Part shown: positions 1-64,000 of the stretch, piece by piece | Position numbering within the stretch: the stretch's first letter is position 1 | Layout of the letters: every line of letters starts with the position of its first letter | DNA from: Kiritimatiellota bacterium | GTDB lineage: Bacteria > Verrucomicrobiota > Kiritimatiellia > Kiritimatiellales > Tichowtungiaceae | Assembly (NCBI GenBank): GCA_014381785.1 | Contig: JACNKZ010000035.1 | Location: 41,361 to 105,360 of the forward strand | DNA length: 64,000 bases | Reading direction: 5' to 3' | Translations under genes and position numbers: made by a program | The notes under the pieces: generated by a model | What the model saw: only the letters and a program-made list of their open reading frames with translations | Database searches by the model: none | Told to the model about the DNA's origin: nothing

Positions 1-157
1 TTCTCCAAACCTCGGGAAAAGCTCCTTCAAGCTCTGGCAACCCTATCGTGCTGTGAGCATGACCAACAGTTACGCCTTTATTCCCGGTCCGCGATTTGGT
101 CTGCTTCTTCAGGACTTCTTAGAGGCAATCAGGCAGAATGATTTGGAGGCAGAATAA
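1..157 (+). CDS. ABC transporter substrate-binding protein, C-terminal end (partial)
   Basis: Frame 2 is open from the window edge to a TAA at 155-157 and encodes about 51 residues. They include LWQPYRAVSMTNSYAFIPGP, which resembles the end of class III (FecB/BtuF-type) periplasmic binding proteins, where a PG-P motif precedes the last helix. The ATPase and FecCD permease downstream support this. The last residues (RQNDLEAE) are read from the AGGCAGAATGATT repeat at 128-158, so the repeat has replaced the original C-terminus and supplies the stop. The stop overlaps the ATG of the next gene (TAATG). The substrate (ferric siderophore, heme or cobalamin) cannot be told. Confidence 0.7.
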   Translation, partial: SPNLGKSSFKLWQPYRAVSMTNSYAFIPGPRFGLLLQDFLEAIRQNDLEAE

Positions 158-158
158 T
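128..158. repeat. Left inverted repeat of GxxExxY cassette 1
   Basis: Two tandem units, AGGCAGAATGATT and AGGCAGAATAAT, spaced by GG. The 31-bp segment is matched in inverted orientation at 908-938, on the other side of the GxxExxY gene. It contains the stop codon of the binding-protein gene and the start codon of the GxxExxY gene. Confidence 0.85.
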
Positions 159-921
159 GACTGTAAAGTACACGCAGCCACCCATTCAGCGATCACAGGA
201 CGAATTTAACGAAATAGACTACCAGGTTATGGGGCAGGCTTTTGACCTACATAACAATATGGGTAATTTGTGGGATGAGCGTGAATACCGCCATCAGCTT
301 GCAGTAAAATGCACAGCAATCGGACTGAAAACATTCGAAGAGGTTCACGTTTCTATTTCCCATAACGGGTTCTGTAAAAACTATTTCATCGACCTTTTGA
401 TTAACGGAAATATTTACGAACTAAAAACCGCAACAGCCATTACCAAAAACCATGAAGCACAAACCATCAATTATCTTTTTCTCGCGAACACCCTGCATGG
501 AAAAATCATAAACTTCAGACCAGATTCTCTAAAGTGGCGCTTTGTTTCAACGTCTTTGACAGCAACTGATCGAGCGTTATATTCTCTTCGAACTTCAACA
601 TGGAATCCTCAAACGAAATCTGCGCTGAAAATCCCCACACTACTAAACGATTTACTGGATGCCTGGGGAGCCTGTTTATCTACAAATCTATATAAAGAAG
701 CCCTTTGTCATTTCCTCAACATTCACTTAGAAAATGAACATCAACGATTCACTCCCTTATCGCCCAACACGGTTTTTCATATGTCAGGCCTGAGTGCACA
801 GAAGAACAACCTTAGAAACAACCTGCAGAAATATCTCAATACATCGAGATTCGACGAGCTCCTTTGGATTAATTTTGACCAAACCCAAATTGAACTTTCT
901 TGTCTGCATCATTCTGCCTAA
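157..921 (+). CDS. GxxExxY-family protein, long form (cassette 1)
   Basis: Function unknown. The N-terminal half resembles the small GxxExxY family. A helix (YQVMGQAFDLHNNMGNLWDE) holds a degenerate G-x-x-E-x-x-Y signature. It is followed by YFIDLLINGNIYELKTA, where the D and the E-x-K pair suit a PD-(D/E)XK-like fold (inference), then by the family's hexapeptide-like LINF block (KIINF). Typical members are about 125 aa; this one has 254, with an extra C-terminal domain shared with the paralogue at 4484-5284 (LYKEALCHFL versus LYREAVCHFL). The gene splits an ABC importer operon and sits between 31-bp inverted repeats that provide both its start and its stop codon (C-terminus LHHSA). It is AT-richer than its neighbours, which suggests an inserted cassette. 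Confidence 0.75.
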   Translation: MTVKYTQPPIQRSQDEFNEIDYQVMGQAFDLHNNMGNLWDEREYRHQLAVKCTAIGLKTFEEVHVSISHNGFCKNYFIDLLINGNIYELKTATAITKNHEAQTINYLFLANTLHGKIINFRPDSLKWRFVSTSLTATDRALYSLRTSTWNPQTKSALKIPTLLNDLLDAWGACLSTNLYKEALCHFLNIHLENEHQRFTPLSPNTVFHMSGLSAQKNNLRNNLQKYLNTSRFDELLWINFDQTQIELSCLHHSA

Positions 922-938
922 AAATTATTCTGCCTAAT
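908..938. repeat. Right inverted repeat of GxxExxY cassette 1
   Basis: Inverted copy of 128-158 (units ATCATTCTGCCT and ATTATTCTGCCT). It encodes the last codons and the stop of the GxxExxY gene and ends 3 bp before the ATG of the ATPase gene. Confidence 0.85.
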
Positions 939-941
939 CTC

Positions 942-1715
942 ATGAATTCCGCCATCCAAATAAAAGAGCTAGCATTGAAACTCGGTGGAGTTTCTATTCT
1001 CAAAGGCATTTCATTTTCGGTCGCCGAAGGCGAATACATCTCCATCATCGGCCCGAACGGCGCGGGAAAAACCACCCTGATGCGCTGTCTGCTCGGCATG
1101 TATGTCTATGAAGGAAGCGTCCGGATTGACGGAACAGAATGTTCGCAGGCCAACAGCCGCGAACTGGCGAAAACCATCAGCTATGTTCCGCAAACGCATG
1201 ATATGGAATTTCCGCTAACGGTCCGGGACTTTGTGATGATGGGCCGCTACCCCTACCTTTCTCCGCTCGCTCCGGCGCAGAAAAGAGATATCGAAGCGGT
1301 CGAAAAGGCGTTGGAAGTCACCGGCACCGGATCGTTCCGCGACCGTCTGCTCCGCACGCTCTCCGGCGGTGAACGGCAGAAAGTCTACATCGCCGCCGCC
1401 CTCGCGCAGGAAACGCCGGTGATGCTGCTCGACGAACCCGCCACCTTTCTCGACTGGAAGCATCAGGCGGATGTGATGCAGCTGCTTAAAAAAATCAACC
1501 GGGAGTGCGGCGCCACCATCGTGGCGGTCAATCACGACTTAAACAGCGCCGCGCACTGGTCCGACCGCATCATCGCCCTCAAAGAGGGTGCCGTACTGCT
1601 CGACGGTCCGCCCGCCGAAATCATTCAACCCGGCCCGCTCAAGGAACTCTTCGAAACCACCTTCATCCGCAAAGAAACCCTCGCCCCCATAACGAAAAAG
1701 AATCAGGCAGAATGA
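942..1715 (+). CDS. ABC transporter ATP-binding protein (iron/cobalamin type)
   Basis: Cytoplasmic ATPase that powers import by the FecCD-type permease immediately downstream. Visible motifs are Walker A GPNGAGKTT (about residues 33-41), Q-loop region YVPQTHDMEF, signature LSGGERQK, Walker B VMLLDEP and switch histidine VNHDL. At 257 aa it is normal length for the FecE/BtuD/HmuV group. The ATG at 942 gives a normal N-terminus (MNSAIQIKELALKLGG); the longer reading from 900 only translates the repeat. The last residues (KNQAE) and the stop come from the repeat at 1701-1790. Substrate not identifiable. Confidence 0.93.
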   Translation: MNSAIQIKELALKLGGVSILKGISFSVAEGEYISIIGPNGAGKTTLMRCLLGMYVYEGSVRIDGTECSQANSRELAKTISYVPQTHDMEFPLTVRDFVMMGRYPYLSPLAPAQKRDIEAVEKALEVTGTGSFRDRLLRTLSGGERQKVYIAAALAQETPVMLLDEPATFLDWKHQADVMQLLKKINRECGATIVAVNHDLNSAAHWSDRIIALKEGAVLLDGPPAEIIQPGPLKELFETTFIRKETLAPITKKNQAE

Positions 1716-1790
1716 TTTATAGGCGGAATAATTATTCCTTTCAGATCGGTAGCAAATCATTCCGCCTAAAAAATGATTCTGCCTAAAAAT
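1701..1790. repeat. Gene-free paired inverted repeat element (AGGCAGAATRATT family)
   Basis: Two units in one orientation (AGGCAGAATGATT, AGGCGGAATAATT) and, after about 20 bp, two in the other (AATCATTCCGCCT, AATGATTCTGCCT). It can fold into a long imperfect hairpin. Its arms have the architecture of the repeats around the GxxExxY gene at 157-921, but only about 20 bp lie between. It supplies the ATPase gene's stop codon. Confidence 0.85.
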
Positions 1791-1803
1791 CTATGAACAA
1801 AAC

Positions 1804-2751
1804 ATGAAACTAAAATTCACCATTCTGATTCTGCTGGCAACTGGCTCGCTACTGCTTTTTCCAATGATTGGAAGCACGGATGTATTGAATGACCCGGCGG
1901 GCATGGAGATTCTGCTGAAGCTGCGGATTCCGCGCGTGCTGACCGCGTTTCTGGCGGGGATCGCACTGGCGACCAGCGGTATGATTTTTCAGGCGCTGTT
2001 CCGCAATCCGCTTTCGACTCCGTTCACGCTCGGCGTATCAGGCGGCGCGGCGCTCGGTGCGGCGCTGTGGATGCGCTTCGGCACCGCCACCGCACTGGCC
2101 GGTATCGTCGGTACGTCATTGGCCGGCTTCGGCGGCGCACTGATCGCGGTGACACTGGTCTACGGACTGGCGCGCGCCAAGGGCGGCTTTGCCACCGACA
2201 CCCTGCTGCTGGCGGGCGTGGCGGTGAACTTCTTTTTCTCCAGTCTGATTCTGCTCATTCAGTATTTCAGCGATGCCGGCGAAACCTTCCGCATGATCCG
2301 CTGGCTGATGGGCGGTTTTTCGGTGATCGGCTTTTCGACCCCGATCAACTTGAGCCTGTTTGTGCTGGCTGGGCTGGGCGTCTGCGCCCTGCTGACGCGG
2401 GAGATGAACCTGCTTCTGACTGGCGATGAGCTGGCCGCCGCGCGCGGCGTGAATGTAAAGCGCACCCGTAAACTGCTTTTCTTTTCCGCCTCGCTGATGA
2501 CCGGCGCGGCGGTGGCCTTTTGCGGCCCGGTCGGTTTCGTCGGGCTGATGGTGCCGCATATCTGCCGCAAACTGTTCGGAGCGGATCACCGCCGCCTCTT
2601 CCCGGCGGTGATCCTGTTCGGCGGGCTCTTTATGACGGTCTGCGATGGACTCGCCCGCACACTGCTCGCACCAATTGAAATGCCTGCAGGATTGATCACC
2701 GCCCTGCTCGGCGGCCCGTTTTTCATCTGGCTTCTGGTGAAAAAGTCATAA
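1804..2751 (+). CDS. ABC transporter permease, FecCD family
   Basis: Inner-membrane permease of a class II importer for iron-siderophore, heme or cobalamin. The 315 aa are strongly hydrophobic with 8-10 predicted helices. Family landmarks are LRIPRVLTAFLAGIALATSG near the N-terminus, FRNPLSTPFTLGVSGGAALGA, and the C-terminal coupling block ARGVN...GFVGLMVPHICR. It is the partner of the ATPase at 942-1715; the intervening 88 bp are occupied by a repeat element. The start ATG at 1804 gives a normal first transmembrane helix. Confidence 0.93.
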   Translation: MKLKFTILILLATGSLLLFPMIGSTDVLNDPAGMEILLKLRIPRVLTAFLAGIALATSGMIFQALFRNPLSTPFTLGVSGGAALGAALWMRFGTATALAGIVGTSLAGFGGALIAVTLVYGLARAKGGFATDTLLLAGVAVNFFFSSLILLIQYFSDAGETFRMIRWLMGGFSVIGFSTPINLSLFVLAGLGVCALLTREMNLLLTGDELAAARGVNVKRTRKLLFFSASLMTGAAVAFCGPVGFVGLMVPHICRKLFGADHRRLFPAVILFGGLFMTVCDGLARTLLAPIEMPAGLITALLGGPFFIWLLVKKS

Positions 2752-2866
2752 AATCAAGACACAACCCCGTGGTGTCTGAATCAGGCTCATTGTCTTGTTA
2801 AGCAGCTTGAATGCGTATATCCTGTAGGCCTATAAAGTTCTTCCAGTACGAACGGAGGGTTTCAAA

Positions 2867-3631
2867 ATGACTCTACGCACGAAACATAAACTGACCTCCC
2901 TGACGACGCGCAATGCGCTCATTCAGGTGGAAATTTCAATTGTGCTTCTGGCGATCATCCCAAGTTTATCGCTTTTCTATCTAGGCACCGTTGTTGATAA
3001 AAACAGCCCCTATTTTTCGGTGGGCACCCTGCTCTTAATCGGCCTGTTAACTGCGGCCGTGGCAGCCCCGGGCTTCGTGATTTTACGAAAATATCCGAAA
3101 AATATTATGAAGCTTCGCTACTACATCACCGATATTTCAAAGGGAACCCTGCCGGATAAAATCGAACTGGAGGATGCTCAGACCTCGGATGATCTCCAAT
3201 ACATTGAAAACCACTTTAACCATGTTCTGGAAAAAATGAAGCAACGCATTGCGTCAGCAGAAAAACAATTTGAAACGGAGCGCACCCTGAGAGAAACAGT
3301 TGAGCAGCAACAGGAAACTCTGATAGAAGCCGAGCGACACCGCACGATGGTCCAGACAATTGGAGCCGCCTGCCACCATATCGGCCAACCCGCCGCCGTA
3401 CTGCAGCTCCGGATGGATCTTTTACAAAACCTTGCATCGAATGAACAGGAACGCGAGGAAATCGAAGGGTGCATCAAGTCCGTAACGCAGATCACAGATA
3501 TTCTGCAACAACTGCAACGGGTTAGTGAATTTAGAACCGTCCCCTATATTCACACTGAAAACACTCCCGGTGATGAAATTCTCGCCTTCGACTCGAATGA
3601 CCCGATCGAGAAACCAACGGAGCCGAGTTAA
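2867..3631 (+). CDS. Membrane protein with coiled coil and histidine-kinase-like DHp segment, no ATPase domain
   Basis: 254 aa. Two hydrophobic helices (about residues 20-42 and 53-75) are followed by a HAMP-like stretch, then a charged coiled coil (about 110-160), then a segment with CHHIGQPAAVL (about 169-179). That segment resembles the H-box of kinase dimerisation domains, which often read H-E/H-x-N/G-Q-P. No N, G1 or G2 ATP-binding box follows and the gene simply ends, so it cannot be a complete kinase. It may be phosphorylated by or dimerise with another kinase, or be a degenerate sensor (inference). An AGGGTTTC-rich ribosome-binding region precedes the ATG. It has no obvious operon partners. 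Confidence 0.6.
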   Translation: MTLRTKHKLTSLTTRNALIQVEISIVLLAIIPSLSLFYLGTVVDKNSPYFSVGTLLLIGLLTAAVAAPGFVILRKYPKNIMKLRYYITDISKGTLPDKIELEDAQTSDDLQYIENHFNHVLEKMKQRIASAEKQFETERTLRETVEQQQETLIEAERHRTMVQTIGAACHHIGQPAAVLQLRMDLLQNLASNEQEREEIEGCIKSVTQITDILQQLQRVSEFRTVPYIHTENTPGDEILAFDSNDPIEKPTEPS

Positions 3632-3657
3632 CGATACGCGCTGGTCCGGCCCGATCC

Positions 3658-3698
3658 GTTTTTCCAATGGCGCGTCTCGCACCACAGGCGGTTGGAAA
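3658..3698. repeat. Extended palindrome (TTTTCCAA...TTGGAAAA, 25-bp core)
   Basis: Arms of the window-wide TTTCCAA/TTGGAAA palindrome separated by a 25-bp GC-rich core instead of 3 bp. A near-identical copy lies at 11066-11104, with a few differences in the arms and core. It sits between the convergent gene ends at 3631 and 3700. Confidence 0.75.
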
Positions 3699-3699
3699 A

Positions 3700-4458
3700 T
3701 CAGTTGAGCGCCGCGATCCGCGCAAGGCCTTTGAGCGTCAGGTGCGGATCAACCGGCACCGGATTACCCAATCCTCCTGCCCGCAATGTCTGCGACATAG
3801 TCGTTGCAGGCGGGTGGAAAACCCATTCGGCGAAGCCGCCGGTGGCGCAAACCTTCATCTCCGCTCCCAGCTCCTGTTCAAGCTGCGCGAGTATTTCTTT
3901 CACCATGCCCAGATAACCAAAGTGCGCCCCGATCTGCATCGCTTCGGCCGTGCTTTTCCCGATCACCGCAGTGGTCTGAGCCGGTTTGATATGCGGCAGT
4001 AATGCAGTTTTTTCAGCCAGATAATCGAACATGAGCGGCAGGCCGGGGCAAATAATACCGCCGACATAGCCTTCGTCCTTTTTGACAATGTCGAAGGTCA
4101 GCGCGGTGCCGAAATCGCAAACCACCACCGGCGCGCCGCAGGTCGCAGCCGCTTCACAGGCATTGGCCAGCCGATCCGCACCAATCATTTCAGGGTTCGG
4201 ATACGTGATGGGAATACCCAGATCGGACTCATGACTTACCCATAGGATTTCATGAACCCCCAGTTCGTTCAGGAAAGTCTCCCACTGTTTATTCACTGGC
4301 GGCTTAACCGAGGCAATCACCGCCCGTTGCGGCATGATTTCGAGCTGAACGGCCGGGCAATCAGACGCTGTGCGTTGAACCGAACTCAACCCGTTCGCGC
4401 CCGCCAGTGCCAGCGACGTGCTCGTATTCCCGATATCGATGACCAATGTAAATTTCAT
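3700..4458 (-). CDS. coaX: Type III pantothenate kinase
   Basis: Phosphorylates pantothenate, the first step of coenzyme A synthesis. The 252 aa match the CoaX family length. The N-terminal phosphate-binding motif is VIDIGNTSTSLAL (about residues 5-17), then GADRLANACEA, the second ASKHA aspartate block VVCDFGTALTFD, and GGIICPGLPLMFDYLAEKTA. It lies next to nadC on the same strand, separated by a GxxExxY cassette; both are cofactor genes and may once have been adjacent. The GxxExxY repeat begins 5 bp from its start codon. Confidence 0.93.
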   Translation of the reverse strand: MKFTLVIDIGNTSTSLALAGANGLSSVQRTASDCPAVQLEIMPQRAVIASVKPPVNKQWETFLNELGVHEILWVSHESDLGIPITYPNPEMIGADRLANACEAAATCGAPVVVCDFGTALTFDIVKKDEGYVGGIICPGLPLMFDYLAEKTALLPHIKPAQTTAVIGKSTAEAMQIGAHFGYLGMVKEILAQLEQELGAEMKVCATGGFAEWVFHPPATTMSQTLRAGGLGNPVPVDPHLTLKGLARIAALN

Positions 4459-4462
4459 TTTA

Positions 4463-4491
4463 ACAGGATGATGGATAACAGGATTATTTTT
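4463..4491. repeat. Left inverted repeat of GxxExxY cassette 2
   Basis: Tandem units ACAGGATGATGG and ACAGGATTATTTTT. The 29-bp segment is matched in inverted orientation at 5312-5340. It contains the stop codon of the enclosed minus-strand GxxExxY gene. The sequence differs from cassette 1 but the two-unit layout is the same. Confidence 0.85.
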
Positions 4492-5284
4492 TTAGAGTGA
4501 TCAATTGAACTGTCGCCCGATTAAAATTTATCCATTGAATTTGCTTGAGACTCGTATGTTCAAATATTTTCAAGAGTTGTTTTTTATAAGATTCAAAATG
4601 TCGAATGGTTGATGATATGTGCAAGCAGGTCTCTTCATCCAGACAACATAATCTCTGATGCCCGACAAGGTAGTTGTTAACAAAAATATTTACAGGTTGC
4701 ATCAAGACATCATCACCGCCAAGAAAATGACAAACCGCTTCCCGATAAAGGTTCACGTCCAAATATACGCCCCAATCTACTAACAAATTTTGAACTATTT
4801 CCCTGATAAATTTACCAGAGGGAATCTCTGTTGACCACGTTGCGTCATCGACTTCATAACTCATCCGGTTTATTGCATTCAAGGTTGTCGTTACAAACCG
4901 GTACTGAACTGATGGAGAAGAAAAATTTATTAGTTTGCCAAACTGTAAATTGCTCAACAGCAAGTAATTTAACAATTGCGACTCGTGCTGTCCGTTTAAC
5001 GTTTCAACGGCTTTCAACTCACAGATCGATCCGCAATTCATCAACGCATCGAGATAGTACGATTTTTTAAATGACTCAAAAGAAACAACGATTTCACTTT
5101 CTGAACGAACAATTAATCCACTATCCGTACAACGTCGCAACAGCTCTATCTGATACACGTGCTCGTTATAAAGCCGTCCCAGTTCATTCTGGATGGAAAA
5201 TGAATGCTTCATTACTAGATGATCGATCTCATAAAACTGAGATCTCGACATCGGAACAACATCGAATTTGCAGAGAATCGGCAT
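4484..5284 (-). CDS. GxxExxY-family protein, long form (cassette 2)
   Basis: Paralogue of the protein at 157-921, with matching blocks along the whole length. NELGRLYNEHVYQ corresponds to the GxxExxY signature. YYLDALMNCGSICELKAVE holds the D...E-x-K residues, GQHESQLLNYLLLSNLQFGK is the family's HE-x-Q-L-x-Y-L block, and LINF follows. The C-terminal half (LYREAVCHFLGG and IQWINFNRATVQL) is shared only with the first long form. Molecular role unknown. The gene lies between coaX and nadC inside 29-bp inverted repeats, and its stop codon lies in the repeat. An alternative start is the Met at residue 12. Confidence 0.75.
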   Translation of the reverse strand: MPILCKFDVVPMSRSQFYEIDHLVMKHSFSIQNELGRLYNEHVYQIELLRRCTDSGLIVRSESEIVVSFESFKKSYYLDALMNCGSICELKAVETLNGQHESQLLNYLLLSNLQFGKLINFSSPSVQYRFVTTTLNAINRMSYEVDDATWSTEIPSGKFIREIVQNLLVDWGVYLDVNLYREAVCHFLGGDDVLMQPVNIFVNNYLVGHQRLCCLDEETCLHISSTIRHFESYKKQLLKIFEHTSLKQIQWINFNRATVQLITLKK

Positions 5285-5311
5285 GAGACTTCTTTAATTT
5301 CGTGTAGAATC

Positions 5312-5340
5312 AAAAATCATCTTGTTGTCCATCATCCTGT
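5312..5340. repeat. Right inverted repeat of GxxExxY cassette 2
   Basis: Inverted match to 4463-4491 (reads AAAAATCATCTTGTTG then TCCATCATCCTGT). It ends 9 bp before the stop codon of nadC. A related single copy lies at 9639-9664. Confidence 0.85.
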
Positions 5341-5349
5341 AAATATTTA

Positions 5350-6216
5350 TTATGCCCAATCAAGCGCGAGGTCGGCCGCCGGAGCCGAATGGGTCAGCGC
5401 GCCAACCGAAACGGCATTCACACCCGTTTTGGCGATTTCACGGATGGTATCGAGATTCACGCCGCCGGACGCTTCGGTTTTGCATATGCCTTCGCACAGT
5501 TTGACGCAGTCACGCAAAACAATCGGCGGCATGTTGTCGAGCAGCACCCAGTCCGGCTTGGCAGGCAGAACTTCCTGCAGCTGTTCAATGGTGTCGACCT
5601 CCACTTCAACCAGACGATCCGGAAAACGGTCGCGCACAGCCTGAACCGCTCCGCTGATGCCGCTGTCGTGGTTTTCGGCCCAGTACGCCAGATGGTTGTC
5701 TTTCAGCATGGCCATGTCGTAGAGACCCATGCGGTGATTGTTTCCGCCGCCGCACAATACAGAATATTTTTCGAACGCACGCAACGTCGGCGTGGTTTTG
5801 CGGGTATCGAGCAGTTTTACATCCGGATTGTTGGCTTCTTCAACATACTGCCGGGTCAGCGTGGCGACACCGCTCATGCGTTGGATAAAGTTGAGCGCGG
5901 TGCGCTCGCCGACCAGAATGCTGCGGGCCGAGCCCGAAAGGGTCAGTACGACATCGCCGTGCTCCATGGGGCTTCCATCCGTCATTCCCTCTTCAATTTT
6001 GAGTGACGGATCAACCTGACGGAACACTTCGGCCGCGACGCTTGCGCCAGCCAGCACGCCGGTCTGACGCGCCACGAGGTGCGCGGTGGCCGGCCGGCCT
6101 TCCGGCACGAGTGCGTCGGCGGTTACATCGACGGCTTGCGGCCCAAGGTCTTCAGCCAGCGATTCGCAAATGCGTTTTTTTACATCCGGATTGGAAAGAA
6201 GGTCAGGAAGGTTCAT
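5350..6216 (-). CDS. nadC: Nicotinate-nucleotide pyrophosphorylase (carboxylating)
   Basis: Converts quinolinate and PRPP to nicotinate mononucleotide in de novo NAD synthesis. 288 aa, full length. Recognisable blocks are EDLGPQAVDVTADALVP at the N-terminus, GERTALNFIQRMSGVATLT, LLDTRKTTPTLRAFEKYSV, GGGNNHRMGLYDMAMLKDNH and EVEVDTIEQLQEVL, with the C-terminal VNLDTIREIAKTGVNAVSVG forming the barrel phosphate site. It follows the AI-2E family gene by 18 bp on the same strand and is probably co-transcribed with it. Confidence 0.96.
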   Translation of the reverse strand: MNLPDLLSNPDVKKRICESLAEDLGPQAVDVTADALVPEGRPATAHLVARQTGVLAGASVAAEVFRQVDPSLKIEEGMTDGSPMEHGDVVLTLSGSARSILVGERTALNFIQRMSGVATLTRQYVEEANNPDVKLLDTRKTTPTLRAFEKYSVLCGGGNNHRMGLYDMAMLKDNHLAYWAENHDSGISGAVQAVRDRFPDRLVEVEVDTIEQLQEVLPAKPDWVLLDNMPPIVLRDCVKLCEGICKTEASGGVNLDTIREIAKTGVNAVSVGALTHSAPAADLALDWA

Positions 6217-6234
6217 TAAGGAATCTCCGTAAAA

Positions 6235-7266
6235 TCAGGAGGGTTGGGGAATGTTTTTTCCGGTTCCCATCAGCACACTGATGGGTTTCAGCGCCTCGAT
6301 GTTTTCGCAGACAATTTTGATGGCGGCGGCAATCGGAACGGAAAGCAGTGCGCCGGTAATTCCCCATAACCAGCCCCAGAAAATCAGTGAAAGAAGAATC
6401 ACCACCGGACTGAGATTAAGACTGTCGCCCATCAGCTTCGGCTCAATAAAACTGCCCATGGTCTGTTGGATCAAAAGCAGCAGAATCAAAACAATCACGG
6501 CGGGCCAGAAATCGGGATAGAACTGCACCAGAGCCACCAGCACGGGCGGAACGGTGGCAATCACCGAACCCACCGTAGGAATAAAATTCAGCAGGAAGGT
6601 GAAAACAGCCCAGGTGACAGGGAAATCCACCTTCATGAATAACAGCACCAGATAAACTAAAACAGCGGTCACGGCACTAATCGCCACCTTGATTGAGAGA
6701 TAGCGACTGATCTGTCCGGCAATGGAACCGGTCACCTCGGTGATTTGCTCAGCGCGGCGACCTTCAAAGGCCTGTTCGATCTTGCGCTGGCTATAGGGTT
6801 TTCCGAGCAGCATGAAAACCAGGAAAATCAGGATCATTCCCATATTGCTGACCAGGCTGACAAATGAACCGGACAGGGTGACCAGGCCGGATCCTATTTT
6901 TCCGGCCCAATCAAACTCATCAAAATAGGTCTCTGGAATGTTAAAGCGAACCATGGCGTCCGCGGCAATCTGATTGAGCTTCACCGCATACTCATCATAC
7001 TGCCCGATGAAGCCCAGTACTCGGGTTTGCACGAAATAGCCAATCAGATAGAAAAACCCGATCAGAATCAGCAGGACGGCCAGCACGGCCACACCGGTCG
7101 GCACCTTATGGCGCGCCAGAAAATTGACTACCGGGGCAAACAGATAGGACAGAAGCCAGGCGATGATCAACGGCAGAATAACCACTTGCGCGGCTTTAAG
7201 GACAAAGCCGACCAGCACCAGAGTGATGATACCGAGAAACGGAATCAAATAGCGGTTATCCTGCAT
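6235..7266 (-). CDS. AI-2E family transporter (UPF0118)
   Basis: Polytopic inner-membrane protein of 343 aa, the usual length for the AI-2 exporter-like/PerM family. There are about eight hydrophobic segments with a soluble region around residues 70-150. The family block MGSFIEPKLMGDSLNLSPVV and the closing WGWLWGITGALLSVPIAAAIK are clear. The family exports varied small molecules or ions, so the substrate cannot be inferred. A good GGAGGT ribosome-binding site precedes the ATG at 7266. Confidence 0.9.
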   Translation of the reverse strand: MQDNRYLIPFLGIITLVLVGFVLKAAQVVILPLIIAWLLSYLFAPVVNFLARHKVPTGVAVLAVLLILIGFFYLIGYFVQTRVLGFIGQYDEYAVKLNQIAADAMVRFNIPETYFDEFDWAGKIGSGLVTLSGSFVSLVSNMGMILIFLVFMLLGKPYSQRKIEQAFEGRRAEQITEVTGSIAGQISRYLSIKVAISAVTAVLVYLVLLFMKVDFPVTWAVFTFLLNFIPTVGSVIATVPPVLVALVQFYPDFWPAVIVLILLLLIQQTMGSFIEPKLMGDSLNLSPVVILLSLIFWGWLWGITGALLSVPIAAAIKIVCENIEALKPISVLMGTGKNIPQPS

Positions 7267-7318
7267 AGTTCACCTCCGGTGATAAATACGAATATCTAAA
7301 TCCGAAGCACGAAACAAA

Positions 7319-7335
7319 TTTCCAATGTTTGGAAA
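7319..7335. repeat. TTTCCAANNNTTGGAAA palindrome
   Basis: Perfect 17-bp copy (core TGT) in the gap between leuD and the AI-2E family gene, in a stretch also rich in AAATTTCG-type sequence. Confidence 0.9.
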
Positions 7336-7404
7336 ATTCTAATTTCACAAATTTAATCATTATTTCGGATTTCGAAATTAGTGTTTCGAATTTCTGAACA
7401 CAGC

Positions 7405-8019
7405 TCATCTGTGTTCAGCTTCGTAGGCTGTAATATCAGCCTCATACTGAAGCGTCAGAGCGATATCGTCCAGCCCTTCCAAAAGCTTTGTTTTCAGATC
7501 AGCGGCGATATCGAACGAATAAACCTGATCTCCTGAAGCGGCATGAAGCGTCACCGTCTGCGCGGCCAGATCCACGGTTCCCTGCACGCCCGGCTCTTTT
7601 TCCAAGGTTTGGAAAATCTCATCCACCTGAACTTCGGACAGCTCAATGGTGAGCAGACCGTTCTTGCCGCAGTTGTTGCGGAAGATATCGGCAAAGCCGG
7701 GATTCTCGTCCTGACGCGGCGCAATAATGGCCTTGAAGCCGTACTGTACGACCGCCCAGACGGCGTGCTCGCGGCTCGAACCGCACCCGCAGTTGTTGCG
7801 TGTTACCAGAATCTCGGCATTCTTCGTTTCCGGCTTGTTCAGCACGAAATCGGGATTGTCCGATCCATCATCGAAATAACGCCAGTCAGAAAACAGCGCC
7901 GCGCCGAAGCCGGTGCGTTTGATCGACTTGAGATGCTCTTTCGGAATCAGCGCATCGGTGTCGATATTTGCACGATCAACACCGGCCACGATGCCTGTGA
8001 ATTTTTCAAATTTGTCCAT
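7405..8019 (-). CDS. leuD: 3-isopropylmalate dehydratase small subunit
   Basis: Small subunit of isopropylmalate isomerase in leucine synthesis, partner of LeuC. 204 aa. Motifs are DRANIDTDALIPKEHLK near the N-terminus, the swivel-domain loop NNCGCGSSREHAVWA and FRNNCGKNGLL. It lies 2 bp downstream of leuC. A perfect TTTCCAA-GGT-TTGGAAA palindrome at 7599-7615 lies in frame and encodes the FQTLEKE segment. Confidence 0.96.
   Translation of the reverse strand: MDKFEKFTGIVAGVDRANIDTDALIPKEHLKSIKRTGFGAALFSDWRYFDDGSDNPDFVLNKPETKNAEILVTRNNCGCGSSREHAVWAVVQYGFKAIIAPRQDENPGFADIFRNNCGKNGLLTIELSEVQVDEIFQTLEKEPGVQGTVDLAAQTVTLHAASGDQVYSFDIAADLKTKLLEGLDDIALTLQYEADITAYEAEHR
7599..7615. repeat. TTTCCAANNNTTGGAAA palindrome inside leuD
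   Basis: Perfect copy (core GGT) within the leuD reading frame, giving the peptide FQTLEK. Confidence 0.9.
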
Positions 8020-8021
8020 GA

Positions 8022-9425
8022 TTAAAGCTCCTCGCGAATATCTACAAAGTGACCGGCGACCGCGGCGGCGGCGGCCATTTTCGGGCTGACCAGATGGGTG
8101 CGTCCGCCTTTGCCCTGGCGTCCTTCAAAGTTGCGGTTCGATGTCGATGCGCAGCGTTCTTTGTCGCGCAGCTTGTCGGCGTTCATGGCCAGGCACATGC
8201 TGCAGCCCGCGAAGCGCCACTCGGCACCCGCTTCAATAAAGATACGATCGAGCCGCTCTTTCTCGCCCTGATAGCGAACGGCTTCCGATCCCGGAACCAC
8301 CAGCATACGGACGCCTTCGGCGACCTTTTTGCCCTTAATGTACTCCGCGGCTTCGCGCAGGTCTTCAATACGGCCGTTGGTGCAGCTTCCGATAAATACG
8401 GTTTCGATCTCGATGTCGGTCATCTTCGTGCCCGGCTCCAGACCCATGTAGTCGAGCGCGGCGCGCACGTCGGCGGGCGAATATTCCGGCACGGCATCGA
8501 GAGCCGGCACTTCGCCGGTCACATCCACGCCCATACCGGGGCTGGTGCCCCACGTCACCTGCGGAGCCAGATCATTCACATCGATCGTCAGCTCGTGATC
8601 AAAATGCGCGCCTTCATCGGTGTAGAACTGCTTCCAGTTTTCAATGGCCTTTACAAGCTCGTCGCCTTTCGGGGCATAAACGCGGTTACCGGAGCCAACA
8701 TAGTCGAACGTGATCTGATCGGGAGCAACCAGTCCGGCGCGCGCGCCAGCTTCAATCGCCATATTGCAGATCGTCAGGCGGCCTTCCATTGAAAGCGTCT
8801 CAATGGCTTCGCCGCAAAATTCAAACGCGCAGCTAGTCCCACCGGCGGTACCGATGATGCTAATCAGCTTCAAAACCATATCCTTGGCGGTCACGCCCGG
8901 CTTCAAGGTTCCGGTAAATTCGACTTTATAGTTTTTCGGTTTTTTCTGACGCAACGTCTGCGTAGCCAGCACGTGCTCCACTTCGGAGGTGCCGATGCCG
9001 AACGCGATCGAACCGAACGCACCGTGCGTCGCGGTGTGCGAATCGCCGCAAACCACCGTCATGCCCGGTAGAACAATGCCCTGCTCCGGTCCGATGATGT
9101 GAATCACGCCTTGACGGTCGTCGCCGAGCGGGAACAGCGTCACGCTGGTTGTTGCGCAATTTTCTGTCAATGCATCAACCTGCGCCTTGGCGATCGGATC
9201 GGTAATGTTCATCCGGCTCTCGTCGGTCGGCACATTATGGTCCATCGTGGCGAACGTGCAGTCCGGGCGACGCACCTTGCGGCCCGCGAGGCGGAGGCCT
9301 TCAAAGGCCTGCGGACTGGTCACCTCATGAACCAAATGGCGGTCAATATACAGTAGCACCTCGTCGTTACCGAGTTCCTTCACGACGTGTGCATCCCAAA
9401 TCTTGTCAAACAGTGTTTTACTCAT
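8022..9425 (-). CDS. leuC: 3-isopropylmalate dehydratase large subunit
   Basis: Aconitase-type Fe-S isomerase converting 2- to 3-isopropylmalate with LeuD. 467 aa, typical. Visible blocks are [31 protein letters not shown], the cluster-ligand cysteine in [13 protein letters not shown] and the CxxC in [11 protein letters not shown], then [20 protein letters not shown]. First gene of leuCD. No leader peptide with leucine codons is evident upstream, where a repeat cassette begins about 70 bp away. Confidence 0.97.
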
Positions 9426-9765
9426 AGCGGCAGAGGGTATCTTCCCCGCCTGCCCCCATCAAGCAAAAGGGGCGCGGGAAATCAGAGAGAGTGAACCGCA
9501 AATTCACGCCAATGGACGCGACTCATTATCGCAAAAGGTGGAACGTGCTCTCCGAGCACGTTCTAAACCGACTCGGAGAGCCAATTCCACCAAACATCTT
9601 TTAAGGTAACCCTCTAAAACAATGGAAACATCGCCCTTAAAAATTATCTTGTTGTCCGTCATCCTTAAAAAGGATTGTCCCATTCGCGTCAATTTGCGTC
9701 CATTCGCGGTTTGAAACTCCCTCTCCCTCCCCTATACTTCGCAGAATTTTTGGAGAAACAAACAT
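9426..9765. repeat. Gene-free repeat cassette between leuC and the M48 protease gene
   Basis: No gene seen. A 28-bp imperfect inverted repeat (9494-9521 and 9684-9711, units of CGCAAATTNACG/CGCGAATGGACG type) encloses a large imperfect palindrome. The palindrome has arms 9537-9556 and 9572-9591, and inside it is a perfect 10-bp hairpin, GAACGTGCTC-TCC-GAGCACGTTC, at 9541-9563. At 9639-9664 lies a copy of the ACAGGATGATGG-type arm seen beside the GxxExxY gene at 4484-5284. The layout looks like a nested GxxExxY-type cassette without the gene. Confidence 0.75.
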
Positions 9766-10995
9766 ATGAACGGCTACCTCATCTTTATCCTCGCTCTGCT
9801 GATTTTCAGCCGAATTCTCTCGCTGATCGTCGAACGGCTCAACCTCAGTAATCTTTCCACCGAAATTCCCGAAGAATTTCGAGGGGTGTACGACGAGGAG
9901 AAATACGCCAAGTCGCAGAACTATCTCAAGGACAACACCCGCTTCGGCGAGCTGCAGGCCAACCTCATGCTGCCGCTCACCATCGCCTTCATTCTGCTCG
10001 GCGGCTTCCGCTGGGTGAACGGCATCGCACAGGCCGCATCAGACCATATGATTGTGCAGGGCCTCGTTTTCGGCGCGGTCCTGATGCTGCTCAGCCAGAT
10101 CGTCGGCCTGCCCTTCAGCATCTACAGCACGTTTGTCATCGAAGAAAGATACGGCTTTAACAAAACCACCGCCAAAACCTTTGTGCTCGATATCCTGAAA
10201 GGCTGGTTGCTGACCGTTCTGCTCGGCGCGCCAATCTTTGCGCTCATCCTCTGGATCTTTAACGCCGTGCCGATGGCCTGGCTCTGGGCCTGGGGTTCAC
10301 TGAGCGCCATCCAGCTGTTCATCCTCTTCATCGCCCCGGTCGTCATTCTGCCGCTGTTCAATAAATTCACCCCGCTCGAAGACGGAGAGCTTCGTTCCTC
10401 CATCGACGACTTTGCCAAAGCGCAGGACTACACGGTGAGCGGTGTTTTCAAAATCGACGGCTCGCGCCGCTCCACCAAAGCCAACGCCTACTTTACCGGC
10501 TTCGGAAAAACCAAGCGCATCGCCCTGTTCGACACGCTCATCGAAAAGCAGTCCGTGCCGGAACTGGTCGCTGTGCTCGCCCACGAAGTCGGCCACTGCA
10601 AAAAAGGCCACATCAAAAAAGGCATCATTATCTCGCTGGCCTCGTCACTGCTGATGTTCTTCATTCTCTCGCTGTTCATTAGCAGACCGGGATTGCATGA
10701 AGCCTTCCAGATCGATGGCACCCCGCTCTACGCCGGACTCATCTTCTTCGGCTTCCTCTACGCGCCCATCAGCATGATCCTCGGCATCGCCAACAGCATG
10801 CTGTCGCGTAAACACGAATTTGAGGCCGACGCCTTCGCCGCCGAAACCACCGGCAGGCCGACCGACCTCATCAGCGCACTGAAGAAACTATCCGTCGACA
10901 GCCTGAGCAACCTGACCCCCCATCCGCTCAAGGTGGTCCTCGAATACTCCCACCCGCCGGTGTTGGAACGCATTAAAGCGCTGAGGAAATTGTAA
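9766..10995 (+). CDS. M48 family metallopeptidase (CAAX prenyl protease/Ste24-like)
   Basis: Membrane-embedded zinc protease, 409 aa. The catalytic HExxH is in VLAHEVGHCKKGH (about residue 270), and the third ligand glutamate lies in SRKHEFEADAFAAETTG, the family's E-x-x-x-D box. About seven hydrophobic helices, with the N-terminal region typical of Ste24-like proteins. Bacterial members lack a known prenylated substrate and are generally thought to act in membrane protein quality control. A GGAG ribosome-binding site lies 11 bp before the ATG. Confidence 0.92.
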   Translation: MNGYLIFILALLIFSRILSLIVERLNLSNLSTEIPEEFRGVYDEEKYAKSQNYLKDNTRFGELQANLMLPLTIAFILLGGFRWVNGIAQAASDHMIVQGLVFGAVLMLLSQIVGLPFSIYSTFVIEERYGFNKTTAKTFVLDILKGWLLTVLLGAPIFALILWIFNAVPMAWLWAWGSLSAIQLFILFIAPVVILPLFNKFTPLEDGELRSSIDDFAKAQDYTVSGVFKIDGSRRSTKANAYFTGFGKTKRIALFDTLIEKQSVPELVAVLAHEVGHCKKGHIKKGIIISLASSLLMFFILSLFISRPGLHEAFQIDGTPLYAGLIFFGFLYAPISMILGIANSMLSRKHEFEADAFAAETTGRPTDLISALKKLSVDSLSNLTPHPLKVVLEYSHPPVLERIKALRKL

Positions 10996-11457
10996 CCGCT
11001 AATACACGCGAATAGACGCGAATAGAATCCCCTCCTGCGGAGGGCTGGCCAACGGTCGGGGTGGGTTTCCCAATGGCGCGTCTCGCGCCACAGGCGGTTG
11101 GAAGATCTGTAGCGGCGGCCACTGGGCGCAGATTCTAATATCCCTACTAAAGGTCAGGCAGAATAATTTTTACGGGGCTGGGGTCAGCCCGTGATTTGAC
11201 GCTTCGCTGCCGTCCCGCCATAGTCGGGCCAGCCCAGCTCGCCGTCGGCTCGGTTGTAGCATTTTTTTAAATAATTGGCTGATACGCTTTAGACTTTCAC
11301 AACCCGCCAGGTCTTGAGGCCGAGAGCCATTGCAGCATATTTTGCGGTGTTTTTGTTTCCGAACAGGGTGACTCTTTTCTGGTCGAGCCGGTTGACTCAT
11401 TCGGTCTTTAACTTGGATTAGGACATTCCAGTAATCCAAGTTGGCCGTTATTTTGGA
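10996..11457. repeat. Repeat-rich intergenic region
   Basis: No gene supported. From left to right: tandem CGCGAATAGACGCGAATAG-type units (about 10998-11025), an extended TTCCAA palindrome at 11066-11104 that copies 3658-3698, a single AGGCAGAATAATT unit at 11155-11171, and a 19-bp segment at 11180-11198 that recurs inverted at 63976-63994. Confidence 0.7.
11066..11104. repeat. Extended palindrome, copy 2
   Basis: Near-identical to 3658-3698, with a GCGCGTCTCGC...CACAGGCGG core between CCAA and TTGGAA arms. Confidence 0.75.
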
Positions 11458-12369
11458 TTAACGCCATTGGCCCGAGGTCTTCCAGCGGGCGGAAAATACT
11501 TTGCCGGACAGCTGGGATTCCACCATTGGCCGGAAAAAGGTCTGGAGAATGCCGACGACCTCTTCAAAACCGGCCGGAGCGACATCCTCAAGTCCCTGTT
11601 TGCGGACAAAGGCCGTCCATTGGGTTTCTTTGCCGAGGGCTTCAGAAAAATTCTCTGAAAAGAAACGGACTTCGAGATCGAACAGAGTTTCGCGCTGTTC
11701 AAAGGTGGCGCCGCAGGCTTTTTGCAATTCAGCTCCGTCGATTTCTTCATGCTGAATGATGTTCCAGATGTCGTAAAAATCTTTCATCCGGCTGTTGAGC
11801 TCGCCCAGTTTGATCGTGGCCTGAAATTTTTCAGCAATTGCGGTCAGTTGGTGATAGCAGCGCAGTTTCGGGGCCGGGAAGTCCAGCAGGGTGGGTACGG
11901 TGCCCGGTATGGCGCCGGGAACCAGTGCGTCACCAAAACCAATATCAATCTGAATCGGAATTCGGCTTCGTTCGAGAAAAGCATTTATGAGAATTCGGAC
12001 GCCCTCATAGTCGGCGTCTTCTTTGATGCGCCCGACTCGAATGCTTTCGCTATCAAACTCAATTCCGTCTTCTTCGACCTCGGCTTCGCAAACTTGTTTG
12101 GCGATGGCTACCAGATTTTCCAGAGAGTTTTCAGTAAAGCCGAGCAGGTCAATGTCCATGGTCGTCCGGCGTTCGTAGTCCGGTTCCCAGACCATGAAAA
12201 GCAGAGCCCCTTTGAGGACGAATTTTTCGGAATGCTCCGATTTTGACAGCCGGTACAGAAAGCGTTCCATGCCGTAGAGTCGCAGCAGGTCGTTGGTTGG
12301 CTTTTTGGATTCACTGGCTTTGTTCTGGAGGCGTGCTTTGACGGATGCGGCTATGTTGGCAGGACTCAT
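11458..12369 (-). CDS. AbiEii-type nucleotidyltransferase toxin
   Basis: Toxin of a type IV toxin-antitoxin/abortive infection pair. 303 aa. The family's nucleotidyltransferase region is visible: FVLKGALLFMVW (about residues 50-61), then RTTMDIDLLGF (about 69-79) with the DxD metal-binding pair, and later RIPIQIDIGFGDALVPG with a further acidic residue and LRCYHQLTAIAEKFQA. It overlaps the antitoxin gene by 4 bp (ATGA-type). The family transfers nucleotides to RNA (shown for tRNA in mycobacterial relatives). The C-terminal residues (ARWKTSGQWR) run into repeat-rich DNA, so the end may be altered. Confidence 0.88.
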   Translation of the reverse strand: MSPANIAASVKARLQNKASESKKPTNDLLRLYGMERFLYRLSKSEHSEKFVLKGALLFMVWEPDYERRTTMDIDLLGFTENSLENLVAIAKQVCEAEVEEDGIEFDSESIRVGRIKEDADYEGVRILINAFLERSRIPIQIDIGFGDALVPGAIPGTVPTLLDFPAPKLRCYHQLTAIAEKFQATIKLGELNSRMKDFYDIWNIIQHEEIDGAELQKACGATFEQRETLFDLEVRFFSENFSEALGKETQWTAFVRKQGLEDVAPAGFEEVVGILQTFFRPMVESQLSGKVFSARWKTSGQWR

Positions 12370-12959
12370 AGGGTTGCCTCCAGATAGGGGCGCATAATGT
12401 TATCGACGCGGCAGACTTTGGCGTAGTGCATGATCTTATTTCCGTCAAAGCGGTAGCGTTCCCGGTAAAATTTCAGGGCTTCCAGAACAACATCCATTCC
12501 GATTTTGTTCCGGTATTTGAAACAGTCGGCCAGTGTTTTTTCTACGCAGTAGACTTTTACTCCGACCCCGTCCATATCACGAACCTCTATTCCTTCGGAG
12601 TAGGCCGGTTCTGAAAATTTATGGATGGAGAGAGGCGGGTATTTCATGGTTGGAGCTCTTGTATCGCGAGGGAGTGCGATAAATATCTGCCGGGGGATTT
12701 CGGTGGTGATTTCATGCAGAGACAGGGCGGATATAAGACACAGCACCGCTTTGGGGCAGCGTGTGCTAATAGCCATAAAGTCGGGCTCGCTGATAGGAGG
12801 GAGATCGGCGAGCCGGTAGACTCCGCGGGCAATGCGTTCGACAAAGCCTTTTTCGTAAAGATTATAGAGCATGTAGCGGCTCATGCCTGCATTCAGCGCA
12901 TCCCTCATGCGCAGTTGTCCGCCGTGCTCTGAGAACAGCGTTTTGATTTTATCGTTCAT
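12366..12959 (-). CDS. AbiEi-type antitoxin, winged-helix transcriptional regulator
   Basis: Antitoxin of the AbiE pair. The N-terminal winged helix (about residues 1-60, RDALNAGMSRYMLYNLYEKG then FVERIARGVYRL) is the AbiEi_4/AbiEi_1 signature, followed by ALSLHEITTEIPRQIFIALP and VKVYCVEKTLADCFKYRNKIG. The Met at 12959 gives 197 aa starting directly with the DNA-binding domain; the reading from 13043 adds 28 poorly conserved residues crossing the promoter. Known AbiEi proteins repress their own operon, which fits the paired sites just upstream. Confidence 0.88.
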   Translation of the reverse strand: MNDKIKTLFSEHGGQLRMRDALNAGMSRYMLYNLYEKGFVERIARGVYRLADLPPISEPDFMAISTRCPKAVLCLISALSLHEITTEIPRQIFIALPRDTRAPTMKYPPLSIHKFSEPAYSEGIEVRDMDGVGVKVYCVEKTLADCFKYRNKIGMDVVLEALKFYRERYRFDGNKIMHYAKVCRVDNIMRPYLEATL

Positions 12960-12961
12960 AA

Positions 12962-13021
12962 GACAAAATGTCCTCATTTGTTTATAAGTGGATACATAAT
13001 GTCTTGAGCGGTTTAAGGCAA
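12962..13021 (-). promoter_or_regulatory. Putative abiE promoter with two operator-like sites
   Basis: On the minus strand, TTGCCT (13016-13021) and TATGTA (12993-12998) are 17 bp apart, a plausible sigma-70-like pair. Two similar 11-bp sites, GACAAAATGTC (12962-12972) and TACATAATGTC (12993-13003), match at 9 positions. One covers the -10 element and one lies just before the antitoxin ATG. Autorepression is an inference from the family. Confidence 0.5.
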
Positions 13022-13043
13022 CATTTTTCTGCAATGCGTTCAT

Positions 13044-13494
13044 TATCCGATTTTATATCGGAGGATTTGGTAAATCCCGTCTAGACACAATTCTCCTTAC
13101 AAGATGCCGCCCTGGCGGGCGAACCGGGGCCGGGCCGGGGTCAGCTCGGGCATTGTGGCAATTTAGATGGAGACGAAAAGAGCCGGGGTCAGAGCCGGGG
13201 GAGCCGGTCGAACAGTTCATATCCGAGCACTTTCCCATTTTTGTCTATCTTGAACGTCTTCAGCTCATAGAGCCGACTCTACATGTAGCGTTGGCACTGC
13301 GAGCCAATTTTTCCAATGCTTGGAAAAATCAGATTTCCCTTTCATCTTTCATATTTGCCGTTCACTTGGCTCACTGCCGTTTTGCTTTCAGCAATCCGGC
13401 CTCTGCCTGCGGCAGCCGGACAATCCAGCTTCGCAAAATGGCGTTTGCGACATTGCAAATCAGCAATCTAAAATCTACATTCTTCAATCCCATC
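13044..13494. other. Intergenic region before tRNA-Arg
   Basis: No gene supported. It holds several CCGGGGTCAG-type repeats (around 13120-13205) and a perfect TTTCCAA-TGC-TTGGAAA palindrome at 13310-13326. An AT-richer stretch leads into the tRNA. Confidence 0.5.
13310..13326. repeat. TTTCCAANNNTTGGAAA palindrome
   Basis: Perfect intergenic copy (core TGC). Confidence 0.9.
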
Positions 13495-13571
13495 GCCCCG
13501 GTAGCTCAGCTGGACAGAGCAACGGATTCCTAATCCGTAGGTCGTAGGTTCAAATCCTATCCGGGGCACCA
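13495..13571 (+). tRNA. tRNA-Arg (CCU anticodon)
   Basis: Full cloverleaf: acceptor GCCCCGG pairs with CCGGGGC (13561-13567), D-arm GCTC...GAGC, anticodon stem CGGAT/ATCCG around loop TCCTAA (anticodon CCT at 13529-13531), T-arm with GGTTCAAATCC, and an encoded CCA. Its 3' 48 bp are the attachment site of the downstream integrative element and are duplicated at 19947-19994. Confidence 0.96.
13524..13571. other. attL-type site: 3' half of tRNA-Arg
   Basis: The 48 bp from the anticodon stem through CCA are identical to 19947-19994. Flanking bases differ on both sides, which defines the core. A tRNA 3' end is the classic target of tyrosine recombinases. Confidence 0.93.
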
Positions 13572-14307
13572 TCTAAAACCCTAATGAAACGTGCGTTTCA
13601 GTCAATAAACACAAGGGTTTGCTTTAAATCCTGTCTTTCGGGGCGTGCTGTTTCGTTCTGTGCCGTTCCGCTATAGAATAGACAAGTTAAGTCCACCTTA
13701 AGCCACGAAGATTTCAGTTAAGCCACAAATAAGCCACGGATTCAAGACGTGCAACGGGTCAGGCGGTGCCGGGTTCGTGTCTCTGCGGCCTGTTCTGTTC
13801 GTTCTGGAAGGGATTAAAAGCGGCGGTCAGTGCATACCCCCCCCTAGGGTTCAACGGCATAGGGCGTTACTATCTGACCGGATGCCGAAAGGGGGTTTGT
13901 CGATCTGGATATTATTCGGGAACATTCCCTACCCCCCCCTTCGGAAATAGGCCGGGGGGTCAGTGAGGGGGTGCAGGGGGACGCGGGTTCTGTGCGGTGA
14001 TGGTATCTAGACCTTCAGACAAGTTTTAGAAATTCGGGTTCATGCAAGGCAGGGTCTTGCCTAGACTAAAATAAACAGAAGGGGTTTAAACCTGTGGGGC
14101 TTCCCCACCCTGAATTTCCGGCTGTATGCGCCCGCGCGCGCGCGTATATGTCACTTATCAATCTCTTTTTAGGGACTCTAAAAACTACTCCCTCGCGCGC
14201 GTAGCTCAATTTCTCGGTTTTTAGAGTGTAAGTAAATTCAGGCTGAAGGGCTGTTTAGTTGCAAACCCCTTTTCAGTTCTGTAGCTTTATCCAAAAAAAG
14301 GGGCGGT
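13572..14307. other. Non-coding left end of the integrative element
   Basis: 736 bp without a convincing gene. Contains poly-C/poly-G runs (around 13835 and 13930-13980), an AAGGCA/TGCCTT-type hairpin near 14046-14062, an alternating CG tract at 14132-14143 and the 11-bp inverted repeat at 14175-14227. It could hold a replication origin or control region; nothing proves this. Confidence 0.5.
14175..14227. repeat. Perfect 11-bp inverted repeat upstream of the cargo gene
   Basis: ACTCTAAAAAC (14175-14185) and GTTTTTAGAGT (14217-14227) with a 31-bp loop containing CTCGCGCGCG. It lies 80 bp before the start of the PD-(D/E)XK-like gene. Confidence 0.75.
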
Positions 14308-15705
14308 ATGGACATTAAATTCAACAAGCTCGTTGGAACAAAAAAAACCGATTTCGATTTGCTCGTTAGTGAAAAGGTTATTTTACTTAGATCGGCAAGA
14401 CTCATTCCTCTAATCAATCCGGGGAAAGAAGAGGCTCTGACCTCAATATTTCTATCTTCACTCATCCTTATTGATGAATTTAAAAAAGATATATTTAGCA
14501 ATCTCGGGCTGCCTGCCGGGGGACAGCTGTACGTCTATACAGAAATTGTATTTCCCAATACAGACAACCTTCGCCTAGATGGACTAATACTGATTGTTTC
14601 AGGCGGGGTAATAAAAAGCGCCGCGATCTTGGAAGTGAAAAACGGAAACTCCACCTTAAATAAAGACCAGATTAGTAGTTATCTGAAGATAGCCAAATCC
14701 TTACAGATTCCGAAGCTAATCACTATTTCAAACGAGTTTGTGTCGGAGCCAACACAGAGCCCCCTGAAGAAGATTTTTGTCCCAAAAAATATAGACCTGT
14801 ATCATTTGTCTTGGCAGTTCATCCGAACCCTTGCCCGCATTCGGCTCTTTGACAATGATACGAATATTGCCGATGAAGATCAGGTTAGAATTATGAACGA
14901 GGTGGTTCTCTATTTAGAAAACGAAAAGTCAGGAGTTGGAAAACTTGGATTCTCTCAAATGAAGCCGGGTTGGAAAGCAATCGCCGAAAAAGTCACAAGC
15001 CAAGCGACAATAACAAAGAGTGATCGGGAGCTGACCGAAACCATTGAAAGTTGGATTCAGGAGGAAAGAGACATTGCTTTAAAACTGAGTTGTAGCCTTG
15101 GGACTCTGGTCAGAACAGATGCCAGAAAATTCAAGGGAGACATGCAAGCTCGCATTGATAATGACACCGAGATCTTCCTAAAAAATAAAACCCTCTCTTC
15201 GACGTTAAGCATACAGTCTGCGGTCTCAGATATTGAGATCAATGCAAACTTCACCCATAAAACTGTCGAGATGTCTGTCGCCTTGCTTCCGCCTCAGGAT
15301 AAAACACCACGGGGGCAGCTTGGTTGGATAAAAACGCAGGTAGAAAATAAACAGCTAAAAAAACGGCTAGCTGAACACCCCGAAACCCCATCCATTCTGC
15401 GAGAGCTTTTCGTAGAGTTATCATTTAAAAACGCTCGCACAAAATACCGATTTCCTTACTGCGAACTTGAAGAACAAGCGCAAGCAATCAAAGGACGTGA
15501 GATTAAAAGCGTCTCGATCATTAATGTGAAATCATTCGGAAAACATTTTGCCGCTCCCGTGAAATTTGTTGAATTAATTGAAGTTATGCTTCCGCGTTTC
15601 TATACAGATATTGCTCAGTATCTAAGGAACTGGATTCCGCCTGCACCACAGATGCCCGCGCCTAGCACAGAGGACAGCGCCCCAGTGATTGAAGACCCAG
15701 AATAG
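14308..15705 (+). CDS. Cargo protein with PD-(D/E)XK-like nuclease motif, unknown family
   Basis: 465 aa, not matched to a named family. Around residues 90-115 it reads LRLDGLILIVSGGVIKSAAI then LEVKNGNSTLNKDQISSYLK. The D in a hydrophobic strand and the E-x-K after a second strand are the spacing of a PD-(D/E)XK nuclease core, with a Q in the following helix as in several restriction-type members. The remainder is mixed alpha/beta with a long helical middle and a Pro-rich tail. It is monocistronic, preceded by GGGGCGG. It is AT-rich compared with the rest of the element and flanked by GAAGGGCTGTTT...TTGCAAAC direct repeats, so it looks like exchangeable cargo. An anti-phage role is only an inference from position and fold. 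Confidence 0.65.
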   Translation: MDIKFNKLVGTKKTDFDLLVSEKVILLRSARLIPLINPGKEEALTSIFLSSLILIDEFKKDIFSNLGLPAGGQLYVYTEIVFPNTDNLRLDGLILIVSGGVIKSAAILEVKNGNSTLNKDQISSYLKIAKSLQIPKLITISNEFVSEPTQSPLKKIFVPKNIDLYHLSWQFIRTLARIRLFDNDTNIADEDQVRIMNEVVLYLENEKSGVGKLGFSQMKPGWKAIAEKVTSQATITKSDRELTETIESWIQEERDIALKLSCSLGTLVRTDARKFKGDMQARIDNDTEIFLKNKTLSSTLSIQSAVSDIEINANFTHKTVEMSVALLPPQDKTPRGQLGWIKTQVENKQLKKRLAEHPETPSILRELFVELSFKNARTKYRFPYCELEEQAQAIKGREIKSVSIINVKSFGKHFAAPVKFVELIEVMLPRFYTDIAQYLRNWIPPAPQMPAPSTEDSAPVIEDPE

Positions 15706-15747
15706 CGAAAAGGAAAAAAACCGAAGAACCTTAAGACTGGTATAAGG

Positions 15748-15799
15748 GTTTGCATTTGCAAACAGTAGAAGGGCTGTTTCTCTATTTGCATTTGCAAAC
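15748..15799. repeat. Tandem GTTTGCATTTGCAAAC near-palindromes
   Basis: Copies at 15748-15763 and 15784-15799 (first base A). The second contains the last codons and stop of the polymerase gene. The segment GAAGGGCTGTTT between them (15768-15779) recurs at 14246-14257, again followed by TTGCAAAC. Confidence 0.75.
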
Positions 15800-16942
15800 A
15801 ACGCCCCCCGCTCCAAAGGTTTCGACTTTCACGCTCAAAGGCTGTTTAATTCGTTCGGCTTCGGCTTCCATGATCTGCCCGATCTCAAAGGCCTGTTCCG
15901 GTGTTCCGATTACATAAACGGCATCATGTACCGGGAAGCAGAGTTTCCAATGTTTGGAAGTTTCCAGTTCAATGATTTTTAAACAGGCGGCGTTCAGAAC
16001 ATCGGCAACGGTGCCTTGTATCTGCCAAGACAAGACCTGTCCACGGTGAACTCGTGCGCCCCTGTCCGCTTCAACTTTGCGCCCGGTCAGCGTGTTGGTG
16101 AATCTGCGCTGTTTGCCGTGCGGTGTTCCGGCAGTCCAAAGTTTTTCTTTGTAGGCGGTCAGGGCTTCGGCGTATGGCATGAACTCTTTTTCTGCGGGCG
16201 GGCATTGCCAAAAGCTCAAAGCCTTCAGACTGTCCGGGAAGTAGGCAAGCTGATTGATCTTTCGCTTTGCGCTGTCCCGGTCGATTCCTAGCAGGTCGGC
16301 GGCGGTCTGGTAGGGGTCGGCGGTGAAGCTGTATCCGATAGCCTTCTGAATCAGGGTTGGTTCTGCGGCTTTGTAGTCGGCATCAATAAGCACCTGCCCC
16401 GGCTGAAGTCCGGCGCAAAGCTTTTCTGTTCGCTTGTCTTCGCCGTGCCCCTGAACGTGCGGCTGTCCGGATGAAACCCGTCCGGTTTTTAAGACGTTCC
16501 ACGAAGGGCGGCAGGCGGGGGCATTGCCATAAACAAACGTCCGGCTGTAAAGAAGCCTTGCCAGTTCGCGGGCATCGGCGGGGGCGGTGTCTATCAGCTT
16601 GCGGCTTGGTTCATCGTTCATGAGTTCGCGCAGGCTGTAGCGGCGCAGGCGTGTAGCTTCTTTGCCGTTCACAATCGCTTTACCGATCTCGACTTCACAA
16701 AGCACCCCTGAAAGAGAATCCAGAACGGTTTTGAGGCGTGAAGGATTCCTGCACCCGGCGGCGGCAAGTTCGGGATAGTCGGCGGTTATCGGCTGACACA
16801 ATCCAAGGTTTTTTCTTTCCAAGGGTTGGAAGGCGCAAAGATAAAAACTCAAAGCACCGTTGTTTAACTGGTTTCTGTATCGCTTGCGAACGTAGTTTTC
16901 CAGTTTAGCGGCCTGCTCAAAATCAAAGGCTTGCGGTTTCAT
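15782..16942 (-). CDS. Minimal family A DNA polymerase
   Basis: 386 aa covering only a palm/fingers-type core. Motif A is LIDADYKAAEPTLIQKA (catalytic Asp about 189, compare DYSQIELR). Motif B is reduced to DSAKRKINQLAYF (about 223-235), the block WQIQGTVADVLNAACLKI (about 306-323) matches the QGTAADI region of PolA enzymes, and motif C is CFPVHDAVYV (about 335-344, metal-binding H-D). No 5' nuclease or 3'-5' exonuclease domain precedes it. It is the last gene of the element's operon, overlapping the zinc-finger gene by 20 bp, with GGGGAG before the ATG. It probably helps copy or repair the element's DNA. Two TTCCAA palindromes (15944-15960, 16816-16832) lie in its frame. Confidence 0.82.
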   Translation of the reverse strand: MKPQAFDFEQAAKLENYVRKRYRNQLNNGALSFYLCAFQPLERKNLGLCQPITADYPELAAAGCRNPSRLKTVLDSLSGVLCEVEIGKAIVNGKEATRLRRYSLRELMNDEPSRKLIDTAPADARELARLLYSRTFVYGNAPACRPSWNVLKTGRVSSGQPHVQGHGEDKRTEKLCAGLQPGQVLIDADYKAAEPTLIQKAIGYSFTADPYQTAADLLGIDRDSAKRKINQLAYFPDSLKALSFWQCPPAEKEFMPYAEALTAYKEKLWTAGTPHGKQRRFTNTLTGRKVEADRGARVHRGQVLSWQIQGTVADVLNAACLKIIELETSKHWKLCFPVHDAVYVIGTPEQAFEIGQIMEAEAERIKQPLSVKVETFGAGGVVCKCK

Positions 16943-17414
16943 GGACTCCCCTTTTGCCTTTTCGGGCTTTGAGTTCTTCTATCGCTTCAGCTTCGGCGCA
17001 TGAAATAAACGGCTTTCCTTTGCGCAACGTTCCGCAGAAGTAGCAGGCTTGCGCGGTCAGTCCCTTCGGGGTCTTATAAAACTCCGTTTCTGTCATTCGG
17101 TCACATACCGGGCACCATGCCTTCAGCTGCACGCCCAAGCGGTGAAACCGTGAACCCCTGAAAACCTTTTCGGATAGCAGAAGCCCGGCAAGGTCTCCGT
17201 TTATCATATTGCCCCAAGCGGTGACGGCCTGCCGCTGTAGGATTCGCTTTTCTTTATGCGTGAACGTGATTCCTTCCGGCGGCACAAGATAGGCGCGGAA
17301 ACCTTCTTGTTTTACGATCTTCGCTTGAATGATTTTCCCGGTCAGTGTCTCGATCTCGACAAGGGCGCGGACGTTTCCGGCATCGGTCAGGGGTTTGACT
17401 TTAAGCAGGTTCAC
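16923..17414 (-). CDS. Zinc-finger protein of the integrative element
   Basis: Starting at GTG 17414 gives 163 aa. A strong GGGGGG ribosome-binding site precedes it and its GTGA overlaps the upstream stop by 4 bp; the ATG at 17450 would overlap by 40 bp and is less likely. The N-terminal half (LLKVKPLTDAGNVRALVEIE, AKIVKQEGFRAYLVPP) has an SpoVG-like feel but is not certain. The C-terminal half has two CxxC pairs (CPVCDRMTETEFYKT...ACYFCG), a likely zinc ribbon. Followed directly by the polymerase gene, so it may act in DNA binding or replication. Confidence 0.7.
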   Translation of the reverse strand: MNLLKVKPLTDAGNVRALVEIETLTGKIIQAKIVKQEGFRAYLVPPEGITFTHKEKRILQRQAVTAWGNMINGDLAGLLLSEKVFRGSRFHRLGVQLKAWCPVCDRMTETEFYKTPKGLTAQACYFCGTLRKGKPFISCAEAEAIEELKARKGKRGVHETASL

Positions 17415-17869
17415 TTTGCACCCCCCTCGATAACTTTTATGTCCGGCCATAACGGGATGTTTATTTCCTCAAAGCTCGAACAGGTGCAAACGGCGCAGGG
17501 AGTAGAACATTTACAAGCGGACACGGGCGGGGGAGAAGCGGGGGGCGGCCTTTTCTTTGGCTTCTTGACCAATGAGTAACCCTGAAGGTCTAGCAGGCTT
17601 TCCCGTGCCGTAAACAGGCCTGTGAGTTCGTCGCAAGTCGCATTGAACTTTTTCAGCCAGTCGCGCAGGTCTTTGGCCTGTTCGTTTGCCGTCCGGCGGG
17701 CAAGCTCTTTGACGGCCTGTGCCAGTTGCGAATAGTAAGAATATTCGTATTCGACGGTTTCAATGCCCTTGCGGGTTTTGCGCTTCGGTTTCGTGTGGTC
17801 AAACAAAACATAATTGTTCGTGTCCAGAATCCCGATTGAATAGCTTCCTGCGGTGCATAGGGTTTTCAT
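17411..17869 (-). CDS. Hypothetical protein of the integrative element
   Basis: 152 aa, family not recognised. The N-terminus (SYSIGILDTNNYVLFDHTKP) is followed by a helical middle and a Pro/Cys-rich tail with CKCSTPCAVCTC, which could bind metal. ATGA-type overlap with the AlpA-like gene and GTGA overlap with the next gene show it belongs to one operon. A GGGGG ribosome-binding site precedes the ATG. Confidence 0.7.
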   Translation of the reverse strand: MKTLCTAGSYSIGILDTNNYVLFDHTKPKRKTRKGIETVEYEYSYYSQLAQAVKELARRTANEQAKDLRDWLKKFNATCDELTGLFTARESLLDLQGYSLVKKPKKRPPPASPPPVSACKCSTPCAVCTCSSFEEINIPLWPDIKVIEGGAK

Positions 17870-18138
17870 TACGCAACCCCCCGCTGTGCAAGAAGGGCTT
17901 CCACCTGTTCAGCAGGATAACGAACAGTCCGGGGTGTAATCTTGACGGGATGCAAAAGCTTCCCATCATATCTTTTGATTGAGCCGCTATGCAGGCAAAG
18001 AATATCTGCAACCTGCTTCCGTGTGAGTAATCGCGGCTTGCCCTCTGCGGGCTGTTTGATTGCGGAAAGAATCCGCTTCTTCTCTTCGGGTGTGGTGTCG
18101 CTCAAAACTAAAGTTGAGCCTGCTTCTGTGATGTTCAT
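17869..18138 (-). CDS. AlpA/MerR-like helix-turn-helix regulator (candidate excisionase)
   Basis: 89 aa from the ATG at 18138, which has GGGAG 7 bp upstream; another ATG at 18150 adds 4 residues. The segment RLLTRKQVADILCLHSGSIK plus RYDGKLLHPVKITPRTVRYPAEQVEALL is the usual short winged-HTH of AlpA/Xis-type proteins. It is the first gene of the operon and divergent in sequence from the integrase, with the regulatory region in between. Probable roles are excision control or operon regulation. Confidence 0.82.
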   Translation of the reverse strand: MNITEAGSTLVLSDTTPEEKKRILSAIKQPAEGKPRLLTRKQVADILCLHSGSIKRYDGKLLHPVKITPRTVRYPAEQVEALLAQRGVA

Positions 18139-18187
18139 GACTGCTCCCATTTAAGGTTTTATGGTTAAACGGGACTGCGCCCCGTGT

Positions 18188-18261
18188 TCCAAACCATTCG
18201 GAACAGTCACTTAATATATACACAAATTTACCTACGTCTACAAGCTTATTATGCGCATAAT
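18188..18261. promoter_or_regulatory. Regulatory region with palindromes before the AlpA-like gene
   Basis: A perfect 14-bp palindrome ATTATGCGCATAAT (18248-18261) and the imperfect GTTCC...GGAAC element (18188-18206, a relative of the TTCCAA palindrome) flank an AT-rich stretch. That stretch has a possible -10 (TATATT on the minus strand). Confidence 0.45.
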
Positions 18262-18365
18262 GCGCACAACGGCACATAAGCCAATGTTTGCAGGGGTTTC
18301 GTGATGCAAAATAAATTTCTTTAAATTTATTAAATCGCGCCTTCCAGCGCAATCTAAGCAACGTT

Positions 18366-19814
18366 TCAGCTCATATCCGCCATGCCGATCAGTTCGGCTT
18401 TTACCTGTTTCCAGTTTTTGGCGGTCATTCCTTGAAGCTTTTCGAGAATCCACGGCGGCACCGTCCGGGCGGTCGGTTCGGGTTCGTTCAGAGTCAGCAC
18501 CCCCGCAGTCCGGCGGGCGGTCTCTTCGTTTACGTGCGTATAGTGTGCGGTCATTGCCGGGTTGCTGTGCCCTATCACGTTCTGAATGACGGCTTGCGGA
18601 GTTCCGGCGGCGGCGTGCAATGAAACCCATGTATGGCGCAGGCTATGAAAACCAACTTCAACAACGGCGCGTTTGCAGGTCGGCTTTGCGCCTTTCTTCC
18701 CGCCCTCTTCCCATGCCTTCAGCGCGGCTTCGTAGGCTTCTTTTCCGGTGCCTTCTTTGACGGTCTGAATCCCGCAGGCTTTGAAGTGTTCCTGAATCTC
18801 GTTTGTAATATCTCCCCGGCGTGTATAAGAGCCTTTGCTGTTCTGGTGCGTGTAGCTTGCGGCGTAGTCCGGCAGAACATACCCTTTGCGTTTGGTCTTT
18901 GGAGTTTCGGAAAGCTTGGCAGTCAGGGCGGCGGGAATACCGATCAGAACAGGCTTGCCGTTCTTCGCGGTCTTGTTCGGCACCCGGCGAATCAGTCCAC
19001 GGTCTAAATCGACTTCTCCCCAAGTCAGGGTGCAACAATCCCCCAAGCGCAGGCCTGTGAAGGTGCCGATACAAAGCAGGGTTTGCAGGTCGCCCATTGC
19101 GGCTTCCAGAATCTCTTTGAGTTCGGCAAGGGTCAGTTCCCGGCGGCTGTTCGTTTTAAGATTCTTGCGGCGTATCTTTTCAAACGGGTTTGCTTTCAGT
19201 CCGGCGGTATCCTGTAGCACCCGGCAGAACAGCTTTAAAAAGCCGATATGCTTGTTGAAGGTGTTAGGGCTTGCCGTTCCCCCGTTCAGGGTCGCGGCGT
19301 AGTCTTGCGCGTGTTTCGGGGTAATATCGCGCAGGGCTTGCGGCTTCGGGTCTTGTGCAGAAAGCCACTTTTCAAAGCGTTGCCAGTGTCCGGCATAATC
19401 GCGCAGGGTATCGTCTCCGGTGTCGGGGCGGTCAGGGCTTTGCAGATACGTTTCCCAAGCTTCGGTAATCGGCAGAACCGGGGCGGCTTCTTCAATGGCC
19501 TGTTCCGTTTCTGTTTTGGCTTGTGCATAGGCGGCGGTCAAAGATTGAAGCTGTGCTTCCCGATTTCCTGCCCGCAGGGGGGCGGTCAGTCGCTTGCGTT
19601 CGGCTTCGGCTTTCCGCAGGTCGGTGATTGGTTTCCCGTCCGTCCCGGTCAGGGCGTGCCGTTGCCGTTTGCCTTCGATGGTGTATTGAATCCAGAAAAC
19701 CCCCGGCGTTTTAGAATCAAAGCGGTATTCCTGCCCGTCTTTGCTTCGTTTGTACAGTCTCCCGGTACCGCGTGCGCTTCTGGTCTTTGCTTTTGACTTG
19801 TCAGCCTTTGCCAT
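18366..19814 (-). CDS. Tyrosine recombinase (integrase)
   Basis: 482 aa. The catalytic residues are recognisable: Arg in GTFTGLRLGDCCTL, the HxxR box in FHSLRHTWVSLHAAAG, His in VIGHSNPAMTAHYTHV and the nucleophile Tyr in the same block. The N-terminus contains an SAM-like core-binding domain (about 120-230) and an AP2-like arm-binding region (YRFDSKTPGVFWIQY). AGGGGG precedes the ATG. It lies 130 bp from the right attachment site and presumably catalyses integration into the tRNA-Arg 3' end. Confidence 0.95.
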   Translation of the reverse strand: MAKADKSKAKTRSARGTGRLYKRSKDGQEYRFDSKTPGVFWIQYTIEGKRQRHALTGTDGKPITDLRKAEAERKRLTAPLRAGNREAQLQSLTAAYAQAKTETEQAIEEAAPVLPITEAWETYLQSPDRPDTGDDTLRDYAGHWQRFEKWLSAQDPKPQALRDITPKHAQDYAATLNGGTASPNTFNKHIGFLKLFCRVLQDTAGLKANPFEKIRRKNLKTNSRRELTLAELKEILEAAMGDLQTLLCIGTFTGLRLGDCCTLTWGEVDLDRGLIRRVPNKTAKNGKPVLIGIPAALTAKLSETPKTKRKGYVLPDYAASYTHQNSKGSYTRRGDITNEIQEHFKACGIQTVKEGTGKEAYEAALKAWEEGGKKGAKPTCKRAVVEVGFHSLRHTWVSLHAAAGTPQAVIQNVIGHSNPAMTAHYTHVNEETARRTAGVLTLNEPEPTARTVPPWILEKLQGMTAKNWKQVKAELIGMADMS

Positions 19815-19946
19815 GATGAACCCCCTTGTTTGTATCTGCTCCGAAGCGTTCCCGAAAAGCAGAGAATAAACAAGTTAAATCCACCTTAAGCCACGAAGGT
19901 TTTCACCATAACCCTATGAATAAAGGCTAAAGTCTGTTTTTAAAAT

Positions 19947-19994
19947 GGATTCCTAATCCGTAGGTCGTAGGTTCAAATCCTATCCGGGGCACCA
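19947..19994. other. attR-type site: duplicated tRNA-Arg 3' half
   Basis: 48 bp identical to 13524-13571. There is no 5' half, so it is not a second tRNA gene. Confidence 0.93.
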
Positions 19995-20014
19995 CCATTG
20001 CCTTCTTGAAACGC

Positions 20015-22096
20015 CTACCCTTTTGCGGGGCGGGCCTTTTTCTTTTCGGACTTTTGACGGTCGGCGGAAGGCAGGCGCAAGTCCATCAGATCGCCCTGGG
20101 TGGAGAGGATCAGCAGGCGGGTTTCGTCGCCAATATGCACCGGATACGGAAGAACACGCATCTGCAGCATCACTTGCACCTGGTTGGCGGTCAGGGTTAA
20201 ATTTTTATAAACGGGGTTGAGCACGAATTTACAGCCTTCTTTCCATCCGGAACAGCCGTAAGCCGTTTTGCCTTTGATGACTTCTTTTCCGCACCGCGGA
20301 CAGGCCCCGACGCGGTTCAAGTCGAGCTGACCGGTGCGGCCGGTTTCGATGACACCGCGGATGTAGTCGCTGATGCCGCCCATGAAGTCGGCATCGTTCA
20401 GTTCGGAGCGCTCAATCTGTTTGAGCTTTTCTTCCCATTCGCCGGTCATTTCCGGCGATTTCAGGAGCGGGTCCTGAATCAGCGCGATCAGGCAGCGGCC
20501 CATATCGGTGGCGCGGATCTGTTTTTTCTCGCGCCGGATGTAATTGCGGCGCAACAGCGTTTCAATAATGGCGGCGCGGGTGGCGGGTGTGCCGATGCCG
20601 CGTTCCTTTAAGGCTTCGCGCAGCGAGTCGTCGTCGACCCATTTTCCGGCGGCTTCCATGGCGCCGAGCAGGGAGTTTTCGCTAAAGGCCTGCGGCGGCT
20701 TGGTTTTGCCCTCGCGCAAATCCGGCTCGTGGGGGCCTGCTTCTCCCTTCTGAAAATCGGGCAGTTCTTGATCGTCGTCCTTCTTCTTTTTCTTCGGGAA
20801 AAGAGCGGTCCAGCCGGGTTCAATAATCTGGGTGCCTTTGGCTTGAAATTCGACTTCGGCGGAAACGCCGTCAACGGTGGTGATATTTTTGACGCATTCC
20901 GGATAGAAGGCGGCGATGAACTGAGTGACCACCGCGCTGTAGACGATCTGTTCGTTCCCGCCGAGATTCCCCGGCAGGATACCGGTGGGGATAATGGCAT
21001 GATGATCGGTCACTTTTTTGTCGTCGATGATGCGCTTGGTGAATGGCAGGTCCGCTAGATTGAGATGCGCGATCTGCTCGCCGCGGATTTTTTCCAACCC
21101 TTGGAAAATTTTAGGAATGCGCGGCTGCATATCTTTATTGAGGTAGCGCGAATCGGTTCGTGGATAGGTGACGAGCTTGGATTCGTAGAGAGTTTGGGTG
21201 GCGGCCAATGTGTCGGCGGCGGAAAGGCCGTGGGCTTTATTGACTTCGCGCTGCAGGGTGGTGAGGTCAAACAGCTGCGGCGGCTGTTCGGTTTTCTTTT
21301 TACCGCCGACCCCGGTGATCTCAAACGGCTGGCCGGTGATTTTCTCCAACAGCGGTTGGGCATTCTCTAGAGTCTGGAAACGGTCGCCGGTGTATTTAAA
21401 GGTGACGTCGCGATACTGAGTGGTCAGCTCCCAGAACGGCTTGGCGCGGAACTGGTCGATTTCGTCGTCGCGCTGAACAATCATGGCGAGCACAGGCGTC
21501 TGCACCCGGCCGACGCTCCAGAGAACACGGTCGTCGCCGCCGCCAATACGGCCGTGGCGGACGGTATGGTAGCGGGTGGCGTTGAGTCCGACGATCCAGT
21601 CGGATTCACTGCGGCAGCGCGCGGCGGCATAGAGCGCGTCGTATTCGTGGCCGTCTTTGAGGTTTTTAAAGGCCTCTTCGATGGCGTCGGGCGTGAGCGA
21701 GTTGAGCCAGAGGCGGCGGATCGGTTTTTCTTCGCAATTCGATAGAGCAAGGATGTAGCGGAAGATGAGCTCCCCTTCCCGCCCGGCATCCGTCGCGCAG
21801 ACAATTTCTTCGGCTTCCTCACAGAGCCGTTTGATCACCCCGAACTGTTCGTCGACCCCGCGGTTGCTGATGAGCTTGAGCCTAAATTCATCCGGCACAA
21901 ACGGCAGGGTGTCGAGCGACCAGCGCTGGAGCGCGGGATCGTATTCGCCCGGCTCTTGAAGCGTCACCAGATGCCCAAACGCCCAGGTAATGGCGCAACC
22001 GCGCCCTTCAATATAGCCGTTTTTTTTGTCGGTGATTTTGAGCACCTTGGCGATATCTCGGGCGACCGACGGCTTTTCTGTGATGACAACTTTCAT
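20015..22096 (-). CDS. topB: DNA topoisomerase III
   Basis: Type IA topoisomerase that decatenates and relaxes DNA by single-strand passage. From the ATG at 22096 the protein starts MKVVITEKPSVARDIAKVL, the standard TOPRIM start (693 aa). The upstream Met at 22147 adds residues from repeat DNA. Other marks are CATDAGREGELIFRYI (TOPRIM DxD region), SVGRVQTPVLAMIV, the catalytic Tyr in SKLVTYPRTDSRYL, and a C-terminal CPRCGKEV...YGCSGWKEGC zinc-ribbon-like segment. An in-frame TTTCCAA-CCC-TTGGAAA palindrome lies at 21091-21107. Confidence 0.95.
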   Translation of the reverse strand: MKVVITEKPSVARDIAKVLKITDKKNGYIEGRGCAITWAFGHLVTLQEPGEYDPALQRWSLDTLPFVPDEFRLKLISNRGVDEQFGVIKRLCEEAEEIVCATDAGREGELIFRYILALSNCEEKPIRRLWLNSLTPDAIEEAFKNLKDGHEYDALYAAARCRSESDWIVGLNATRYHTVRHGRIGGGDDRVLWSVGRVQTPVLAMIVQRDDEIDQFRAKPFWELTTQYRDVTFKYTGDRFQTLENAQPLLEKITGQPFEITGVGGKKKTEQPPQLFDLTTLQREVNKAHGLSAADTLAATQTLYESKLVTYPRTDSRYLNKDMQPRIPKIFQGLEKIRGEQIAHLNLADLPFTKRIIDDKKVTDHHAIIPTGILPGNLGGNEQIVYSAVVTQFIAAFYPECVKNITTVDGVSAEVEFQAKGTQIIEPGWTALFPKKKKKDDDQELPDFQKGEAGPHEPDLREGKTKPPQAFSENSLLGAMEAAGKWVDDDSLREALKERGIGTPATRAAIIETLLRRNYIRREKKQIRATDMGRCLIALIQDPLLKSPEMTGEWEEKLKQIERSELNDADFMGGISDYIRGVIETGRTGQLDLNRVGACPRCGKEVIKGKTAYGCSGWKEGCKFVLNPVYKNLTLTANQVQVMLQMRVLPYPVHIGDETRLLILSTQGDLMDLRLPSADRQKSEKKKARPAKG

Positions 22097-22642
22097 AGAT
22101 GAAGGCTCATTGTATTGAGCCGTTCTCTTCAAGAACACCCCAAACATCTATTTTTTGACAGGATTACAGGATAAGAACTAAACCACTAATCCACACTAAT
22201 CGGGATATGGGACTGAATAAAACAAAACGACCGAAAACAACGGGAAAAACACAAGTTCGCTTGTGTTCTGCCGCGGGCTTTCGGTCAATGTTCCGTCTCA
22301 GCGGAACAGCCGCCCCGCGGCGGCCTGTTTTCTTCTTTTCTCGTCCTGCGCCCACGCTTACAGCGTGGCAAGCTTTCGTGGCGAATTGCCTCCCCATCCC
22401 GTTAATCCTGTTTATCCCGTCAAAATATATTCCAGAGATGTTTTTCTTTTTAGTACTGACTTGAAAACTGAACGCCCTCAAACACCCGTGGTGGACCGAA
22501 CCATTGGAAAAGTCAATGAAAGGTTGCCTGTCCGCGGCAGGAAGAGTAAAAATCGAGCCGTTAGGTGGAACGGTTGCATAAAAACATAAAGATGTCCGTT
22601 CCAGTTGAGATGATGAATCACACCAGAAGGAGATGATCAGAG
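22097..22642. repeat. Repeat cassette between topB and the AAEMK-repeat gene
   Basis: Inverted arms TTTTGACAGGATTACAGGAT (22153-22172) and, in reverse, TTTTGACGGGATAAACAGG (about 22406-22425) enclose about 230 bp. That interior holds several GC-rich hairpins (GTTCCG...CGGAAC near 22290, CCGCGG near 22320, ACGCTTACAGCGT near 22363). A short reading frame inside looks like translated repeat, not a gene. Confidence 0.65.
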
Positions 22643-23092
22643 ATGAAGAAACTACTGCTACTTATTGCCGGAATGCTTATTTTTGCCGGAACCGCTATGG
22701 CTGACTGCGGCTCATGCGAAGGCGATGCCGAAGAAGCTAAAGAAAAAGCTGCTTGTGAATTAAAAACCGCCGCAGAGAAAGCCGAATGTGACATGGAAGC
22801 GGCTGAAATGAAAGCGGCCGAAATGAAAGCGGCTGAAATGAAAGCTGCCGAAATGAAGGCTGCCGGCGAAATAAAAGCGGCCGAAATGAAAGCGGCCGGC
22901 GAAATGAAAGCGGCTGAAATGAAGGCTTCCAGCGAAGTGAAGGCTGCCGAAATGAAAGCGGCTGAAAAACAAGAGGCCGCTGAGAAGAAAATGGAAGCTC
23001 AGAAAAAAATGATGGAAGAAAGCACAGACAAGGCGTCCGAGCAGGCTCAGGAAAAGCAGAAGAAATGGTGGAAATTCTGGGGCGGCGAATAA
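22643..23092 (+). CDS. Secreted AAEMK-repeat helical protein
   Basis: 149 aa. A clear signal peptide (MKKLLLLIAGMLIFAGTAMA) is followed by DCGSCEGD, then from about residue 50 an array of roughly ten AAEMK or AGE-M/I-K pentads and variants. A Lys/Glu/Gln-rich helix and the aromatic tail WWKFWGGE close it. The repeats predict a single long charged helix or coiled coil in the periplasm; the Trp-rich end may contact membrane. Function unknown, though apolipoprotein- or LEA-like and envelope-spacer roles are possible. AGAAGGAGATGATC ribosome-binding region; a strong terminator follows. Pentad number is likely to vary between strains. Confidence 0.75.
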   Translation: MKKLLLLIAGMLIFAGTAMADCGSCEGDAEEAKEKAACELKTAAEKAECDMEAAEMKAAEMKAAEMKAAEMKAAGEIKAAEMKAAGEMKAAEMKASSEVKAAEMKAAEKQEAAEKKMEAQKKMMEESTDKASEQAQEKQKKWWKFWGGE

Positions 23093-23113
23093 CCGGTCTG
23101 TTTTCCTATTACG

Positions 23114-23142
23114 AAAGCCCGGCGTATATGCCGGGCTTTTTT
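23114..23142 (+). terminator. Rho-independent terminator
   Basis: Perfect 10-bp stem AAAGCCCGGC/GCCGGGCTTT, 6-nt loop and a T-run, 21 bp after the AAEMK-repeat gene. Confidence 0.93.
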
Positions 23143-23218
23143 ATTGGCACCGTGCCCGTAGCTTGTTGATTACCCCTACAAAAATTAAAACATCCAGAAC
23201 CCTGTGCAACCGCACTTT

Positions 23219-23290
23219 TCAGGCAGAATGATTTTAAGACAGAATAATTTTTACAAGCAACTGCCACTGAACAGTTAATCATTCTGCCTA
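23219..23290. repeat. AGGCAGAATRATT-family element
   Basis: Left arm has two units (the second degenerate, AGACAGAATAATT); right arm has one inverted unit (AATCATTCTGCCT) after about 35 bp. No gene inside. Confidence 0.8.
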
Positions 23291-23348
23291 TGTTCCTTAT
23301 CGGTTGAGTCGGCATATTTCGAGAGTGATCAGCAAGAGCTGGACCTTA

Positions 23349-24191
23349 CTAACAGCCTGAAGCCCGAGCTCGCAGCTTGTCGAGCAGCTGATCGGAAACA
23401 TGAAGGGTTCCGAACCCGGTTCCCAGCCGCAGGTCGGGTGTGAGCGTCCCGTGGAAGTCGGTTCCGCCGGTAACGACCAGATCGAGCTCGGTACAAATTC
23501 GTTCCAACGCGAGCACCTGATGCGGCGCATGCGCCGGATGCAGCACCTCCAGCCCGCCCAGTCCATGCGGCAACAGCTGCCGGATCAGCCGGCGCAGTTT
23601 ATTGCTGGTGAGCTTCATCTGTCCGGGATGGGCGATCGCGGCCACGCCGCCCGCGCCGCAAATCAGCTCCACACACTGCTCCGGGGACAGCCGGCGGCGG
23701 TTGACGTAGGCGGCCTTATCTTTTCCGAGCAGCTGCTGATAGATTTTGTTCGGATGTTTAAAGTGTCCACGCTCCATTAGCGCGGCGGCGAAATGCGGCC
23801 GGCCGACCAGCTCATCGCCGGCATGCTTACGGACATCATCCATCGTCAGGTCGTAGCCCAGCGTGTTCAATCGAGCGAGCATCTGAATATTCCGCTCGGC
23901 GCGCCCTTGCCGCACCCAGGTGAGCGCCTCCTGAAGCGCAAGGTTCTCGTTATCAAATAGATAGCCAAGAATGTGCAGCGGAGTCCGGCCGAATTCGGCG
24001 CTGAGCTCGATCCCCGGGATCGTTTCAACGGAGGAGGCTTCCCCGGCAGCCATAAAGCGGTCAAATCCGGCGGTTGTGTCGTGGTCAGTCAATGCCAGCG
24101 CGGTCAGCCCGGCCTGCTCCGCGAGCGCAACCAGCTCCTCCGGGGTGCTGGTTCCGTCCGAAAAAATCGAATGGCAGTGCAGGTCAATCAT
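23349..24191 (-). CDS. PHP-domain phosphoesterase (RNase AM / nucleoside 3',5'-bisphosphatase type)
   Basis: 280 aa. The metal-binding motifs are DLHCHSIFSDGT at the N-terminus, LTDHDTTAGF (about 37-46), IPGIELSAEF, then AIAHPGQMKL and GGTDFHG near the C-terminus, as in the YciV/TrpH group. Such enzymes remove phosphates from 3',5'-bisphosphonucleotides or trim 5' RNA ends. Single gene on the minus strand, divergent from tkt. Confidence 0.9.
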   Translation of the reverse strand: MIDLHCHSIFSDGTSTPEELVALAEQAGLTALALTDHDTTAGFDRFMAAGEASSVETIPGIELSAEFGRTPLHILGYLFDNENLALQEALTWVRQGRAERNIQMLARLNTLGYDLTMDDVRKHAGDELVGRPHFAAALMERGHFKHPNKIYQQLLGKDKAAYVNRRRLSPEQCVELICGAGGVAAIAHPGQMKLTSNKLRRLIRQLLPHGLGGLEVLHPAHAPHQVLALERICTELDLVVTGGTDFHGTLTPDLRLGTGFGTLHVSDQLLDKLRARASGC

Positions 24192-24355
24192 GGTGATTCC
24201 AATGGAAAAACAGCCCTTACGGCCTGCGCTCCTTTCCCCCTCCGATATTTTCTCCTATTTCCTATTCGGAATTCCCCAGCGCTTTCGCTACTTTAATCGC
24301 GCTTTTTACTCTAATTTAAATTTTCCCAAATGACCACAGTAAGGAACAAAGAAAA

Positions 24356-26335
24356 ATGGATTTCAACCTGATTGCGAACACAATCCGCGGACTGTCAATG
24401 GACGCTGTGCAAGCGGCTAACTCCGGCCACCCCGGCATGCCGATGGGGATGGCCGATGTCGCCGCTGTCCTCTGGACGCAATACCTCAAACACAACCCGG
24501 AAAACCCGGACTGGGCTGACCGCGACCGCTTTGTTCTTTCCGCTGGACACGGCTCGATGCTGATCTACAGCCTGCTGCATCTCTCCGGCTACGACCTGCC
24601 GATCGAAGAAATTAAAAATTTCCGCCAGTGGGAGAGCAAAACGCCCGGACATCCGGAATACGGCCACACCGTGGGTGTCGAAACCACCACCGGCCCGCTG
24701 GGTCAGGGTTGCGGCAACGCCGTCGGGATGGCCATTGCTGAAGAGATGCTCGCCGCACGCTTCAACACCGAAGCCAAGAAGATTGTCGATCACTACACCT
24801 ACGTCATCTGCTCCGAAGGCGAGCTCGAAGAAGGGATCTCCAACGAGGTCTTCTCGCTGGCCGGCAACCACGGCCTGAGCAAGCTGATTGTCTTCTACGA
24901 TGAAAACCTTATCTCCATCGAAGGCGATGTCCGCATCACCTACACCGACGATGTGGTCAAACGCATGGAGGCCTACGGATGGCACGTCCAGACCGTAAAC
25001 GGCCACAACCACACCGAAATCCAGCGCGCGATTGACGCCGCTCAGGCCGAAACCAAAAGCCCCTCTTTTATCGTCTGCAAAACCAAAATCGGTTTTGGTT
25101 CACCGAACAAACAAGGCTCCGCCGACTGCCACGGCGCACCGCTCGGCAAAGAAGAAGTTCTTCTCACCAAAAAGGCGCTCGGCATGTCTGCGGAACCGTT
25201 CTTCGTCCCGCAGGAAGTCCGCGACCTCTTCGCCGCCCGCCTCGAGGAGATGAAACAGGCCGAAGCCGCCTGGAACACGCTCTTTGCGGAATGGCAGACT
25301 GAAAACGCCGACCTCGCCGCGCAATGGGCCCTGCACATGACGCAGGAAATTCCTGAAACGCTCATCGAAAAAATGCCGGCCTTCGCCTCCGCGCTCGCCA
25401 CCCGCTCAGCCTCCGGAAACATTCTGCAGAAACTCGCCAAAGAGCTTCCCTTCCTTGTGGGCGGATCGGCCGACCTCGGCGGGTCGAACAACACCCTCCT
25501 CAAAGGGTACGCCGACATTGGAGACGGCTCCTTCGAAGGCCGGAATTTTCACTACGGCGTTCGCGAAATCGGAATGGGCGCCATCATGAACGGCGTTCAA
25601 CTGCACGGCGGCTTCCGCATCTACGGAGCCACCTTCCTAGTCTTCGCCGACTTCTTCCGCCCCGCCCTGCGCCTCGCCGCCCTAATGAACCTGCCGGTTA
25701 TCTACGTTCTCACCCACGACAGTTTCTGGGTTGGAGAAGACGGGCCGACGCACCAGCCGGTTGAAACCCTCAACAGCCTGCGCATGATCCCCAACGTGAC
25801 GGTAATCCGCCCGAGCGACCCGAGAGAAACCGGATGCGCCTGGATCGCCGCGCTCAAGAACACCAGCGGACCGACAGTCCTCTGCCTGACACGTCAGAAC
25901 ATCGACGTGCTCGACCGCGAAAAATACAACATGAACGGTCAGCTCTCCAAAGGGGCCTACACGATGTTCCAGAGCGGCGAAGGCAAACCGGACCTGCTCA
26001 TGATCGCAACCGGGTCTGAAGTTAAAATCACCCTCGACGCCGCCGAAAAGCTGGCTGCTGAAGGCACCAACGTCCGCGTGGTCAACATGCCGTCCCGCGA
26101 ACTGTTCGAGGCGCAGGACGGAGCCTACCAGAGCGAGGTGATGGCCGACGGCTGCAATAAGCGCATGGTTGTTGAAGCCGGAAGCTCCTTCGGATGGGAA
26201 AAATACATCGGCCGCTGCGGCGCAACCGTCTGTAAAGACACCTTCGGCGCTTCGGCTCCGGGCGGCGTGCTCGCCGAAAAGTTCGGCTTCACTGCCGACA
26301 ACGTCTACAACACCGCCAAAAAGCTGATCGGTTAA
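24356..26335 (+). CDS. tkt: Transketolase
   Basis: Thiamine-diphosphate enzyme of the pentose phosphate pathway. 659 aa, full length. Visible features are ANSGHPGMPMGMADVAAVLW at the N-terminus, GPLGQGCGNAVGMAIAEEML, the ThDP/metal motif GEGELEEG variant SEGELEEGISNEVFSLAGNH, then GGSADLGGSNNT and the pyrimidine-domain HDSFWVGEDGPTHQPVE. An AAGGAA ribosome-binding site precedes the ATG. A terminator with an embedded palindrome follows. Confidence 0.97.
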   Translation: MDFNLIANTIRGLSMDAVQAANSGHPGMPMGMADVAAVLWTQYLKHNPENPDWADRDRFVLSAGHGSMLIYSLLHLSGYDLPIEEIKNFRQWESKTPGHPEYGHTVGVETTTGPLGQGCGNAVGMAIAEEMLAARFNTEAKKIVDHYTYVICSEGELEEGISNEVFSLAGNHGLSKLIVFYDENLISIEGDVRITYTDDVVKRMEAYGWHVQTVNGHNHTEIQRAIDAAQAETKSPSFIVCKTKIGFGSPNKQGSADCHGAPLGKEEVLLTKKALGMSAEPFFVPQEVRDLFAARLEEMKQAEAAWNTLFAEWQTENADLAAQWALHMTQEIPETLIEKMPAFASALATRSASGNILQKLAKELPFLVGGSADLGGSNNTLLKGYADIGDGSFEGRNFHYGVREIGMGAIMNGVQLHGGFRIYGATFLVFADFFRPALRLAALMNLPVIYVLTHDSFWVGEDGPTHQPVETLNSLRMIPNVTVIRPSDPRETGCAWIAALKNTSGPTVLCLTRQNIDVLDREKYNMNGQLSKGAYTMFQSGEGKPDLLMIATGSEVKITLDAAEKLAAEGTNVRVVNMPSRELFEAQDGAYQSEVMADGCNKRMVVEAGSSFGWEKYIGRCGATVCKDTFGASAPGGVLAEKFGFTADNVYNTAKKLIG

Positions 26336-26349
26336 CCTCGGAAAAAACG

Positions 26350-26397
26350 AGGCCGGATTTTCCAATGCTTGGAAAGTCCGGCCTTCTTCTTTTTTTT
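26350..26397 (+). terminator. tkt terminator built around a TTCCAA palindrome
   Basis: Stem AGGCCGGA/TCCGGCCT extends through the perfect palindrome TTTCCAA-TGC-TTGGAAA (26359-26375) and ends in a T-rich tail. The repeat serves as the upper half of the hairpin. Confidence 0.85.
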
Positions 26398-26474
26398 GAC
26401 TAGAGGAAATCTCACTTCGCCGCTATACTGAGCTCAATATGACAGCCTTCTGGATATAAGCTCGCACACTACTT

Positions 26475-27998
26475 ATGAAAAACCCTGAGAACGTCGGATC
26501 CAACAAACAGGAAATCGCGCCGGCCATACGAAATGTGCTCATGGCGCTCGGTCGGGGGCTGGGAAGTATCGCGGTGTACGGCCCCGAGCACCCAGCGGTC
26601 AAACTGATCGTTAGCCAGACATATGAAATGCTGCAGGAGGCCCTCAAAAGCGGCGCTGTAACCATCGGATCGTTCCATGGCGGACTGACGGTGGACGAAA
26701 AGCCGGTGGAAGTAAGCGATCTTCCAATCCGCACGCTCGAAAAGCGGCTGGTTTCCATGAAGGTTTCTCATCTGGTTCTGAATGCCGGTCTGTCGCAGGA
26801 AGAGCTTCAGAATCTTTTAACCGCGCTGTGCGAGTCAACCGCAGAGAAAATGAAAGAAACCATGTCCAAATCCGGCGCGAAGCATATCGCGCTTGAAGAG
26901 GTTAAGTATGTGACCCTGCGCAACGGTGAAAAGAAAACCGGAGCGGGCGACGGCGACGGCGGGAATGAGATCCCTCCAACACAAGTCAGCCAGATCATTG
27001 CCTTCCTGAAAGGAGAGTCGGGAACAGACGCCAGCTCCGCCGGATTAAAGAAGGCAATTTCTGATCCGCAGAAACTGGGGCAGATGATTATGGAAGCCGC
27101 CGCAATCCGGCAGCAAGCCGCATCCATTGATCAGGGTGAAAGTCTGGCTGATATTGTCGTCGGCTGCCTGCGCCGCACCTATGACGGGCTGAGTAAAGAA
27201 TCCGCCTTTGAATCGGCCCAGGGCAAAGCGACTCTGGCCAAGACCATGCTTCTCGTTGAAAAAACCATTATGGATAAAATCCGGGGTCCTGAGGGAGCTG
27301 AAAGCCCCGGGCTGGATCGACGCATTATGGCCGGCATCCGCGACATGGAAAAAGAACGGCAATTTGACATGCTCTCCACCCATTATGAGGAGCAGTGTCT
27401 GAAGCGTGAAAAAACAGAGAAAACACTCGTCGAACTGATTAAACAGGTCGGCCCCGAAAAGGCCCGCGAGCAGCTGATGGCATCCAACATACCGACGAAG
27501 GACTGGCAGCGTTTAATGGCTCAAAGCAATCCCCCGTCACAATCTGCGACTGCCGGAGATGGAGGCGATGTCGATATCAGTGCGATTGCAACGGTTCTGG
27601 ACAAGCTCGACGGACTCCTTCAAATAGCGGAAAGAAACCCGGAAGAGGCGAAAAACACCGTCCGGGACGCCCGTCAGGGCATTGACGACTATGCATCTCA
27701 AGCTGATGCAAAAATCCATGAGATCGAAGACCGGGTTCATAACAGCAACGCAGAGGACCGTGACAATCTCATACTGGAAATTTCCAAACTGACGCTTTCT
27801 CTGATGCAGCCGCTCACGGTAATCAACGGCTCACTCGAAGCCGCGATGATGACGGCAGAGCCCGAACTTCATAAAGAACTGCTGGAGCTCGCCCACCAAA
27901 GCGGTCAAAGCCTGGATGCCATGACGAAAAAAATGATCGAGCTGACAAATTATCCCGAGCTCAACGAGGCCGACGGGCATCTCAACGAGTGGCATTAA
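26475..27998 (+). CDS. Signalling-like protein with C-terminal DHp-like segment, no kinase domain
   Basis: 507 aa. The N-terminal 150 residues (VLMALGRGLGSIAVYGPEHP, then GGLTVDEKPVE and LQNLLTALC) resemble the N-terminal domain that often precedes HD-GYP or HEAT-like modules. The middle is helical and acidic. Near residue 442 LMQPLTVINGSLEAA resembles a kinase H-box region in which the His is absent, followed by paired helices. No ATP-binding boxes follow. It may act as an adaptor or phosphotransfer-like protein (inference). It overlaps the convergent carboxypeptidase gene by 17 bp. Confidence 0.6.
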   Translation: MKNPENVGSNKQEIAPAIRNVLMALGRGLGSIAVYGPEHPAVKLIVSQTYEMLQEALKSGAVTIGSFHGGLTVDEKPVEVSDLPIRTLEKRLVSMKVSHLVLNAGLSQEELQNLLTALCESTAEKMKETMSKSGAKHIALEEVKYVTLRNGEKKTGAGDGDGGNEIPPTQVSQIIAFLKGESGTDASSAGLKKAISDPQKLGQMIMEAAAIRQQAASIDQGESLADIVVGCLRRTYDGLSKESAFESAQGKATLAKTMLLVEKTIMDKIRGPEGAESPGLDRRIMAGIRDMEKERQFDMLSTHYEEQCLKREKTEKTLVELIKQVGPEKAREQLMASNIPTKDWQRLMAQSNPPSQSATAGDGGDVDISAIATVLDKLDGLLQIAERNPEEAKNTVRDARQGIDDYASQADAKIHEIEDRVHNSNAEDRDNLILEISKLTLSLMQPLTVINGSLEAAMMTAEPELHKELLELAHQSGQSLDAMTKKMIELTNYPELNEADGHLNEWH

Positions 27999-28884
27999 CC
28001 GCAACAAACCCGCGCTCGAGCAAACGTTCCGCCCACTGATTGCGCGTATCGGCGCTCTTACAACCCATGACCACCGCAATAATCCGAACGCCGTTGCGCT
28101 CCGCCGTCGCGGTGATGGAAAAGCCGCCGTCCCGGAAATAGCCGGTCTTTAATCCGTCACACCCCTCCACACTGCGTAACAGTTTATTGGAGCTGGTCAG
28201 TTTAACAGGCGTGCCCTCCCGAAAATCACGAAACGACTGCGAGGTGTATTTGGTAATTCCCGGATAGGCGGTCAGCAGCGCATCGGCCAGCCGGGCCATA
28301 TCGAGCGCGGACGATACATCCGGCAGCTGCCCCGGCCCCGGCGGCAGGCCGTGCACATTATGGAAAAAGGATGAAGTCAGCCCGATCTCCCGCGCCTTGG
28401 CGTTCATCCGCTCCGCATGCGCCGTTTTGGAGCCGGACGCGCGAACCGCCAGCGCGGTGGCGGCGTCATTCGCCGAGTGAATCAGCGTGGCATAAATCAG
28501 CTCTTCAAGAGGAAATACCTCCCCTTCCCGCAGCCAGACCTGGCGACCACCGATCTGCTCGGTAGCGCGATCAATCTGAACCGGTTCATCAATCAGAATT
28601 TTCCCTGCCGCGATGTCGTCGAGCACCACAAACACATTCATCAGTTTCGTCATGCTGGCGGGATAAGCCTCCGCGCCCGCATGATCCTCCCACAGCACCC
28701 GCCCGCTGCCAGCCTCCATGATGACCGCGCTGTAATAGGGATCGTCCGACCGCGACTCAATCGCCTGCGCATTGGTGGCCACCAAAAGCACAAAGAAGCA
28801 CAAAAACAACCGCCCCAAATTTTCGTGAGTTTTCGTGGTTTTTGTGGCGATGACTGTTTTCCAAAAAAACGTTCTTATATTCAT
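27982..28884 (-). CDS. D-alanyl-D-alanine carboxypeptidase (S11, DacF-like)
   Basis: Periplasmic penicillin-binding protein that trims peptidoglycan pentapeptides. The SxxK (PASMTKLM), SxN (HSANDAATALA) and KTG (CDGLKTGYF) motifs are all present, as is the family's HNVHGLPPG block. The ATG at 28884 gives 300 aa; the Met at 28950 adds 22 residues without merit. The N-terminal stretch ATKTTKTHENLGRLFLCFFV continuing to LLVATNAQA is the signal peptide, but its DNA (about 28789-28850) is a dispersed CCACGAAAACTCACG / GCACAAAGAAGCACAAA type repeat. The export signal therefore appears to be derived from a repeat cassette. Confidence 0.92.
   Translation of the reverse strand: MNIRTFFWKTVIATKTTKTHENLGRLFLCFFVLLVATNAQAIESRSDDPYYSAVIMEAGSGRVLWEDHAGAEAYPASMTKLMNVFVVLDDIAAGKILIDEPVQIDRATEQIGGRQVWLREGEVFPLEELIYATLIHSANDAATALAVRASGSKTAHAERMNAKAREIGLTSSFFHNVHGLPPGPGQLPDVSSALDMARLADALLTAYPGITKYTSQSFRDFREGTPVKLTSSNKLLRSVEGCDGLKTGYFRDGGFSITATAERNGVRIIAVVMGCKSADTRNQWAERLLERGFVAVNATR
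28789..28850. repeat. Repeat cassette forming the carboxypeptidase signal peptide
   Basis: Read on the minus strand, units CCACAAAAACCACGAAAACT and CACGAAAAT are followed, in inverted sense, by GTGCTTCTTTGTGCTTTTGG. Such ACGAA/GCACAAAG units are typical of GxxExxY-associated repeats. Here the whole element lies inside the reading frame. Confidence 0.65.
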
Positions 28885-29168
28885 GATAACTACGGAGAAT
28901 TGTGGATGAGAAGTAAGCAATGACCATAGCGGTACGGGCCAGATCATCAATCAAAAATTCGGCATGAAGGACCGGCGACGCTAGCCCGCTCATTGCCATT
29001 GCTTGAATCAACGCAGGGAACCTCATTGGATAGGCCCTGTTCGTCTCTGATTCTATTTGCAATATCAGCGAGCATTATTCACCCAAACCCATTCTGTGAT
29101 CATTCGCGATTCACGGGCCGACCCTCTTCCTTTAGAGGAACGAGTCGATGCGGTTCATATGATGTCTA

Positions 29169-29846
29169 TTACTGATTTATCGCCTTCATGGTTAAGACCG
29201 AAAGCGCGATGGCCAACCCGAAACTTAGCAGGGTTCCGATGAGTACATATTCAGCCAGCTTCTGCTCTTCCGATTCTTTAAAGCGCAAAATGGATTTGGC
29301 CGCCACCAGAAAACCGATGCCCGCCGGTTGACCAATCAGAACCAGCAGAAAGATTAAAGCGCGTTCAAGCTGTCCGATCAATTTCCCGCCGCCTTTTAAT
29401 CCATCGACCTCCAATTTGTTCTGCTTAATCAACCGCTTGGCCACTTTGTTGACCAGAAAACCGCTTCCCTGAACCGTTGCCACAAAACCGGCAAAAAGGA
29501 CAATAGGTTTGTAGACCATATCGAACTGACTCCACAGTTCCGCCGGAACATAGCCCGCAGCCAGAAAAGCCAGCACCACAATGTGCAAAAGCTGATCTAC
29601 ACAGAAAGTGCAGGCTGTATCGCTCACTTTCTGCTTTAAAAAATCGATGAGAAAATGGCCCAAAAGAATAATGACGGGGATCTGCCACGGGAGCCGGAAG
29701 CCAAAAAGAGTCCAACTCAGGAGCGCATGAACCCCGGTGTGCAGAAAAAGCACGCCCAACTGATGCTTGTTTCGAGCGATCCGATCCGGCTGGAGCAGGA
29801 AATCCGCCAGAACATGAGCACAAATGAGAACAATGAAACACTTCAT
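29169..29846 (-). CDS. DUF3307 membrane protein
   Basis: 225 aa from ATG 29846 (29858 is also possible). The N-terminal ADFLLQPDRIARNK motif, a HTGVHALLSW segment and LGHFLIDFLKQK are the DUF3307 signature. The C-terminal part has further helices and an LIGQPAGIGFLVAAKSILRF block. Multi-pass inner-membrane protein of unknown role. It lies just downstream of satD, and the two families are commonly neighbours. Two operator-like palindromes separate them. Confidence 0.88.
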   Translation of the reverse strand: MKCFIVLICAHVLADFLLQPDRIARNKHQLGVLFLHTGVHALLSWTLFGFRLPWQIPVIILLGHFLIDFLKQKVSDTACTFCVDQLLHIVVLAFLAAGYVPAELWSQFDMVYKPIVLFAGFVATVQGSGFLVNKVAKRLIKQNKLEVDGLKGGGKLIGQLERALIFLLVLIGQPAGIGFLVAAKSILRFKESEEQKLAEYVLIGTLLSFGLAIALSVLTMKAINQ

Positions 29847-29914
29847 ATTCAGCTCCATAAAAGCAAGCTCCAGAACTTGCATTGACCCTATGCAAGCTCT
29901 CCAGCTTGCGAAAG

Positions 29915-29965
29915 ATATCGGCATTTATACCGATTTTGAATCCATATCGGCGTTTTTACCGATAT
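29915..29965. promoter_or_regulatory. Two ATATCGG...CCGATAT operator-like sites
   Basis: Sites at 29915-29934 and 29944-29965 share ATATCGGC-N6-ACCGAT. The second overlaps the satD stop codon. They sit between satD and DUF3307, and SatD carries a helix-turn-helix, so SatD is the natural candidate to bind them (inference). Confidence 0.6.
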
Positions 29966-30591
29966 TTTTCAAAATGATGTAAAATCCCCTTTATTTGACC
30001 CCATCCGGCAGCAGCCAGACCTTCACTGACGGTTGACTGAGCATACCCAGTTACCTGAGCGATGCGGACCTGTTTATGTTCTAAGAGCGATAAGGTAAGC
30101 AAGGGGACCTGTGCCACGCTGGCACAGGATAGCAAGGTATCTAGCCATTCCACCAGTAACAACTCGGCGGACTGAATGCGGTCGGCTATTTTTCCAGTAT
30201 TAAAAACTAAAAACCGTTTGGCCGATATGGACTCCAGACCATGGCCGGATCGCTCGAACGCCAGACCGGTTGATTCAATGATATTGTTTGGTTCTAGGCG
30301 GTCTACCGGCCCGATTCCGATCGAAACGCGCGTGTCGGTCTTAAACTCGGACTTCACGATCACTCGGAGAAAAAGCGCCAGTCGCAATGCGTATTCCGGC
30401 TTTTGCAGCGCCACCTGCCAGCCGTCGCCGCGCGTGATGCCCAGCGCCCCAACCACGCTGCCGGGAAAAACCGACTCGAATTCCTGAGCGGTGGACTTCA
30501 GCCTGTTCTGAAGAGCTTTGGATTGGTTCGCGGATAGTTCCCGCGACTTCACAATATCTCCGGTCAATACCGCATAAAATTTTTCACTCAT
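29956..30591 (-). CDS. SatD family protein
   Basis: 211 aa. The N-terminal VLTGDIVKSREL start is the SatD-family hallmark. The segment SIGIGPVDRLE (about 113-123) is nucleotidyl-cyclase-like in style. The C-terminal RIAQVTGYAQSTVSEGLAAA is a predicted helix-turn-helix. Streptococcal SatD is linked to acid tolerance, but the biochemical role is unknown. GAGGTG ribosome-binding site before the ATG. Probably forms an operon with the DUF3307 gene. Confidence 0.85.
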   Translation of the reverse strand: MSEKFYAVLTGDIVKSRELSANQSKALQNRLKSTAQEFESVFPGSVVGALGITRGDGWQVALQKPEYALRLALFLRVIVKSEFKTDTRVSIGIGPVDRLEPNNIIESTGLAFERSGHGLESISAKRFLVFNTGKIADRIQSAELLLVEWLDTLLSCASVAQVPLLTLSLLEHKQVRIAQVTGYAQSTVSEGLAAAGWGQIKGILHHFEKYR

Positions 30592-30722
30592 TGTTCACCT
30601 CTTTCAGTTCAACACTCTAAACCGCGAACGGATGCGAATAAACGCGAAAAACAGGATGCTTTCCAGACATTGGAAAATTTCAACTGCAAATTGCGCGGAT
30701 GTTCCAAAGGTTGGAGGATTTT

Positions 30723-30739
30723 TTTCCAAGGGTTGGAAA
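30723..30739. repeat. TTTCCAANNNTTGGAAA palindrome (with two degenerate copies beside it)
   Basis: Perfect copy (core GGG). Degenerate copies at about 30660-30677 and 30701-30716 lie within 60 bp, a local cluster between satD and the HEPN gene. Confidence 0.85.
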
Positions 30740-30771
30740 CTGCCCACGAATCGCACAAATTTACACTAATT

Positions 30772-31569
30772 TCAGGAGTCATGGGGCCGCTCTCCTTCGC
30801 TTGTAATGTCTTTCGCAATTTTAGCCGCTGGGCGGTTCCAAAATGCTTTGTCCTTTGTAAATTCGCCACTGACCACTTTTTCAAACTGTTTGGAAATACG
30901 GCGAATGCTAGGGAGCATTCCATCGCCATTAATTTTTGACGTTTCAAAATGATTCCAAACGCTTGGTTCGGCGATTCGGTAAATTTGATCGTATAATTCC
31001 ATGGCCAACGGAAGGAGTCCACAGCCGTCGCCAACCATGTCAATTGATGCGCGGGGGGCGACCATGTCCTGAAATTCTTTATGAGCGATCAACTTGTCGC
31101 GTTTAATTTTCATCCAGTCCAAAGCGTGATCCAAAGACTCCGGCTCCGGTTTAAATCCTTTATGCGGCCATACTGGAAGTTTATTTTTCAGTCCGCAGAT
31201 GAACTTGCAGAGTCGCTCTTCGCTGTGCTCTTTATCGGCAGATTCTCGCGAAAACCCCGTCACTTTGATTTCGGATTTGTTGGCGCAGATGAAATCAAAC
31301 AGTGCTCTAAACGATGAGCTACTCTTATCACGCTCAAACAGGGCGACTGCATTCAGAATGAAGTCGGAATAGGCAATATGTTGGATATGACCAAAAAGCT
31401 CTCCATATCCGCCCCAGCTTGTTTTCTTGATGTTTTCTGGTGTGCCAATCCAGTCCACAAGACAACGGGAAGATTCTGCACAGCGAATCATGTCGTATAA
31501 ACAGACGATCCGTTTACTCAGTTTCTCCTGAACTTCCGGGTCTGTTGTTTGCGTTTCTTTTGCTGTCAT
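30772..31569 (-). CDS. HEPN/AbiU2-like protein
   Basis: 265 aa, helical, soluble. MKIKRDKLIAHKE (about 152-164) contains an R-x5-H pair of the HEPN RNase type, and the preceding Arg/Lys-rich helix plus LPLAMELYDQIYRIAEPSVW match the layout of AbiU2-like HEPN domains. A role as an RNase toxin or abortive-infection protein is possible but not shown, and no antitoxin gene is adjacent. The C-terminal residues are Arg/Glu-rich. Confidence 0.6.
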   Translation of the reverse strand: MTAKETQTTDPEVQEKLSKRIVCLYDMIRCAESSRCLVDWIGTPENIKKTSWGGYGELFGHIQHIAYSDFILNAVALFERDKSSSSFRALFDFICANKSEIKVTGFSRESADKEHSEERLCKFICGLKNKLPVWPHKGFKPEPESLDHALDWMKIKRDKLIAHKEFQDMVAPRASIDMVGDGCGLLPLAMELYDQIYRIAEPSVWNHFETSKINGDGMLPSIRRISKQFEKVVSGEFTKDKAFWNRPAAKIAKDITSEGERPHDS

Positions 31570-32131
31570 CAGGATCTACCGCTATAGCTGGCGATGTCCT
31601 TGACGGATTTTCTGCGAAGATCTGCGAGTCGGGTCAAATACTCGATCAGTCGCGCGGCTTTATCAATTCGCTGTGATTTTTCCATACGCCCTTCCAAACA
31701 TCAGTCTTTCGTCTTCGCTCTATGAGCTTCGCCGAGACACTGTCGCCAAAGCTATACCCTGACATGTTAGGAGCATTTTTACCCGAAAGTTCCAATCATT
31801 GGAACTTTTACCCGCATATTTTCCAAGGTCAGAACCCGAACTTTGCGAGAAAGGCTCCGCCGCACAGCGGTGGGGTAAAGAACAAAGTGAGCGGCAAGAA
31901 TCGTTCCACCCCTTGTTTTCGTGTTCATTCGTGTGATGAACCGTTCCTGTCGTCACTATTTTCTTCGAAAATTATTTATCGCTACGCTTTCAGCGTGGTT
32001 AAAAAAAAAGCAGTTGCAGAGTAGCTCACCGAAACGATTTTTACCTTACCTTTTCCAAGCATCAGCCTGCGCCAACCTCCGTCGCCGAGGCTATGGAGGT
32101 CAAGCGGCTACGGCTCGACAGATTGGAAAAA
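31570..32131. other. Repeat-containing intergenic region before the NRPS 3' end
   Basis: No gene supported. Contains the palindrome GTTCCAA-TCA-TTGGAAC (31789-31805), half-palindromes near 31692 and 32045, TTTCGTGTTCATTCGTG-type units (about 31917-31934), an ACGCTTTCAGCGTGG hairpin near 31983, and two GTCGCCAAAGCTATA/GTCGCCGAGGCTATG-like copies near 31743 and 32080. Confidence 0.5.
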
Positions 32132-35100
32132 TCAGGACAGGGCCTCTTCGATGGTTTTGGACAACCGGGCGGAAAGCACCTGTACAGCAGGTTCGTGGAG
32201 CATGCCGCGGTGCGGGCCGGGCACGAGATAGATATCCTGATCGTCCGTGGTCGTCGCCCATTCCATGGTCATGTCGGGCAGGAACCAGGCCGCGATGTCG
32301 TCAGAGCGGAACAACGTAACGCAGCCCGGGTAATAACGTGGTGAGTATTTAAGCGCGGCCTCGCGGTTGCGGCGATAGACCTCTTCACGGTTAGCCAGCA
32401 CGCCTTCGGTGGTCTGCACACCATCGAGCATGGTTGTTACATCAGCGGCTTTGTCATGGAAAAGATTTTTGATCTTCTCTTTCATGATGGAGACCCAATC
32501 TTGGAAGCCGACCACCCGCATGAGTTGCAAGCGCCGCCAATAGAAAGCCAGGCGCCGCTCGGCGGGCGGATAGGCCCAGGCATCAATCAATGCAAGCAGC
32601 TGCACCTCGCAACCCTGCTCTTTAAGCTGCCGCGACATTTCCAATGCCACGTAGCCGCCGTAGCACCAGCCGCCTAGCAAGTACGGGCCGTCCGGCAGGA
32701 ACTCACGAAGCACAGAAACATAGTAAGCGGCCATTTCCGGAATGGTGGAGTGCACGTTTTCCGGATCAATCAATCCCAGCGACTGGAAGCCGTAAACGGG
32801 CTGTTCGGCGGGCAGGTTGTGAACCAGATTGGAGTACCCGAGCAGATCACCGGGCGCACTGTGCAACAGGAAGAACGGCACGCGGCCCGGCGTGCCTTTT
32901 TTGAGGCAGACCAGCGATTTGTACTCGCCCTCCCCGCGCATGTCGATGATCTGAGTCATTTCCGCAATGGTGGGAGACTGGAACAGTTGCGCCACAGTCA
33001 GCGAGGCTCCGGAAGCCAGTACCCGTTCAACGAGCTGGATCGCCAGCAGAGAGTGTCCACCCAGATCAAAGAAGTTGTCGTGGATTCCGATCTCGTCCAT
33101 TCCCAGCACGACGGACCAGATTTCGGCCATCACTTTTTCAGCAGGCGTGCCGGGCGGAACAAAGTTTTCACGCTCGCGGGCGGAAGTTTTTACCGGCGAC
33201 GGCAGCGCATTGCGGTTCACTTTTCCGCCTGACGCGACCGGAAACTCATCCAGCTCCATGAAGGCGGACGGAACCATGTATTCCGGCAGGTTGGCAGAAA
33301 GAAACACACGCAGTTCCTTAACCGACGGCGAGTAGCCCGGTTCGGGAATATAATAAGCGACCAGTTCTTTCTGCTCGGACAGGTCGCTCCGGGCCATCAC
33401 GATCGCCTGGCTGATATCCGCATACTGTTCGAGCACCGCGCCGATCTCGTCGGGCTCGATCCGGAACCCTCGAATTTTAACCTGATTATCCACACGGCCG
33501 AGGAAGACGATGTCGCCATCCGGCTGACGTGAAACGAGGTCACCGGTGCGATAGAGTCGACCCTCGCCCCATGGGTTGGGAATAAATTTTTCCGCGGTGA
33601 GCGTTGGACGGTTCAGATAGCCGCGCGCCACACCCGCGCCGCCTATCAGCAGTTCGCCGGGCATTCCGACCGGTACGCGCTGCCCACGCAAATCGGCAAC
33701 AACCAGCGCGGTGTCCGCAATCGGCAGACCGATCGGCACATCGCCGCTCACCGGGGTGGTGAGTTCATGCACGGAGGCCACTACAGAGCATTCGGTCGGC
33801 CCATACGTGTTGAACAGGCGAACCTTTCCTTTTTTCTTCTGCACCCAGACCCGGCAGAGTTCTGTAGAAACTTTTTCACCGCCAATGATAATCGCACGAA
33901 GGGTTTTAGGTACCGCGCGCAGGTTACGCACCCATTCGTGCCAGTAGGCTGTTGGCAGGTCCACCACAGTGATCTTCTGCTCTAAAATAAATGCCTCAAA
34001 CTCGGAAATGGAGTTGGAAATTTCATTGGTGCGCAGCACAACGGTTGCGCCGCAAGCCCAAGCGGGGAACAGTTCTTCAACGGAACCGTCGAAGCTCATG
34101 GAAAAGAACTGAAGCACCCGGTCTTTGCCGGTGATTCCGTACACATCGAGCGAAGCGCGACAGTGGTTGACCACGCTGCGATGCTCCACCATAACGCCCT
34201 TAGGTTTTCCGGTGGAGCCGGATGTATAAAACACGTAGGCCAGATCCGCCGCCATCGCCGTCACGACGGGCGCATCACTGCGGTCCGGTACCTGATCAAT
34301 GCAAAGTATGCGGCAGGTTGTCTGCTTAAGACGGTTCTTGAGGGTTGAAACCGTCACCACCATCGGCATGGCCGTGTCGCCGATGATAAATTCGACCATG
34401 TCATCCGGATAATCGGGGTCGAGCGGCACATACGCCCCACCGGCTTTCAGGATACCTAAAATACCGATACACATTTCCAGCGAGCGATTGACGAACAGCC
34501 CGATCGGCATATCCGGACCGACACCCTGCTCCTGTAAGTGAGCTGCCAGAGAATCCGCCCGGCGGTTCAGTTCCGCATAGGTCAGTTTTCCATCCACCGC
34601 CTCCACCGCCACAGCCGGCGGAGTTTTCCAGGCCTGCTCTTCAAACAGCTGATGGATACAGCGCGAATCATTAAAGCCGGAGGTCTGATGCTGGAATTTT
34701 TCAAGCACGCGGCGGTCTTTATCAGTCAAAACAGATTGTGATCCAAGCGGCACGGTGGCATCGGCCGAATGGCGGAAAGCCTTGAAATGCTCCCATAGTT
34801 GAGGCGAGCAAGCCACTTCCCCTTCCGCCAGAGTAATCGAATAGACCGGCCGAACACGAAGCGAGGGAAAGCGCATAAACAGATCGCGCGCATAGGTCTT
34901 CCGTTTCCGGCACCTGTTCAATGCGAAGGCGGCGGTCTGCAAATTTTCATAAAGCGGTTTTTCGAGATCGACCGTCAGGCAGAGCGGAACAACCGAGGCA
35001 AAGAACTCAGGAACATCAACCTCTATCTTCCAACCAACGCCCAGCACATCCTGCGAACAGAACCGGGCGAGGAAGCAGAGAAATAATGGAATATCTTCGA

Positions 35101-38100
35101 GCGCAAACCGCTTTGTCGAACCGCCCTTTATGTCGGGAAGTTTCAAGGGTTGGAACAGTTCGAGTTGGCGAACCCAGAACCGTTCATGCGGCGCCATCTT
35201 CTCAATCTGGAACTGCAACCGCCGCCCCAGATCCTCTGAGTCCGGCTCATTTACCATCCAGCCGGACGGCTCGCCAAGGGCCGGAAAACGCAACCCGCAG
35301 GGATCACCATCCACAGAACACATCTGCCCGCTGGACAGAAGCACATACAACTCCCCGCCGAAATAAACTTTGGGCAGACCGAGGTCGTTGGGCTGTGTGC
35401 CAAAATCGAGCGCGCGGCGCAGGGCGTCGATTTCTTTGGCCGGGGCATTCCAGTCGATAAGGGCTCCATGAACGGGCCGTTTATTCAACGGGTAGTAGGT
35501 GCGCCGATCCAGATCCTGCTGACGGCGAACTTCGCGGCCTTCAACCAGTTCGGATGCCAGTTCCACCAAGGTGTCCACGGCGGCATCGTAGCAGCGGGCG
35601 TTGAGCGTAAACGAGGTGTCCTGACCCGAAATGTCCACTTTCTTCTGTTTTAGAATATCCCCGGCATCGACTTCGTCGACCATCAGATGCCAGGTGATGC
35701 CATGAGTCTTTTCACGATTGATCAACGCCCAGGCGGTGGAATAGACCCCGGCATAGCGCGGAAGCGGCGCATCGTGATAGTTGATGGCGGCGCGGCGCGG
35801 CAACGCGAGCACGTCGGGTTTCATGATGTGGCTGTTAACCACGCTGAACAGATAGTCGAACGGACGGGCGGAAAGAACCTGCGCAAAGCCTTCGTCCGGA
35901 TGATGCCACGGAATTCCTTTTTTGCGGGCCCATCGGCGGTTGGCCGCATCAGGAGAAATCAGCCCGAGCACACGCATACCGCTACGGCGCAACACATCAA
36001 TACAGCGCAAGCAAAGAGAGCCTTCGCCAATTACGAAACAGGAAAGAACCTCTTCGGCATCGCCGAACAACGTATCATCCAGAGGCCGGGCAACCTCTTT
36101 GACCACCTGCCGAGCCAGCATCAAAAAGTCACCAGCCAGTTGATCCATGCTTTCGGCGGAAAACAGCTCGGTGTCATATTCAAGCTGCCCCTCCAGCTGC
36201 CCTTCCCGCTCAATGAAATACAGGATCATATCCATCTTCGCGGTGTCATTTCCGATTTCATCATCGGTCAGGGTCAGTCCGGCGAATTTTTTCGGCGGCA
36301 GTGGTATATTGTGCAGGATCAACGAGTTGCGGAAAATCGGATGGCGGGTTCCATCGTCGACGGCTTCCATCACGGTGGCAAACGGAATTTCCTGATGGGC
36401 GTACGCCTCCAACGCGGTACGCCGCACCCGCCCGATCACATCCTGGAACGAGGTCACCCCGGAAAAGTCCGTGCGCAGCGCAAGCGCATTAATGAAGGTG
36501 CCGATCACCTGCTCCATCCCGGCGCGGGTTCGCCCGGCAATCGCCGTTCCTGTGACAATGTCACTCGAGCCGCTGGCGCGGTGAAGCAGCGTCTGCCAGA
36601 TGGCGGCCAGAACCATGTAAAGCGTTGCATTTTCGTGGTGTCCTAAAGCCGTGAGTTCGCGGGTGAGTTCCGGCAGAATATTAAAGGCATGACGGGCCGC
36701 TTTGTGCGCAGAGACATCGGGGCGTTCATGGTCGAGCTTGAAGTGAAGATCCGGGCGCGGCGCGGCCAGCTTCTCGCGCCAATACTCCAACTGGGGTTTC
36801 AGCGCGCCGCTCTGCTGCTGGCGCTCCATCCAAACCGCGACATCACGGTACTGCAGAGCCGGCGGCGAAAGCGGCGAAGGTTTATCTTCCAGACAGGCTT
36901 CATACACCGCCGCAAATTCTTTGTTCAGCAGACTGAGGCCCCACCCGTCGATCGCGATATGGTGCGCATTCAGATAGAGATCAAAGCGATCATCCGACAG
37001 CTTGACCAGTTCGGCATGCATCAGCGGACCCGTTGACAAATCAAATCGATATGCCCCGTTGCTCCGTTGAATTTCAAGCACACGTCGATCACGCTCTGCC
37101 AGACCGGTCTCTGACAAATCGACAACCGGGATCTCCAAACGCACCTCGTCGAGCGGCCGTTGCACCAGCTCTCCCTCTTCCATCAAAAACACCATTCGCA
37201 AGGCATCATGCCGGCGGATCACCTCGTTCAGCGCCCGTTCCATCACCTCGATATTGAGCGGACCGGTGAGGTGGATCACCTCTGGAATATTGGCAAGGGT
37301 TCCTGTGCGGTCCGAATGATGCATCATCCACATGGTTCGCTGCGGGGCCGTAACCGGATAGGTTTTTCTCGGCTCGGCGACGGGAATCGGGGGCACCTCC
37401 ACCCCGGCTTCGATCAATAAAGCCACCCCCCCGACGGTGGGGTGCTCATAGAATGCCTGCAGGCTGACGCCGTTTCCGAGCCGCGAAATGGCCTGTGTGG
37501 CCAGTAGCGAGTGGCCGCCCATCAAAAAGAAATGATCATCTACTCCGGCCCGATCGACATTCAACAACGATTGGAATACGTCAGCCACTCTCCGCTCGGT
37601 CTCAGTAACCGGCGGCTTGAATTCATCCAACCGCAACCGCTCCACATCCCTTTTCGACGGAACCGGAAGCGCCTCGCGATCCACTTTTCCGGTCGGTGTT
37701 TCCGGCAGATGGGAAATCCGGACAAACAGAGCCGGAACCATATGCGCCGGAAGCTCAAGTTCCAACGTACTGCGCAATGCGTCCGAATCGGGCGGGTCTC
37801 CTTCGGTAACGGTATAATACGCCACCAAGCGTTGAAAGCCGGGACGATCCTCACGCATAACAACAACCGCCTCGCGGATGCCCTCAATGCGGCAAAGCGC
37901 AGATTCAATTTCGCCCAGCTCGACGCGGTATCCGAGAAACTTCACCTGATCATCGGTGCGGCCGTAGAACATCAGGTTTCCATCCGGCAACCGCAGCGCC
38001 CGGTCGCCGCTCCGGTACAGCGTCCCTTTGCCGATACCATTTTTCAGGAAATGGGTCGCGGTCAACTGACGGCAATGCAGATAGCCGCGCTCAACCTGAA

Positions 38101-39172
38101 CCCCGCCGATGTAAATCTCCCCCTTCTGCCCGTCCGCAACCGGCTGCATGGCCGGGTCGAGCAAATGGATCTCCACGCCGTCGATCGGCTTGCCGATCGG
38201 GGTCATCCGCGAGAGATCCCCCTGACCCGTGACCTGATAGCTGGTGCAATAGACCGCCGCCTCGGTGGGTCCGTAGCCGTTGATAATATGCAACTCGGGA
38301 ACCGCACGGGCTATATTGATCAGCAACCGTTCGGGAATCGGCGCGCCCCCGGTCAACAACCGGCGCAGGCGGCTGCGCCCCGGATGGCTATGCACCCAGC
38401 GTTCGAGCTCGGCGACCATCATCGGCGGAATATACACCGAGGTGATTCGCTCCTCATGCAGCCAATCTATACAGCGGGGAACATCCGAACGAATCTCTTC
38501 AGGAATGGCCACCAGTTCCGCTCCGGTGGACAACGCAGAAAATATTTCATACACCGACGTATCAACCCCCGACGGGGTCCACCAGCTGCAGCGGTCACCC
38601 GGCCCGAGCGGGCGGCAGGCCTGGCCGTCCGCCAGCATATTGAGCGCACCGCGATGATGACAAAGCACCCCTTTGGGTTTCCCGGTGGAACCGGAGGTGT
38701 AAATGATATAGGCGAGATCATCCGCACACGGCGGATTCCACTTCGTCTTCGGTGACTCGGCAATCGGAGCATCGAGTTCAATGATGCACGCTGCCAGCCC
38801 TGCCCGGTCACGCAAAGAGGATTGAGTGAGCAACACCTGCGCACCGCAATCTGCCAGCATAAATTCGAGCCGCGCGCGCGGATAGGACGGATCGAGCGGC
38901 ACATACGCTCCGCCGGCGCGCAAGACCGCCAGAATGGCTACAATAAATTCAACAGACCGTTCATCGCAGATGGCAACCGGCACATCACGATCCACCCCGT
39001 TTGAACGCAAAACCTCAGCCAGAGCCTGCGAGCGCTGATCGAGTTCGGTATACGAAAGGGAAACCGCACCGCAGGACACCGCGGTCGCGGAGTCCATCGT
39101 CGCCGCCTGTTTTAAAACGGCGGAAATCAGGGTTTGTTCATCCTTAAATTTCATATGCTTCCGAGACTGCAT
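32132..39172 (-). CDS. Two-module nonribosomal peptide synthetase with internal formyltransferase domain
   Basis: 2346 aa; module 1 is A-T-C, then F, then a second A-T-TE. A1 (about 25-510, YTSGSTGKPKGV). T1 (about 530-600, GGHSLLATQ). C (about 615-1040, active HHIAIDGW near 736). A formyltransferase domain (about 1045-1260) has the Fmt-type INYHDAPLPRYAG and VDEVDAGDIL catalytic residues. A 200-aa region (about 1290-1490) looks like a decayed condensation domain. A2 spans about 1510-1960, T2 has GGHSLLAIQ near 2040, and the thioesterase has GGWCYGGY near 2170, with Cys in place of Ser in GxSxG. Product probably a short, perhaps N-formylated, dipeptide-derived compound (inference). Ten-residue specificity codes by eye: A1 D-T-Y-Y-L-G-G-V-Y-K, A2 D-G-E-D-I-G-T-V-V-K; substrates not assigned. 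Divergent from the PPTase gene. Confidence 0.93.
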   Translation of the reverse strand: MQSRKHMKFKDEQTLISAVLKQAATMDSATAVSCGAVSLSYTELDQRSQALAEVLRSNGVDRDVPVAICDERSVEFIVAILAVLRAGGAYVPLDPSYPRARLEFMLADCGAQVLLTQSSLRDRAGLAACIIELDAPIAESPKTKWNPPCADDLAYIIYTSGSTGKPKGVLCHHRGALNMLADGQACRPLGPGDRCSWWTPSGVDTSVYEIFSALSTGAELVAIPEEIRSDVPRCIDWLHEERITSVYIPPMMVAELERWVHSHPGRSRLRRLLTGGAPIPERLLINIARAVPELHIINGYGPTEAAVYCTSYQVTGQGDLSRMTPIGKPIDGVEIHLLDPAMQPVADGQKGEIYIGGVQVERGYLHCRQLTATHFLKNGIGKGTLYRSGDRALRLPDGNLMFYGRTDDQVKFLGYRVELGEIESALCRIEGIREAVVVMREDRPGFQRLVAYYTVTEGDPPDSDALRSTLELELPAHMVPALFVRISHLPETPTGKVDREALPVPSKRDVERLRLDEFKPPVTETERRVADVFQSLLNVDRAGVDDHFFLMGGHSLLATQAISRLGNGVSLQAFYEHPTVGGVALLIEAGVEVPPIPVAEPRKTYPVTAPQRTMWMMHHSDRTGTLANIPEVIHLTGPLNIEVMERALNEVIRRHDALRMVFLMEEGELVQRPLDEVRLEIPVVDLSETGLAERDRRVLEIQRSNGAYRFDLSTGPLMHAELVKLSDDRFDLYLNAHHIAIDGWGLSLLNKEFAAVYEACLEDKPSPLSPPALQYRDVAVWMERQQQSGALKPQLEYWREKLAAPRPDLHFKLDHERPDVSAHKAARHAFNILPELTRELTALGHHENATLYMVLAAIWQTLLHRASGSSDIVTGTAIAGRTRAGMEQVIGTFINALALRTDFSGVTSFQDVIGRVRRTALEAYAHQEIPFATVMEAVDDGTRHPIFRNSLILHNIPLPPKKFAGLTLTDDEIGNDTAKMDMILYFIEREGQLEGQLEYDTELFSAESMDQLAGDFLMLARQVVKEVARPLDDTLFGDAEEVLSCFVIGEGSLCLRCIDVLRRSGMRVLGLISPDAANRRWARKKGIPWHHPDEGFAQVLSARPFDYLFSVVNSHIMKPDVLALPRRAAINYHDAPLPRYAGVYSTAWALINREKTHGITWHLMVDEVDAGDILKQKKVDISGQDTSFTLNARCYDAAVDTLVELASELVEGREVRRQQDLDRRTYYPLNKRPVHGALIDWNAPAKEIDALRRALDFGTQPNDLGLPKVYFGGELYVLLSSGQMCSVDGDPCGLRFPALGEPSGWMVNEPDSEDLGRRLQFQIEKMAPHERFWVRQLELFQPLKLPDIKGGSTKRFALEDIPLFLCFLARFCSQDVLGVGWKIEVDVPEFFASVVPLCLTVDLEKPLYENLQTAAFALNRCRKRKTYARDLFMRFPSLRVRPVYSITLAEGEVACSPQLWEHFKAFRHSADATVPLGSQSVLTDKDRRVLEKFQHQTSGFNDSRCIHQLFEEQAWKTPPAVAVEAVDGKLTYAELNRRADSLAAHLQEQGVGPDMPIGLFVNRSLEMCIGILGILKAGGAYVPLDPDYPDDMVEFIIGDTAMPMVVTVSTLKNRLKQTTCRILCIDQVPDRSDAPVVTAMAADLAYVFYTSGSTGKPKGVMVEHRSVVNHCRASLDVYGITGKDRVLQFFSMSFDGSVEELFPAWACGATVVLRTNEISNSISEFEAFILEQKITVVDLPTAYWHEWVRNLRAVPKTLRAIIIGGEKVSTELCRVWVQKKKGKVRLFNTYGPTECSVVASVHELTTPVSGDVPIGLPIADTALVVADLRGQRVPVGMPGELLIGGAGVARGYLNRPTLTAEKFIPNPWGEGRLYRTGDLVSRQPDGDIVFLGRVDNQVKIRGFRIEPDEIGAVLEQYADISQAIVMARSDLSEQKELVAYYIPEPGYSPSVKELRVFLSANLPEYMVPSAFMELDEFPVASGGKVNRNALPSPVKTSARERENFVPPGTPAEKVMAEIWSVVLGMDEIGIHDNFFDLGGHSLLAIQLVERVLASGASLTVAQLFQSPTIAEMTQIIDMRGEGEYKSLVCLKKGTPGRVPFFLLHSAPGDLLGYSNLVHNLPAEQPVYGFQSLGLIDPENVHSTIPEMAAYYVSVLREFLPDGPYLLGGWCYGGYVALEMSRQLKEQGCEVQLLALIDAWAYPPAERRLAFYWRRLQLMRVVGFQDWVSIMKEKIKNLFHDKAADVTTMLDGVQTTEGVLANREEVYRRNREAALKYSPRYYPGCVTLFRSDDIAAWFLPDMTMEWATTTDDQDIYLVPGPHRGMLHEPAVQVLSARLSKTIEEALS

Positions 39173-39209
39173 GGAACCTATTCACATGCTATAAAAAAAT
39201 GCTGAACCT

Positions 39210-39893
39210 ATGAAGAACAAACTAAAATCGATTTACACAATTATTGAAGTCTGGAACCTGCTGCTACCGGAACTGCGCGGCGAGCTTGCCGCCTGCCGCG
39301 AACTGCTGACCGCCGATGAACAGGACCGGGCCGCAAAATTCATCAAAACCGAAGATGGCGACCGGTTTATTCTCTGCCGCGGATTGCGGCGGCGGATTCT
39401 GGCGAGCTATTTGGATGAAGCCCCATCCGCCCTGCACTTCGACCACAATGAAAACGGAAAGCCGTTTCTGAAAGGTAGCGAGATCCGCTTCAATGTCTCG
39501 CACTCCCGCGACCGGCTGCTGATCGCCGTGACAGCCGGACGCGCCGTGGGCGTGGACATTGAGTTCCGCCGCGACGGCCTGCCCATGGAATCCATTGCCA
39601 AGCGATGGTTCGCGCCGGAGGAGCGCGACTTTTTCCAAGGTTTGGAAAATCCGCGCGACGGCTTTTTCGATATCTGGGCGCAAAAAGAGGCTTTTGTTAA
39701 GGCGCTGGGCCAAGGAATCTTCCGGGAGCTGAATTCGTTCTGTGTGCCGCTCGATCACACGCCGGGGGTTCCAACCATTGGAACAAACGGTGAATGGTTT
39801 TTCCAACCATTGGAAATTGACCCCGCTTACGCGGCGGCAATAGTTTCTGAGGCGCCGCCGGTGCCTGTGCAACTGAGGAAAACCCTACCATGA
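39210..39893 (+). CDS. Sfp-type 4'-phosphopantetheinyl transferase
   Basis: 227 aa. Loads the carrier domains of the adjacent NRPS with phosphopantetheine from CoA. Motifs are RFNVSHSRDRLLIAV, the magnesium site GVDIEF and the WAQKEAFVKALGQG block. It starts 37 bp from the divergent NRPS gene, so the two share a promoter region. Three TTCCAA palindromes lie in its reading frame (39632-39648, 39768-39784, 39800-39816), giving FFQGLEN, GVPTIGTN and FFQPLEI. It overlaps the next gene by 4 bp (ATGA). Confidence 0.94.
   Translation: MKNKLKSIYTIIEVWNLLLPELRGELAACRELLTADEQDRAAKFIKTEDGDRFILCRGLRRRILASYLDEAPSALHFDHNENGKPFLKGSEIRFNVSHSRDRLLIAVTAGRAVGVDIEFRRDGLPMESIAKRWFAPEERDFFQGLENPRDGFFDIWAQKEAFVKALGQGIFRELNSFCVPLDHTPGVPTIGTNGEWFFQPLEIDPAYAAAIVSEAPPVPVQLRKTLP
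39632..39816. repeat. Three TTCCAA palindromes inside the PPTase gene
   Basis: 39632-39648 (core GGT), 39768-39784 (G/C-ended arms, core CCA) and 39800-39816 (core CCA). This is the densest cluster of the motif within any gene here, in a region outside the catalytic motifs. Confidence 0.88.
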
Positions 39894-40954
39894 AAATCAG
39901 CATCGGCATCTTAGCGTGGAATGAAGCACAAAGCATTCACACCACAATCCACAGCCTGCTCAGTCAGAGCCTGATTCAGGACCCAATCCACCATGAAATT
40001 GAGCTAATCTGTGTGCCGAACGGCTGCGCCGACAACACAGCGGAAGCGGCGCGTCAGGCATTCTCCGACGCCCCGCAAACCCTGCGCTGGCGCGTGGAAG
40101 AGCTGAAAGCGCCCGGAAAAACCAATGCCTGGAATGTCTTTGTTCATGAGCTGAGCCGTCCGGACTCCGAGCTGTTCTTTCTGATGGACGCCGATATCCG
40201 GATTCAAGAGAAGGACACGCTCAGCAACATGGTTGCCGCGCTGACCGCCCGGCCCGACCTGCTGACCTGCAGCGACCGGCCGATCAAGCACATCGCATTG
40301 AAAAAGCGCCGCACCCTGCTCGACAAACTCTCCCTGCATGCAGCTAAACTCACGGCCGATGCCGATGGGCAGCTTTGCGGACAGCTCTACTGCGCCCGCG
40401 CTGACTTTCTGCGCCGCTTCCACATTCCAGACTCCATCATTGTGGATGACGGGTTTATCAAAAAAATGGCTGTCACCAATCTGCTGACGGAGCCGGACGA
40501 CAGCGCGCGCCGCATGACCACCGCGGAGAATGCCTCCCACCTGTTTGAGTCCTACTCCCGTTTTGCAGATGTCTTCGCCACCCAGCGCAGACAGGCCGCC
40601 GGATACATTATTCACCGCTGGATCTGGAAGTTTCTGCTGGAGCAACAGCAGGAAAATGAAGATGCCGGGAAAACCATCGACCGTTTGTGCGCCGCGGACC
40701 CGGCTTGGTCTGAAAAGCTGATTGCATCCCGCCTGAAAGACCGCAAATATCGCCCCATTCTGCGCGTCATCCTGCGCACCCGCGTGCAGCGTTTTAAAAA
40801 CTGCACCGGCACCAAAAAGGCTCTCCAGTTTCCGATACTGCTTTTACACCTGTCCATGGATACGGTGGTGTTTTTTGCGGCGGTTCGCCAGCTGCGCCGC
40901 AAAGGACGCATCTGGCGCGACACCCGCACAACCCACAATGAGGTGGCTCGATGA
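39890..40954 (+). CDS. Glycosyltransferase family 2
   Basis: 354 aa, GT-A fold. The N-terminal IGILAWNEAQSIHTTIHSLL and the nucleotide-sugar VPNGCADNTAEAA are typical, followed by the DxD motif in FLMDADIRI (about 96-104). The C-terminal half is basic and helical with a hydrophobic patch that may contact membrane. It overlaps the PPTase gene and the next glycosyltransferase by 4 bp each, forming a PPTase-GT2-GT4 transcription unit. Could decorate the NRPS product or act in envelope glycan synthesis; the sequence does not decide. Confidence 0.88.
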   Translation: MKISIGILAWNEAQSIHTTIHSLLSQSLIQDPIHHEIELICVPNGCADNTAEAARQAFSDAPQTLRWRVEELKAPGKTNAWNVFVHELSRPDSELFFLMDADIRIQEKDTLSNMVAALTARPDLLTCSDRPIKHIALKKRRTLLDKLSLHAAKLTADADGQLCGQLYCARADFLRRFHIPDSIIVDDGFIKKMAVTNLLTEPDDSARRMTTAENASHLFESYSRFADVFATQRRQAAGYIIHRWIWKFLLEQQQENEDAGKTIDRLCAADPAWSEKLIASRLKDRKYRPILRVILRTRVQRFKNCTGTKKALQFPILLLHLSMDTVVFFAAVRQLRRKGRIWRDTRTTHNEVAR

Positions 40955-42117
40955 ATCTGGCCTTTGCCCATCATCTGGATCTCGGCCATTCAGCGCAAAG
41001 CCGCAAACCCGGCGCGGTTGGAATTCACAGCGCGGCGGAAAACATCGCGCTCCATCTTGAAGAGGTCGCCAGCGGCTTCCAGACACTGGCTCCGCTGCGC
41101 AACATCTGCAACCCGCTGGCCGCGGCGCGGATTGCGCTCTGCCCGCGAATCACCCGCGAAAAATATTACGGCTGGGCCGAGCCGTCCTTGAGCCGCGGCT
41201 ACGGACGGCAGCTTTCGAACAAAATGAAGCACTTCCCGGCCGATGCGGTGCTGTGCACCGAAGTGAAACACGCCGCCTATTTAAACACAGATCGGCCGGT
41301 CGCCGTCTGGACCGATTCGCTCTACGGCGGACTGGCGGACTACTATCAAACCTTCACCGGCCTGTCCAAAAGGACCTTGAGCGACCTGCGCGCGATGGAT
41401 CGGGCGGCGGTTGAAAATTGCGAACGGCTGATTTTCGCCTCGGACTGGGCCGCGCAGAAAGCCATCGAACTTTACGGGGCCGATCCGGAAAAAGTAAAGG
41501 TCGCCCCATACGGCGCCAACCTCACCTCGGGGCTAAACCGCGCCGAAGCCGAAATGCTCGTGAACGCCAAACCGATGGATGGAATCTGCCGCCTGCTGTT
41601 CACCGGTGTGGAATGGAAACGCAAAGGCGGCGACACAGCGGTCCAGGTGGCGGAACAGCTGATCGCCCGCGGCATCAAAACAGAAATCACCGTTCTCGGA
41701 ACCGATCCGCATCAGCATATGGATTCAGTCCCGGACTTTGTGAACTGTGCCGGATTTTTATCGTTAAACAAACCGGACGAACTGGCAAAAATGAAACAGC
41801 TTTACAGCGAAGCGCATGTTCTTCTTCAACCCTGCCGCGCGGAATGTTTCGGCCATGTTTTCCCGGAAGCCAACAGCTTCGCCCTGCCGGCCATCGCCTC
41901 CAACACCGGCGGCATTCCGACCGCGGTGCAGGACGGGATTAATGGCTACTGCGTTGATGTGGGAGATGTGGACGCCTATGCCGGACGCATCACGACGCTG
42001 TACAACAATCCGGACGAATATCGCACACTTTGTCTGAGGGCATTTGATGACTATCACGCTCATTTGAGCTGGCGTCAGGCTGCCGGCAGAGTCGTTCATA
42101 TACTTGAAAAATTATAA
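40951..42117 (+). CDS. Glycosyltransferase family 4-like
   Basis: 388 aa. The C-terminal GT-B domain is clear: LLFTGVEWKRKGGDTAVQVA (phosphate-binding start), then VLLQPCRAECFGHVFPEANS with the E-x7-E motif, and PAIASNTGGIPTAVQDGING. The N-terminal acceptor domain starts MNLAFAHHLDLGHSAQSRKP. Last gene of the plus-strand unit begun by the PPTase. Confidence 0.9.
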   Translation: MNLAFAHHLDLGHSAQSRKPGAVGIHSAAENIALHLEEVASGFQTLAPLRNICNPLAAARIALCPRITREKYYGWAEPSLSRGYGRQLSNKMKHFPADAVLCTEVKHAAYLNTDRPVAVWTDSLYGGLADYYQTFTGLSKRTLSDLRAMDRAAVENCERLIFASDWAAQKAIELYGADPEKVKVAPYGANLTSGLNRAEAEMLVNAKPMDGICRLLFTGVEWKRKGGDTAVQVAEQLIARGIKTEITVLGTDPHQHMDSVPDFVNCAGFLSLNKPDELAKMKQLYSEAHVLLQPCRAECFGHVFPEANSFALPAIASNTGGIPTAVQDGINGYCVDVGDVDAYAGRITTLYNNPDEYRTLCLRAFDDYHAHLSWRQAAGRVVHILEKL

Positions 42118-42172
42118 CCTTTTTATTCATTGACTCCGTCCGCAAAAAACAGAATCCTGCCGGTCGAAGCCA

Positions 42173-43072
42173 ATGAAAACCGAACCGATTAAACAAAAAC
42201 TCTTTGTAATTCTGGCGGCGCTCTCAGCATTGCCATGTTTCAGTGCGATTATCATCGGTTCTCCCACCACCAGCTGGATTCCCATTACCTATGGCGCCAA
42301 CGTTCCAGATCCCGTGGAAGATCAACAAACCGGCCTGGTGTCCGGCGATCTGGTTGGCGACACAAACCATCCCGCTTTCTACAGCCAGTTTGATGATGCC
42401 GGAACACCGAGCCTAACGGATGGAACGCTGGCTTTCCGCGTTCGACTTAACAGCATCAAAAATGAGTCCAAAAGGGATTTTGACTATAACCTTTTTATCG
42501 GAATCGATGCTGACCAGAATGGCTCTCTGGATCTCTTCCTGGGCGTAGACAACAATCCCAACGGTTCAGGACAACTGGCAATCTGGGATCCCGGCCCCGG
42601 ACTCAACGACGGACCCAGCTCAACCACAATCGTCTCTCCGCCGCTGATGACCTTTGCAGAGGCGGCTGGAACCAACTACCACTTCGCTCTGGTCGATTCC
42701 ATTTTAGATCCGTCCGCAACATCGTACGATTTGGATGGCGCCGGAAAAACAGATGCCTTTATCAGCTTCAGCTTCGACTTCGGATTTATCGTGAACCTGT
42801 TAAGCGCAAGCAGCATCTCAATCGATCAGACAAGCGGGATGAACTATGTGATGGCAACCGCCACCCAGGACAACAGCCTCAACATGGACATTAACGGCAT
42901 CGACGGGGGCATAGACTCTGCTCTGACCTTTGAAGAGCTGGGGGCCAGCAGTGATGCCTTGTCAGCCACCGGACACTCTGTTCCCGAACCGGCTGTTATG
43001 ACCCTGATCGGTATCGGTGGGCTTTCATTGATGATCAGCAAACATCTCCGCAGTAACCGCATATACGGCTAG
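42173..43072 (+). CDS. PEP-CTERM sorting domain protein
   Basis: 299 aa. The signal peptide (LFVILAALSALPCFSA) is followed by a beta-rich, Asp/Gly/Ser-rich secreted domain. At the end stand the VPEPAVMTLIGIGGLSLMI and basic KHLRSNR tripartite PEP-CTERM signal, processed by an exosortase in the inner membrane. No exosortase gene is in the window. Function of the secreted part unknown. It overlaps the convergent gene by 4 bp. Confidence 0.88.
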   Translation: MKTEPIKQKLFVILAALSALPCFSAIIIGSPTTSWIPITYGANVPDPVEDQQTGLVSGDLVGDTNHPAFYSQFDDAGTPSLTDGTLAFRVRLNSIKNESKRDFDYNLFIGIDADQNGSLDLFLGVDNNPNGSGQLAIWDPGPGLNDGPSSTTIVSPPLMTFAEAAGTNYHFALVDSILDPSATSYDLDGAGKTDAFISFSFDFGFIVNLLSASSISIDQTSGMNYVMATATQDNSLNMDINGIDGGIDSALTFEELGASSDALSATGHSVPEPAVMTLIGIGGLSLMISKHLRSNRIYG

Positions 43073-44118
43073 CACGCGCGGCGCTGTGTTTGAATTTTCC
43101 GGAGGGTGCTCGCCGCATACACAACAAACCCGATGGTGATGAAAAGTTCCTTGTATTCGGTGACTTCCCATATTCTTTCGTAACGGGTTTTGCTGATCAG
43201 GAACACCCACTGGGATGCCACCAGAACAACCGCGGTAAACCCAATGAGAAGCCGCTCACTCAGTTGCTGACAAAACCGCAGAAAGAACAGCAACACAACC
43301 ACCGCACCGATCAGACAGATCTGTACAGGAAAAATGTTCCACATTTCATAGTTATAGCCGCAGCTCATTGCGCCCAGAACCGCAACACAGGGTTGAGGAA
43401 CAAAGGTGTCGAAATAGGGAGTTTTCTCAATCCACTTAGCAAAAATCACCCGCAGGAACGGCAGTGCCATAAAAAAGGCAAAAGTGCCGAAGTAATACAA
43501 AATTTCAAAGCCGACCGTGAAAAAGTTATGGAAATTGAATTCCTCCTGCACATTTCCCTCGAACAACACATCGGGCGTTTTAAATCCAAGCTGACGCTGA
43601 AACCAGGAGACCTCCTCCATCCCGATAAAGAAAAAGCCAAAAGCAAATACAGCGCAGGTTGCGGCCGCCCATGGGAAACGCTGTCCCGCAGAACGGCGAC
43701 AGCTGAACATGGAAATCAAGAAGATCAACGAGCTGACAATTAACAATGCAAACGAAGCCCACTCGACATAAGAATCCTCATGAGACAGCGCATTGAACTG
43801 CTGATGCTTGAGCAGAAGAAGAAGCGTAAAGCCGATGGACAGAAAACAGGTGAAATAACCCGTTAAATAAACAGTCAGCTTGGAACGAGACTCGCACAAG
43901 GCAAGCTCCGGGCGGTTCTTCCCCATCACCACAACGGCTAAACCCCAGCAACAAAGAGCCAGCACGACCGTGCGCCCCCACCCGACCAGCGAAAAATCAG
44001 GATGCCCTTCCTTAATGAGGGATTTATCCACACCAAGCCAATCAACCAAAATAAACGTCAAGAGGACAAATCCAGCAATCCCCAACGCCCAAACCACACG
44101 AGTCCAATACCGATTCAC
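43069..44118 (-). CDS. Multi-pass membrane protein, unknown function
   Basis: 349 aa with about nine hydrophobic segments, including VWALGIAGFVLLTFILVDWL at the start, WASFALLIVSSLIFLISMF and VCLIGAVVVLLFFLRF-like stretches. A soluble loop carries GMEEVSWFQRQLGFKTPDVL. I do not recognise the family. It is the last of three minus-strand genes (rhodanese, MauE-like, this one), which suggests a shared envelope or redox role, without proof. Confidence 0.75.
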   Translation of the reverse strand: MNRYWTRVVWALGIAGFVLLTFILVDWLGVDKSLIKEGHPDFSLVGWGRTVVLALCCWGLAVVVMGKNRPELALCESRSKLTVYLTGYFTCFLSIGFTLLLLLKHQQFNALSHEDSYVEWASFALLIVSSLIFLISMFSCRRSAGQRFPWAAATCAVFAFGFFFIGMEEVSWFQRQLGFKTPDVLFEGNVQEEFNFHNFFTVGFEILYYFGTFAFFMALPFLRVIFAKWIEKTPYFDTFVPQPCVAVLGAMSCGYNYEMWNIFPVQICLIGAVVVLLFFLRFCQQLSERLLIGFTAVVLVASQWVFLISKTRYERIWEVTEYKELFITIGFVVYAASTLRKIQTQRRAC

Positions 44119-44156
44119 AACAACCCCATCCCTTTAAATTCACCAGGAAAACCGGC

Positions 44157-44606
44157 TTAACGTAACGCAAAAAGACCCGCAAGCACCGGAATAAGGGTGC
44201 GCACCAGCGTCCAATGGCTGATGGGTGCCGCGCGAACACTGTTGCTGAAACATCCGCAAACCGTGTTAATTTCCTGTAGCAGATTAACGGCGATACCCCC
44301 CGCGCAGACCAACGAAAGAGCCACCAGAATCCACAGTCCGGCCCGGCGATAGTTCGCCATAAACACCACCGCGAACGCGGCGACAAACTCCAGCGACATC
44401 GACAACAATGCGGTGATATTCACGAACGCATAGGGCACCAGATGCCCGCGGAAAATTGAGGTGGCGAAACCTGACGGATCGAGCAGCTTGTTCGCGCTGA
44501 CAACCAGAAAAAACAGACCCAGAAAAAGCGCGATATAATACTCTGTTGGGTACTCCAGATTAATGGCTTTCTTAAAATCGAAAATAGGCTTCTTCTCTTG
44601 CATCAC
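44157..44606 (-). CDS. MauE/DoxX-like membrane protein
   Basis: 149 aa with four hydrophobic helices; NKLLDPSGFATSIFRGHLVP and SLEFVAAFAVVF resemble MauE/DoxX-type proteins. NTVCGCFSN near residue 118 offers a Cys pair, and MauE-type proteins are linked to disulfide or methylamine dehydrogenase maturation. Overlaps the rhodanese gene by 4 bp, consistent with sulfur or thiol chemistry. Confidence 0.8.
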   Translation of the reverse strand: MMQEKKPIFDFKKAINLEYPTEYYIALFLGLFFLVVSANKLLDPSGFATSIFRGHLVPYAFVNITALLSMSLEFVAAFAVVFMANYRRAGLWILVALSLVCAGGIAVNLLQEINTVCGCFSNSVRAAPISHWTLVRTLIPVLAGLFALR

Positions 44607-45088
44607 TCCGCCCCCTCTTCGACTGCCAATAACTCAGACTCCCAAAGTGCCATTCCACCAATAAACACCGCCACATCGGCGCGGCCGGCGTTACGCAGCT
44701 CCAGAGCCAGCAGCAGACTGTCCTCGCAATCCGGGCCGTCGCAATAAATTACCACCGGCAGAGAAGAGACCGGCAAAACGAGCCCGTCCGCCACCGTACT
44801 CAATGGAATCGAAACCGCGCCGGGGATATGTCCGCGTGCATACTTTTCCGCGGAGCGCGCATCCACCAGTAGAGCCGACTGATCGCGCAGCAGGTCGATC
44901 ACTTCAGAAAACTGAACCAGATCCACGTCGGCGTCCACCGCCTGTGCTTCAACATGGGTGCCCCACTCCTCAACCCACGGAATACGTTCAGGATGCAGCA
45001 CATTGATCCCCGCCGCCAGAATCACAGCGGCGAAAATCAGCCAGAGAGTTTTCTTTGCGGTATCACCCGCTGTCATTTTCTTTTTCAT
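44603..45088 (-). CDS. Membrane-anchored rhodanese-domain protein
   Basis: 161 aa from the ATG at 45088; the longer reading to 45259 would collide with the start of the divergent cca gene. One N-terminal helix (TLWLIFAAVILAAGINVL) is followed by a periplasmic rhodanese domain: LLVDARSAEKYARGHIPGAV and an active-site loop YCDGPDCEDS whose Cys is the likely sulfur carrier. In an operon with the MauE-like gene. Confidence 0.85.
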   Translation of the reverse strand: MKKKMTAGDTAKKTLWLIFAAVILAAGINVLHPERIPWVEEWGTHVEAQAVDADVDLVQFSEVIDLLRDQSALLVDARSAEKYARGHIPGAVSIPLSTVADGLVLPVSSLPVVIYCDGPDCEDSLLLALELRNAGRADVAVFIGGMALWESELLAVEEGAE

Positions 45089-45246
45089 AAACAGGGTGGA
45101 GCATAATAAATAGAAAGAGGCTCTGCACGCCCAAGCGTTCAAAATTTGCGCTCCCGCTCCAGACCCGGCATCCCGGCCAGCGGAACAGATTAAAAATAAA
45201 AACAGGATGTTATTTTCAGCAGAAACTCTCCAAACTCCCTGCCCGT

Positions 45247-46554
45247 ATGGAAAAAACACACAACAACGCGCTCAATATTCTCAAGCAGATCCGCTCCGCC
45301 GGTTTCACCGCCTATTTTGCCGGCGGTGCCGTCCGTGATAAACTGCTCGGCCGCACCCCCAAAGACTACGACATTGCCACCAATGCGCTGCCCGAACAGA
45401 TCGAAGACCTTTTCCCCAAAACCGTTGCCGTCGGCAAAGCCTTCGGCGTGATCATGGTTGTGCAGAACGGCATCGAAACCGAAGTGGCCACCTTCCGCGA
45501 AGATGCGGGCTATCAAGACGGCCGGCGCCCGGACAGCGTCCATTTTTGCGGAGCAGAAGAAGATGCTAAACGGCGCGACTTCACCATCAACGGCATGTTC
45601 TACGATCCGATTGCCGATGAAGTGATCGACACCATCGGCGGAAAAGCCGATCTGAAGAAAAAGGTGATCCGCGCCATCGGCGATCCAGACCGGCGTTTCG
45701 CCGAGGACCACCTGCGGATGCTACGCGCGGTCCGCTTCGCCCATACGCTCGGCTTCAGCATCGACCCCTCAACACGCGACGCCATCCAGGCGCACGCCGC
45801 CGATCTGGCAAAAATCAGTATGGAGCGAATTGAAAATGATTTTTCGCGCACACTGGTGGAAAGCATCCGCCCCGGCGACGCGTTGAGCGAATTGGTTGAA
45901 CTGGGGTTGATGGAACACATTGTGCCCGAAATTCTTCCCATGATCGGACAGGAACAGCCGCCGGAATTTCATCCGGAAGGCGATGTGTTTGAACATACCG
46001 TTCTCATGCTCAACCTGATGAAAAACCCAAATAGACCCCTGGCCTATACGGTTCTACTGCACGATGTCGGCAAGCCCGACACCGCCTTCATGGGTGAGGA
46101 CCGCATCCGCTTCCACGGGCACGAAACCCTCAGCGCAACCATGGCGGAAGAGATTCTGCGCCGCCTGCGCCTGCCGGTTAAAGAGATTCGGCAGATCGTC
46201 ACCGCCGTCGCCGGACACATGCGCTTCAAAGACGTGCAGAAGATGAACCGCTCCACCCTGCGTAAGCTGATGGGCGCGGAGACCTTTGATTTGGAACTGG
46301 AGCTGCACCGGATCGACTGCAGCGGCAGCCACGGCCTGCTCGAAAACTACGAATTTCTCTTGGAAAAAGCCGAAGAGATGGCAAACGAACCGGTCCTGCC
46401 GGAACACTGGATTTCCGGCAAAGATTTGCGTGAACTGGGTGTGGAGCCCGGCCCGCATATCGGCGAGTTATTGAAAAAAGCCTACGACGCACAACTCGAA
46501 GGTCGCTTCAGCGACCGCGCCGCGCTGCTCGACTGGCTTAAAGAAAGCATCTAA
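45247..46554 (+). CDS. CCA tRNA nucleotidyltransferase / poly(A) polymerase family
   Basis: 435 aa. The nucleotidyltransferase core is YFAGGAVRDKLLGRTPKDYD, then FREDAGYQDGRRPD and RRDFTINGMFYDP, followed by RFAEDHLRMLRAVRFA (nucleotide-selecting region). An HD domain follows (VLLHDVGKPDTAF, FHGHETLS). It repairs or adds the CCA end of tRNAs or polyadenylates RNA. A perfect 9-bp hairpin without a U-run follows at 46562-46583. Confidence 0.94.
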   Translation: MEKTHNNALNILKQIRSAGFTAYFAGGAVRDKLLGRTPKDYDIATNALPEQIEDLFPKTVAVGKAFGVIMVVQNGIETEVATFREDAGYQDGRRPDSVHFCGAEEDAKRRDFTINGMFYDPIADEVIDTIGGKADLKKKVIRAIGDPDRRFAEDHLRMLRAVRFAHTLGFSIDPSTRDAIQAHAADLAKISMERIENDFSRTLVESIRPGDALSELVELGLMEHIVPEILPMIGQEQPPEFHPEGDVFEHTVLMLNLMKNPNRPLAYTVLLHDVGKPDTAFMGEDRIRFHGHETLSATMAEEILRRLRLPVKEIRQIVTAVAGHMRFKDVQKMNRSTLRKLMGAETFDLELELHRIDCSGSHGLLENYEFLLEKAEEMANEPVLPEHWISGKDLRELGVEPGPHIGELLKKAYDAQLEGRFSDRAALLDWLKESI

Positions 46555-46561
46555 TTCGCTA

Positions 46562-46583
46562 CTGTCCGGTTTTTACCGGACAG
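46562..46583. terminator. Hairpin between convergent cca-like and dut genes
   Basis: CTGTCCGGT-TTTT-ACCGGACAG, a perfect stem with no clear U-tract on either side. Possibly a bidirectional 3' end. Confidence 0.5.
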
Positions 46584-46653
46584 AAAATCCTAAGCACGAA
46601 ATACCCAGGCTCGAAAGAAACCTTAAATCCGAAGGTTGAAGAAACCGGTTGGG

Positions 46654-47091
46654 TCAGGCCCCGGTACTTCCGAAACCGCCCGCACCGCGCGTGGTTTCCG
46701 TGAGTTCCTCGACGAGTTCGTAGTGGATCGGCGAACTGTCAGTGGCAACCAACTGGAACAGGCGTTGCCCTTTTTCGGCGGTAAAGACAAAGTCCTTGAT
46801 GTTGTCGCACGAGGCCATGATTTCCCCGCGGTAGCCGCCGTCGATCAGTCCGATCGAGTTAGACATCCTCAACGGGGTTTTCGAAATGCTCGAGCGCGGA
46901 AAGAGATAGTACGCGCGTCCATCGTCCGGCTCGCAGGAAATGCCGAGTTTGATGAGCTTGGTTTCGCCCGGTTCAAACGTAATGTCTTCCAGAACATAGA
47001 GGTCGAGCCCGGCATCGCCGTCATGAAAATGCCCGTGGTTGCTATAGAGTTCCTGGGCAGTTGGGTTGTGTGGCTTAATCAAAAGTTTCAT
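46654..47091 (-). CDS. dut: Deoxyuridine 5'-triphosphate nucleotidohydrolase
   Basis: 145 aa, trimeric dUTPase type. All five motifs are visible: DAGLDLYV (1), FPRSSISKTPL (2), GLIDGGYRGEI (3), KGQRLFQLV (4) and the C-terminal TRGAGGFGSTG arm (5). Hydrolyses dUTP to dUMP and keeps uracil out of DNA. Confidence 0.95.
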   Translation of the reverse strand: MKLLIKPHNPTAQELYSNHGHFHDGDAGLDLYVLEDITFEPGETKLIKLGISCEPDDGRAYYLFPRSSISKTPLRMSNSIGLIDGGYRGEIMASCDNIKDFVFTAEKGQRLFQLVATDSSPIHYELVEELTETTRGAGGFGSTGA

Positions 47092-47196
47092 TCGCGGGCT
47101 CCTTGGGTTTAAAACCGTGAATATACGGAAAAAAAAGTGACGTTCAAACCGTTAAAACGCTAGGCTCCCCAAAACAATTTAATTTTGGAGTATAAC

Positions 47197-47775
47197 ATGC
47201 TGAATATTGCGGTTTTTGGGTCCGGATCGGGGTCTAACTATCAGGCGATTGCCGAGGCCATCGCGGCAGGCACGCTCAATGCGCGCATCGCCTGCGTTAT
47301 TGCCGATGTCGAAGACGCCTTCATCCTCGAACGGGCACGAAAAAACGGGCATCCCGCCATCTATCTCGACTGCGCCCCCTTCAAGACCAAGCTCGACGGC
47401 GAAGCCGAGCAGCGTGCCCTGCAGCTTATTGAAGAACACGGCGGCGACTTCATCGCCCTCGCCGGCTTCATGCGGATCGTCAAACCGGGGCTTCTGCGCG
47501 CCTTCGCCGGACGCATCGTAAACATTCACCCCTCGCTGCTGCCGAACTTTCCCGGCCTGGATGCCAGCCGTCAGGCGCTGGAAGCCGGAGCCGCCGAAAC
47601 CGGATGCACCGTTCACTTTGTCGATGAAGGCATCGACACCGGCCCGATCCTCATCCAGAAAAAAGTTCCCGTGCTGGCGGATGACACTGAAGAAAGCCTC
47701 ATGAACCGCATTCACGCGCAGGAACATATCGCTTACCCCGAAGCTCTGCAGAAAATTGCGGCCGGGCATTCCTGA
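47197..47775 (+). CDS. purN: Phosphoribosylglycinamide formyltransferase
   Basis: 192 aa. Adds formyl from 10-formyl-THF to GAR in purine synthesis. Blocks are VFGSGSGSNYQAIAEAI, VNIHPSLLPNFPGLDA with the catalytic N/H, and VHFVDEGIDTGPILIQ with the Asp. The ATG at 47197 has GGAG 6 bp upstream; an in-frame TTG at 47185 lacks a site. The distance to dut (divergent) is about 105 bp. Confidence 0.95.
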   Translation: MLNIAVFGSGSGSNYQAIAEAIAAGTLNARIACVIADVEDAFILERARKNGHPAIYLDCAPFKTKLDGEAEQRALQLIEEHGGDFIALAGFMRIVKPGLLRAFAGRIVNIHPSLLPNFPGLDASRQALEAGAAETGCTVHFVDEGIDTGPILIQKKVPVLADDTEESLMNRIHAQEHIAYPEALQKIAAGHS

Positions 47776-48111
47776 TTTTCCAAGATTCGGAAAAAACAGC
47801 TCCAAGGGTTGGGAAATAGTAGATTATGGGACTGACCCAGCCGCCGAAGGCAGAGGCTGGCACTAGTGTGACGGCAACGACCGGAGGGAGTGGCAATGAC
47901 GCTAAGTTAAGCCGTTTCAAACTCCGAGTTTCTCACAGAAGGCAACAAAGATAATGAAGGAAAATATCGTCAAAAAGCAATGGCGGCATGCCCCCGAACC
48001 CCTTCGTTCTATTCGTTTCCTTCTGTTAAAAATTTGCTCATTTTCCAGCCACATTGCCTTAACTTAGCGCCATTCAGGACTAACCCCTTCATCATCGAAG
48101 AAATCCTCTCG
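47776..48111. other. Intergenic region after purN
   Basis: No gene supported. Two degenerate TTCCAA palindromes (around 47779-47795 and 47802-47818) follow the purN stop directly; the rest is unremarkable. Confidence 0.5.
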
Positions 48112-49044
48112 TCACTGAAAACGCTGAAGAAGCGCTTTGATCCCGCGCTCCTGGAACTGATCACTGTCCCTTAGCTCTTGTTTGTTTTTCGAGTACCACT
48201 GCAGTGCATTTTTTACGGTGTCGCTGAAAAATGCGTCTGTCAGCCCATTTGCGTCGCGGTATTTGCCGGATTTATTCGGAGTGAATTCATCCTTCAACCG
48301 GAGGAGATATCCCAGCCGTCTCGCGACGAAGTATCCGATATTTAAATTATTTCTCGGCAGTTCAGCGAGAATTCTGAACCCGGTGAAGGTCATCAGCCGC
48401 TTGTTCTGCAAGCTGAGAGAGTGAAGACGATAGTCTTTATCGGTCGTTAAGTTGAATGCCCGGCAGCGCGGCAGACCCCTCTCATGGAGAAGGATGATCT
48501 CACAGGCAAGCGGCATATATTCGTCTATTTCGCATCGGCTCAACAAGGCTGACGCCGCCGCTCTGCGCACCTCAAGGTCTTCCTCCTTGTTCAGTGCCAT
48601 GACAAGCAGCACATCTTCTGCATCAGGATACCATTGGCTGTTCACCATCGTTCCAATAAGAACGCTCTGTTCAAGCTTGTCAGATGATTGCCGGAGGAGG
48701 TTCAGCAGAACCGATGCTTTGCTCCAATCATCCGCAGGGTACATGTGATGCTGCCAAGCCTCGACAGCCATCAGGTACGCTCTATCCTGCGGCTCTAAGT
48801 CATCATTATTCCAGGGGGTCGCTCCCCAGGGATTGATATAGTGGTCCGGCTGATAGGTAACGCGCGTTTTCAGGAGGCCGGGAACGATCTCTGCAAAAGG
48901 CATGTTTTTTGCTTGGGCAACCAGTGCATTCCGTTCCTCCGCAGAGAGGCCTGGCTGAGCCCAGGCGCTCTGGATGTCCAGTTCGGCACCCCTTGCCGGC
49001 GATACGCTGAATATCAGCAGGATCAACGTGATCATTGGCTTCAT
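48112..49044 (-). CDS. Secreted protein with HEAT-like helical repeats, unknown
   Basis: 310 aa from the ATG at 49044, which starts a signal peptide (MITLILLIFSVSPARGAE). The mature part is helical. NKEEDLEVRRAAASALLSRC resembles one HEAT repeat, and SVLLNLLRQSSDKLEQ another. It also has a conserved-looking NPWGATPWNNDDLEPQDRA stretch. Family not recognised. The reading upstream of 49044 is not signal-like and is left out. Confidence 0.6.
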   Translation of the reverse strand: MKPMITLILLIFSVSPARGAELDIQSAWAQPGLSAEERNALVAQAKNMPFAEIVPGLLKTRVTYQPDHYINPWGATPWNNDDLEPQDRAYLMAVEAWQHHMYPADDWSKASVLLNLLRQSSDKLEQSVLIGTMVNSQWYPDAEDVLLVMALNKEEDLEVRRAAASALLSRCEIDEYMPLACEIILLHERGLPRCRAFNLTTDKDYRLHSLSLQNKRLMTFTGFRILAELPRNNLNIGYFVARRLGYLLRLKDEFTPNKSGKYRDANGLTDAFFSDTVKNALQWYSKNKQELRDSDQFQERGIKALLQRFQ

Positions 49045-49261
49045 GGATACGAAAAAAGAAAAAGGGGTCACTCCGCTCCGACGTCTCGTTAGTTTTTGAC
49101 TTGATTCGTTGTTTTGTTTTTCAGATCCCACAGAAGACCTTCCGTTGATTACTCCATGGCCCGAACATAACAAAAAAAAGTTCTACGTGACACCCCTTTT
49201 AAGGCGGGTTGTAATCCACTCAATTCGCACGCCTGTTTTCATTTCTATTTAAAACCAGCGT

Positions 49262-49732
49262 TTAAAATGAGGCTGATTTTTTTGCGTAGTCTGTTGAATA
49301 CATGAATGCCTTCATTTTCCTGCGTTGCAGAATGATGACTGGCGTGAGAATGATCATGAAAAGACAGAAAAGAAGCGCATACGGCAAAATTGTTCGGATA
49401 CCGAACGCATATAAACATCCAGAAATAATGGCGCATGGAGCGGCAAGAAATATTCCAATTTTACTGCCGTATGACGCTGCCAGCCGTATTGATTCCTCCC
49501 TTTCCAGTGGGGTTAGATTTTTGGATATATCACGGATGTCTTTACCTGACAGAAGTGTGTTTAGACCCCAGCAAATTAAGAACAACGGAATCTGAGCGAG
49601 TAAAAAACAAAACATCAGTTGTCGGTCTTCGGTGTATGAGAAAATCAAGGCCCTCACATACATGATGAGTGCGAAAATCCATAGGATGATGTGTTTTATA
49701 TTTTTTGTTTTTACTCTCATATCTTTAGCCAA
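49262..49732 (-). CDS. Small membrane protein, unknown
   Basis: 156 aa (or 152 from the Met at 49720). Four hydrophobic segments are arranged in two pairs, IILWIFALIMYVRALIF and FCFLLAQIPLFLICWGL, then IGIFLAAPCAIISGCLYAFG and LLFCLFMIILTPVIIL, separated by an acidic loop LTPLEREESIRLAASYGSK. AT-rich. Function and family not recognised. Confidence 0.6.
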   Translation of the reverse strand: MAKDMRVKTKNIKHIILWIFALIMYVRALIFSYTEDRQLMFCFLLAQIPLFLICWGLNTLLSGKDIRDISKNLTPLEREESIRLAASYGSKIGIFLAAPCAIISGCLYAFGIRTILPYALLFCLFMIILTPVIILQRRKMKAFMYSTDYAKKSASF

Positions 49733-49834
49733 CGTTTGAAAGAAGCCTCGTGATGTGTGCTTTCGAAGAGACGACGAGCGTCATCAACGCAGGCTCGCTT
49801 GACGGGTTCGATTTTTATTTCATGCTCATCTTTT

Positions 49835-49899
49835 TTGACAGGATTACAGGATGAACAGGATTTTAATTTCCCATCCAGTCGATCCTGTAATCCTGTCTG
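49835..49899. repeat. ACAGGAT-array inverted repeat
   Basis: GACAGGATTACAGGATGAAC then AGGATTTT on the left and GATCCTGTAATCCTGTC on the right, only about 12 bp apart. Same unit as the arms of GxxExxY cassette 2, without a gene. Confidence 0.8.
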
Positions 49900-50200
49900 A
49901 AATTCTTCCTGTATGGTTTCTAGGGGTGAGCTGATTTATGTTTTTTATGCAATCAAACAGTATATAAGTGGAAAACGTTCCACATATGACCCTAAACCGG
50001 GGTCATGATACATAGGCTTCCAACCATTGGAAAAAGAAATGTATATTTTTCCAATGCTTGGAAAATGATCTCACACGAAGGCACAGAGCCACCAAGAAAG
50101 TTTCAAGTGTTCGCAATCCGCCTCTTCCCATCTGTATTACTATCCGTCAACTTCTCATTTTTCATGCACGTTTTTGCAGGAGCTCTATCCTTTTGAAGAT

Positions 50201-50284
50201 CAGGCAGAATAATTTTTGGGCAGAATGATGGATGATAGAAACAAAGCTAGGCCTGAATCATTCTGCCTCAAAATCATTCTGCCT
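50201..50284. repeat. AGGCAGAATRATT-family element
   Basis: Two direct units and two inverted units around about 25 bp, no gene. Confidence 0.85.
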
Positions 50285-50462
50285 GTTTTGCTTTTGTTTG
50301 GTTGCGGTTCACCGTGATTCACCATGACTTTGCCGCGCTAGGTCAATTAGTGGGCAGGCAGCTCTACCCGCCTACAGCGTTACACGCAGTGTTTCGGGCA
50401 GGTAGCGTTGCAGGCGGGAATAGACTTCCAACCATTGGAAAAATCAGGCTATGCTCCAAGGC

Positions 50463-51890
50463 ATGAAAGCCAAACGAATCGTTTTTGCACTTCTCGCGCT
50501 TCTCGTTTTTCCAACCCTTGGAAAAAGTGAGGATAATTTTTCCAATCCGCCTCCGCAGGAACGCTCCGGCATGACAGGAGTTCGGAGCTCCGCTCTGGTT
50601 TATCAAATTCCGATTGAGAATCAGATTGAACCCGCCCTGCTGTACGTCATCCGCCGCGGCGTGGCCGAGGCCTCCAAGGTCGACGCCGACGCCATCATCT
50701 TTACCATGGACACGCCCGGCGGGCGTGTGGACGTCACCCGCGATATTCTCGAAATCATCCGCGAAATCGACGTGCCGGTTTATACCTTCGTTGAGCGCGA
50801 TGCCTACTCCGCCGGAGCCATCATCGCGCTGGCCACCCCGCACATCTACATGGCACCCGGCAGCGTAATCGGTGCGGCCACCCCCATTCTGATGGGGCCG
50901 ACCGGCGGCGTGCAGGATCTCAACGAAGATGTCGGCGAAAAAATGAAATCCGGCGTCGCCGCCATGGTGCGCGCCGCCGCCGAACAGGGCGGACACAGCC
51001 CGGAACTGGCCGAAGCCATGGTGCGGCGCGAAACGGAATATAAAATCGGCACCAACATCGTCAGCAAAGCGGGTGAACTGCTCACCCTGACCGCCAGCGA
51101 GGCCGAAGGCGTTCTCTCTGAGGGCACGGTTGAAGACCTGGATGCCCTGCTCGAAGCCATCGGACTTCCCGGCGCGGAAATTAAAAAACTGGAAGTCACT
51201 CCGGCCGAAAAACTGGCCCGCGTGATCGCCGCCATCGCCCCCATCCTGCTGATGATCGGTCTGGGCGGAATTTATCTGGAAATCAAAACGCCCGGCGTTG
51301 GACTTCCCGGGATTACCGGCGCGGCGGCGCTGGTTCTCTTTTTCTTCGGGCATCACATTGCCGGGCTGGCCGGCATGGAGGACGTGGTCATTTTCATCAT
51401 CGGGTTCACCCTGCTCTTTATCGAGGTGTTCATCACACCCGGCTTCGGCGTGCTCGGCATCAGTGGCATCGCACTGATTCTCGTTTCTCTGCTCAACGCC
51501 ATGAGCTGGCAGGTGCCCGGCGAAATCCTGCCCGCCTTCTCCGGCGGCGGAGCCACCATTCAGCACGCCATCACCAATCTGGCGCTCGGAATGGCCGGAA
51601 CGGTCGTTTTGGCCGTAGCCGCCGGACGGTTCCTGCCAAAATCACGCGTCGTGCGCCCACTGGTTCTTTCTCAAAGCACCGACCGTGCAAGCGGCTTTAG
51701 CGCCGCACACGATCACAGCGAACTGCTCGGCAAAGAAGGCGTTGCGGAAATGAACCTCCATCCGGCAGGCCGGGCGCTCTTCGACGGACAGCTCGTCAAT
51801 GTGATCACCCACGGGGAGTTCATCGAAAAAGGCTCCGCCATCAAAGTGGTCGAAGCCCATGGAAGCCGCATTGTGGTTGAAACGGCTTAA
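50463..51890 (+). CDS. NfeD-family membrane-bound ClpP-class serine protease
   Basis: 475 aa. Signal peptide, then a ClpP-like protease domain (FTMDTPGGRVDVTRDI, with the nucleophile Ser in ERDAYSAGAIIALA, about residue 119). Four or five membrane helices follow (about 260-400, ITGAAALVLFFFGHHIAG), then a C-terminal OB-fold NfeD domain (GKEGVAEMNLHPAGRALFDG). NfeD proteins accompany stomatins in membrane quality control; no stomatin gene follows here. A TTTCCAA-CCC-TTGGAAA palindrome (50508-50524) lies at the end of the signal peptide (VFPTLGKSEDNFSN), with a half-copy next to it. Confidence 0.92.
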   Translation: MKAKRIVFALLALLVFPTLGKSEDNFSNPPPQERSGMTGVRSSALVYQIPIENQIEPALLYVIRRGVAEASKVDADAIIFTMDTPGGRVDVTRDILEIIREIDVPVYTFVERDAYSAGAIIALATPHIYMAPGSVIGAATPILMGPTGGVQDLNEDVGEKMKSGVAAMVRAAAEQGGHSPELAEAMVRRETEYKIGTNIVSKAGELLTLTASEAEGVLSEGTVEDLDALLEAIGLPGAEIKKLEVTPAEKLARVIAAIAPILLMIGLGGIYLEIKTPGVGLPGITGAAALVLFFFGHHIAGLAGMEDVVIFIIGFTLLFIEVFITPGFGVLGISGIALILVSLLNAMSWQVPGEILPAFSGGGATIQHAITNLALGMAGTVVLAVAAGRFLPKSRVVRPLVLSQSTDRASGFSAAHDHSELLGKEGVAEMNLHPAGRALFDGQLVNVITHGEFIEKGSAIKVVEAHGSRIVVETA

Positions 51891-51942
51891 AAAGGCTCTT
51901 CGTCATTTTGAATGGCTGATATTCAAGAAACTTCATATTTTC

Positions 51943-52052
51943 ACCACCCGCTTCGCTAGAGGGGCTTCCGAGAAAGTCAGAGCAAATGAAACGTGGGGTA
52001 TGTGACTCTCCACCTCGGAGCCTCTCTAACTTCCTCTAACGAAGTGGGTGGT
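51943..52052. repeat. 20-bp imperfect inverted repeat between nfeD and ftsZ
   Basis: Arms 51943-51962 and 52033-52052 match at 18 of 20 positions (ACCACCCRCTTCGYTAGAGG), with a second inner pair (GGCTTCCGA and TCGGAGCC). Could be a small non-coding insertion; no gene. A CCTGCAACGC/GCGTTGCAGG hairpin follows at about 52091-52128. Confidence 0.7.
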
Positions 52053-52137
52053 AGAAATCTTTATGTCCGCGCAAAGTAGCGAAGTGCCCTCCTGCAACGC
52101 CCTGCCCGCAGTGCTACAGCGTTGCAGGCGGGTGTTG

Positions 52138-53274
52138 CTAGCGGGGAAGTTTGATTTTCTTGCGCAGGTAGGTGGGAATATCGAGGTCTTCGCCATTCCA
52201 GATGGTTCGTTCGGCACCGCCGAATGCTTTGGAGCGCGGCTTGAGCACTCCGGCCAGCTCGCCCTGCCCGCTGATATGGCCCGTGGAGTCTTCCACTAGC
52301 GGCTCTTTCCAGGATTCAGCCGCCAGCACAATGGCCGCGAGCCGTCCGGTAAAGGCGGGGTCGGTGGCAACACCCATTTTTACCCAGCACGTTTCATTCT
52401 CCGGCGAAACGCCGTCTACAATCTGCTGCACTTCGGACAGCCGCAGGTCATCGCCGCCAGTAATGCCGACGATCATGCCGGGAGAATTTTCAAACACGGC
52501 GCCGTCTTCGGCCAGCGGATGAGAACGCAGCATTTCCACCAACTCAGCGGCGCGATCGTCGCCCGTCGCAACGGCGCAGGAGAAGCGGCAGGTTGCGTCG
52601 CAGTGACGAAGCAGTGTGTGCAGCGTTGCGAAATCGAGGTTGCAAACACCGCCGGTTTCAGTAAGCAGCCGCCAGAGGCCGACCACTCCCGCAGCCAGTG
52701 TGCGGCCGGACCGCTCAAGACTGTCTTCAAGCAGCGCATCGCCGTCCGGCTGAATACGGCTGTTGGGCATCTGAATGATGGCGTCCGCATACGCGCGCAG
52801 ACGGCGCAGGCTGTTATGCGCCTTGCCGCGCACCACGCCGCCTTCGAACTTAAAAGGGAACAGGGTGAAAAAGATGGTGTTGGCCCCGGCGTTGCGGGCC
52901 ATCCGCGCAACCACAGGAGCCGCGCCGCCGCCAAAGCCACCGCCGAGCCCGACCACAACCAGCAAAAGATCCACCCCGCTGAGCAGCGCATCAATCGGCT
53001 TGCCCGCTTTTTCGGCGCAGCGGCGGCCGGTTTCCATATCGCCGCCTGCACTCAACCCGTCGGTGACGCCCTTGCCGGCATCCAGCCGGGTTTCGATGTG
53101 GGCACAGGTCTCCAAGGTTTGGAAATCGCAGTCCATCACGGCGAATTCCATGCTGGCCGGCGCGCGCGGAGCAATCCGTGCGATGGTCGAACAACCGGCT
53201 CCGCCGAGCCCGAGAACCAGAATCCTCCGCAATCCGCGACTGGGCTGTTCAATATTCAATGTGTCAACATTCAA
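52138..53274 (-). CDS. ftsZ: Divergent FtsZ
   Basis: Tubulin-like GTPase of the division ring. The preferred start is TTG 53274, with GGGAGG 9 bp upstream and a 4-bp TTGA overlap with the ftsA stop (378 aa); ATG 53307 would add 11 residues. The nucleotide loop reads LGGGFGGGAAPVVA where GGGTGTGAAP is usual, and the T7 synergy loop reads NLDFATL where NxDFAD is usual, so the second catalytic Asp is Thr. The C-terminal DLDIPTYLRKK peptide that binds FtsA/ZipA is intact. Together with the order ddl-ftsQ-ftsA this marks it as the true cell-division FtsZ, though with altered catalysis. A degenerate palindrome lies at about 53109-53124. Confidence 0.9.
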   Translation of the reverse strand: MNVDTLNIEQPSRGLRRILVLGLGGAGCSTIARIAPRAPASMEFAVMDCDFQTLETCAHIETRLDAGKGVTDGLSAGGDMETGRRCAEKAGKPIDALLSGVDLLLVVVGLGGGFGGGAAPVVARMARNAGANTIFFTLFPFKFEGGVVRGKAHNSLRRLRAYADAIIQMPNSRIQPDGDALLEDSLERSGRTLAAGVVGLWRLLTETGGVCNLDFATLHTLLRHCDATCRFSCAVATGDDRAAELVEMLRSHPLAEDGAVFENSPGMIVGITGGDDLRLSEVQQIVDGVSPENETCWVKMGVATDPAFTGRLAAIVLAAESWKEPLVEDSTGHISGQGELAGVLKPRSKAFGGAERTIWNGEDLDIPTYLRKKIKLPR

Positions 53275-54500
53275 GATGCATGCCCTCCCCAAAGCTTGGA
53301 GAACCACTGACGTAAGCGGGAAGCCTCTTTCGGCGCGGCGCTCTGCTGATCTGCGGCGTAGCGCACCGCGCCGATGACGGCGGCAAAACGGGCGCCCTCC
53401 TTTTTCGTGGAAACGCCGACGCAGTCATAGATCTTGCCGATCTGAGCCGGCGCATTGAATACCTGCTGCGCCAGATCAACGGCGCCATCGAGAGCCGATC
53501 CGCCGCCGGTCAGAACAACACCCGCATTGAGCACACCCGAAAGGCCGTTGTCTTCGATCTGATCCGCAATCAGACGGAAGGTTTCCTTCATCCGGGCGTT
53601 GATGATCGTGTGCAGTGTGACGGAACGAACAACACGCCCGCTGAATCCGCCTTCCGCCGGAACAGAAAACGACTGTTCGCCCGCCATGGCATTAATGACC
53701 GCGTTGCCGGATTCTTTTTTGAGCGCTTCAGCCTGCCGGCGGTTGATGTTCAGTCCGGAACAGATGTCTTCGGTTACATGGCTGCCGCCGACGGCAATGG
53801 AGCCGGCCAGCTTGACGATGCCTCCGTTATACACCACGAAATCGGTGGTTCCGCCGCCGAGATCGATGACCACCGCTCCGGCGCGTTTTTGTTCAGGGGT
53901 CAACACGGCCAGCGCGGAGCAGAAGCCGGCGAACGCCGCATCGGCGCAGGTGACCGGAACGGCCTGCAGAAGTTTTTTGAGGTTTTCAACCGTTGAGCGC
54001 CGGCCGTGAATGAGCAGCATGCCCACTTTTAAATCCTGAGCGAGCATCCCTTCGGGATTCACAATTCCGCCGCGCCCATCCACTTCGAAGGTCTGCTGAA
54101 GGGTGTGCAGGCGAATCCGGTCATCTGCCAGCGGCACCTTGCGGGCAACCTCCAGCGCATGGTCGATGTCATCGGCCGTAATCTCCCCGCCGGTCTCCTC
54201 GTATTCATTGAGAATAGGAATCCCCGCCTGATGCAGGCGGCTTTCCGCGCGGCCGCCGGATGCCGCCAAATAGATACTTTCGCCGATCGCACGGTGCGCG
54301 GTGGCTTCCGCTTCTTCAAGTGCGCGGCGCACGGCATTGAGCGCGAGTTCAAAGTCGATAATCTCACCCTTATGAACTCCGCGTGACTCGCTTTCGCCGA
54401 GGCCGGCAACCATCAGCCCGCCGTCTTCGCGCAGCTCACCCATCAGCACTTTTACGGTGGTGGTGCCAATTTCCAGAGCAGTAATGAGCGGAGCGGACAT
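53271..54500 (-). CDS. ftsA: Cell division protein FtsA
   Basis: 409 aa actin-like protein that tethers FtsZ to the membrane. It has the ASKHA phosphate block ITALEIGTTTVKVLMGELRE, the SHS2 1C domain (about 80-165), GAVVIDLGGGTTDFVVYNGG and VVLTGGGSALDGAVDLAQQV. The C-terminal helix RLRQWFSKLWGGH is the amphipathic membrane anchor. It follows ftsQ by 13 bp and overlaps ftsZ. Confidence 0.94.
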   Translation of the reverse strand: MSAPLITALEIGTTTVKVLMGELREDGGLMVAGLGESESRGVHKGEIIDFELALNAVRRALEEAEATAHRAIGESIYLAASGGRAESRLHQAGIPILNEYEETGGEITADDIDHALEVARKVPLADDRIRLHTLQQTFEVDGRGGIVNPEGMLAQDLKVGMLLIHGRRSTVENLKKLLQAVPVTCADAAFAGFCSALAVLTPEQKRAGAVVIDLGGGTTDFVVYNGGIVKLAGSIAVGGSHVTEDICSGLNINRRQAEALKKESGNAVINAMAGEQSFSVPAEGGFSGRVVRSVTLHTIINARMKETFRLIADQIEDNGLSGVLNAGVVLTGGGSALDGAVDLAQQVFNAPAQIGKIYDCVGVSTKKEGARFAAVIGAVRYAADQQSAAPKEASRLRQWFSKLWGGHAS

Positions 54501-54513
54501 ACGGGAAAATCCT

Positions 54514-55329
54514 TTAGTAATCAGTGGTCGGCACGTTGAGTCCGTCCGGTGTCAGGTCGACGGTTTTAATGCGGCGCCCCTGCTCACGGGCGATTTCCAT
54601 TACCCGGGCGAGACGAATCAGCTTTTCTCTAGCCGCCTGGCGGGGAAAGCGGGCATTGATGTTGCCGGTCAGCGTGGCGGTGATGTGATCCGGATAGCGC
54701 AGGTCAAACCGTTCGAACCCAATCTGACTGGAAAATCGCATGGCGTCACAGGTCGTAAGAAGTTCCAGAGCGTACTGCACCCCGGGGTCCGTGATCTGCT
54801 CTCCGGGCCGCAACTGGTCAAGCTTCACCCCTTCGATCAGCGGAAGTGCCTGCCCGGTGCGCGTGGGCGGCAGAACCACACCTTCGCGGTCGATCAGAAA
54901 CGGCACGGAGCGCCATTTCCAGCTCACCTGCGCCACCGCCGTCCGCTCGCTTACATCCACAACGAGCGTGTCGGGCAGCTTGCGCTGAATACGGACAGAC
55001 TGCACCAGCGGCACCGCTTCCAGATCCGCCTGCAGGGTATCAAAGTCGACATCAAACAGATTCACCCCGGTTTCGAGCTTGGCATATTCCATCAGCTGCG
55101 AAGAGGAAAGCCGGCCGTCGGAACGGATCAATATGTGTTTGAGCTCAAAATAGGGATTGCGGGAAAAAAACAGAGAACCGGTATAGGCCAGCGCCTGAAA
55201 AACGCCGAACAGCACAACCAAACCAAAAACAACCGTAAGAGAAATCAGGATCCCACGCCGGGCGGCCGTCTCTTTTGACGCCTTGGTTCGTGCGTGATAT
55301 CTGCGTTTGGTTCCTCGTTTAGCCGCCAT
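54514..55329 (-). CDS. ftsQ: FtsQ-type POTRA division protein
   Basis: 271 aa. Basic cytoplasmic N-terminus, one helix (ILISLTVVFGLVVLFGVFQA), then a POTRA domain (YFELKHILIRSDGRLSSSQL, PLVQSVRIQRKLPDTLVVDV) and an FtsQ C-terminal domain. Part of the FtsQLB divisome complex in the periplasm. Between ddl and ftsA, as in the standard cluster. Confidence 0.92.
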   Translation of the reverse strand: MAAKRGTKRRYHARTKASKETAARRGILISLTVVFGLVVLFGVFQALAYTGSLFFSRNPYFELKHILIRSDGRLSSSQLMEYAKLETGVNLFDVDFDTLQADLEAVPLVQSVRIQRKLPDTLVVDVSERTAVAQVSWKWRSVPFLIDREGVVLPPTRTGQALPLIEGVKLDQLRPGEQITDPGVQYALELLTTCDAMRFSSQIGFERFDLRYPDHITATLTGNINARFPRQAAREKLIRLARVMEIAREQGRRIKTVDLTPDGLNVPTTDY

Positions 55330-55363
55330 AGTTTGAAACTCCGTATGCTAATGCTTCCCGCTT

Positions 55364-56263
55364 TTATAAGGAAGCCGTCCGCATGATTCGATCACAAAGC
55401 ACAGGAAAGTCGATTCCGGCCGCCGCCGCCGCTTTCGGAAGCAGGCTGTGGGAGGTAAAGCCGGGGATCGTGTTGAGCTCCAGAACGAACAGATCCCCCG
55501 CCGGTGTCATGCGGAAATCAACCCGCCCGAACCCGCGCGCGCCGAGTGCCTCGAAGGTCTTCCGGGCCATTGCCTGCATCTCCGCCGTCTTTTCCGGACT
55601 CAGCTCGGCAGGCACAATATAGCGCGTCGTATCCACTTCATACTTCGCGGCGTAATCATACCACTCCCCGGCGGGAAAAATTTCAACCACCGGAAGCACC
55701 TCGCTATCCACAATGCCGACCGTGAATTCGCGCCCCGGAATAAACCGCTGCACCATCGCCTCTTCGTCATGCGTCAACGCTTCAGTAAACGCCGCATCCC
55801 AATCGGACTCGTCAAAAACCAGATGACACCCAACGCTCGACCCCTCACGCGGCGGTTTCACCACTACCGGCAGCGTCAACGTACGCGCCTGACCGGCCAC
55901 CAGCGTTTCGCTCTCGGGCACCGGCACACCCGCCTTCAGCAGACACTGTTCGGTCAAAAGTTTATCAAACGCGATCCGGCTGGCTTCCACCCCGGCACCG
56001 ACATACGGAAGCTTCAGTTCCTCCAGTCGGGCCTGAGATCCGCCGTCCTCGCCGAATGTTCCGTGCAACGCGATAAAAACCGCCTCAACGCCGTTGGGAA
56101 CCGTGAAATCAGGCGCCGTGACGTCGATTTCGGTCACGTCGTAACCGGTTTCGCGCAAGCCCGCCGCAATCGCCGCGCCCGATACCAGCGAAACCTCGCG
56201 CTCGGCGGAAATTCCGCCCTTTAACACCGCAACCTGCCTGAATTGTTTAATCGCAGCCTCCAT
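55364..56263 (-). CDS. ddl: D-alanine--D-alanine ligase
   Basis: 299 aa ATP-grasp enzyme making the D-Ala-D-Ala dipeptide for peptidoglycan. Landmarks are KGGISAEREVSLVSG, FIALHGTFGEDGGSQARLEE, VVVKPPREGSSVGCHLV, GREFTVGIV, and the metal-binding VDFRMTPAGDLFVLELNTIP and GFTSHSLLPKAA. First gene of the ddl-ftsQ-ftsA-ftsZ operon. Confidence 0.96.
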   Translation of the reverse strand: MEAAIKQFRQVAVLKGGISAEREVSLVSGAAIAAGLRETGYDVTEIDVTAPDFTVPNGVEAVFIALHGTFGEDGGSQARLEELKLPYVGAGVEASRIAFDKLLTEQCLLKAGVPVPESETLVAGQARTLTLPVVVKPPREGSSVGCHLVFDESDWDAAFTEALTHDEEAMVQRFIPGREFTVGIVDSEVLPVVEIFPAGEWYDYAAKYEVDTTRYIVPAELSPEKTAEMQAMARKTFEALGARGFGRVDFRMTPAGDLFVLELNTIPGFTSHSLLPKAAAAAGIDFPVLCDRIMRTASL

Positions 56264-56361
56264 AAGGCATACAGACTAGACCAACCATTAAATGCCGTCA
56301 TGAAAATTCGTCCGGCAGCATCAAAAACAATACCCGACTATTCCGATTGTTTTCCTTGCCA

Positions 56362-56380
56362 TATACCCTATGGGGGTATA
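56362..56380. promoter_or_regulatory. CsoR-type copper operator
   Basis: TATACCCTATGGGGGTATA, the G/C-tract palindrome typical of CsoR sites, 10 bp before the csoR start at 56391. Suggests autoregulation and control of the whole efflux operon. Confidence 0.82.
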
Positions 56381-56390
56381 CAAGAGGGCC

Positions 56391-56660
56391 ATGAAAACAA
56401 CACACACAGAGACCCTCAACCGCCTCTCACGGGTCGCCGGTCAGGTGCAGGGCATCCGCCGCATGGTGGAAGAGGAAAAATACTGCATCGACATTATAAC
56501 CCAGATTCAGGCCGCCCGCTCGGCTCTCCGTTCCGTTGAAATGCAGATTCTCCAGAAACACATGCATCACTGCGTCAGCAGCGCTGTCGAATCCGGCAAC
56601 AAGAAGGAAAGCGATGAGAAGCTGGAAGAACTGCTATGCGTAATGAAAAAGCAATATTAG
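56391..56660 (+). CDS. csoR: CsoR/FrmR-family metal-sensing repressor
   Basis: 89 aa from the ATG at 56391. All-helical DUF156 protein (RLSRVAGQVQGIRRMVEEEK). The Cu(I) ligand set is present: Cys in EEKYCIDII and the H-x3-C pair in HMHHCV, which distinguishes CsoR from FrmR and RcnR. Binding of Cu(I) would release it from the operator just upstream. First gene of the efflux operon. Confidence 0.92.
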   Translation: MKTTHTETLNRLSRVAGQVQGIRRMVEEEKYCIDIITQIQAARSALRSVEMQILQKHMHHCVSSAVESGNKKESDEKLEELLCVMKKQY

Positions 56661-56723
56661 GGAATGGAATGTTGGAGTGATGGATTTTTGGAATATTGGA
56701 CTCATAGAAAAAGGAGGAAGAGG

Positions 56724-56999
56724 ATGAAGAAGAGACTACTAATAGGAATGATGATGATCGCCGCAACAGCCGTATTCGCTGAACCGCAAACCACCTGTCC
56801 GGTGATGAAGGGCAACAAGGTCAATCCTAAGCTGTATGTGGATGCCGACGGATACCGCATCTATGTCTGTTGCGGAGGCTGTAAGAAAACCATTAAGGCC
56901 GACCCGAAAAAATACATCGAACAGATGAAAGCCGAAGGGGTGGAACTGGAAAAAGCTCCGGAAACCAAAGGCGATAACACATCCGCAGAAAAAGAATGA
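56724..56999 (+). CDS. Secreted YHS-like metal-binding protein
   Basis: 91 aa from ATG 56724 (AGGAGG upstream). Signal peptide (LLIGMMMIAATAVFA), then a YHS-like domain TTCPVMKGNKVNPKLYVD then YRIYVCCGGCKKTIKADPKKY with CPVM and CCxxC Cys clusters. The same domain is fused at the C-terminus of the CusB-like protein downstream. Probably a periplasmic copper carrier or buffer (inference). Confidence 0.82.
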   Translation: MKKRLLIGMMMIAATAVFAEPQTTCPVMKGNKVNPKLYVDADGYRIYVCCGGCKKTIKADPKKYIEQMKAEGVELEKAPETKGDNTSAEKE

Positions 57000-57081
57000 C
57001 GATTCTGCCCACTAAGGCATAGAGTGCCGACGAAGCCCGGGCGCATCCCGCCCGGGCCGATCACCCAAAACGGAAAATGAT

Positions 57082-58326
57082 ATGAAATTATTCCAGCTCC
57101 TTTTACCGGTTGTATTTCTGGCCGCTGCAACCCCCGTTGTGCGGGCGGATGAACTGAACGATTACCTCACCGAGGCCGCGCAGAACAATCCGGGGCTGGA
57201 AGCGGCGTTCAACAACTGGAAAGCGGCGCTCGAACGGGTGCCGCAGGTAACCGCCCTGCCCGACCCGCGCTTTAACTACGGTTACTTCATTCAGGAAGTA
57301 GAAACGCGCGTCGGCCCGCAGCGTCAGAAATTTGGCATTTCGCAGGTTTTTCCATGGTTTGGAAAACTTTCACTGCGCGGCGATGCCGCCATGGAAATGG
57401 CCGAAGCGGAACACCAGCGCTACAAGCAGGCCAAACTCAACCTGTTTTACCGGGTCAAATCCGCCTTCTTTGAATACGACTATCTGCACCGCTCAACCGA
57501 AATCACCCTTCAGCATCTGATTCTACTGCAAAACATGGAAGAGGTGGCGCGCACCCGGTTCCAGACCGGGGAAGTCCAGCAGAGCGCACTGCTTCAACTT
57601 CAGGTTGAGCTGGGCAAGCTGGACGACAAACTGCGCGCGCTAGAGGCCCTGCGCGTTCCGGCCGCCATCCGGCTGAGCGCCGCGCTGAATCGCCCTTCCG
57701 GCGAGCCGCTGCCCTGGCCGCAGTCCGAAGAAAAAACACTGGCCGTTTTCAGCGATGATGAGGCACAGCAGTGGTTGAAAGACTCCAGCCCGGAATTGAA
57801 ACAGGTGGACGCCATGATCCGTAAAGAAACGGACGCGGCCGCACTGGCTCGCAAGGCGCGCTATCCCGACATCATGCTCGGGCTCGACTACACCCAAACG
57901 GATGAGGCGCTCATGTCCACGCCGGACAGCGGCAAAGACCCGCTGATGGCATCGGTCTCGATCAACCTGCCGATCTGGTTTGGAAAACTGAAAGCCGGCG
58001 AACAGGAAGCGGCTTATCGCCGGGCCGCCGCCGAAGAGTTGCGCGTCGATGCCGGAAACCGGCTGAGAGCCGATCTGCAAATGGCGCTCTATAACTTCCG
58101 CGACGCGGAGCGGAAAATGAATCTCTACAGCGACACGCTCATCCCCAAAGCGCAGCAGTCGCTGGAAGTCACCCGCGAAGGGTTTGAATCCGGCAGCCTC
58201 GGCTTCACCGCACTGATCGAAGCGCAACGCACCCTGCTCGAATTTCAACTGGCCGCCGACCGCGCCGTGGCCGACCGCGAAATCCGGCTGGCCGAAATTG
58301 AAATGCTGACCGGCCGTGAATTTTAA
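57082..58326 (+). CDS. TolC-family outer membrane efflux protein (CusC-like)
   Basis: 414 aa outer-membrane channel component. Signal peptide (LLLPVVFLAAATPVVRA) and two OEP repeats of long helices (AAQNNPGLEAAFNNWKAALE; EVARTRFQTGEVQQSALLQL; VTREGFESGSLGFTALIEA). A TTTCCAT-GGT-TTGGAAA palindrome variant (57349-57365) lies in frame (VFPWFGKLS). Followed by the adaptor gene, whose ATG lies 13 bp beyond its stop. Confidence 0.9.
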   Translation: MKLFQLLLPVVFLAAATPVVRADELNDYLTEAAQNNPGLEAAFNNWKAALERVPQVTALPDPRFNYGYFIQEVETRVGPQRQKFGISQVFPWFGKLSLRGDAAMEMAEAEHQRYKQAKLNLFYRVKSAFFEYDYLHRSTEITLQHLILLQNMEEVARTRFQTGEVQQSALLQLQVELGKLDDKLRALEALRVPAAIRLSAALNRPSGEPLPWPQSEEKTLAVFSDDEAQQWLKDSSPELKQVDAMIRKETDAAALARKARYPDIMLGLDYTQTDEALMSTPDSGKDPLMASVSINLPIWFGKLKAGEQEAAYRRAAAEELRVDAGNRLRADLQMALYNFRDAERKMNLYSDTLIPKAQQSLEVTREGFESGSLGFTALIEAQRTLLEFQLAADRAVADREIRLAEIEMLTGREF

Positions 58327-58339
58327 ACAGGAGCATATT

Positions 58340-60007
58340 ATGAAAATCATTTTTTCCAATGTTTGGAAAATTTCACTCGGCGGACTGCTGATTCTGCTGG
58401 TCACCTTCACGCTGGGCCGCTGTACGGCTCCCAGCCCCCAGTCCCCAGCCTCCAAACCTAAAGCCTCAAGCCTAAAGCCTAAAGTCTCCCTCTGGACCTG
58501 CTCGATGCATCCGCAGATTAAACTTCCAAACCCTGGACAATGCCCGATCTGCGGGATGGATCTGATCCCGCTCGACACCGGCGGCGGCAGCAATAATCCG
58601 CGCGAACTGACGATCACTCCGTCTGCCCTGAAACTCATGCAGATTGAAACCTCGCCGGTGGAACGCAAATTTGTTCAGGCCGACGTTCGCATGGTCGGCA
58701 AAGTGGATTTTGATGAAACACGCACCGCCTTCGTGGCCGCCCGTATGCCGGGACGGCTCGACCGGCTGTTTGTGGACTATACCGGCGTGCAGGTGAAACA
58801 AGGCGATCATCTGGCCTCCATCTACAGCCCCGAACTGCTAAGCGCCCAGCAGGAACTGATTCAGGCGCTTCAATCGGTTAAAGCGCTGACCAACAGTCAA
58901 AGTACCATTGTACGCGATATCTCGCAATCCACCGTCGAAGCCGTACGCGAGAAACTGCGGCTGTGGGGGCTGACCGCCGAACAGATTCAGGAAATCGAAA
59001 CGCGCGGAACAATCACCGATCACATCACCCTGTATTCCCCGGTCAACGGCATTGTCATTCATAAGAACGCGCAGGAAGGCGGCTACGTAAAAACCGGCGA
59101 CCGGATTTACACCGTCGCGGACCTCTCCCGCGTCTGGGTGCAGCTCGAAGCCTATGAATCCGATCTGCCGTGGCTGCGCTACGGACAGAAGGTCACCTTC
59201 ACCACCGAGGCGTGGCCGGGCGAAACCTTCGAAGGAACCATCGCCTTTATTGATCCGCTGCTCAACGCCGCCACCCGCACCGTCAACGTGCGCGTCAACG
59301 TCGACAACCCCGAACTGAAAATGAAGCCCGGACTGTTTGTCCGCGCCATCGCCCACCCCTCGATTGCCGAAGACGGCAAAGTAACCAACCCGTCGCTGGC
59401 CGGAAAATGGATCTGCCCGATGCATCCGGAAGTGGTCAAAGACGCTGCGGGAGCCTGCGACATCTGCGGCATGGATCTGGTCTCGGCCGAAGAGCTGGGC
59501 TATGTCACGGCGGATGAAACCAACGCGCCGCTGGTCATTCCGGCGACCGCGCCGCTGATCACCGGCACACGCGCCGTGGTTTACGTCGAAGTTCCGGATC
59601 AGGAAAAACCGACCTACGAAGGGCGCGAAATCGTTCTCGGTCCGAAAGCGGGAACGGTTTACATCGTCAACGACGGCCTGAGCGAAGGAGAACGGGTTGT
59701 CACCCGCGGCGCATTCAAACTGGATGCCGAACTGCAGATTCACGCCAAACCCTCCATGATGAGCGTAGCGCAGAGCGCAGAGAGCATGAAGCAAGGCGAA
59801 ATGAACATGGAGCTGAAGCCGCAGACGCTCTGCCCGGTCATGGGCGGCGTGATCGACAAGCAATATTTCACCGACTACAACGGCATGCGCATCTACTTCT
59901 GCTGCCCCGGCTGCGAAACCGACTTCCTGAGCGATCCGGACACCTATCTCGAAAAAATCAAAGCCGCTGGAGAAAAGCCAGAAACCCTAAACAAAGCAAC
60001 AGAATGA
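58340..60007 (+). CDS. CusB-like periplasmic adaptor with two heavy-metal-binding domains and a YHS tail
   Basis: 555 aa from ATG 58340 (AGGAG upstream). N-terminal anchor (ISLGGLLILLVTFTLGRC), first HMBD WTCSMHPQIK...QCPICGMDLIP (about 52-74), membrane-fusion barrel/lipoyl core (about 100-345), a second HMBD WICPMHPEVV...CDICGMDL (about 357-378), and a C-terminal YHS-like domain TLCPVMGG...YFCCPGCETDF (about 494-540). Normal CusB proteins have one HMBD at most. A palindrome (58353-58369) encodes FSNVWK at the N-terminus, and the SPQSPASKPKASSLKPKVS linker is a simple repeat. Confidence 0.9.
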   Translation: MKIIFSNVWKISLGGLLILLVTFTLGRCTAPSPQSPASKPKASSLKPKVSLWTCSMHPQIKLPNPGQCPICGMDLIPLDTGGGSNNPRELTITPSALKLMQIETSPVERKFVQADVRMVGKVDFDETRTAFVAARMPGRLDRLFVDYTGVQVKQGDHLASIYSPELLSAQQELIQALQSVKALTNSQSTIVRDISQSTVEAVREKLRLWGLTAEQIQEIETRGTITDHITLYSPVNGIVIHKNAQEGGYVKTGDRIYTVADLSRVWVQLEAYESDLPWLRYGQKVTFTTEAWPGETFEGTIAFIDPLLNAATRTVNVRVNVDNPELKMKPGLFVRAIAHPSIAEDGKVTNPSLAGKWICPMHPEVVKDAAGACDICGMDLVSAEELGYVTADETNAPLVIPATAPLITGTRAVVYVEVPDQEKPTYEGREIVLGPKAGTVYIVNDGLSEGERVVTRGAFKLDAELQIHAKPSMMSVAQSAESMKQGEMNMELKPQTLCPVMGGVIDKQYFTDYNGMRIYFCCPGCETDFLSDPDTYLEKIKAAGEKPETLNKATE

Positions 60008-60048
60008 TTAACCGTTCATGGTGAAACGCAACCAAAACAGGATCAGAT

Positions 60049-60130
60049 AGGCAGAATGATTTTTAGGCAGAATAATTTCTCTTTCTGGATCAATGGCAAC
60101 CATCATTCTGCCTACAAATCATTCTACCTA
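60049..60130. repeat. AGGCAGAATRATT-family element
   Basis: Two direct and two inverted units around about 28 bp, between the cusB-like and cusA-like genes. No gene inside. Confidence 0.85.
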
Positions 60131-60198
60131 ATTGCCGATGAGGAGAATCTTCAATTGAGAAAACGCACAAAAAACAAAGAAAATGCTGAACGAGCACT

Positions 60199-63100
60199 AT
60201 GACCACTGAAAACAGACAAACTCCTGAGCAACGTTCGCTCATCGGGCGGTACATGCGCTTCTGCCTGACCAACCGGCTGGTGGTCGCGCTGTTCGTCTTT
60301 ACAGTGATTATCGCCGGCCTGCTGGTCGCGCCGTTCGACTGGAAGCTCGCCGGCATCCAGCGCTATCCCGTGCCCGTTGACGCCATCCCGGACATCGGCG
60401 AAAACCAGCAGATCGTTTTCACCGAATGGATGGGCCGCTCACCGCAGGATGTCGAAGACCAAATCAGTTATCCGCTGACCGTTTCGCTGCTGGGCATCCC
60501 GGATGTCAAAACCATCCGCAGCTATTCCATGTTCGGTTTTTCCTCCATCTACATCATCTTCAAAGAAAAAGCCGATTTCTACGACTCGCGCACCCGCGTA
60601 CTCGAAAAACTCAACAGCCTGCCAAGCGGCACCCTGCCCGACGGCGTCAAACCCGCGCTGGGACCGGACTCGACCGCGCTCGGTCAGATTTTCTGGTACA
60701 CGCTCGAAGGACGCGATGAGGCGGGCAACCCGACCGGCGGATGGAGCCAGGAGGAGCTGCGCTCCCTGCAGGACTGGCAGGTGCGCTACGGCCTGCTCGC
60801 CGCCGAAGGCGTTTCCGAAGTCGGCTCCGTCGGCGGCTATGTGAAGGAATACCAGATTGATGTCGATCCCGATGCCATGCGCGCCTACGGCGTCACACTC
60901 GACGAGGTGTTTTCCGCCGTCAAAGCCGCCAACATCGACGTCGGCGCCAAGACCATCGAAATCAACCGCGTCGAATATTTCATCCGCGGCATCGGCTTCA
61001 TCAAGCGGCTCGAAGACATTGAAAACAGCGTCGTCAAAGTGCGGGCCGATCATGTGCCCGTCCTTGTGAAACAGATCGCGCACGTCACCACCGGTCCCGC
61101 CGCGCGGCGCGGCGCGCTCGATAAGGGCGGGGCGCCGGCAGTCGGCGGCGTCGTGGTCGCGCGCTACGGCGACAACCCGCTGGCCGTCATTCAACGGGTC
61201 AAAGAGAAAATCACCGAAATCGCGCCGGCGCTGCCGCGCAAAACGCTCGCCGACGGAACCGTCAGCCATGTGGAAATTGTACCCTTCTACGACCGCACCG
61301 GTCTGATTTATGAAACGCTCGGCACGCTCAACGACTCCATCGTTCAGGAAATCCTCATCACCATCATCGTCGTGCTGATTATGGTCATGCACCTGCGCAG
61401 CAGCCTGCTCATCAGCGGCATGCTGCCGCTGGCCGTCCTGTTGTGCTTCATCGCCATGAAATTCTTCGGCGTGCAAGCCAACATCGTCGCACTTTCCGGG
61501 ATCGTCATCGCCATCGGCACCATTGTTGACATGGGCATCGTCATCTGCGAAAACATCCTCCGTCACCTGGATATGGAAGAGCAGGAATCAGGGGACAGGA
61601 ATCAGGAGTCAGGGGACAGGGAACTCGAAACTCTGAACTCCAAACTCGAAACGATTCACCGCGCGGTCAGCGAAGTCGGCGGCGCGGTTCTGACCGCCGT
61701 GCTGACCACGGTGGTCAGCTTCCTGCCGGTGTTCACCATGATCGGCGCGGAGGGCAAACTCTTCAAACCGCTGGCTTTCACCAAAACCTTTGCGCTGCTC
61801 GCCTCGATCCTCATCGCGCTCTCCGTCATTCCTCCGGCCGCGTATCTGCTCTTTGGCAAACGCAAAAAAACAAAAGGTGGAGAACTTTTCCTGCGCATTT
61901 TTCCGCGATCATGGATCGCGGCTACAAAAGAATCTTCTTGTAGGGCGGGGGCCGAGACCCCGCCTCCCGTCCCTGCTGGGCTGAAACTGCCCAAAAACAT
62001 TGCCACCTGGATCATCGTTGTGCTGGTCGGTATTGTTCTGACCAACGCATGGGAACCGCTCGGCCCGGAAAAGGGATTCATTCTTAACTTCCTGTTCGTC
62101 GCGCTGCTGGTGGGCGGCCTACTCGGATTCTTCCACATCTTCCAGCGCTTCTATGCACGCATGCTGCGCTGGTGCCTGCGGCATAAACTCATTTTCCTTT
62201 CCATTCCGCTCGCGCTGATCGTGTTCGGATTCACCGCATGGCGTCAACTCGGCAAGGAATTCATGCCGCCGCTCGACGAAGGTTCGTTCCTCTGGATGCC
62301 GACCACCATGACCCACGCCTCCATGGGCGAAGCCATCGATATTCTCTCCACACAGGATCAGCTCATTCAGTCCGTGCCGGAGATCGAATCTGTCGTCGGC
62401 AAACTCGGCCGCGCCGACACCCCGCTCGACCCCGCCCCGATCTCCATGTTTGAAACCGTGGTGAACTATAAACCGGAATACAAAACCGACGAATCCGGGC
62501 GGCGCATCAACTTTAAATATAAAAAAGGCGACTTTGTGCGCGACGAAACCGGCGAGCTGATTCCCGACAAGCACGGACGCCCCTTCCGCCAATGGCGCGA
62601 CCACATTCATTCACTCGACGACATCTGGAACGAAATCGTCACCGCCGCCAAACTCCCCGGAGTCACCTCCGCGCCGAAACTCCAGCCGATCGCCGCACGC
62701 ATCGTTATGCTTCAAAGCGGCATGCGCGCGCCCATGGGTGTGAAAGTCAAAGGCCCCGACCTCGACACCATCGAGGCCGTCGGCCTGCAGATTGAAAAAT
62801 TCCTGAAAGACATTCCCTCGGTCGAACCCTCCGCCGTGATTGCCGACCGCATTGTCGGCAAACCGTATCTGGAAATTATCCCCGACCGGCAGGCGCTGGC
62901 CCGCTACGGCATTCCGATCCGTAAATTCCAGGACGTGATTGAAATCGCCATCGGCGGACGACAGGTCACCACCACCGTCGAAGGCCGCGAGCGCTATCCG
63001 GTGCGCGTGCGCTATCCGCGTGAACTGCGCGACAGTTTCCAAACATTGGAAAAAATTCTGGTGTCGGGCGCAGGACAGCAGATCCCGCTCACTGAACTGG

Positions 63101-63903
63101 CAAAAATCGAATATGTGCGCGGACCACAGGTCATCAAAAGCGAAGATACCTCGCTGATCGGCTACGTGGTGTTCGACAAAAAACCCGGCTTCGCCGAAGT
63201 CGATGTGGTCGAGGACTGCCAGCAGTTTCTGCAGAGCAAAATCGACAGCGGGGAATTTGTGCTGCCCAAAGGCGTCAGCTACACCTTTGCCGGAAGCTAT
63301 GAAAACCAGATCCGCGCCGCCAAAACCCTGACGCTCGTTCTGCCACTGGCGCTGTTCGCCATCTTCATGCTGATCTACTTCCAGTTCAAATCTATCTCCA
63401 CCACCGCCATCGTCTTCTCCGGCATCTTCGTGGCGTGGAGCGGCGGCTTTATTATGATCTGGCTCTACGGCCAACCGTGGTTCCTCGACTTCAGCGTCTT
63501 TGGCGTCAACATGCGCACCCTCTTCCAGGTGCACACCATTAATATGAGTGTGGCTGTCTGGGTCGGATTCCTCGCGCTGTTCGGCATCGCCACCGACGAC
63601 GGGGTCATTCAATCCACCTACCTCACCCAGGTCTTCCGTAAAAACAAACCGTCCACCAAAGACGAAATCCATGAAGCGGTCGTCGAAGCCGCGCAGCGCC
63701 GCGTGCGGCCCTGTCTGATGACCTCCGCCACCACCATCCTCGCGCTCATTCCTGTGCTCACCTCCACCGGGCGCGGAAGCGACGTCATGGTCCCCATGGC
63801 CATCCCCAGCTTCGGCGGCATGCTCGTCGTGCTCATCAGCATCTTCGTCGTCCCCATCCTCTACAGCGTCGTCCAAGAACGAAAGCTGAAGCAGTTATCG
63901 TAA
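60199..63903 (+). CDS. CusA/CzcA-type heavy-metal efflux RND transporter
   Basis: 1234 aa inner-membrane pump; typical members are about 1040. Standard landmarks are AIPDIGENQQIVFTEWMGRS near the N-terminus, the porter-domain repeats, the GFLALFGIATDDGVIQSTYL block and the C-terminal RVRPCLMTSATTILALIPVL. Two in-frame insertions lie in loops. One is at about residues 462-485 (simple repeat, QESGDRNQESGDREL). The other is at about 561-596 (DNA hairpins at 61903-61921 and 61944-61963). An extra stretch with two helices follows the second. A palindrome at 63036-63052 encodes FQTLEK. Works with the TolC- and CusB-like proteins to expel Cu(I)/Ag(I). Confidence 0.93.
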   Translation: MTTENRQTPEQRSLIGRYMRFCLTNRLVVALFVFTVIIAGLLVAPFDWKLAGIQRYPVPVDAIPDIGENQQIVFTEWMGRSPQDVEDQISYPLTVSLLGIPDVKTIRSYSMFGFSSIYIIFKEKADFYDSRTRVLEKLNSLPSGTLPDGVKPALGPDSTALGQIFWYTLEGRDEAGNPTGGWSQEELRSLQDWQVRYGLLAAEGVSEVGSVGGYVKEYQIDVDPDAMRAYGVTLDEVFSAVKAANIDVGAKTIEINRVEYFIRGIGFIKRLEDIENSVVKVRADHVPVLVKQIAHVTTGPAARRGALDKGGAPAVGGVVVARYGDNPLAVIQRVKEKITEIAPALPRKTLADGTVSHVEIVPFYDRTGLIYETLGTLNDSIVQEILITIIVVLIMVMHLRSSLLISGMLPLAVLLCFIAMKFFGVQANIVALSGIVIAIGTIVDMGIVICENILRHLDMEEQESGDRNQESGDRELETLNSKLETIHRAVSEVGGAVLTAVLTTVVSFLPVFTMIGAEGKLFKPLAFTKTFALLASILIALSVIPPAAYLLFGKRKKTKGGELFLRIFPRSWIAATKESSCRAGAETPPPVPAGLKLPKNIATWIIVVLVGIVLTNAWEPLGPEKGFILNFLFVALLVGGLLGFFHIFQRFYARMLRWCLRHKLIFLSIPLALIVFGFTAWRQLGKEFMPPLDEGSFLWMPTTMTHASMGEAIDILSTQDQLIQSVPEIESVVGKLGRADTPLDPAPISMFETVVNYKPEYKTDESGRRINFKYKKGDFVRDETGELIPDKHGRPFRQWRDHIHSLDDIWNEIVTAAKLPGVTSAPKLQPIAARIVMLQSGMRAPMGVKVKGPDLDTIEAVGLQIEKFLKDIPSVEPSAVIADRIVGKPYLEIIPDRQALARYGIPIRKFQDVIEIAIGGRQVTTTVEGRERYPVRVRYPRELRDSFQTLEKILVSGAGQQIPLTELAKIEYVRGPQVIKSEDTSLIGYVVFDKKPGFAEVDVVEDCQQFLQSKIDSGEFVLPKGVSYTFAGSYENQIRAAKTLTLVLPLALFAIFMLIYFQFKSISTTAIVFSGIFVAWSGGFIMIWLYGQPWFLDFSVFGVNMRTLFQVHTINMSVAVWVGFLALFGIATDDGVIQSTYLTQVFRKNKPSTKDEIHEAVVEAAQRRVRPCLMTSATTILALIPVLTSTGRGSDVMVPMAIPSFGGMLVVLISIFVVPILYSVVQERKLKQLS

Positions 63904-64000
63904 TACGGTAGTTCACTCAGGGAATTTTTACCGCGAGAGAACGCAAGGAACGCAAAGGAACAGGCAAAAATGCTACAAATCACGGGCTGACCCCTCTTCC
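63904..64000. repeat. Short repeat units at window end
   Basis: ACCGCGAGAGAACGCAAGGA type units (about 63931-63960) and a 19-bp segment (63976-63994) that is the exact inverse of 11180-11198. No gene visible. Confidence 0.6.

Follow-up and report, generated by a model that had tools for sequence, protein, structure and literature searches.

Pipolins are integrating, self-synthesising elements equipped with a family B DNA polymerase, while PICI and P4-type satellites combine an integrase, an AlpA-type regulator and one replication gene within a few kilobases. Family A polymerases are represented on mobile elements by the PolA-SSB primases (CcPol-MP), found on SCCmec and other islands of Bacillota (Bebel 2020 PMC7581432; Rice 2023 PMC10061031), and by the TV-Pol family, minimal cores for which a primase/polymerase role was predicted from non-homologous displacement (Iyer 2008 PMC2579912) and whose named hosts include Verrucomicrobia and planctomycetes (Iyer, Abhiman and Aravind 2008 PMC2579912). 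One TV-Pol, from Gemmata, has a Cys domain in place of the thumb (Iyer 2008 PMC2579912). Small elements that carry a polymerase thus have precedents in print. In the literature searched we found no prior description of a Kiritimatiellia island with a family A polymerase, and the parts of Rice 2023 (PMC10061031) covered mention neither Kiritimatiellia nor Verrucomicrobia nor a winged helix.

The window, i.e. the whole analysed stretch of 64,000 nucleotides, contains at 13521-19994 a 6.4-kb island inserted in a tRNA-Arg(CCT) gene (table 1). It has the features of a tRNA-targeting island: att repeats with a restored tRNA gene, an integrase and a directionality factor. The att pair is 51 nt long with one mismatch and therefore includes 48 nt identical in a row, the 48-bp repeat first described; a second repeat pair (13675-13714 and 19863-19902) is 93% identical. 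The two-plus-one layout of arm-type-like sites, of which about 0.1 per island are expected by chance, recurs at L104, L105, L108 and L110. The tyrosine integrase, the AlpA-like gene and the operon of overlapping adjacent frames that ends in the polymerase were all found as predicted, and none of the six island proteins matched helicase, primase, structural or transfer genes in Pfam, PHROG, PADLOC or NCBIfam, again in agreement with the prediction, whose inventory was nevertheless incomplete: it had missed a sixth gene, of 465 aa, on the plus strand.

Among the genomes of the genus (13 of 14 with a match), a duplicate 3' part of the tRNA occurs only in the window's own genome and beside the integrase of G005. 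The neighbouring topoisomerase gene could not serve to trace the empty site by synteny, as in relatives it lies off the contig with the matching tRNA, and our evidence is confined to the lack of a second 3' tRNA part. In the single-contig genome G009 the two genes do share a contig but are far apart. No origin was found in the island. Exact 9-base repeats in 13572-14307 and 8-base repeats in 18151-18366 revealed no iteron array, RNA structure in 14060-14310, considered as a primer or origin, was not significant (z -1.3), and the tRNA was the sole Rfam match on the island.

Table 1. Features of the tRNA-Arg island, in window coordinates.
Feature	Position	Strand	Evidence
tRNA-Arg, anticodon CCT, intact; target gene at left end	13495..13571	+	ARAGORN; Rfam RF00005 73.1 bits
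Left att copy, 51 nt, within tRNA gene	13521..13571	+	50/51 identical to right copy
Mostly non-coding segment shared with primase-type sister island L104	13574..14142		73-83% DNA identity, two blocks
Two arm-type-like integrase sites, tRNA side, 20 nt apart	13698..13728	+	core TTAAGCCACGA, second with 1 mismatch
465-aa gene, probable cargo	14308..15705	+	PD-(D/E)XK nuclease-like by motif
386-aa proposed replication protein: winged helix plus core of a family A polymerase	15782..16942	-	PF00476 6.6e-7; phrog_17 7.8e-11
175-aa protein directly upstream of polymerase	16923..17450	-	two CxxC pairs
152-aa protein with C-terminal Cys cluster	17411..17869	-	weak phrog_154 replication initiation 2.2e-3
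AlpA-like 93-aa regulator/excisionase	17869..18150	-	phrog_66 excisionase 7.8e-8
482-aa tyrosine integrase	18366..19814	-	PF00589 4.2e-17; phrog_1 1e-44
Single arm-type-like site, integrase side	19886..19896	+	
Right att copy, 3' part of tRNA	19944..19994 (G000:C8:61304-61354)	+	direct repeat

The 386-aa protein is a genuine polymerase core of family A and has no exonuclease domains. Its AF2 model (pLDDT 88.4) matches Taq Pol I in Foldseek (E 3.7e-13), and VIA structure alignments place it on Pol theta (Z 20.3, 260 aligned, 3.3 A) and KlenTaq (Z 20.0, 258 aligned, 3.3 A), so that the comparison with PolA structures proposed with the original prediction came out in its favour. The predicted lack of exonuclease domains is borne out by the length of the protein, by PF00476 as its only domain match, by the fold, where most VIA alignments of the core begin at about residue 115, and by the profile. 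In hhalign profile-profile comparison the family scores better against the Pol I of the host (98.6%, E 1.3e-15) than against four TV-Pol candidates labelled by motifs and context (85%, E 6e-6). Residues R155, D189, K226, Y234, Q309, G310, T311, H339 and D340 are kept in all 12 copies compared (one of them cut by a contig end). The claim of motifs A, B and C accordingly stands as regards the catalytic aspartates D189 and D340, and needs qualification for motif B, which is present yet diverged: K226 and Y234 are invariant, the position that we take, by spacing, to be Phe762 of Pol I is Asn in 10/12, and the fingers RxxxK (R222/K226 in the window) retains its R in nine copies and its K in twelve. 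DNA polymerase chemistry is predicted from the invariant catalytic residues. The host retains its own full-length Pol I, and the island polymerase is therefore an extra copy.

Modelled alone, the N-terminal domain is a winged helix (pLDDT 87.7). Its best VIA matches include 4pql (Z 8.4, 90 aligned, 3.2 A), an entry titled 'Structure of initiator', 4pt7 (Z 8.0, 89 aligned, 3.3 A), and a 'Rep-DNA complex', 5kbj (Z 7.5, 84 aligned, 2.9 A); general transcription factors fit equally well (TFIIE, VIA Z 8.0). Foldseek returned no match at 1e-3 for this domain, its best 50 including one initiator entry (4pql, rank 10) and otherwise mostly transcription regulators; by sequence, the nearest proteins are GntR/FadR regulators (E 0.0022). 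According to the model, 46 residues separate the last strand of the winged helix (101) from motif 1 (148), against about 112 in a canonical Pol I (L090, with the domain from 156 and the family match from 268), and there appears to be no room for a bi-helical thumb.

The polymerases form a coherent family. Of the 12 copies compared, 11 come from the class (Kiritimatiellia-type), where 10 of 345 genomes carry them, and the remaining one from a Planctomycetota MAG. The search for related islands was thus successful and the suspected element family exists, with members at tRNA-Thr, tRNA-Arg, tRNA-Met and tRNA-Leu genes; the integrases of L017 and L020 are indicated by weak tblastn matches, their ORFs being masked by antisense frames. 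Single-protein scans of genome contigs and viral contigs yielded no polymerase relative, nor did an alignment scan of the viral contigs, and plasmid and phage records gave weak Pol I-type matches only. Several candidates were discarded. The frame in G168:C313, considered as an N-terminal-only relative, reads from its sequence as a GntR-type regulator; frames of 500-600 aa in G541, G545, G562 and G518 resemble an ordinary Pol I in their matches (confirmed by Pfam for G545); and no frame of at least 120 aa in Microcystis phage LMM01 beats E 0.63 against the family profile.

The polymerase had been regarded as an unusual choice for so small an island, but it sits in a replication slot where sister islands hold primases or other initiators. 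We examined 21 neighbourhoods with the same integrase type and without the polymerase, in a first set of 11 (the ten best non-polymerase neighbours by integrase E-value plus G016) and a second of 10 (three skipped in the first set and seven weaker), still weaker integrase matches being left out. A recognised replication gene is present in 13/21 (9/11 in the first set, 4/10 in the second) and in all seven neighbourhoods with two att ends, while eight of the 21 have none that we recognised. PrimPol-type, DnaG/DnaB-type, O-like or DnaC-like genes occur in place of the polymerase, primase-like proteins hold the slot in L104, L109, L113, L139 and L141, and several of the alternative modules bring a helicase. 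The nearest sister island, L104, shares with the window an integrase (76%) and the Cys protein (68%), and its DNA homology reaches the polymerase start codon and ends there, exactly where a primase-like protein begins (phrog_2597 DNA primase, 1.3e-9); both the 465-aa gene and the polymerase are missing. Since a 68% identical Cys protein adjoins a primase-like gene, the 175-aa protein is not a dedicated partner of the polymerase, which weakens the idea of an MP-type, polymerase-specific companion. It would be 12 aa shorter if its start matches that in L104. Of 146 genomes, only G005 and that of the window contain the 152-aa protein. The polymerase and the integrase have discordant histories, the G005 integrase standing at 78% and its polymerase at 29%; the L026 and L015 polymerases stand at 46% and 45%. 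The comparison shows that the polymerase is one of several exchangeable replication modules on one tRNA-targeting chassis. Its exchange with primases, initiators and loaders makes it most likely the replication protein of the island; as these alternatives differ in kind, the slot is silent on the step that the polymerase performs.

With CcPol-MP the island shares a small exonuclease-poor family A polymerase, integration, an operon with small proteins, a primase slot and a comparable distance between the two catalytic aspartates (D169/D324 in CcPol). It differs in having a winged helix where CcPol has exonuclease remnants, in apparently lacking room for a thumb, which is short in CcPol, and in the tyrosine integrase, tRNA genes and Verrucomicrobiota-type hosts of its family. 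The Cys protein, found also beside a primase-like gene, is a further difference. No D5/COG3378 or DUF927 helicase was detected in the operon (six proteins, four libraries), and the Pfam families listed (25 of 26) for 75 ORFs from the loci of ten other family members and the window cargo include no helicase. No OB-fold partner was recognised in the island either: the 152- and 175-aa neighbours match no SSB family in the four libraries, and the latter has no significant PDB match. The likeness to TV-Pol lies in a minimal core without nuclease domains, the mobile setting, integrase neighbours and the fingers RxxxK, whereas the bi-helical thumb seems absent from the model. The profile scored higher against Pol I than against the four TV-Pol candidates. 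The Gemmata TV-Pol may be the nearest precedent. Like pipolins, the island integrates and carries its own DNA polymerase, which is however of family A, not B, by profile and fold; it resembles PICI and P4-type satellites in its integrase, AlpA-type regulator, single replication gene and small size, but its replication gene is a polymerase core and no packaging or capsid-remodelling gene was found.

We consider it probable that the island replicates by means of a minimal polymerase of its own, of family A and with N-terminal origin recognition, on a chassis of exchangeable modules. It would excise as a circle through the integrase and the AlpA-like factor, the winged helix would recognise the element's origin, the palm and fingers core would start or extend DNA synthesis there, and the host helicase and replisome would supply the remaining steps. 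The 465-aa gene would be a separate cargo, probably a nuclease serving defence. The polymerase most likely works like CcPol or TV-Pol, yet without two tested features of those families, the thumb and the helicase partner. A more far-reaching proposal, about which we are rather doubtful, is that of a new class of replication proteins, in which a winged helix like that of plasmid Rep proteins replaces the thumb on a family A core, so that one 386-aa chain could recognise the origin and begin synthesis with no dedicated primase or helicase, and could pass between islands as a single gene that stands in for PrimPol and DnaG/DnaB modules.

It is quite possible, if somewhat short of probable, that the polymerase is no starter, and that it extends an RNA primer (an origin-processed transcript, as in ColE1) or fills gaps before the host primosome takes over. 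Family A polymerases normally extend primers, and the steric-gate Glu (E194), kept in 11/12 copies, marks a dNTP user, which counts in the same direction. RNase HI genes lie near 2/12 family members (L023 and L026), although the window island has no RNase H. The modelled helix before motif A (168-176) equals in length helix 684-692 of E. coli Pol I, given by Bebel 2020 (PMC7581432), and lacks the shortening of CcPol. Against this reading, the turn preceding it has 3 residues fewer than its counterpart in the Pol I alignment, and the five primase-like slot holders point to priming. From the original idea of host priming we retain the transcript as a possible primer, with the RNase HI genes in its favour, whereas priming on tRNA found no support here.

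The same prediction considered repair of the excised circle, and a polymerase that repairs or completes the circle or the empty site, with no part in replication, strikes us as improbable. Host family A polymerases are repair enzymes and some family loci adjoin nuclease-type cargo (ERCC4, HNH); on the other hand, the host already has a full-length Pol I, primases, initiators and loaders replace the gene in the same chassis, and a core apparently devoid of a thumb and lacking exonucleases would be poorly equipped for repair. Slightly less likely still, in our view, is a polymerase carried as cargo, the partner of the 465-aa protein in a defence system. A weak PADLOC match to RTasPolA (1.9e-4), restriction-type cargo at other family loci (type I methyltransferase, REase_II) and the joint absence of both genes from L104 would fit such a role. 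However, no reverse transcriptase family, which DRT systems require, was matched among the island proteins (Pfam, PHROG, PADLOC, NCBIfam), the polymerase shares its operon with the AlpA-like and Cys proteins, and across the family it accompanies many different cargos. The 465-aa gene runs in the opposite direction, and homologues of it in G011 and G127 have no polymerase with them. Its product displays, by our reading, an E / D-G / ExK signature kept in two homologues, with no match in Pfam, PHROGs, PADLOC, NCBIfam or PDB.

If the island does copy itself with its polymerase, as we favour, self-copying islands of the family A type, described among the mostly serine-recombinase, helicase-linked elements of Bacillota, would also include islands that target tRNA genes in a little-studied class of bacteria and whose polymerase is built differently (a winged helix and, by the model, no thumb). 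Within one genus, close island backbones share a start codon that opens the polymerase in one case and a primase-like protein in another. This natural swap makes possible a direct test of which functions a replication module has to provide and of whether the core of a Pol I-type enzyme may start DNA synthesis by itself.

Once relatives are included, the family A identity of the 386-aa polymerase of the tRNA-Arg island is unambiguous. As a single sequence the protein gives a modest match to PF00476 (6.6e-7, under the curated cut-off), and a profile incorporating its relatives reaches 7e-15 against solved structures (Taq) and 98.6%, 1.3e-15 against the host Pol I, to which this polymerase is additional. 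Its structure model (pLDDT 88.4) matches Pol theta and KlenTaq with a Z of 20. The hairpin Arg155, Asp189, Lys226, Tyr234, Gln309-Gly310-Thr311 and His339-Asp340 are invariant in 12/12 copies, and the dNTP-selecting Glu194 is kept in 11 of the 12; the catalytic residues are thus conserved, and the polymerase fold is predicted by the model. Homology to Pol I begins at residue 148, and the structural matches of the core mostly begin near residue 115. Residues 1-112, modelled alone, form a winged helix, so that the model leaves no space for an exonuclease or a two-helix thumb. The original prediction of a PolA-type core without exonuclease domains is thus borne out by the fold match, the catalytic residues and the late start of the Pol I homology. 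Among the best structural matches of the winged helix are the entries 'Structure of initiator' and 'Rep-DNA complex' (the latter presumably the staphylococcal plasmid RepA), level with TFIIE; a Foldseek search with this domain returned nothing below 1e-3. We read it as a putative DNA-binding domain, and only infer that it binds an origin.

The genome bearing the island comprises 2.2 Mb in 88 contigs. An att-flanked tRNA-Arg island with an integrase and an AlpA-like operon ending in the polymerase had been proposed, and the 51-nt repeat and four overlapping frames recovered by ORF analysis (AlpA-like, 152-aa, 175-aa Cys-rich and polymerase genes) agree with this. The proposed gene list was correct for the five minus-strand genes and left out a 465-aa plus-strand gene, the cargo, whose homologues in two other genomes (66% in G011, 29% in G127) both keep the motif. 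A topoisomerase gene adjoins the right att; none was found beside the matching tRNA in genus relatives.

Coordinates of features in the window and in related loci
Feature	Location	Coordinates	Strand	Remarks
AbiEi/AbiEii-type toxin-antitoxin pair	window	11458-13043		just upstream of tRNA, outside island; PF08843 7.2e-44, PADLOC AbiEi 8.3e-74
Intact tRNA-Arg(CCT)	window	13495-13571		
465-aa PD-(D/E)XK-like protein gene (cargo)	window	14308-15705	+	no match in Pfam, PHROGs, PADLOC, NCBIfam or PDB
TTTGCATTTGCAAACA, polymerase 3' end	window	15749-15800		two identical 16-bp copies 36 nt apart
Integrase, AlpA-like, 152-aa, 175-aa Cys-rich and polymerase genes	window	between att copies	-	
att copy	window	19944-19994		last 51 nt of tRNA-Arg(CCT), 1 mismatch
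Type IA topoisomerase gene	window	20015-22147		directly adjoins right att
149-aa protein	window	22643-23092		mostly AEMKAA repeats
Decayed island in tRNA-Met	L025 (genome G015)	6794-8415		1.6-kb remnant; integrase fragment and polymerase tail
RNase HI gene	L023	5983-6840		near polymerase
RNase HI gene	L026	9910-10314		near polymerase
TOPRIM-like protein	L017	7121-7831		directly upstream of polymerase region; motif reading, no Pfam match
TOPRIM-like protein	L018	7801-8898		as for L017

The polymerase family has 11 copies (one, L016, ended by a contig end) in 10 of the 345 genomes of the class; a match of any kind occurs in 134/345, mostly host Pol I. A sample of 387 genomes of the phylum gave matches too, none of them a family member outside the class. 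One further member, L026, comes from a Planctomycetota MAG. This locus also bears DnaX-like AAA, ArdC-like and resolvase-like genes, the last two by sequence reading. The window, L015 (Thr), L017 (Arg CCT), L020 (Met), L023 (Leu, with a repeat of only 17 nt) and the remnant L025 (Met) each showed both att ends at a tRNA; one end was identified in L021 (Leu) and L022, where the integrase adjoins a duplicate 3' part of tRNA-Arg. A second tRNA copy was not found in L016 and L026, though a tRNA is present in the stretch, and no tRNA was found in the L018, L019 and L024 stretches. The gene order of L022 is that of the window, with identities of 77% (integrase), 44% (AlpA), 76% (152-aa protein), 63% (Cys protein) and 32% (polymerase).

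The integrase type is commoner than the polymerase (44/146 genomes at 1e-30), and a comparison of 21 integrase neighbourhoods lacking the polymerase (profile matches in 0/21) shows that the polymerase is exchanged with replication genes across the island family. Family searches or similarity identified a replication gene in 13 of the 21. The first set (9/11) includes PrimPol/AEP-type genes in L104 (phrog_2597, 1.3e-9), L109 (phrog_21866, 2.1e-24) and L113 (phrog_2597, 8.3e-16), DnaG/Toprim-DnaB types in L107, L108 and L110 (phrog_239; 1.5e-30, 1.7e-21 and 8.5e-86) and L111 (similarity to L110), an O-like gene in L112 (8e-18) and a weakly matched DnaC-like gene in L105 (9e-4); L106 has a 366-aa protein without such an assignment behind the Cys protein, and in L114 none was recognised. 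In the second set (4/10), BLAST to the first set identified AEP-type genes in L139 and L141, a DnaC-like gene in L137 and a DnaG-DnaB-like fragment in L140. Ten proteins were scanned from the other six loci; no replication gene was recognised in L136, L138, L142, L144 and L145, while L143 has a gene resembling a clamp loader, which was left out of the count. All seven islands with two att ends (L104, L105, L108, L110, L111, L112, L137) carry a replication gene. The nearest sister, L104, resembles the window at the DNA level in the integrase (78%), the Cys gene (73%) and, from the tRNA end inwards, the first 460 bases (73%), and the long unaligned stretch, window 14143-16938, takes in the cargo gene and the polymerase gene as far as its start codon. 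L105 and L137, two islands of genome G024 with different integrases and tRNA targets, have in common a DnaC-like stretch of 205 aa at 100% identity, a sign of recent module exchange.

Conserved arm-type-like sites, TTAAGCCACGA, lie internal to att, a pair spaced by 20 nt towards the tRNA and a single site towards the integrase, against a chance expectation of about 0.1 per island by shuffling. A two-plus-one arrangement also occurs in L104, L105, L108 and L110, with single sites in L022, L106 and L107 and a different layout in L111; none was found in L015, L017, L018, L020, L021 or L112.

The integrase and the AlpA-like factor would excise the island, the winged helix would recognise the origin from which the polymerase would start synthesis, and the host would supply the helicase. 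As to the primer, the polymerase may prime de novo, as suggested by the primase-like proteins occupying the same slot in sister islands, or it may extend an RNA primer, as suggested by RNase HI genes close to the polymerase in L023 and L026. The modelled helix before motif A (168-176) also points to RNA priming, being as long as that of E. coli Pol I (684-692 as given in PMC7581432), but the turn ahead of it is 3 residues shorter than in Pol I.

PolA-type polymerases of mobile elements have already been published, namely the TV-Pols (Iyer et al., PMC2579912) and the CcPol-MP/PolA-SSB primases (PMC7581432, PMC10061031), and we predict that the island family most likely works like them. However, TV-Pols have a thumb, which the island family is predicted to lack, the primases come with a helicase, which it lacks too, and in profile comparison it is closer to Pol I than to four TV-Pol candidates; we therefore assign it to neither group. 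The displacement argument made by Iyer et al. (PMC2579912) for TV-Pols corresponds to the slot exchange seen here within one island family. The principle is known to specialists, and the winged-helix, thumb-less architecture is a variant of it; what makes the finding useful and testable is this architecture, together with the natural exchange of the polymerase for a primase-like gene.

Follow-up and report, generated by a model that had tools for sequence, protein, structure and literature searches.

In the window, the 64,000-nt stretch of Kiritimatiellota DNA analysed here, a gene for a 465-aa protein lies at one end of a small integrated island. The initial annotation read it as a PD-(D/E)XK-like cargo gene between direct repeats, in an exchangeable defence slot. 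This locus raises the question of what the cargo gene encodes, whether the space that it occupies is exchanged between islands, whether the repeats border that space, and what the protein does for the cell or the island.

Architecture of the island

The island is 6.4 kb long (13521–19994), lies in tRNA-Arg(CCT), and is bounded by 51-nt attachment repeats (Table 1). Two inner 40-nt repeats are probably integrase arm sites; the core that they share, TTCGTGGCTTAAGGTGGA, is found again close to the ends of several sister islands. The integrase, excisionase (Xis), orf152, orf175, and polymerase-like genes form a five-gene operon (int-xis-orf-orf-polA), and the cargo gene, an intact open reading frame, is the final gene ahead of the tRNA end. 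The strands of the reading frames confirmed that it is transcribed against this operon. It is also AT-richer than the rest of the island, as had been noted, with 42.6% GC against 51–56% (int, 0.564; xis, 0.511; orf152, 0.519; orf175, 0.528; polA, 0.539; entire window, 0.542).

Table 1 Features of the island and of the cargo gene in the window.
Feature	Position	Strand	Basis or remark
tRNA-Arg(CCT), serving as island attachment site	13495–13571	+	ARAGORN; Rfam tRNA, 73 bits
51-nt attachment repeat, tRNA side (3' end of the tRNA)	13521–13571	+	Direct repeat D1, 98% identical to 19944–19994
Inner 40-nt repeat, tRNA side, probable integrase arm site	13675–13714	+	D3, 93% identical to 19863–19902
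First composite repeat copy (GAAGGGCTGTTTAGTTGCAAAC), upstream of the cargo gene; holds half an iteron	14245–14266	+	Repeat search
Cargo gene, 465-aa PD-(D/E)XK protein with a second, C-terminal domain	14308–15705	+	ORF, alignment, model
PD-(D/E)XK domain, residues 26–170; D91, E109, K111, Q121, and Y125 invariant	14383–14817	+	Alignment, model
C-terminal domain, residues 232–450; confident model, weakly YbjN/ExsC-like	15001–15657	+	Separate fold
Pair of palindromic iterons GTTTGCAAATGCAAAC with 36-bp spacing, then CTTATACCAG; downstream of the polymerase gene	15748–15799	-	Spacing conserved in sister islands
Mini family-A DNA polymerase-like replication gene	15782–16942	-	PF00476, E = 6.6e-7, below curated cut-off; PHROG DNA polymerase, 7.8e-11
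orf175, conserved island gene	16923–17450	-	Sister-island homologues 63–66% identical
orf152, conserved island gene	17411–17869	-	G005 homologue 76% identical; weak PHROG replication-initiation match, 0.0022
Excisionase/AlpA-like HTH_17 protein (Xis)	17869–18150	-	PHROG excisionase, 7.8e-8; HTH_17 PF12728, E = 0.009, below curated cut-off
Tyrosine recombinase (integrase)	18366–19814	-	PF00589, 4.2e-17; phrog_1, 1e-44
Inner 40-nt repeat, integrase side, probable integrase arm site	19863–19902	+	D3
51-nt attachment repeat, integrase side	19944–19994	+	Direct repeat D1; same stretch beside the G005 integrase

The polymerase-like protein has an N-terminal region unlike polymerase. Polymerase chemistry is possible for this protein because D189 (motif-A-like), K226, and H339-D340 (motif C, as HDA or HDS) are invariant in alignment A5.

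An Rfam search of the window returned no RNA other than tRNA, full and partial. When the tRNA-Arg locus was compared within the genus, copies of the tRNA were present, but the tested flanks showed no synteny to the window, and the comparison yielded no clean empty site. Between the cargo gene and the tRNA end there is a hairpin with a GC-rich loop and an 11-bp stem (ACTCTAAAAAC/GTTTTTAGAGT; 14172–14228), the plus strand of which is more stable than shuffles (z -2.9). An AbiEi/AbiEii toxin-antitoxin pair (PF13338, PF08843; 11461–13043) adjoins the island just beyond its tRNA end, and two PDDEXK_3 (GxxExxY-type) genes lie close together elsewhere outside the island (157–921 and 4484–5284).

The cargo gene encodes a PD-(D/E)XK protein

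The D...E-x-K core that had been pointed out in the protein proved to be real. In the family alignment (up to 86 members with invariant catalytic residues, from at least eight phyla), D91 was conserved in 85/85, E109 in 86/86, and K111 in 86/86 sequences, that is, in all members covering the column. E41, E79, Q121, and Y125 were likewise invariant, and the seven active-site positions were found in 84–86 of the 86 sequences, which are all those covering them. The active site of the cargo protein itself (D91, E109-x-K111, Q121, and Y125) is intact.

An AlphaFold2 model of the cargo protein, predicted from an input of 46 sequences, had a pLDDT of 92.6 and a pTM of 0.87 and contained the nuclease core that structure prediction had been expected to reveal (a helix, a mixed sheet that carries the catalytic strands, a second helix, and a strand: H41–54, E73–81, E90–98, E101–110, H119–131, and E136–141). 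Restriction endonucleases and PD-(D/E)XK effectors were its best matches. Among PDB structures these were EcoT38I (probability 0.95), Can2 (0.82), Card1 (0.77), and BamHI (0.51), with McrC also ranking behind EcoT38I; the top viral structure match (BFVD) was a PD-(D/E)XK protein (probability 1.00). No Foldseek match to the PDB had an E-value below 0.001; the structural E-values are modest because the shared part is the core only, and outside this core the model matches the restriction-endonuclease fold weakly. The C-terminal domain, when folded alone, reached a pLDDT of 91.0. We claim no fold for this domain, for which the matches were weak and either YbjN/ExsC-like (the commonest, chaperone-type) or Y-family-polymerase-like.

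These results, on catalytic residues and core fold alike, support the assignment of the cargo protein to the PD-(D/E)XK superfamily, and a metal-dependent nuclease activity is what we infer from alignment and model. It shares with EcoT38I, Can2/Card1, McrC, and VRR-NUC the core fold and the pattern of E, D, E-x-K, and Q..Y of a predicted metal-dependent nuclease. It differs from them in its C-terminal domain, which has no confident fold match, and in the lack of a methylase, CARF sensor, or McrB GTPase partner; unlike the named PD-(D/E)XK nucleases, it falls outside any named Pfam, NCBIfam, or PADLOC family at the sequence level.

The same data bear on the idea that the gene is degenerate or silent cargo without function, which we regard as very improbable. 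No sigma-70 promoter was recognisable above chance upstream of the gene, and the window island lacks a gene that overlaps the integrase stop by 4 nt in several sister islands (L127, L128, L130, L131, and L014, and L015 if read from an internal ATG); a remnant of it was looked for in the window and not found. Both points would suit a silent gene, but the frame is intact, the catalytic residues are all kept, and the protein is 66% identical over its full length to its closest relative, that of genome G011 of the same genus.

The slot between the replication gene and the distal attachment site is variable

A close homologue of the integrase was found in 19 of 58 related genomes, and a homologue of the polymerase in five of the 58, the window's own genome included. 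The sister-island integrases compared were 57–80% identical to that of the window. Nine sister islands are bounded by repeats in tRNA genes (Leu, Met, Ser, Thr, and Arg). The tRNA genes used are Met (L127 and L131), Arg (L128 and L135), Ser (L133), Leu (L134 and L137), and Thr (L012); an island of the same integrase lineage in genome G009 occupies tRNA-Leu with a 58-nt repeat and extends over 22.9 kb (L129 and L144; C1, about 1079249–1102120). The island of G005 uses the same tRNA-Arg 51-nt site as the window island. Since its integrase region is about 80% identical to that of the window but its polymerase only 32%, modules are exchanged between islands. Elsewhere, L128:3189–4509 and L137:4100–5438 (integrase on the plus strand) hold nearly identical replication genes with different integrases and tRNA sites, which also shows module exchange.

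The slot, defined as the space from the replication gene to the distal attachment site, held different genes in different islands. In G009 it contains genes for an HNH protein, HsdR, a metallo-beta-lactamase-like protein, PDC-S11, an LmuB-like (Lamassu-B) ATPase, HsdS, and HsdM, which amount to a complete type I restriction-modification (RM) system (HsdR, E = 0) with further genes; like the cargo gene of the window, they are opposite in strand to the integrase. The slot of G010 holds HsdM (PADLOC, E = 0; PF02384) and runs to the contig end. An ERCC4 nuclease was found in the slot of G031, a serine recombinase in L133/L134, small membrane proteins in L127 and L130, and two genes of unrecognised type in L012, and several other sister islands have no recognised defence gene there. 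The cargo gene of the window was absent from all sister islands and from the same-genus genomes holding them.

The proposal of an exchangeable slot was thus borne out: different genes stand at the position of the cargo gene in the sister islands, and a comparison with these islands, put forward as a check, showed that the cargo gene is not a constant gene of the slot. The defensive character ascribed to the slot is backed by the type I RM system, LmuB, PDC-S11, and HNH in G009 and by HsdM in G010. Taken across the islands compared, gene content supports a slot that is variable and often, but not always, defensive.

The flanking repeats and the iterons

Two copies of GAAGGGCTGTTT(n)TTGCAAAC flank the cargo gene, in agreement with the placement of the gene between direct repeats, although the first GAAGGGCTGTTT lies at 14245 and not, as annotated, at 14246; the second lies at 15768. 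The composite GAAGGGCTGTTT-N(0–14)-TTGCAAAC occurs exactly twice in the 2.2-Mb genome, both times flanking the cargo gene. The copies differ in spacing (22 versus 32 nt), so that there is no exact long repeat. About 0.4% of Markov shuffles produced a 12-nt match between the 160-bp flanks. When the flanks were aligned locally with gaps, the result was not strong (score 28, matched by 15 of 2000 shuffles), and the best pair in it was not the composite repeat.

The second copy (15768–15799) is located inside the iteron pair and overlaps the end of the polymerase gene. On the minus strand, TGTTTGCAAATGCAAATAGAGAAACAGCCCTTCTACTGTTTGCAAATGCAAACCCTTATACCAGTC follows the polymerase gene, and the genes of the two polymerase homologues of highest identity (45% and 43%) are each followed by a palindrome pair of their own and then by TTATTACCAGT. 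The spacing of the pair is 36 bp in the window and in G028 (L012) and 37 bp in G031 (L013); G005 has a pair of different sequence with a spacing of 45 bp. Palindromes of the same or nearly the same spacing thus follow these polymerase homologues, and therefore the second repeat is part of a conserved feature of the backbone.

On account of this iteron pair, conserved with a spacing of 36–37 bp in G028 and G031, we rejected the repeats as borders of the slot. The earlier suggestion that they mark the borders of exchange also fails on the sister islands, which lack the repeat. A related reading takes the two GAAGGGCTGTTT repeats as the recombination ends of a precisely excisable cargo cassette. 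The direct orientation of the repeats and the occurrence of the composite just twice in the genome, both times beside the cargo gene, would suit such a cassette, but the second copy belongs to a conserved element after the polymerase gene, and cargo relatives in other genomes have no such repeat at their borders. A repeat this short is also unfit for efficient homologous recombination. We consider the cassette unlikely.

The iteron array at 15748–15799 is most simply a putative replication origin or Rep-binding site. It possibly doubles as a terminator: the predicted folding of 15700–15800 is more stable than that of shuffles on both strands (z -2.9 and -4.5). The polymerase-like protein belongs to a family of proteins of about 390 aa that combine an N-terminal region with a reduced family-A polymerase; its members are encoded at 15782–16942 of the window, L012:6486–7643, L013:18–1037, L014:2095–3345, and L015:7386–8612, and each gene is followed by repeats of its own (palindromic iterons or repeat pairs), spaced 36–45 bp where measured. 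By its sequence features this family resembles a replication initiator of polymerase type from satellite-like islands.

The cargo gene neighbours the replication gene and the putative origin iterons, which could also mean that the nuclease serves the island, for example by processing replication intermediates or by attacking competing elements or a helper phage genome. Many satellites have such genes, directed against rival elements. The listing of satellites as defence carriers (PMC8791490) speaks on the same side. However, the cargo gene is dispensable for the backbone because no sister island has it, and most of its relatives lie outside such islands. A role in the service of the island is therefore quite improbable in our judgement.

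The protein family and its TerD fusions

Searches with the cargo protein and its family gave no match in Pfam, NCBIfam, PADLOC, PHROGs, or PDB sequences, and no PADLOC defence model matched the cargo protein at E-values up to 5. No cargo relative was found in phage records or IMG/VR. A family profile built from five relatives detected the family at at least 300 loci in at least eight phyla. Within the phylum the occurrence is patchy (5 of 388 genomes).

Two forms of the family were found, a solo form of about 450–500 aa, which is the usual one, and a TerD-fused form of about 650–770 aa, which is often that of actinobacterial members. The fused relatives carry TerD at the N-terminus (PF02342, E 1e-41 to 1e-44), a domain absent from the window protein in Pfam searches. 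For example, the C-terminal 430 residues of actinobacterial "TerD family proteins" such as WP_241065045.1 of Rhodococcus plasmid pLP337 align, as homologues, with almost all of the cargo protein (E 6e-26 at 25% identity). Unlike these proteins, the window protein was placed by a tree of the family in a well-supported TerD-less clade (Verrucomicrobiota, Cloacimonadota, Bacteroidota, and Gammaproteobacteria); the TerD fusions fell in actinobacterial clades. On pLP337 (L003:817–8272), the gene for the TerD-nuclease fusion lies near genes for a ThiF (E1-like) protein, a JAB peptidase, and a DUF6602 protein, possibly a ubiquitin-like or CBASS-like defence cassette.

The homologue in G011 sits between a DUF2851-like gene and transporter genes (assigned by eye), on a 9.7-kb contig in which no integrase, tRNA, or other island genes were found. 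In G297 the homologue has a pair of type II RM genes and an HNH nuclease gene as neighbours. Around 35 solo relatives there was no recurrent partner gene; the neighbours were mostly unrelated, and defence matches among 120 neighbours of solo relatives were scattered.

In Nocardiaceae and related actinobacteria, the tree suggests that inheritance of the TerD-fused form is largely vertical, and in this respect it resembles a stress gene more than it does a defence gene that moves quickly. The protein could be a nuclease of the Ter network for general stress or DNA repair, acting on damaged DNA or on a nucleotide-related signal; TerD would be the sensor in actinobacteria, and presence in the island would be incidental hitch-hiking. 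The TerD domain in part of the family, the agreement of the TerD-fused clade with Nocardiaceae taxonomy, the lack of a conserved defence-specific partner, and the proposal that TerD binds specialised nucleotide derivatives (PMC7159879) all speak for this. However, the clade of the window protein is patchy and without TerD, the sister slots hold RM and Lamassu-type genes, and TerD systems have themselves been proposed to act against phages (PMC3710099). We take a stress or repair role to be a doubtful explanation, though one of some weight.

Comparison with known satellites and defence hotspots

PICMI satellites of Vibrionaceae, the nearest of the described systems, consist of an integrase, an ATGA-overlapping gene, AlpA, a small gene, a primase, a defence hotspot, and a distal attachment site (PMC10803314). 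RM, retron, DRT, and PARIS systems are found between their prim gene and the distal attachment gene, as is the single-gene defence up2 (PMC10803314). The window island resembles them in the order integrase, putative AlpA/HTH_17 gene, small gene, replication gene, variable slot, and distal attachment site, in small size without capsid genes, and in a lone slot gene, which can be defensive. In contrast, its replication gene is family-A polymerase-like, sister islands also having DnaB/CHC2 primase-helicase, and not DUF3987/DUF5906; attachment is to tRNA genes (tRNA-Arg(CCT) in the window) and not downstream of fis; the host belongs to Verrucomicrobiota; and the ATGA-overlapping gene is absent from the window copy. 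PICMI are excised and packaged by a helper phage; the window island is not known to have a helper phage or to be packaged. Of the features that define PICMI, the integrase is present (Table 1), AlpA (PF05930 or PF12728) may be represented by the sub-threshold HTH_17 match and the excisionase match, and the DUF3987/DUF5906 primase and the fis site are missing. Because of these two, the window island is not a PICMI by its defining genes, yet it may be PICMI-like in working.

The hotspots of P4-like satellites and P2-like prophages (PMC9122126) are similar in being compact loci between conserved genes with a high turnover of anti-phage genes. They differ in that the window island has no P4 or P2 genes and is bordered at its slot by the replication gene and the tRNA attachment site. 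Our literature search found no such defence hotspot for this phylum.

Proposed function of the cargo gene

The reading that we prefer, with somewhat better than even confidence, is that the cargo gene encodes a one-protein anti-phage nuclease and occupies the variable slot of an integrative island that is small and satellite-like. It agrees with the invariant catalytic residues, the structural matches, the tRNA-bounded island, the turnover of the slot, the RM and Lamassu-type genes in sister islands, the patchy occurrence of the family, the RM and HNH genes beside the G297 homologue, and the PICMI-type layout. Against it stand the lack of a PADLOC, Pfam, or NCBIfam match, the mostly unrelated neighbours of solo relatives, the G011 homologue without integrase or tRNA, the largely vertical TerD-fused form, and the absence of a Foldseek E-value below 0.001 against the PDB. 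Anti-phage function, trigger, and catalytic activity are what we infer for this protein.

In this anti-phage scheme, the backbone (integrase, Xis, small genes, replication gene, and iterons) would integrate at tRNA-Arg(CCT), and the space from the replication gene to the distal attachment site would take up varied genes, repeatedly anti-phage systems. On infection, the N-terminal PD-(D/E)XK domain would cut the invading (or all) DNA and so protect the cell and the island, with the C-terminal domain probably sensing or regulating. Self DNA would be spared if the enzyme recognises modified or unusual DNA or stays inactive until triggered, perhaps via the C-terminal domain. The cargo gene is solo and has no methylase partner; because a modification partner is lacking, a modification-dependent (type IV-like) or infection-activated mode is most likely. 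In actinobacteria, TerD would add a second switch.

More tentatively, and at less than even confidence, we propose that single-gene PD-(D/E)XK effectors with a C-terminal sensor are anti-phage cargo of minimal tRNA-integrating satellites of Verrucomicrobiota whose replication uses a mini family-A polymerase together with an iteron origin, and are coupled to TerD sensing in actinobacteria, the family being unnamed and the satellite lineage undescribed. If this is true, a family that has at least 300 sampled loci but no entry in the Pfam, NCBIfam, or PADLOC libraries would act as a new immunity effector of the one-gene kind, and its solo and TerD-fused forms would lend themselves to a natural comparison of the ways in which such nucleases are activated. 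The sister islands would then offer an anchor for defence discovery, from the replication gene to the tRNA attachment site, and would extend the PICMI-type layout beyond Vibrionaceae.
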